A program made the position numbers and the translations under genes. A DNA stretch of 13,345 nt from Pseudomonas sp. GTDB lineage: Bacteria > Pseudomonadota > Gammaproteobacteria > Pseudomonadales > Pseudomonadaceae. The stretch lies in NCBI GenBank assembly GCA_030654635.1, contig JAURXE010000521.1:1-13345 (forward strand), written 5' to 3'. A model generated the notes under the pieces. That model had not been told where the DNA came from. It did no database searches and saw nothing but the letters and a program-made list of their open reading frames with translations. The stretch's first letter is position 1. Each line of letters starts with the position of its first letter. Shown here in pieces: positions 1-13,345 of this stretch.

Positions 1-854
1 TGATCGGCCTCGGTTTACTGGTTGGCGGCTTGTTGTCCTGGTGGCTGAGCGGTTCGCTGCGCAGGCTGACCGGTTTTGCCCAGGCGGTGGCCGCCGGTGA
101 GCGGCGCCCGGCGCCGCAGTTGCGTGGCGGTGAGCTGGGCCAGTTGGCCGCCGCCCTCGAATATATGCGCAACGAGCTGGAGGGCAAGGCCTACGTCGAG
201 CGCTATGTACACACCCTGACCCACGAGCTGAAAAGTCCGCTGGCGGCCATCCGTGGCGCCGCCGAACTGCTCGAAGGCGAGATGCCGGCCGAGCAACGCC
301 AGCGCTTCGTCGGCAATATCCAAAGTGAAAGCGCGCGCCTGCAGCAGCTGATTGAGCGACTGTTGCACCTGGCCCTGGTTGAGCAGCGTCAGGGGCTGGA
401 GGAACGGGTGGCGGTGCCGCTGCGGGCGTTGGTCGATGAGTTGCTGCAGGCGCAAGCGGCGCGCCTCGAAAGTGCCCAGTTACGGGTCGAAAATCTGCTC
501 GAAACAGATCTGCAGCCGCTCGGCGAGCGTTTTCTGTTGCAGCAGGCGCTGGCCAATCTGCTCGACAACGCCCTCGACTTCACCCCCGCGGGCGGCCTGC
601 TGCGCTGGTCTGCGCAGGTGCAAGGTCAGCAGTTGGAGCTGTGTTTGTTTAACCAGGCCGAGGCGATTGCCGACTATGCACTGCCACGGCTCACGGAGCG
701 TTTTTATTCGTTGCCACGCCCCAAAACAGGGCGCAAGAGTACCGGGCTTGGGCTTAACTTTGTCCAAGAGGTCGCCAGCCTGCACGGAGGCAGCCTGAGC
801 GTGGCCAATGTGCCGGGTGGCGTCGAGGTGCGTTTGCGCTTGCCGCTGGCCTGA
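1..854 (+). CDS. creC: Sensor histidine kinase CreC, 3' part (5' end outside window)
   Basis: C-terminal part of the membrane sensor kinase of the CreBC two-component system; the frame is open from base 3, so the start lies upstream. In order one sees the end of a transmembrane segment, a HAMP-like linker (about bases 45-190), the H-box THELKSPL with the phospho-acceptor His codon at 222-224, an N-box (LLDNALDF), the CreC-typical stretch DYALPRLTERFYSLPRP and the G2 box TGLGLNF. CreC phosphorylates the response regulator CreB; in Pseudomonas the system is linked to metabolism, biofilm and beta-lactam response. Oddity: the G1 box, usually DxGxG, reads N-Q-A-E-A here (651-665). The expected neighbour creD is not adjacent: a CBS-domain gene lies between. 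Identity is firm from these motifs and the nearby creD; kinase competence is less sure. Confidence 0.93.
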   Translation, partial: IGLGLLVGGLLSWWLSGSLRRLTGFAQAVAAGERRPAPQLRGGELGQLAAALEYMRNELEGKAYVERYVHTLTHELKSPLAAIRGAAELLEGEMPAEQRQRFVGNIQSESARLQQLIERLLHLALVEQRQGLEERVAVPLRALVDELLQAQAARLESAQLRVENLLETDLQPLGERFLLQQALANLLDNALDFTPAGGLLRWSAQVQGQQLELCLFNQAEAIADYALPRLTERFYSLPRPKTGRKSTGLGLNFVQEVASLHGGSLSVANVPGGVEVRLRLPLA

Positions 855-1034
855 TGCCGTTGATCAGTCGGCTGCTGGGCGGCTGTCGTGGCTGGCGTGG
901 CGGCCGTCGTTTGCCAGGCTAATGGCGGCTAAAGATTCAGGCATTGTTGCCACGCTGAAGGCGCGAATTGCCGTGTTTTGCCCCGGCCGATGGATGGGCC
1001 GGTGTTGGCCGAAATCGTGCTAGTCATAAACTTC

Positions 1035-1043
1035 TGCTATAAA
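1035..1043 (+). promoter_or_regulatory. Candidate extended -10 promoter for the CBS-domain gene
   Basis: TGC-TATAAA forms an extended -10 (TGn plus hexamer at 1038-1043) about 26 bases before the start codon at 1069. No good -35 is seen at 17 bases (TCGTGC at 1015-1020), which is acceptable for extended -10 promoters. It suggests the CBS gene is transcribed separately from creC. The rest of the 855-1068 gap holds only a 6-bp hairpin (983-988 with 997-1002) without a T tract. Confidence 0.45.
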
Positions 1044-1068
1044 AAATAGAAAACTAGGGAGTTGTTGC

Positions 1069-1503
1069 ATGAAAGCTGTTGCCGAAATCCTCAAGGCCAA
1101 AACCCACGTCAGCATTATCAGCGTCAATCCAGAAACCACGGTGCTGGAGGCGATCACCCTGATGACCGACACCGACATCAGCGCCTTGATGGTGATAGAA
1201 AACGGTCAGGTGGCCGGCATTGTCACTGAGCGCGACTACGTGCGCCGGGTGGCGCGCAAGCAGCTGGCCCCCGACGTGACCACCGTTGGCTCGGTGATGA
1301 CGCGAAATCTGCTGACCGTCACCCCGAAAGATCGCACGCGCTTTTGCATGCAGCTGATGATCGAGAAAAACCTGCGCCACTTGCCGGTGCTGGAAGACGG
1401 CAAACTGGTCGGCCTGTTGTCGATTCGCGACCTGGTCAAAGACGTAGTCGCCGAGCAAGAAGGCCTGATTAACCATTTGGAACAGTACATCCGCGGCGAG
1501 TAA
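1069..1503 (+). CDS. Small stand-alone two-CBS-domain protein
   Basis: A 144-residue soluble protein made almost entirely of a CBS pair (Bateman module): CBS1 about residues 8-65 (TDISALMVIENGQVAGIVTERD) is followed by CBS2 about 75-133 (LRHLPVLEDGKLVGLLSIRD). Both repeats end in the usual G-[IL]-[VL]-[ST]-x-R-D element. Such modules bind adenine nucleotides (AMP, ATP, NAD(H) or SAM in different families) and report energy state; ligand and partner cannot be told here. There are no membrane segments or fused effector. The start is supported by AGGGAG at 1056-1061, seven bases before ATG. It lies between creC and creD on the same strand with its own likely promoter, and a stem-loop follows it. 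Family call is firm; function is unknown. Confidence 0.93.
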   Translation: MKAVAEILKAKTHVSIISVNPETTVLEAITLMTDTDISALMVIENGQVAGIVTERDYVRRVARKQLAPDVTTVGSVMTRNLLTVTPKDRTRFCMQLMIEKNLRHLPVLEDGKLVGLLSIRDLVKDVVAEQEGLINHLEQYIRGE

Positions 1504-1517
1504 CCGCCGCACTTAAG

Positions 1518-1550
1518 AGCCGCTGGGCGCCACTCGGGGCGCTGGCGGCT
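1518..1550 (+). other. GC-rich stem-loop after the CBS gene
   Basis: AGCCGC (1518-1523) pairs with GCGGCT (1545-1550), and inside it GCGCC can pair with GGCGC. It starts 14 bases after the CBS stop codon. No T tract follows, so it is not a standard intrinsic terminator; it may protect the mRNA 3' end or slow read-through into creD. Confidence 0.4.
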
Positions 1551-1592
1551 AAGCCTTGGCGTGGCGAGTTGCTGGAGCCAGGCAGGCCAGTC

Positions 1593-1630
1593 TTCACCGA
1601 GTCGCCACAGAGTCTGCACATTCGCTCCAC
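1593..1630 (+). promoter_or_regulatory. Candidate CreB-binding array (tandem cre-tags) upstream of creD
   Basis: Four pentamers, TTCAC (1593-1597), GCCAC (1604-1608), TGCAC (1615-1619) and TCCAC (1626-1630), recur at exactly 11 bp, each separated by 6 bases. The known cre/blr-tag bound by CreB-type regulators is TTCAC-N6-TTCAC, so spacing and the invariant CAC fit. The first two units also share GAGTC in the spacer. The array ends 68 bases before the creD start. No clear -10 was found downstream; a perfect palindrome GCCAATTGGC lies at 1668-1677. Binding is inferred from pattern and context. Confidence 0.65.
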
Positions 1631-1698
1631 AACAACACCATCTCAGCTGCCCAGACTCTCCCCATCGGCCAATTGGCTAACCACGGGGAGAACTACCA

Positions 1699-3048
1699 AT
1701 GAACCGCAATTTAGCGATCAAGCTCGGCGTGATTGCGCTGCTGATGGCGCTGCTGATGATTCCACTGTTGATGATCGGTGGCATGGTCAGCGACCGACAG
1801 GCGCTGCGTGACAGCGTGCTGGCCGACATTGCCCGCAGCTCCAGCGGCGAACAGCACCTAACCGGGCCGTTTTTGGTGGTGCCTTACCGCAAGACAGTAC
1901 GGGAATGGAAAACCCACGAAAAAACCGGGGTGCGCTACCTGGAAGAAAGCGAAGTTCGCAGCCGCCTGTATTTTTTGCCTGAGCAGTTTCAGCTCAACGG
2001 CAATGTGGTTACCGAAGAGCGCAAGCGCGGCATCTACCAGGCGCGGCTGTATCACAGCGATAACCAGATCAGCGGCCACTTCCAGCTGCCGGCGCAGTAC
2101 GGCATCACCGAGAGTTATGCCGATTACCGTTTCGAGCCGGCCTTTCTGAGCGTTGGCATCAGCGATATTCGCGGCATCGAGAACGACCTCAAATTGCGTC
2201 TCAATGGCACTGATCTGCCGTTTGCCGCCGGCAGCGCCGATCGCCTGCTGACCAATGGCGTGCATGCGCCGCTGCCCAATGTCGATGGGGTTAACGGCCA
2301 GCGTCTGGAGTTTGCCTTTAACCTCAAGCTGCAAGGCACTGGGCAACTGTGGGTGACGCCGGTGGGCCGCGAAACCAAGGTGCAGCTGAGTTCTAAGTGG
2401 CCACACCCAAGTTTTGTCGGCGAGTTTTTGCCGGTCAAGCGGGATGTCACCGACACGGGTTTTCTGGCCGACTGGCAGACCAGTTTCTTTGCCACCAATT
2501 TTGCTGAAGTGCTGGATGACTGCGCCTACAACGACAATTGCGATGCCTATAACAGCCGCGAATTTGGGGTGAGCTTTGTCGATCCGGTCGACCAATACCT
2601 GAAGACCGACCGGGCGATTAAATATGCCCTGCTGTTTATCGCCCTGACCTTTGCCGGCTTCTTCCTGTTCGAAGTGCTCAAGCGTTTAGCCGTACATCCG
2701 GTGCAATACGGTCTGGTCGGCCTGGCGCTGGCGCTGTTCTACCTGTTGCTGCTGTCACTGTCCGAGCACCTACCGTTCGCCACCGCCTACGCCATAGCTG
2801 CGGTGGCCTGCGTGTCCTTGCTGGGGGTGTACCTGGCCGCCGTACTCAAAAGCGCGCTGCGCGGTCTGGGTTTCGGCGCCGCCTTGGCGGCCCTCTACGC
2901 CATGTTGTATGGCCTGCTGCGCGCCGAAGATTACGCCCTGTTGATGGGCTCGCTGCTGGTGTTTGGCCTGCTGGCCGGGGTGATGCTGCTGACCCGCAAA
3001 CTCGACTGGTATGGGGTTGGCAAACCTGAGGTAAGCGACGCCGCCTAG
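1699..3048 (+). CDS. creD: Inner membrane protein CreD
   Basis: A 449-residue inner membrane protein of the CreD/Cet family, the main output gene of CreBC; it affects envelope integrity, colicin E2 tolerance and beta-lactam response in studied bacteria, but its biochemical role is unknown. One N-terminal membrane helix (about residues 8-28) is followed by a long periplasmic region (about 30-305) and a C-terminal block of about six helices. Family hallmarks are HPVQYGLVGLALALFYLLLL with the following SEHLPF, and KLDWYG near the end. Full length for the family. Start ATG has GGGGAG at 1685-1690 with 8-base spacing. Regulation is probably through the tandem CreB-like sites just upstream, independently of creC because a CBS gene separates them. 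Confidence 0.96.
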   Translation: MNRNLAIKLGVIALLMALLMIPLLMIGGMVSDRQALRDSVLADIARSSSGEQHLTGPFLVVPYRKTVREWKTHEKTGVRYLEESEVRSRLYFLPEQFQLNGNVVTEERKRGIYQARLYHSDNQISGHFQLPAQYGITESYADYRFEPAFLSVGISDIRGIENDLKLRLNGTDLPFAAGSADRLLTNGVHAPLPNVDGVNGQRLEFAFNLKLQGTGQLWVTPVGRETKVQLSSKWPHPSFVGEFLPVKRDVTDTGFLADWQTSFFATNFAEVLDDCAYNDNCDAYNSREFGVSFVDPVDQYLKTDRAIKYALLFIALTFAGFFLFEVLKRLAVHPVQYGLVGLALALFYLLLLSLSEHLPFATAYAIAAVACVSLLGVYLAAVLKSALRGLGFGAALAALYAMLYGLLRAEDYALLMGSLLVFGLLAGVMLLTRKLDWYGVGKPEVSDAA

Positions 3049-3054
3049 GTCGCG

Positions 3055-3085
3055 GCTCGGCGCTAGGCGAGAGCCGGCGCCGAGC
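3055..3085 (+). other. Perfect 9-bp hairpin after creD
   Basis: GCTCGGCGC (3055-3063) and GCGCCGAGC (3077-3085) are exact reverse complements around a 13-base loop, starting 6 bases after the creD stop. No T run follows directly, so it is more likely an mRNA-stabilising or Rho-related structure than a simple terminator. It sits just before the REP-like element. Confidence 0.5.
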
Positions 3086-3092
3086 ATGGGCT

Positions 3093-3124
3093 GGTGGCCT
3101 CTTCGCTGCGCTCAGGAGTCCACC
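3093..3124. repeat. REP-like palindromic repeat, copy 1
   Basis: Imperfect palindrome: GGTGGCCTC (3093-3101) pairs with GAGTCCACC (3116-3124), 8 of 9 positions, around a loop containing TTCGCTGCGCTC (3102-3113). The same 12-base loop core and matching arms recur at 12540-12571. The two copies differ in arm sequence but keep pairing. A T6 run (3133-3138) follows eight bases later, just ahead of the Shine-Dalgarno of the next gene, so this copy could also act as a weak terminator or attenuator. Confidence 0.6.
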
Positions 3125-3148
3125 CTACAAACTTTTTTGGAGATTGCG

Positions 3149-3451
3149 ATGTTAATGCTGATGCGTGGTTTGGCCTGCTATCTGCTGGCCTTGGTACTGG
3201 CGGTGGTGGTGTTGGCGGGGCTGTTGTTTAGCCAGCAAGCGGATCTGATCAAGCAGCTGCTGTGGTCCGGGCAGTTGCTCAGTGAGCTGGCGTTGCTGAT
3301 TGTGCCGGCCGCTTTCTGGGAGGCGCTGACCGGTGTCAGTGGCGCCGGGCAGAACCCGGCAGTGCAGTCATTTTTGCAGCTGTGCGTGGCGCTGGGTCAG
3401 TTGGCCTTGTTGCCAGCGTTGGGCTTGTACCGCCTCTGGTATCGGTCATGA
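3149..3451 (+). CDS. Small hydrophobic membrane protein, downstream of creD
   Basis: A 100-residue protein with two probable membrane helices: about residues 6-26 (LACYLLALVLAVVVLAGLLF) and about 72-95 (FLQLCVALGQLALLPALGLY), joined by a hydrophobic stretch around LLSELALLIVPAAFWEAL. The start at 3149 is chosen because GGAG (3139-3142) sits six bases before it; an in-frame ATG at 3086 would put the N-terminus inside the REP-like repeat and adds an unlikely leader. It occupies the place after creD where P. aeruginosa has a small hypothetical gene (from memory). The stop overlaps the start of the next small ORF by four bases (ATGA). Function unknown; conserved position would suggest a CreD-related membrane role, which is inference. 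Confidence 0.78.
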   Translation: MLMLMRGLACYLLALVLAVVVLAGLLFSQQADLIKQLLWSGQLLSELALLIVPAAFWEALTGVSGAGQNPAVQSFLQLCVALGQLALLPALGLYRLWYRS

Positions 3452-3591
3452 GTGGGCATGTCGGCCTGCGCGACGATGCCCGGATTGGCGCGCTGCTGGC
3501 GGCGCAGATTGCCCGGCTGTTTTCGCCGTCCAGGGCCGCGTCGGCCGAGCAATTCCAAGACTGGCGCAAGGCCCAAGGGCGGCGGGGTTGA
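3448..3591 (+). CDS. Predicted 47-residue small protein, coupled to the preceding membrane gene
   Basis: The ATG at 3448 overlaps the preceding stop in an ATGA junction, a typical sign of translational coupling. The short product (MSGHVGLRDDARIGALLAA...) is amphipathic and basic, with no membrane segment, ending in QDWRKAQGRRG. Third codon positions are mostly G or C, as in the neighbours. It ends 15 bases before the stop of the convergent LOTUS gene. No Shine-Dalgarno of its own is clear. I do not recognise a family; it may be a real small protein or a chance frame. Confidence 0.5.
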   Translation: MSGHVGLRDDARIGALLAAQIARLFSPSRAASAEQFQDWRKAQGRRG

Positions 3592-3606
3592 TCGGCCCCG
3601 CAGCGC

Positions 3607-4497
3607 TCAGCTAAGCACCGGCTTGCTGCGATACCAGACCTGGATGCGTTCGCTGTCGGCGGGTTTGCGCTTTTGGATTTCAAACAACCCGGATTGATGG
3701 ATGACGTGGCGCCAGCTGCTGCAGCCGTACTTTTTCGGGTTTAGCTCGGGCCAGTCCAGGTGAATAAAACCTATGGCGGTGGTCAGGCTGGTCCAGCCGG
3801 CTTCATGGCAGGCACTTTCGGCGCGGCTCAGTTGCTGAACTATGGTGGTGCAGGGCCAGTCCACCGGTTGGCCGGGGACCAGGCCATAGAGCAGAACATC
3901 CCGCCAGGTGGTGGACTGCATAAAGGCATGGGCGTGCTCGGGGCCATGCTCCATGCCTTTGGTCCAGGCACGCAGCGCGCGATCATGCTGATCAATTTGT
4001 TGGTAGGTCTCATCCAGATAGAGCTCTGCCGCCTGGCAGCCGGTTTCGCTGAACAGGTCAAACTGCTGCATAAAGTGATGCACCAGATGATCGCGTCGCG
4101 CCACCAAGGCCGCCAGGTCTTGCTTGGCTTTTTGGTAGTCGTCTTCGCTTAGTTCACTGCCCCTGTACAGCTTCAAAGAAGGCTGGGCAGAGCCGTGTTG
4201 GGCAGCAATGTTAGCTTCCAGGTTGGTCTGCGGATGGTTGCGGTTGTTGCTGGCTAGCCTGGCGATTCCGCGGGTTGGCGGGGTTGCTCTGAGAGCGTCG
4301 CTTGGGTTGCGCAGATGGGGACGGTCGTGGGCGGCCAGCAGACGTTTCATCAGCTGCTCGTACTGCTGCAGCCTGAGGATGCAGCGCCCGACCTTGTGGC
4401 TGACACTGTCTTGCAAAGTGGCTAGCAGTTCGCCCTCTGGCTGTTCCATTGGGTTCATAAAGTGCGGGTCCAAAATTCGATCTGTAGTTACCGGCAT
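3607..4497 (-). CDS. HEPN-like / OST-HTH (LOTUS) domain protein, putative RNA-targeting factor
   Basis: A 296-residue soluble protein. Residues about 30-180 look all-helical: a first helix (VGRCILRLQQYEQLMKRLLA, 36-55), a variable polar linker (about 58-112), then a helix with RRDHLVHHF (134-142), where R135 to H140 is an R-x4-H with a polar residue after the Arg, as in HEPN RNases. Residues about 214-292 match OST-HTH/LOTUS: GWTSLTTAIGFI, then NPKKYGCSSWRHVI and a final FEIQKR...IQVWYR hairpin. LOTUS domains bind RNA (G-quadruplex RNA is reported for some). Together this suggests an RNA-binding, perhaps RNA-cleaving, protein; activity is inference. The start has no good Shine-Dalgarno; Met14 (4458) or Met17 are alternatives, and the first codons use fewer G/C third bases. 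It follows the GST gene by 67 bases. Confidence 0.85.
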   Translation of the reverse strand: MPVTTDRILDPHFMNPMEQPEGELLATLQDSVSHKVGRCILRLQQYEQLMKRLLAAHDRPHLRNPSDALRATPPTRGIARLASNNRNHPQTNLEANIAAQHGSAQPSLKLYRGSELSEDDYQKAKQDLAALVARRDHLVHHFMQQFDLFSETGCQAAELYLDETYQQIDQHDRALRAWTKGMEHGPEHAHAFMQSTTWRDVLLYGLVPGQPVDWPCTTIVQQLSRAESACHEAGWTSLTTAIGFIHLDWPELNPKKYGCSSWRHVIHQSGLFEIQKRKPADSERIQVWYRSKPVLS

Positions 4498-4564
4498 GTT
4501 TCGATAATCGCATCGTCTTCAGGGTAGGTGACAGGCGCAGCTCTGGGTACTTGCTCGCTTGCCA

Positions 4565-5188
4565 TTACAGCGGCGGCGCAGTGGCCAGCAGTGATGGGCG
4601 TTGGCTGACTACAGCATACCAGGCGGCCAGTTGCGGGTAGCGCTGACGCCAGGCCAGTTCGGGTTGACGCAAATCCACATAGCCCAGGGCGCAGGCCAGG
4701 CTGATGGCGGCCAGGTCAAAGTGCTCGCTTAAACTGCCGCTGGCGACTTGTTCAAAATATGCCAGGGCCCGTTCGATTTTGTCTTGCTGGCCGGCGAGCC
4801 AGCTGTCCCAACGTTTATCTGCCGGGCGCAAAAAGCTTTCGTAGCGGATCAGTACGGCGGCATCCAGCAGCGCATCGGCCAGGGCGCAGAGGGTCAGGCC
4901 GTTCCAGCGTGGGCTGCCGCTGGCGGCTAACAAGGGCTGACCACTGTGCTGCAGGTCGAGGTATTCGAGTATCACCCGGCTGTCGAACAGCAGGCTGCCA
5001 TCGGTCAGGCGCAAGGCGGGAATCTTACCGGCCGGATTGGCGGCGTTGACCTCGGGGCTGGGGCTGATCGGGCTGAGTTGCACTTCTTGTAGTGCAACCT
5101 TGGCCAGCTGGTCGGTCTCGTGCAACAGCACCATGACCTTGCGTACGAAGGGCGAGGTGGGGGAATAAAACAGCGTCATGCTCGGCAT
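4565..5188 (-). CDS. Glutathione S-transferase family protein (YibF-like)
   Basis: A 207-residue cytosolic GST. The N-terminal thioredoxin-like domain (about 1-80) carries TSPFVRKVMVLLHE (11-24), where the Ser/Pro replaces the catalytic Cys region and is the usual glutathione site of this class, then NPAGKIPAL with the cis-Pro and DSRVILEYLD (Ser for glutathione binding). The C-terminal helical domain includes the N-capping pattern around DLAAISLACALGYVDLR and PQLAAWYAVVSQRPS. Start at 5188 is set by AAGGAG five bases ahead; an in-frame ATG 78 bases upstream would add 26 residues before the conserved N-terminus. Substrate unknown; likely detoxification or redox role. It lies 78 bases after the exonuclease gene on the same strand, perhaps co-transcribed. 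Confidence 0.92.
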   Translation of the reverse strand: MPSMTLFYSPTSPFVRKVMVLLHETDQLAKVALQEVQLSPISPSPEVNAANPAGKIPALRLTDGSLLFDSRVILEYLDLQHSGQPLLAASGSPRWNGLTLCALADALLDAAVLIRYESFLRPADKRWDSWLAGQQDKIERALAYFEQVASGSLSEHFDLAAISLACALGYVDLRQPELAWRQRYPQLAAWYAVVSQRPSLLATAPPL

Positions 5189-5266
5189 CTGGACTCCTTG
5201 GCTGAGAGCGGTAATCAGGCGCCTATCCTTGCTGTAATTTTGCTTCTCGGCAAGCTGGAGTCGCAC

Positions 5267-5974
5267 TTACAGCCGATGCGCTTGCTGACGGCGGCGTTCG
5301 GTGGTCAGGCGTTGTTCAATCGCCAGCAGGCTGTTTAGGTCCTGCCGGCGCGCGCGGCTAAATAGCATCAGCGCCAGTTCGGCGGTAACCAGGGCGTCGG
5401 CGCCGGCGTTGTGGCGTTCGGCGATCTGCAAGCCGCAGTGTTTGAGCCAGTCATCCAACCCGCCCTTGTGGATGCCGGCGTCGGGGTAGAGCAGCGGCGC
5501 CAGGTCTGCCAGGTCGATAAAGGGATGTTGCAACGAGTAGTTGAGGCTGGTTTTCAGCGCGCGGCTGAGCATGCGTTGATCGAAGGGGGCGTGAAAGCCC
5601 AGCACCGGGCTGGCGCCGATAAACTCCATGCAGGCCAGCAAGCCTTCGGCCGGGTCGCAACCGGCGGCGATGGCGCTGGGGCCGAGGCCGTGAATCAGTA
5701 CGCTCTGATTATGCGGCTGGGCGGCGCGTTGCAAGGTGCATTCAAATTGCTGGCCCAGGTCGATGGCGCCGTGCTCGATGACCACGGCGCCGATCGACAG
5801 CACCAGGTCTTTGTTGGTGTTCAGGCCGCTGGTTTCCAAGTCCAGCACCACCAGGCGTTGCTCGTTGAGTGGCCCGTCGCTGAGCGGTGCGGCGCTGCGC
5901 AGCTGCTCGCGGCGACGCAACTGGTCGGCGGGCAGCTGCGCGCGGCAGGGCTTGAGCCAGTTGAGCAGGCTCAT
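5267..5974 (-). CDS. DnaQ-like 3'-5' exonuclease (DEDDh family)
   Basis: A 235-residue protein with an N-terminal helical lead (1-38) and a DEDDh exonuclease fold (about 40-205). Motif Exo I is VVLDLETSG with D45 and E47; Exo II is GFHAPFDQRML with D132; Exo III is HNAGADAL with H188 and D193 (H-x4-D). All five catalytic residues are present, so it should hydrolyse DNA or RNA 3' ends using two metal ions. It is too short and too diverged to be assigned as the polymerase III epsilon subunit of the replisome. Its ATG overlaps the stop of the upstream CBS/DUF294 gene (ATGA at 5974-5971), indicating coupled translation. In other gammaproteobacteria this pair is, from memory, often near a sodium/acetate-type symporter; none is visible here. 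Confidence 0.92.
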   Translation of the reverse strand: MSLLNWLKPCRAQLPADQLRRREQLRSAAPLSDGPLNEQRLVVLDLETSGLNTNKDLVLSIGAVVIEHGAIDLGQQFECTLQRAAQPHNQSVLIHGLGPSAIAAGCDPAEGLLACMEFIGASPVLGFHAPFDQRMLSRALKTSLNYSLQHPFIDLADLAPLLYPDAGIHKGGLDDWLKHCGLQIAERHNAGADALVTAELALMLFSRARRQDLNSLLAIEQRLTTERRRQQAHRL

Positions 5975-7905
5975 AGCTGGTAACGCAGCGCCAGGCTGCT
6001 TTGCAGACGTTGGGCTTGGCGGAAGGATTCGCGCAGGATGCGCCGGTCCAGTTGATTGAGGCTGTCGGGGTCGAGGCGGTTGGAGAACGGCAAGCCGCTG
6101 CGCGCTTGCTGCTGGTGCAGTTGCAGGCGGGTTTGCTGGATAAAGTGATAGCCCTCGACATAGGCGGCGCTGTCTTGGCGGTCGATCACGCCTTGCTCGG
6201 CCAGCAGGCGCAGGCGCTCCAGGGTGTTGCTGGCGGCGATGCCGTGGGCCAGGGCCAGCAGGCGGGCGCCGTCGACAAAAGGCGTGAGGCCTTGCACCTT
6301 GAGGTCGAGGGTGTCTTTTTCCAGACCCTTGCGCGCCACCACAAAGTCGCGCAAACGACCTACCGGCGGTTTTTGCCGCAAGGCATTTTCAGCCAGCATA
6401 CGCTGGAACAACGGGTTGTCGGCCACCAGGTCGAGCAGTTCTTGCTGCAGTTGCGCGCAGCCCTCTTCCGCGCCCCAGACCACCCGTAGATCGAAGAAAA
6501 TACTCGAAGCCAGCAGGTTCTCTGGCGTCGCCTCGCGCACAAAGCCGTTAAAACGTCGCGTCCATTCCTTGCGCGACAGGCACAGCGTCGGGTTACTGGC
6601 CATGATCTGGCCTTTGCACAGGCTGAAGCCGCAGCTGTCCAGGGCCTGGTTGATGTGCTCGGCGAGGGGCAGCAAGCGCCCGCGAATGGCCGCGGCCTGG
6701 GCGGCATCGGCGGCGTCGAACAGGATGCCGTTGTCCTGATCGGTGTACAGGGTTTGTTCGCGGCGGCCTTCGCTGCCAAAGCACAGCCAGCTGAACGCCA
6801 CGCCGGGGTCGCCGAGGGCTTCGATGCTCAACTCAATCACCCGACACACGCAGTGGTCGTTGAGCTGGGTGATGATCTGGGTGATCTGGGTCGAGGAGGC
6901 GCCGTGGGCGAGCATATGATCGACCAGTTGGCGAATGTCGCTGCGCAGCGCCACCAGGGTGTCCAGCTTGCCGGCATGGCGGATGCTGCGGGCCAGGTGG
7001 ACCAAATCGACGCGTTGCAGGGAGAACAAGTCGCGCTCGGAAATCACCCCGCACAGGCGCCCGTCCTCCACCAGGCAGACGTGGGCAATATGCCGTTCGG
7101 TCATCGCCATCGCCGCGTCGAAGGCGCTGGCCTGGGGCGACAAGTGGAAGGGTTGCTGGGTCATTAGCTGGCTGATTGGTTGATTCATATCGCTGCAGCC
7201 GTCGGCCACCACCCGGCGCAAGTCGCGCAGGGTAAAGATCCCCAGGGGTTTGAGGGCCGCATCGACTATCACCATGCTGCCGACTTGCTGCTCGTGCATC
7301 TGCTTCACCGCCTCGCGCAGCGGTGTGTGCGGCCGGCAGCTGACCGGTTGCTGCATCGACAGCTCGCCCAGGCGAGCCTCCAGCGAGTACTGGGCGCCGA
7401 GGGTTTCGGCAGCGCGCAACTGGATCTGCTGATTGACCTGGTCGAGCAGGCTGCTGACCCCGCGCAAGGCAAAGTCGCGCAGCGGATTGGACAGGCTGAA
7501 CAGTTTGATAAAGGCCGGTTTATTCAGCAGCAGGCAGAAGGTGTCTTGGGCTGCCAGGTGCTCGGTGCGGGTGGCCCGCTCGCCGATCAGCGCGGCCAGC
7601 GGGAAACACTCGCCGGCACTGATTTCAAAGGTGGTCTGGCTGGTGTCTTGGCCGCTGTGGGGCCGCTCGCCGTGTACCCGGCCTTGTTTGACGATGTAGA
7701 AGTGCTCAATCGGCCCGTCTGCAGGTTTGATAATGCTCTCGCCGGCGGCATAAAAGCGCAGCTGGCAGTTCTCCAGCAGAAAGGCCAGATGGGCGTTCTC
7801 CATCTGATTGAAGGGTGGGTATTTGCGCAAAAACTCCATCAGTCCATGGATATTCTGCTGCACCGCCACCTTGCCTGTTTGGGCAAAACCATCCGCTTGG
7901 CTCAT
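5971..7905 (-). CDS. cNMP-binding / CBS-pair / DUF294 nucleotidyltransferase-like protein
   Basis: A 644-residue cytosolic multidomain protein. Order: cyclic-nucleotide-binding-like domain (about 25-145, with GESIIKPADGPIEHFYIVKQGRV), CBS1 (about 182-236, ending GIFTLRDL), CBS2 (about 247-300, ending GVISERDL), then a DUF294 putative nucleotidyltransferase with the GS...DxD signature GSEGRREQTLYTDQDN (about 377-392) and the DUF294 C-terminal helical domain (about 495-640). It resembles GlnD-like nucleotidyltransferases in architecture, so it may modify a partner according to nucleotide levels; the target is unknown. Start: ATG at 7905 with GGAAG six bases ahead is preferred over the GTG one codon upstream. 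The stop overlaps the exonuclease start (ATGA). A divergent gene and an inverted repeat lie upstream. Confidence 0.93.
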   Translation of the reverse strand: MSQADGFAQTGKVAVQQNIHGLMEFLRKYPPFNQMENAHLAFLLENCQLRFYAAGESIIKPADGPIEHFYIVKQGRVHGERPHSGQDTSQTTFEISAGECFPLAALIGERATRTEHLAAQDTFCLLLNKPAFIKLFSLSNPLRDFALRGVSSLLDQVNQQIQLRAAETLGAQYSLEARLGELSMQQPVSCRPHTPLREAVKQMHEQQVGSMVIVDAALKPLGIFTLRDLRRVVADGCSDMNQPISQLMTQQPFHLSPQASAFDAAMAMTERHIAHVCLVEDGRLCGVISERDLFSLQRVDLVHLARSIRHAGKLDTLVALRSDIRQLVDHMLAHGASSTQITQIITQLNDHCVCRVIELSIEALGDPGVAFSWLCFGSEGRREQTLYTDQDNGILFDAADAAQAAAIRGRLLPLAEHINQALDSCGFSLCKGQIMASNPTLCLSRKEWTRRFNGFVREATPENLLASSIFFDLRVVWGAEEGCAQLQQELLDLVADNPLFQRMLAENALRQKPPVGRLRDFVVARKGLEKDTLDLKVQGLTPFVDGARLLALAHGIAASNTLERLRLLAEQGVIDRQDSAAYVEGYHFIQQTRLQLHQQQARSGLPFSNRLDPDSLNQLDRRILRESFRQAQRLQSSLALRYQL

Positions 7906-7977
7906 CACGCACTTCCAATCGTATTAACGCGCCATCATCGGCCGAACAGTCGCACCGGCCCATTGGACGTAAGTCTA

Positions 7978-8011
7978 TAGCGTGCAGATAAGTCGATTGG
8001 TTCGCACGCTA
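7978..8011. promoter_or_regulatory. Spaced dyad (8-18-8) between divergent genes, candidate operator
   Basis: TAGCGTGC (7978-7985) and GCACGCTA (8004-8011) are exact reverse complements separated by 18 bases, centre to centre 26 bp. It lies in the 201-base divergent region between the CBS/DUF294 gene (-) and the solute-binding protein gene (+), 72 bases before the minus-strand start and 96 before the plus-strand start. The size fits a dimeric regulator site acting on one or both promoters; the regulator is unknown. Confidence 0.45.
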
Positions 8012-8050
8012 CACGGTCAATCATTCGATATAAGCTTCAGCTGCACGGAT

Positions 8051-8056
8051 TATAAA
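8051..8056 (+). promoter_or_regulatory. Possible -10 box for the solute-binding protein gene
   Basis: TATAAA at 8051-8056 lies 51 bases before the start codon. No convincing -35 was found 16-18 bases upstream, so this is a weak call resting on the hexamer and its position in the divergent region. Confidence 0.3.
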
Positions 8057-8106
8057 AGCACGATTTACAGTGCGCGATCGACGACCGGCAGAACCGAGGT
8101 GCAGGT

Positions 8107-8931
8107 ATGGGATCAGGGGTGGCGATGCAATTGGCCCGCAGGCTGATGGGGCTGTTCTTTTTGCTGGACTGCTCGTTTGTTGTGCAGGCCAGTGAGTGCG
8201 TAAAAACCGTGCGTTGGAATGACGATCCGCCCTACAACCTGCGCACTGCTGATGGTGATATGAGCGGGATCACCATCGATCTGGTCCGTGAAGCGCTGTT
8301 GCGCATAAATTGCACGGCGCAATTTGTTGAAATGCCTTGGGCCAGAGGCCTGCTCAGTTTACAGAAGGGCAGACTGGATATTTTGCCAGGTGCCTTGAGG
8401 AATAAAGAACGCGAAGCGTTTGCTTATTTTTCTCTGCCGGTTAATCGCTCGCCCAATGTGCTTTTTGTGGGTAAAACCGCCGCGAACAAACGCCCGATCA
8501 ATCAACTCAGTGATTTGATCGGCAGTGACTTTCGTTTGGGTGCACAAATTGGCGTGACCTACAGTGAGGCGTATCAGACCTTGATGCAGCAGCCGGATTT
8601 CGCTGCGCACGTGGTGTTAATCAATCATCGCCGGGCCGCCTGGCGGATGATTGAAGCCGGTCGGCTGGATGGTTTGATTGCCGATGAAATCACCGGGCTG
8701 ATGGAGCTGGAACAACTGGGCTTGTCCGAAGTAATTACCCGCAATGGATTGATAGTTTCAGGTGATGCTGCGGGGTTCGCACTGAGTAAAACATCACTCA
8801 GTGAAGACTTTGTCTCCCGCTTTGATCTGGCCTTGCAGAGCATGTTTGCCGACGGCAGCTACCAGCGGATTATGCAGAACTACCTACCGTGCGAGGTTTC
8901 GGTGGAGCGACTGGGTTGCGTTCAGCCTTAA
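8107..8931 (+). CDS. Orphan periplasmic solute-binding protein, family 3 (amino-acid type)
   Basis: A 274-residue exported protein. Residues 1-28 form a signal peptide (RR near the N-terminus, hydrophobic LMGLFFLLDCSFVV, VQA before the cut). The mature part matches the bacterial family-3 solute-binding fold: RWNDDPPYN near the start, DGDMSGITIDLVREAL, then GRLDILPGALRNKERE where the Arg probably holds the ligand carboxylate, and a C-terminal helix with FADGSYQRIMQNYLP. Four Cys in the mature part, two of them near the C-terminus, may form disulfides. No ABC permease or ATPase gene is adjacent, so it could serve a distant transporter or a sensor. GAGG at 8096-8099 supports the ATG at 8107; Met7 (8125), preceded by AGGGG, is an alternative that gives a more typical signal peptide. 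Ligand unknown. Confidence 0.88.
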   Translation: MGSGVAMQLARRLMGLFFLLDCSFVVQASECVKTVRWNDDPPYNLRTADGDMSGITIDLVREALLRINCTAQFVEMPWARGLLSLQKGRLDILPGALRNKEREAFAYFSLPVNRSPNVLFVGKTAANKRPINQLSDLIGSDFRLGAQIGVTYSEAYQTLMQQPDFAAHVVLINHRRAAWRMIEAGRLDGLIADEITGLMELEQLGLSEVITRNGLIVSGDAAGFALSKTSLSEDFVSRFDLALQSMFADGSYQRIMQNYLPCEVSVERLGCVQP

Positions 8932-8958
8932 CCGAGTAATTTCAGCTTTAATTGGCAT

Positions 8959-8987
8959 AAAAAAACCGCCCCGGAGGGCGGTTTTTT
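8959..8987. terminator. Bidirectional intrinsic terminator
   Basis: An A7 run (8959-8965), stem CCGCCC (8966-8971), loop CGGA, stem GGGCGG (8976-8981) and T6 (8982-8987). The symmetric A and T tracts let it work in both directions, ending the solute-binding gene from the left and glcB from the right, which converge here. Confidence 0.93.
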
Positions 8988-9001
8988 CGTTGCGCTACAA
9001 A

Positions 9002-11179
9002 TTACAGGCCGTTGGCCGCTTTGAATTCGCGGCGGCGACGGTGCAGCACCGGCTCGGTGTAGCCGTTCGGCTGCTTGGTGCCTTCGACGACCAACTCAAC
9101 AGCGGCCTGGAAGGCGATGTTGCTGTCGAAGTTTGGCGCCAATGGGCGGTACTGGGCGTCGCCTGCGTTCTGCCGATCCACCACCGGCGCCATGCGCTTG
9201 AGGGTTTCCATCACTTGCTCAAGGCTGACTACGCCGTGACGCAACCAGTTGGCGATGTGTTGGCTGGAGATGCGCAGGGTGGCGCGGTCTTCCATCAGGC
9301 CAATGTCGTTGATGTCCGGCACTTTCGAGCAGCCAACGCCGTGGTCGATCCAGCGCACCACGTAGCCGAGGATGCCCTGGGCGTTGTTGTCCAACTCGTT
9401 CTGCACTTCGGCGGCAGTCCAGTCGGTATTCGGCGCCAGCGGGATGGTCAGAATGTCATCCACCGATGCGCGTGGACGCTTGGCCAGTTCGGCCTGACGG
9501 GCGAACACGTCAACCTGGTGGTAGTGCATGGCGTGCAGGGCGGCGGCAGTCGGCGACGGCACCCAGGCAGTGTTGGCACCGGCCAGTGGGTGGGCAACTT
9601 TCTGCTCGACCATGGCGGCCATCAGGTCGGGCATAGCCCACATGCCTTTACCGATCTGGGCGCGACCTTGCAGGCCGCAAGCCAGGCCGATATCGACGTT
9701 CCAGTTCTCGTAAGCGCCGATCCACTTCTCGGTTTTCATGGCGCCTTTGCGGACCATGGCGCCGGCTTCCATGGAGGTGTGCAGCTCGTCACCGGTGCGG
9801 TCGAGGAAGCCGGTGTTGATAAACACCACGCGCTCGCTGGCAGCCTGGATGCAGGCTTTGAGGTTGACGGTGGTGCGCCGCTCTTCGTCCATGATGCCGA
9901 CTTTGAGGGTGTTGCGTTGCATGCCCAGCACGTCTTCGATGCGGCCGAACAGCTCGTTGGTGAACGCCGCTTCTTCCGGGCCGTGCATCTTTGGCTTAAC
10001 GATATACATCGAGCCGGTGCGGCTGTTTTTGCGGGTGCTGTTGCCTTTCAGGTCATGCAGGGCGATCAGGCTGGTAAGCAGGCCGTCCATGATGCCTTCC
10101 GGCACTTCGAAGCCGTCTTTGTCGACGATGGCGTCGATGGTCATCAGGTGACCGACGTTGCGCACGAACAGCAGCGAGCGGCCGTGCAGGGTCAGGCTGC
10201 CACCGTTGACTGCGTTGTAAACGCGGTCCGGGTTCATGGTGCGGGTGAAGGTGCTGCCGCCTTTGGCGACTTCTTCCGCCAGATCGCCCTTCATCAGGCC
10301 GAGCCAGTTTTTGTAGATCACCACCTTGTCGTCAGCATCAACGGCGGCGACCGAGTCTTCGCAGTCCATGATGGTGGTCAGGGCGGCTTCCATCAGCACG
10401 TCTTTAACCCCGGCGGCGTCGGTCTGGCCGACTGGGGTGGTGGCGTCGATCTGGATTTCAAAGTGCAGGCCGTGGTGCTTGAGCAAAATGGCGGTCGGCG
10501 CGGCAGCTTCGCCCTGGAAGCCGATCAACTGAGCGTCGTCTTGCAGGCCGCTGTTGCTGCCGCCTTTAAGGCTGATCACCAGCTTGCCGGCTTCGATGCG
10601 GTAGGCGGTGGAGTCGACGTGGGAGCCTGCGGCCAATGGCGCGGCTTGGTCGAGGAAGGCGCGAGCGTAGGCGATTACTTTGTCGCCGCGGACCTTGTTG
10701 TAGCCTTTACCTTTTTCGGCGCCGTCTGCTTCGCTGATCACATCGGTGCCGTACAGGGCATCGTACAGCGAGCCCCAGCGGGCGTTCGAGGCGTTCAAGG
10801 CGAAGCGCGCGTTCATCACCGGTACTACCAGCTGTGGGCCGGCCAGGCGGGCGATTTCTTCGTCGACGTTTTCAGTCGTGATGCTGAAATCTGCCGGCTC
10901 CGGCAGCAAATAGCCGATTTCTTGCAGGAAGGCTTTGTAAGCGGCGGCGTCATGGGCAACACCTGCGCGGGCTTGGTGCCAGCCGTCGATCTGCGCCTGG
11001 ATGGCGTCACGCTTGGCCAGCAGGGCGCGGTTTTTCGGCGCCAGGTCATTTATGACCTCTTCGGCACCTGCCCAGAACTGCTCGACTGCAATGCCGGTAC
11101 CGGGAATCGCTTCGTTGTTCACGAAGTCGAACAGGACTTTGGCGACCTGCAGGCCACCGACTTGAACGCGCTGAGTCAT
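9002..11179 (-). CDS. glcB: Malate synthase G
   Basis: A 725-residue cytosolic enzyme that condenses glyoxylate and acetyl-CoA to malate, the second step of the glyoxylate shunt and the entry of glycolate-derived glyoxylate. Length matches isoform G (about 720), not the shorter isoform A. Visible conserved parts: [17 protein letters not shown] (about 269-285), RTMNPDRV (313-320), [10 protein letters not shown] with likely catalytic Arg340, [12 protein letters not shown] (396-406), [13 protein letters not shown] with metal ligand Glu432, [11 protein letters not shown] with Asp460, [21 protein letters not shown], and [13 protein letters not shown] with catalytic Asp631; Cys617 is also present. 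Start is supported by AGAGAGG eight bases upstream. The 5' leader is interrupted by a MITE-like repeat only 29 bases from the ATG. A terminator follows the stop. Confidence 0.98.
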
Positions 11180-11208
11180 TGCTTGCCTCTCTCTGTCGAA
11201 ATCAACTC

Positions 11209-11279
11209 TAAGAACCTATTTAAGCTCTGTTGCAGGCGGCGCAGTTACGGCGTGAGCGACGACCTTGAATAGGTTCTAA
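11209..11279. repeat. MITE-like element in the glcB leader
   Basis: Terminal inverted repeats AGAACCTATTTAAG (11211-11224) and CTTGAATAGGTTCT (11264-11277) match at 13 of 14 positions. The direct triplet TAA lies at both borders (11209-11211 and 11277-11279), as a short target duplication would. The internal 39 bases have no coding capacity. It sits 29 bases upstream of glcB, so a glcB promoter must lie inside or beyond it. I do not recognise the parent transposon. Confidence 0.6.
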
Positions 11280-11295
11280 ACCGGGGCCGGGCGGC

Positions 11296-11324
11296 CATGT
11301 AGTAGAGGCGGCGGATACTACATG
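11296..11324. repeat. Perfect 9-bp inverted repeat with 11-base spacer
   Basis: CATGTAGTA (11296-11304) and TACTACATG (11316-11324) are exact reverse complements around a purine-rich, GC-rich spacer. It lies in the 255-base region between the divergent glcB and GNAT genes and could be an operator or a cruciform/hairpin. No regulator gene is adjacent. Confidence 0.5.
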
Positions 11325-11351
11325 ATGCGGCTGAAAAAATCAGCGGGTCAC

Positions 11352-11366
11352 AGTCGCTTCGCGACT
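11352..11366. other. Short hairpin AGTCGC-TTC-GCGACT
   Basis: A perfect 6-bp stem with a 3-base loop, flanked by two direct GGTCAC motifs (11346-11351 and 11381-11386). It is upstream of the GNAT promoter. It may be part of a dispersed repeat; nothing more can be said from one copy. Confidence 0.35.
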
Positions 11367-11400
11367 AACAGCGATGCTGCGGTCACCCCAAACTGCTGGC

Positions 11401-11406
11401 TATACT
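11401..11406 (+). promoter_or_regulatory. Candidate -10 box for the GNAT gene
   Basis: TATACT, preceded by TGGC, lies 28 bases before the GNAT start, a good distance for a short leader. The -35 region (about 11378-11383) is a poor match to TTGACA. Confidence 0.45.
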
Positions 11407-11434
11407 GGTTTGAATTACTTATTTCGAGGCGCTT

Positions 11435-11887
11435 ATGTCGGTTACTGCAGCCACTCCAAAGGATCTTGACGCGTTACTGCCGCTGTTTGCCGGCTATCTG
11501 GAGTTTTACCAAGTGCCCCGGCCGGTTGCGGAAATACGCGACTTTTTGCAGACCCGGTTGAGCAAGGGTGATGCGCAATTGTTTATTGCCCGTGATCCGC
11601 AGGGCGCCGCTCAGGGCTTTGTGCAGCTGTATCCGCTGCAGGCGTCCTTGGCGCTGCAGTCATCCTGGTTGCTCAGCGACCTGTATGTGGCGCCCAGCGC
11701 TCGTCGCCAGGGGGTTGCTGAGGCACTGATGAATACTGCCCGTGAACATGCGCAGGCCAGTGGCGCCTGTGGTTTACAGCTGGAGACGGCGAAAACCAAC
11801 CTGGCCGGGCAGGCGCTGTATGAGCGCTTGGGTTATGTTCGCGATGAGCTGTATTACAGCTATTGGTTGGCGCTGCCAGGCAATTGA
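11435..11887 (+). CDS. GNAT family N-acetyltransferase
   Basis: A 150-residue cytosolic acetyl-CoA-dependent acetyltransferase of the GNAT fold. The N-terminal alpha/beta part has DLDALLPLFAGYLEFY (10-25). Motif A is LLSDLYVAPSARRQGVAEALMNTA, with the pyrophosphate loop R-R-Q-G-V-A (90-95). Motif B near the C-terminus is the usual TAKTNLAGQALYERLGYVRD. Start ATG has GAGG (11425-11428) six bases ahead. The next gene, a GcvR-like ACT protein, begins 54 bases downstream on the same strand, so the two may share a transcript. The substrate (small molecule or protein) cannot be told from sequence; similar genes sit beside glcB in other Pseudomonas as I recall. Confidence 0.92.
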   Translation: MSVTAATPKDLDALLPLFAGYLEFYQVPRPVAEIRDFLQTRLSKGDAQLFIARDPQGAAQGFVQLYPLQASLALQSSWLLSDLYVAPSARRQGVAEALMNTAREHAQASGACGLQLETAKTNLAGQALYERLGYVRDELYYSYWLALPGN

Positions 11888-11902
11888 GCGGCTAGGCACT
11901 AG

Positions 11903-11923
11903 GCTTGTTTTACAAATACAAGC
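11903..11923 (+). other. Dyad before the GcvR-like gene
   Basis: GCTTGT (11903-11908) and ACAAGC (11918-11923) are reverse complements around nine AT-rich bases. It ends six bases before the AAGGAG ribosome site, so it could be a leader hairpin or an operator. Confidence 0.3.
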
Positions 11924-11941
11924 GGCATTAAGGAGACGACA

Positions 11942-12460
11942 GTGGATCATCTGGTCTTGACGGTAATAGCCCCCGACCAACCGGGGTTGGTGGAAAAAGT
12001 CGCGCAGTGCATCGCTGCCCATGGCGGTAACTGGCTGGAGAGCCGCATGTCGCGGATGGCTGGGCAGTTCGCCGGGATCCTCAAGGTGGCGGTGCCGGCC
12101 GAGGCCTACGACGAGTTGGTCGAGGCGCTGCAGGCCCTGAGCGCGCAAGGAATTCGGGTGTTGTTGGCGCAAAGCGGAATAGATCCGTCCTGCACCTGGA
12201 AACCGATTCTGCTGGAGCTGGTCGGCAACGACCGGCCGGGCATAGTGCGCGACATTACCCGCCTGCTTAGCGAGCACGGGGTCAACCTGGAAAGCCTGCA
12301 GACCGAGGTGCGCCCGGCGCCGATGAGCAGCGAGCCGCTGTTTCACTGCGAGGCGCTGCTGGCCGTGCCCCTGACCCTGAAGCTTGAAGTGTTGCAAGAG
12401 AAGCTGGAGGCGCTAGCCGATGACCTGATGGTCGAGCTAAGCCTGCGCACCGAGGTTTAA
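11942..12460 (+). CDS. Two-ACT-domain protein, GcvR-like regulator
   Basis: A 172-residue cytosolic protein built of two ACT domains: about residues 1-75 (VLTVIAPDQPGLVEKVAQCI, GGNWLESRMSRMAGQFAG) and about 88-168 (LLELVGNDRPGIVRDITRLL, GVNLESLQTEV). Both carry the [DN]-x-P-G-[IL]-V amino-acid-binding loop. This is the layout of GcvR, which represses glycine cleavage genes in E. coli by binding GcvA; a GcvA partner is not seen here, so the precise role in Pseudomonas is uncertain. The start is GTG at 11942, chosen because AAGGAG (11930-11935) stands six bases before it and the ACT domain begins at once. No upstream in-frame ATG fits. Confidence 0.88.
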   Translation: MDHLVLTVIAPDQPGLVEKVAQCIAAHGGNWLESRMSRMAGQFAGILKVAVPAEAYDELVEALQALSAQGIRVLLAQSGIDPSCTWKPILLELVGNDRPGIVRDITRLLSEHGVNLESLQTEVRPAPMSSEPLFHCEALLAVPLTLKLEVLQEKLEALADDLMVELSLRTEV

Positions 12461-12539
12461 CGCAGGTCCGACATGGTGCTGGATATTTGTAGGCTGTACT
12501 CGCTGCAGACAGCACGGCACTGCTCAACGGTTAACGACC

Positions 12540-12571
12540 GACGGACTGTTCGCTGCGCTCCTGAGTCCGTC
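12540..12571. repeat. REP-like palindromic repeat, copy 2
   Basis: GACGGACT (12540-12547) and AGTCCGTC (12564-12571) form a perfect 8-bp stem around a loop holding TTCGCTGCGCTC (12549-12560), the same core as the copy at 3093-3124. It lies between the convergent GcvR-like and RarD-like genes, a usual place for REP sequences. No T tract follows. The rest of the 12461-12616 gap shows nothing else. Confidence 0.65.
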
Positions 12572-12616
12572 CTATGCCGCCCCGCGCCGCCTCACACTGG
12601 GGGCGTAGGTTTTTAC

Positions 12617-13345
12617 TCAGCCACGCCGGCGCAGGCTGATCCAGGCATCAATGCTATAGACCAGCAAACCCGCCCAAATAAAACCGAAGGCCAGCAGCTT
12701 GTTGGCATCTAGATGCTCATCAAACAGCCATACCGCCTGCAGCAGCACCAGGGTTGGCGCCAAATACTGCAAAAAGCCCAGGGTGGTGTAGGGCAGATGG
12801 CGGGCGGCGGCGTTAAAGCACAGCAGCGGCAATAGGGTGATAGGCCCGGCGGCGAGCAGCCAGAGCGCCGTGCTGTCGGTCCAAAACGCCGCCTGGGCGC
12901 TGACCGCTTGGGGGTTCAGCAGCAACCACAGCAGCGCCAACGGCAGCAGCAACCAGGTTTCCACCACCAGGCCGGGCAGGGCGGCGACCGGGGCTTTTTT
13001 GCGGATCACGCCATAAAAACCAAAGGTTAACGCTAGCGCCAGCGACAACCAGGGCAAGCTGCCCAGCAGCCACAGTTGCTGCAAGACTCCGCACGCAGCC
13101 AGGCCCACCGCCAGCCATTGCAGGCGGCGCAAGCGCTCGCCGAGCAGCAGCATGCCCAGCAGCACATTGACCAGCGGGTTGATGTAGTAGCCGAGGCTGG
13201 CGGCGAGCATCTGATTGTTATTCACCGCCCAGACATACAGCAGCCAGTTGCTGGCACTCAGCAGGCCGCTGGCCGTCAGCACCAGCAAGCGTTGTGGATG
13301 AGCGCGCAGCTCGCGCCACCAGCCGGGATGTTTCCACAGCAGCAG
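12617..13345 (-). CDS. rarD: RarD-like transporter of the EamA (DMT) family, C-terminal part
   Basis: 242 residues of a polytopic inner membrane protein; the frame stays open to the window edge, so about 50 N-terminal residues are missing compared with typical RarD (about 295). The visible part has some eight hydrophobic helices. RarD hallmarks are SASNWLLYVWAVNN followed by ASLGYYINPL, FGFYGVIRKKAPV in the middle, and LGFLQYLAPTLVL near the end, the duplicated EamA motif. In E. coli the gene was named for chloramphenicol sensitivity, but true substrates are unknown for most members. It is convergent with the GcvR-like gene. An internal TTG at 13288 is not the start, since conserved sequence continues upstream of it. 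Confidence 0.9.
   Translation of the reverse strand: MLLWKHPGWWRELRAHPQRLLVLTASGLLSASNWLLYVWAVNNNQMLAASLGYYINPLVNVLLGMLLLGERLRRLQWLAVGLAACGVLQQLWLLGSLPWLSLALALTFGFYGVIRKKAPVAALPGLVVETWLLLPLALLWLLLNPQAVSAQAAFWTDSTALWLLAAGPITLLPLLCFNAAARHLPYTTLGFLQYLAPTLVLLQAVWLFDEHLDANKLLAFGFIWAGLLVYSIDAWISLRRRG

What the first reader, a model, noticed from the sequence alone, without database searches (positions are those of the whole stretch)
3607..4497. HEPN-like helical domain fused to an OST-HTH/LOTUS domain
Seen: an all-helical N-terminal half containing RRDHLVHHF, with R135-x4-H140 and an acidic residue after the Arg, plus an early helix of the GRxxxxxxQxEQLxKxLL type; and a C-terminal segment (about 214-292) with the LOTUS pattern GW-x-SL...NPKKYG. 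Known: HEPN domains with R-x4-6-H are often metal-independent RNases in defence and toxin systems, and LOTUS domains bind RNA and, in animals, sit in small-RNA pathways; bacterial LOTUS proteins are little studied and the ones I know best carry a NYN/PIN nuclease instead. Inference: this is a single-protein RNA sensor/cutter or RNA regulator. It has no obvious antitoxin or partner gene, which argues for self-regulation or a housekeeping RNA role.
Basis: partly seen in the sequence, partly recalled or inferred. Interest (0 to 1): 0.72.

Follow-up and report, generated by a model that had tools for sequence, protein, structure and literature searches.

The report
Predicted HEPN–LOTUS RNA-cutting defence protein
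This bacterial gene joins a predicted RNA-cutting domain (HEPN) to an RNA-binding domain best known from animal germ cells (LOTUS), and many of its relatives sit inside restriction operons and mobile elements, so it is probably a small defence or element-conflict enzyme rather than a housekeeping protein.

The parts
3607..4497 (-). HEPN-LOTUS gene, 296 aa (start codon uncertain: M1 at 4497, M14 at 4458 or M17 at 4449)
   Evidence: ORF; 76 homologues E<=1e-3; dN/dS 0.20 and 0.17
3886..4440 (-). N-terminal HEPN-like helical domain, residues 20-204
   Evidence: helices 20-58, 118-145, 151-183, 186-194, 196-204 in the window model; relative's domain pLDDT 90, nearest HepT
4345..4359 (-). E47-x3-K51, the HEPN Ex3[KR] motif in the first long helix
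   Evidence: E 107/107, K 105/108; motif definition PMC3710099
4147..4323 (-). variable insert, residues 59-117, degenerate in the window's clade
   Evidence: alignment, pLDDT<50 over 59-114, dN/dS 0.37 and 0.32
4078..4095 (-). R135-x4-H140 predicted RNase active-site motif
   Evidence: R 109/109, H 108/109
3622..3858 (-). OST-HTH/LOTUS winged-helix domain, residues 214-292
4565..5266 (-). GST, upstream same-strand neighbour (67 bp away); core gene, convergent with creD in other genomes of the genus
   Evidence: Pfam; 23 of 29 loci have GST and creD as convergent neighbours without the gene
1699..3451 (+). creD (1699-3048) and a 121-aa unassigned ORF (3086-3451), the other side of the insertion site
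   Evidence: CreD Pfam E 1e-161, no family for the 121-aa ORF; empty site in L186

Best explanation
A single-polypeptide, accessory RNA-targeting effector. The N-terminal domain is a HEPN-type, metal-independent endoribonuclease using R135/N-or-D136/H140 and E47-x3-K51 (shown: sequence motifs and a predicted fold; inferred: activity, dimeric action). The C-terminal LOTUS winged helix binds RNA and picks the substrate or holds the enzyme latent until infection (inferred). In relatives the gene is slotted into restriction operons and mobile elements, much as the HEPN anticodon nuclease PrrC sits in a type I operon, so its usual job is likely a second-line, growth-arresting response when a phage or competing element gets past DNA restriction. 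In this genome the same kind of gene has been inserted as an orphan behind the GST gene.
Confidence: 0.6

Rival explanations
1. The protein serves the mobile element rather than the host: an RNase for addiction, element competition or control of ICE transfer genes, with the restriction linkage secondary.
For: 12 ICE-core loci at the same position, between the STY4528-like gene and AcaB/PFL_4669-ssb-topB; 10 plasmid records with a relative; HEPN-only cousins beside inoviral integrases.
Against: Also kept inside hsd operons of several genera of the family and beside defence genes. The gene is frameshifted or interrupted in 4 of the 12 ICE loci, which argues against an essential ICE role.
Confidence: 0.2
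2. Housekeeping or regulatory RNA-processing protein.
For: Window copy is solitary behind core genes; LOTUS proteins elsewhere are linked to RNA regulation (PMC2848206 abstract and section 5).
Against: Present in few genomes (8 of 298 full length in the genus); site empty in 29 of 29 loci; decays in place in 3 hsd loci.
Confidence: 0.1
3. The HEPN-like domain is non-catalytic and only binds RNA or dimerises, as PMC3710099 proposes for HEPN domains lacking the motif.
For: Weak structural and profile scores; one homologue has H140Q.
Against: R-x4-H is all but invariant (108/109; 64/64), which a non-catalytic domain would not need.
Confidence: 0.12
4. A HepT-type toxin silenced by an MNT nucleotidyltransferase, perhaps the DUF294 protein encoded by the third gene upstream.
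For: HepT is the closest fold; a DUF294 nucleotidyltransferase lies in the same gene string (5971-7908).
Against: HepT is silenced on the Tyr of RX4HXY (PMC7641770 passages). That position is F (105) or L (4) in 109 of 109 and not Y in any of the 64 wider relatives. DUF294-dnaQ-GST-creD exists without the gene (L148).
Confidence: 0.03

Closest known systems
HEPN superfamily RNases (HepT PF01934, DUF3644/EC042_2821, PrrC/RloC, Abi proteins)
   Same: Rx4-6H with N/D after R, Ex3K, motif at the end of a core helix before a long last helix, long variable insert; PMC3710099 Table 1 links many HEPN families to restriction operons, and lists EC042_2821 (overlapping DUF3644) as fused to a wHTH
   Different: No Pfam, NCBIfam or PADLOC HEPN model matches; HepT's first 35 or so residues have no aligned counterpart in the model; fused to LOTUS, a partner not listed in Table 1 of PMC3710099
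PrrC in the EcoprrI type I operon
   Same: HEPN-motif protein encoded inside a type I hsd operon (relatives); PrrC is sequestered in the enzyme complex until phage infection (PMC3874165 passage)
   Different: No ABC-ATPase domain, a LOTUS domain instead; latency and tRNA target untested; window copy has no hsd genes beside it
Bacterial OST-HTH proteins with NYN/DUF88 (LK-nuclease)
   Same: Single-chain RNase-like plus OST-HTH architecture
   Different: HEPN-like domain in place of the DUF88 nuclease, which PMC2848206 reports in 'almost all' bacterial members
HepT/MntA toxin-antitoxin
   Same: Best structural match of the N-domain
   Different: No adjacent MNT gene; the AMPylated Tyr is F or L
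OST-HTH plus S1 effectors of ternary conflict systems (PMC8195603, passages)
   Same: A bacterial OST-HTH domain already proposed in a conflict effector
   Different: Fused to S1 domains, not HEPN; part of multi-gene systems

Membership tests
OST-HTH/LOTUS | Match to the curated profile above cut-off | tested here: met
   PF12872 31.4 bits vs 23.8; 34.3 bits in genome scan
OST-HTH/LOTUS | LOTUS winged-helix fold | tested here: met
OST-HTH/LOTUS | RNA binding | not testable with these tools
   none here
HEPN superfamily | Rx4-6H motif with a polar residue after R | tested here: met
   R 109/109, N/D 109/109, H 108/109; definition in PMC3710099
HEPN superfamily | Upstream Ex3[KR] | tested here: met
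   E 107/107, K 105/108
HEPN superfamily | Four-helix HEPN fold, motif at end of helix 3, insert between helices 2 and 3 | tested here: inconclusive
HEPN superfamily | Homology by profile comparison | tested here: inconclusive
   Motif in register with HepT and DUF3644; above 20 shuffles for each of three templates, mixed; probabilities 0.7-22%
HEPN superfamily | Metal-independent RNase activity | not testable with these tools
   none
PrrC/RloC anticodon nucleases | Fused ABC-ATPase domain | tested here: not met
   Only OST-HTH found by Pfam above cut-off
PrrC/RloC anticodon nucleases | Encoded inside a type I hsd operon (PrrC) | tested here: not met
   Not met by the window copy (neighbours GST and creD), though met by 8 relatives
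Bacterial NYN/DUF88-OST-HTH | N-terminal DUF88/NYN nuclease | tested here: not met
   No NYN match at E<=10 in Pfam
HepT/MntA | RX4HXY with modifiable Tyr | tested here: not met
   F or L at that place in 109/109
HepT/MntA | Adjacent MNT gene | tested here: not met
   Adjacent genes are GST and a 121-aa ORF without family

The most novel reading that the evidence does not exclude
A family of bacterial defence RNases in which a LOTUS domain, the RNA-linked module of animal germ granules and piRNA factors, guides or gates a HEPN ribonuclease. It has been plugged in turn into type I, type IIG and type IV restriction loci as an RNA-level back-up, a LOTUS-based counterpart of PrrC.
Probability: 0.35. 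Interest if true: 0.78.

Novelty: new variant of a known kind. Interest (0 to 1): 0.62.

Why it matters
If true, it adds an RNA-targeting arm to several kinds of restriction locus and gives LOTUS a concrete enzymatic role in bacterial immunity. So far bacterial LOTUS is described mainly with NYN/DUF88 nucleases (PMC2848206), with one proposal of OST-HTH-S1 effectors in conflict systems (PMC8195603). Because it is one small protein with a defined active site and repeated operon partners, the idea is directly testable. It may also bear on where the RNA-conflict use of LOTUS in animals came from (speculation).

Tried and rejected
Curated libraries gave nothing for the N-domain (Pfam, NCBIfam, PADLOC; PHROGs). 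Weak Pfam hits on relatives that stay under Pfam's own cut-offs (e.g. DUF3644 E 0.012 on P0009, DUF4054 E 0.0009 on P0013) were treated as leads only. Sequence search of the PDB gave no HEPN hit. Foldseek's listed rows for the N-domain were helical proteins without a HEPN entry and none with E<=0.001.

A compensated frameshift as the cause of the diverged segment 59-117 was checked and rejected: the other two frames hold stops and no recognisable helix. MNT-type silencing was rejected (Tyr absent). I considered that the gene is InrR of ICEclc. The published cluster is ORF95213, inrR, ssb and topoisomerase (PMC2892462 passages); by position ours lies upstream of the AcaB-like gene, so it is probably not InrR, but ICEclc itself was not compared. 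The phage collection held no relative at E 1e-5. Rfam found nothing in the window. The scan found no sigma-70-like promoter in 3300-5400.

Full report
WHAT IS THERE. The window is one contig of a 3.1-Mb, 791-contig assembly (G000). The genus is unnamed in the tools; I call it Pseudomonas because the nearest named records are Pseudomonas and Pseudomonadaceae. The finding's ORF at 3607-4497 minus is real. Pfam finds one family above cut-off, OST-HTH/LOTUS, E 1.8e-7 at residues 214-279; it is the only OST-HTH match in this 91%-complete genome. NCBIfam, PADLOC and PHROGs give nothing.

FAMILY AND ACTIVE SITE. One protein search gave 76 homologues. With 33 full-length copies from genome and plasmid loci and the window's, duplicates removed, 109 distinct sequences were aligned. 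R135 is 109/109, the next residue N 107 and D 2, H140 108/109, H141 106/109, F142 105/109 (L in 4), E47 107/107, K51 105/108. These match the two sequence features that PMC3710099 (sections 5 and 7 read, other passages seen) gives for HEPN: Rx4-6H with N, D or H after R, and Ex3[KR] upstream. A last search from HEPN-only relatives found 64 proteins (4 already known), 64 of 64 with R[NDH]x3H; 41 are of HEPN-only size (215 aa or less) and 23 longer. An alignment of the tails of 22 of those 23 matches our LOTUS columns with hhalign probability 99%. The one left out (P0100) appears by eye to have two LOTUS units. Source names include Arenicella, Pseudoxanthomonas, Stieleria and a Verrucomicrobiota MAG, so this HEPN family reaches beyond Pseudomonadota.

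WHERE IT SITS IN RELATIVES. Loci were chosen by homology to the protein, not by context. Of 33 intact copies, 8 lie between hsdS and hsdR of a type I restriction operon (L043, L045, L094-L098, L100; Pfam of the L043 genes). In L043 the gene is 10 nt from hsdS and 3 nt from hsdR. Three further hsd loci hold decayed remnants: L050, L184 and L185. Searching from hsdR instead, 66 of 179 genomes of the genus had any match. The four with at least 86% identity were G082 and G064 (gene intact) and G058 and G076 (gene decayed). Eight intact copies, plus four frameshifted or interrupted ones, lie in ICE-type core segments between a STY4528-like gene and AcaB/PFL_4669-ssb-topB; one of these, L060, is on a conjugative plasmid. 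Two others adjoin restriction genes: a type IIG enzyme overlapping by 4 bp in L059 and a convergent hsdR in L062. Thirteen have other contexts. These include an OLD/Gabija-like ATPase (L102), a ThsB-like TIR fragment and an Mrr nuclease (L105), an nSTAND-S1 protein (L047), a RES-domain gene 3 nt upstream (L052), a FitAB/VapBC-type pair and inovirus genes (L106), a transposase (L044), and plasmids (L058, L061, L063). L046, L101 and L104 showed nothing suggestive, and the neighbours of L107 were not scanned. Two belong to the window's clade (L001, L002).

A scan of IMG/VR gave 10 loci. An M78 (ImmA/IrrE-like) protease gene lies directly upstream, or one gene further up, in 8, with an XRE regulator before it in 6 and a GmrSD type IV restriction gene between in 3 (L195, L197, L198; Pfam on L195 and L197). 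L199 starts at the gene. L200 lies next to phage tail genes. HEPN-only cousins sit beside integrases of Zot-encoding inoviruses in L049 and L053.

INDEPENDENCE. A tree of 67 thinned sequences shows the hsd copies and the ICE copies as nearly single clades (2 label changes each; one origin not ruled out). All contexts need 14 changes against 30.7 in shuffles. So the main hsd association may be one event kept across several genera. The links to type I (twice), type IIG and type IV restriction are separate in kind, but no background rate was measured.

THE WINDOW COPY. In a sample of 40 genomes of the genus, the best 29 GST loci other than the window's were read, with 1.5 kb flanks. In 23, GST and creD are convergent neighbours (median gap 230 bp; widest 1362 bp in L126, which holds other sequence). 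In 6 creD was not within the flank, and in 0 of 29 is the HEPN-LOTUS gene present. In L186 GST and the 121-aa ORF are 132 bp apart. The window gene is thus an insertion behind GST, shared with two other Pseudomonadaceae MAGs (L001, L002). It evolves under purifying selection (dN/dS 0.20 and 0.17 overall; 0.08 for helix 1; 0.09 for LOTUS; 0.37 and 0.32 for residues 59-117). Distribution: genus 13 of 298 genomes with any match, 8 full length; family 40 of 398, of which 21 full length, 14 LOTUS-only, 3 broken, 2 HEPN-only. In the class it is 12 of 369, where apart from the window only one contig-edge HEPN part and one HEPN-only hit involve this domain and 9 are LOTUS-only. In the phylum it is 10 of 398, with 2 full length, the window's and one of its family.

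MECHANISM. Shown: two-domain architecture, near-invariant HEPN motif, LOTUS profile match and fold, mobile and restriction-linked contexts in many relatives, insertion in the window. Inferred: RNA cleavage by a HEPN dimer, RNA binding by LOTUS, latency, release on infection. The PrrC analogy is positional and by motif: PMC3874165 (passages) says prrC is embedded in the EcoprrI operon and its product is sequestered in the enzyme complex until phage T4 infects. That prrC lies between hsdS and hsdR is from memory. The protein is not a PrrC (no ABC ATPase) and not a HepT (the AMPylated Tyr is F or L; PMC7641770 passages).

NOVELTY. PMC2848206 (abstract and section 5) reports almost all bacterial OST-HTH proteins as DUF88 fusions. 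Table 1 of PMC3710099 lists no OST-HTH fusion, and the term occurs in its text only in the reference list; its additional files were not seen. Searches for OST-HTH with HEPN (2 papers), LOTUS domain with bacterial and prokaryot (4), LOTUS domain with OST-HTH and RNA-binding (26), OST-HTH with phage and defense (3) and HEPN with LOTUS domain (0) showed no description in the listings or in the passages I opened; most of those papers were seen as listings only. PMC8195603 (passages) has OST-HTH fused to S1 domains in conflict systems, not to HEPN. The library holds only openly licensed papers, so this is not proof of absence. The G-quadruplex binding of LOTUS is known to me here only from a reference title.

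Noticed in passing
L041, L042, L060, L090-L093, L099 (intact); L048, L103, L108, L109 (broken): HEPN-LOTUS gene sits at one fixed position of ICE-type cores (STY4528-X-AcaB/PFL_4669-ssb-topB); 4 of 12 copies are frameshifted or interrupted.
   Followed up: partly
L050:8525-8770, L184:5379-5525, L185:2675-2971: Remnants of the gene between hsdS and hsdR in three genomes of the genus. hsdR is full length in L050 and L184; in L185 it runs off the contig and its matches lie in two overlapping pieces.
   Followed up: partly
L049:2674-3276 and 16575-17201, L053:9717-10250: HEPN-only relatives (about 180-210 aa); L049:16575-17201 and L053:9717-10250 lie next to integrases of Zot-encoding inoviruses.
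   Followed up: partly
L195:261-4344; also L192-L194, L196-L198, L201: Cassette on IMG/VR contigs: XRE regulator, M78 metalloprotease, sometimes GmrSD, then HEPN-LOTUS.
   Followed up: partly
window 5971-7908: DUF294 nucleotidyltransferase whose C-terminal domain is counted among HEPN families in PMC3710099 Table 1, in the same gene string as the HEPN-LOTUS gene; likely coincidence since DUF294-dnaQ-GST occurs without it (L148).
   Followed up: partly
L105:7678-7986: Short ORF (103 aa) matching positions 2-84 of 319 of a ThsB (TIR) model in PADLOC, about 1.5 kb upstream of the HEPN-LOTUS gene.
   Followed up: no
P0100 (365 aa): HEPN protein that appears by eye to carry two LOTUS units in tandem.
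   Followed up: no
window 3086-3451: 121-aa hydrophobic ORF between creD and the HEPN-LOTUS gene, no Pfam family; relatives lie beside creD in L186 and L187, where no HEPN-LOTUS gene was found.
   Followed up: no
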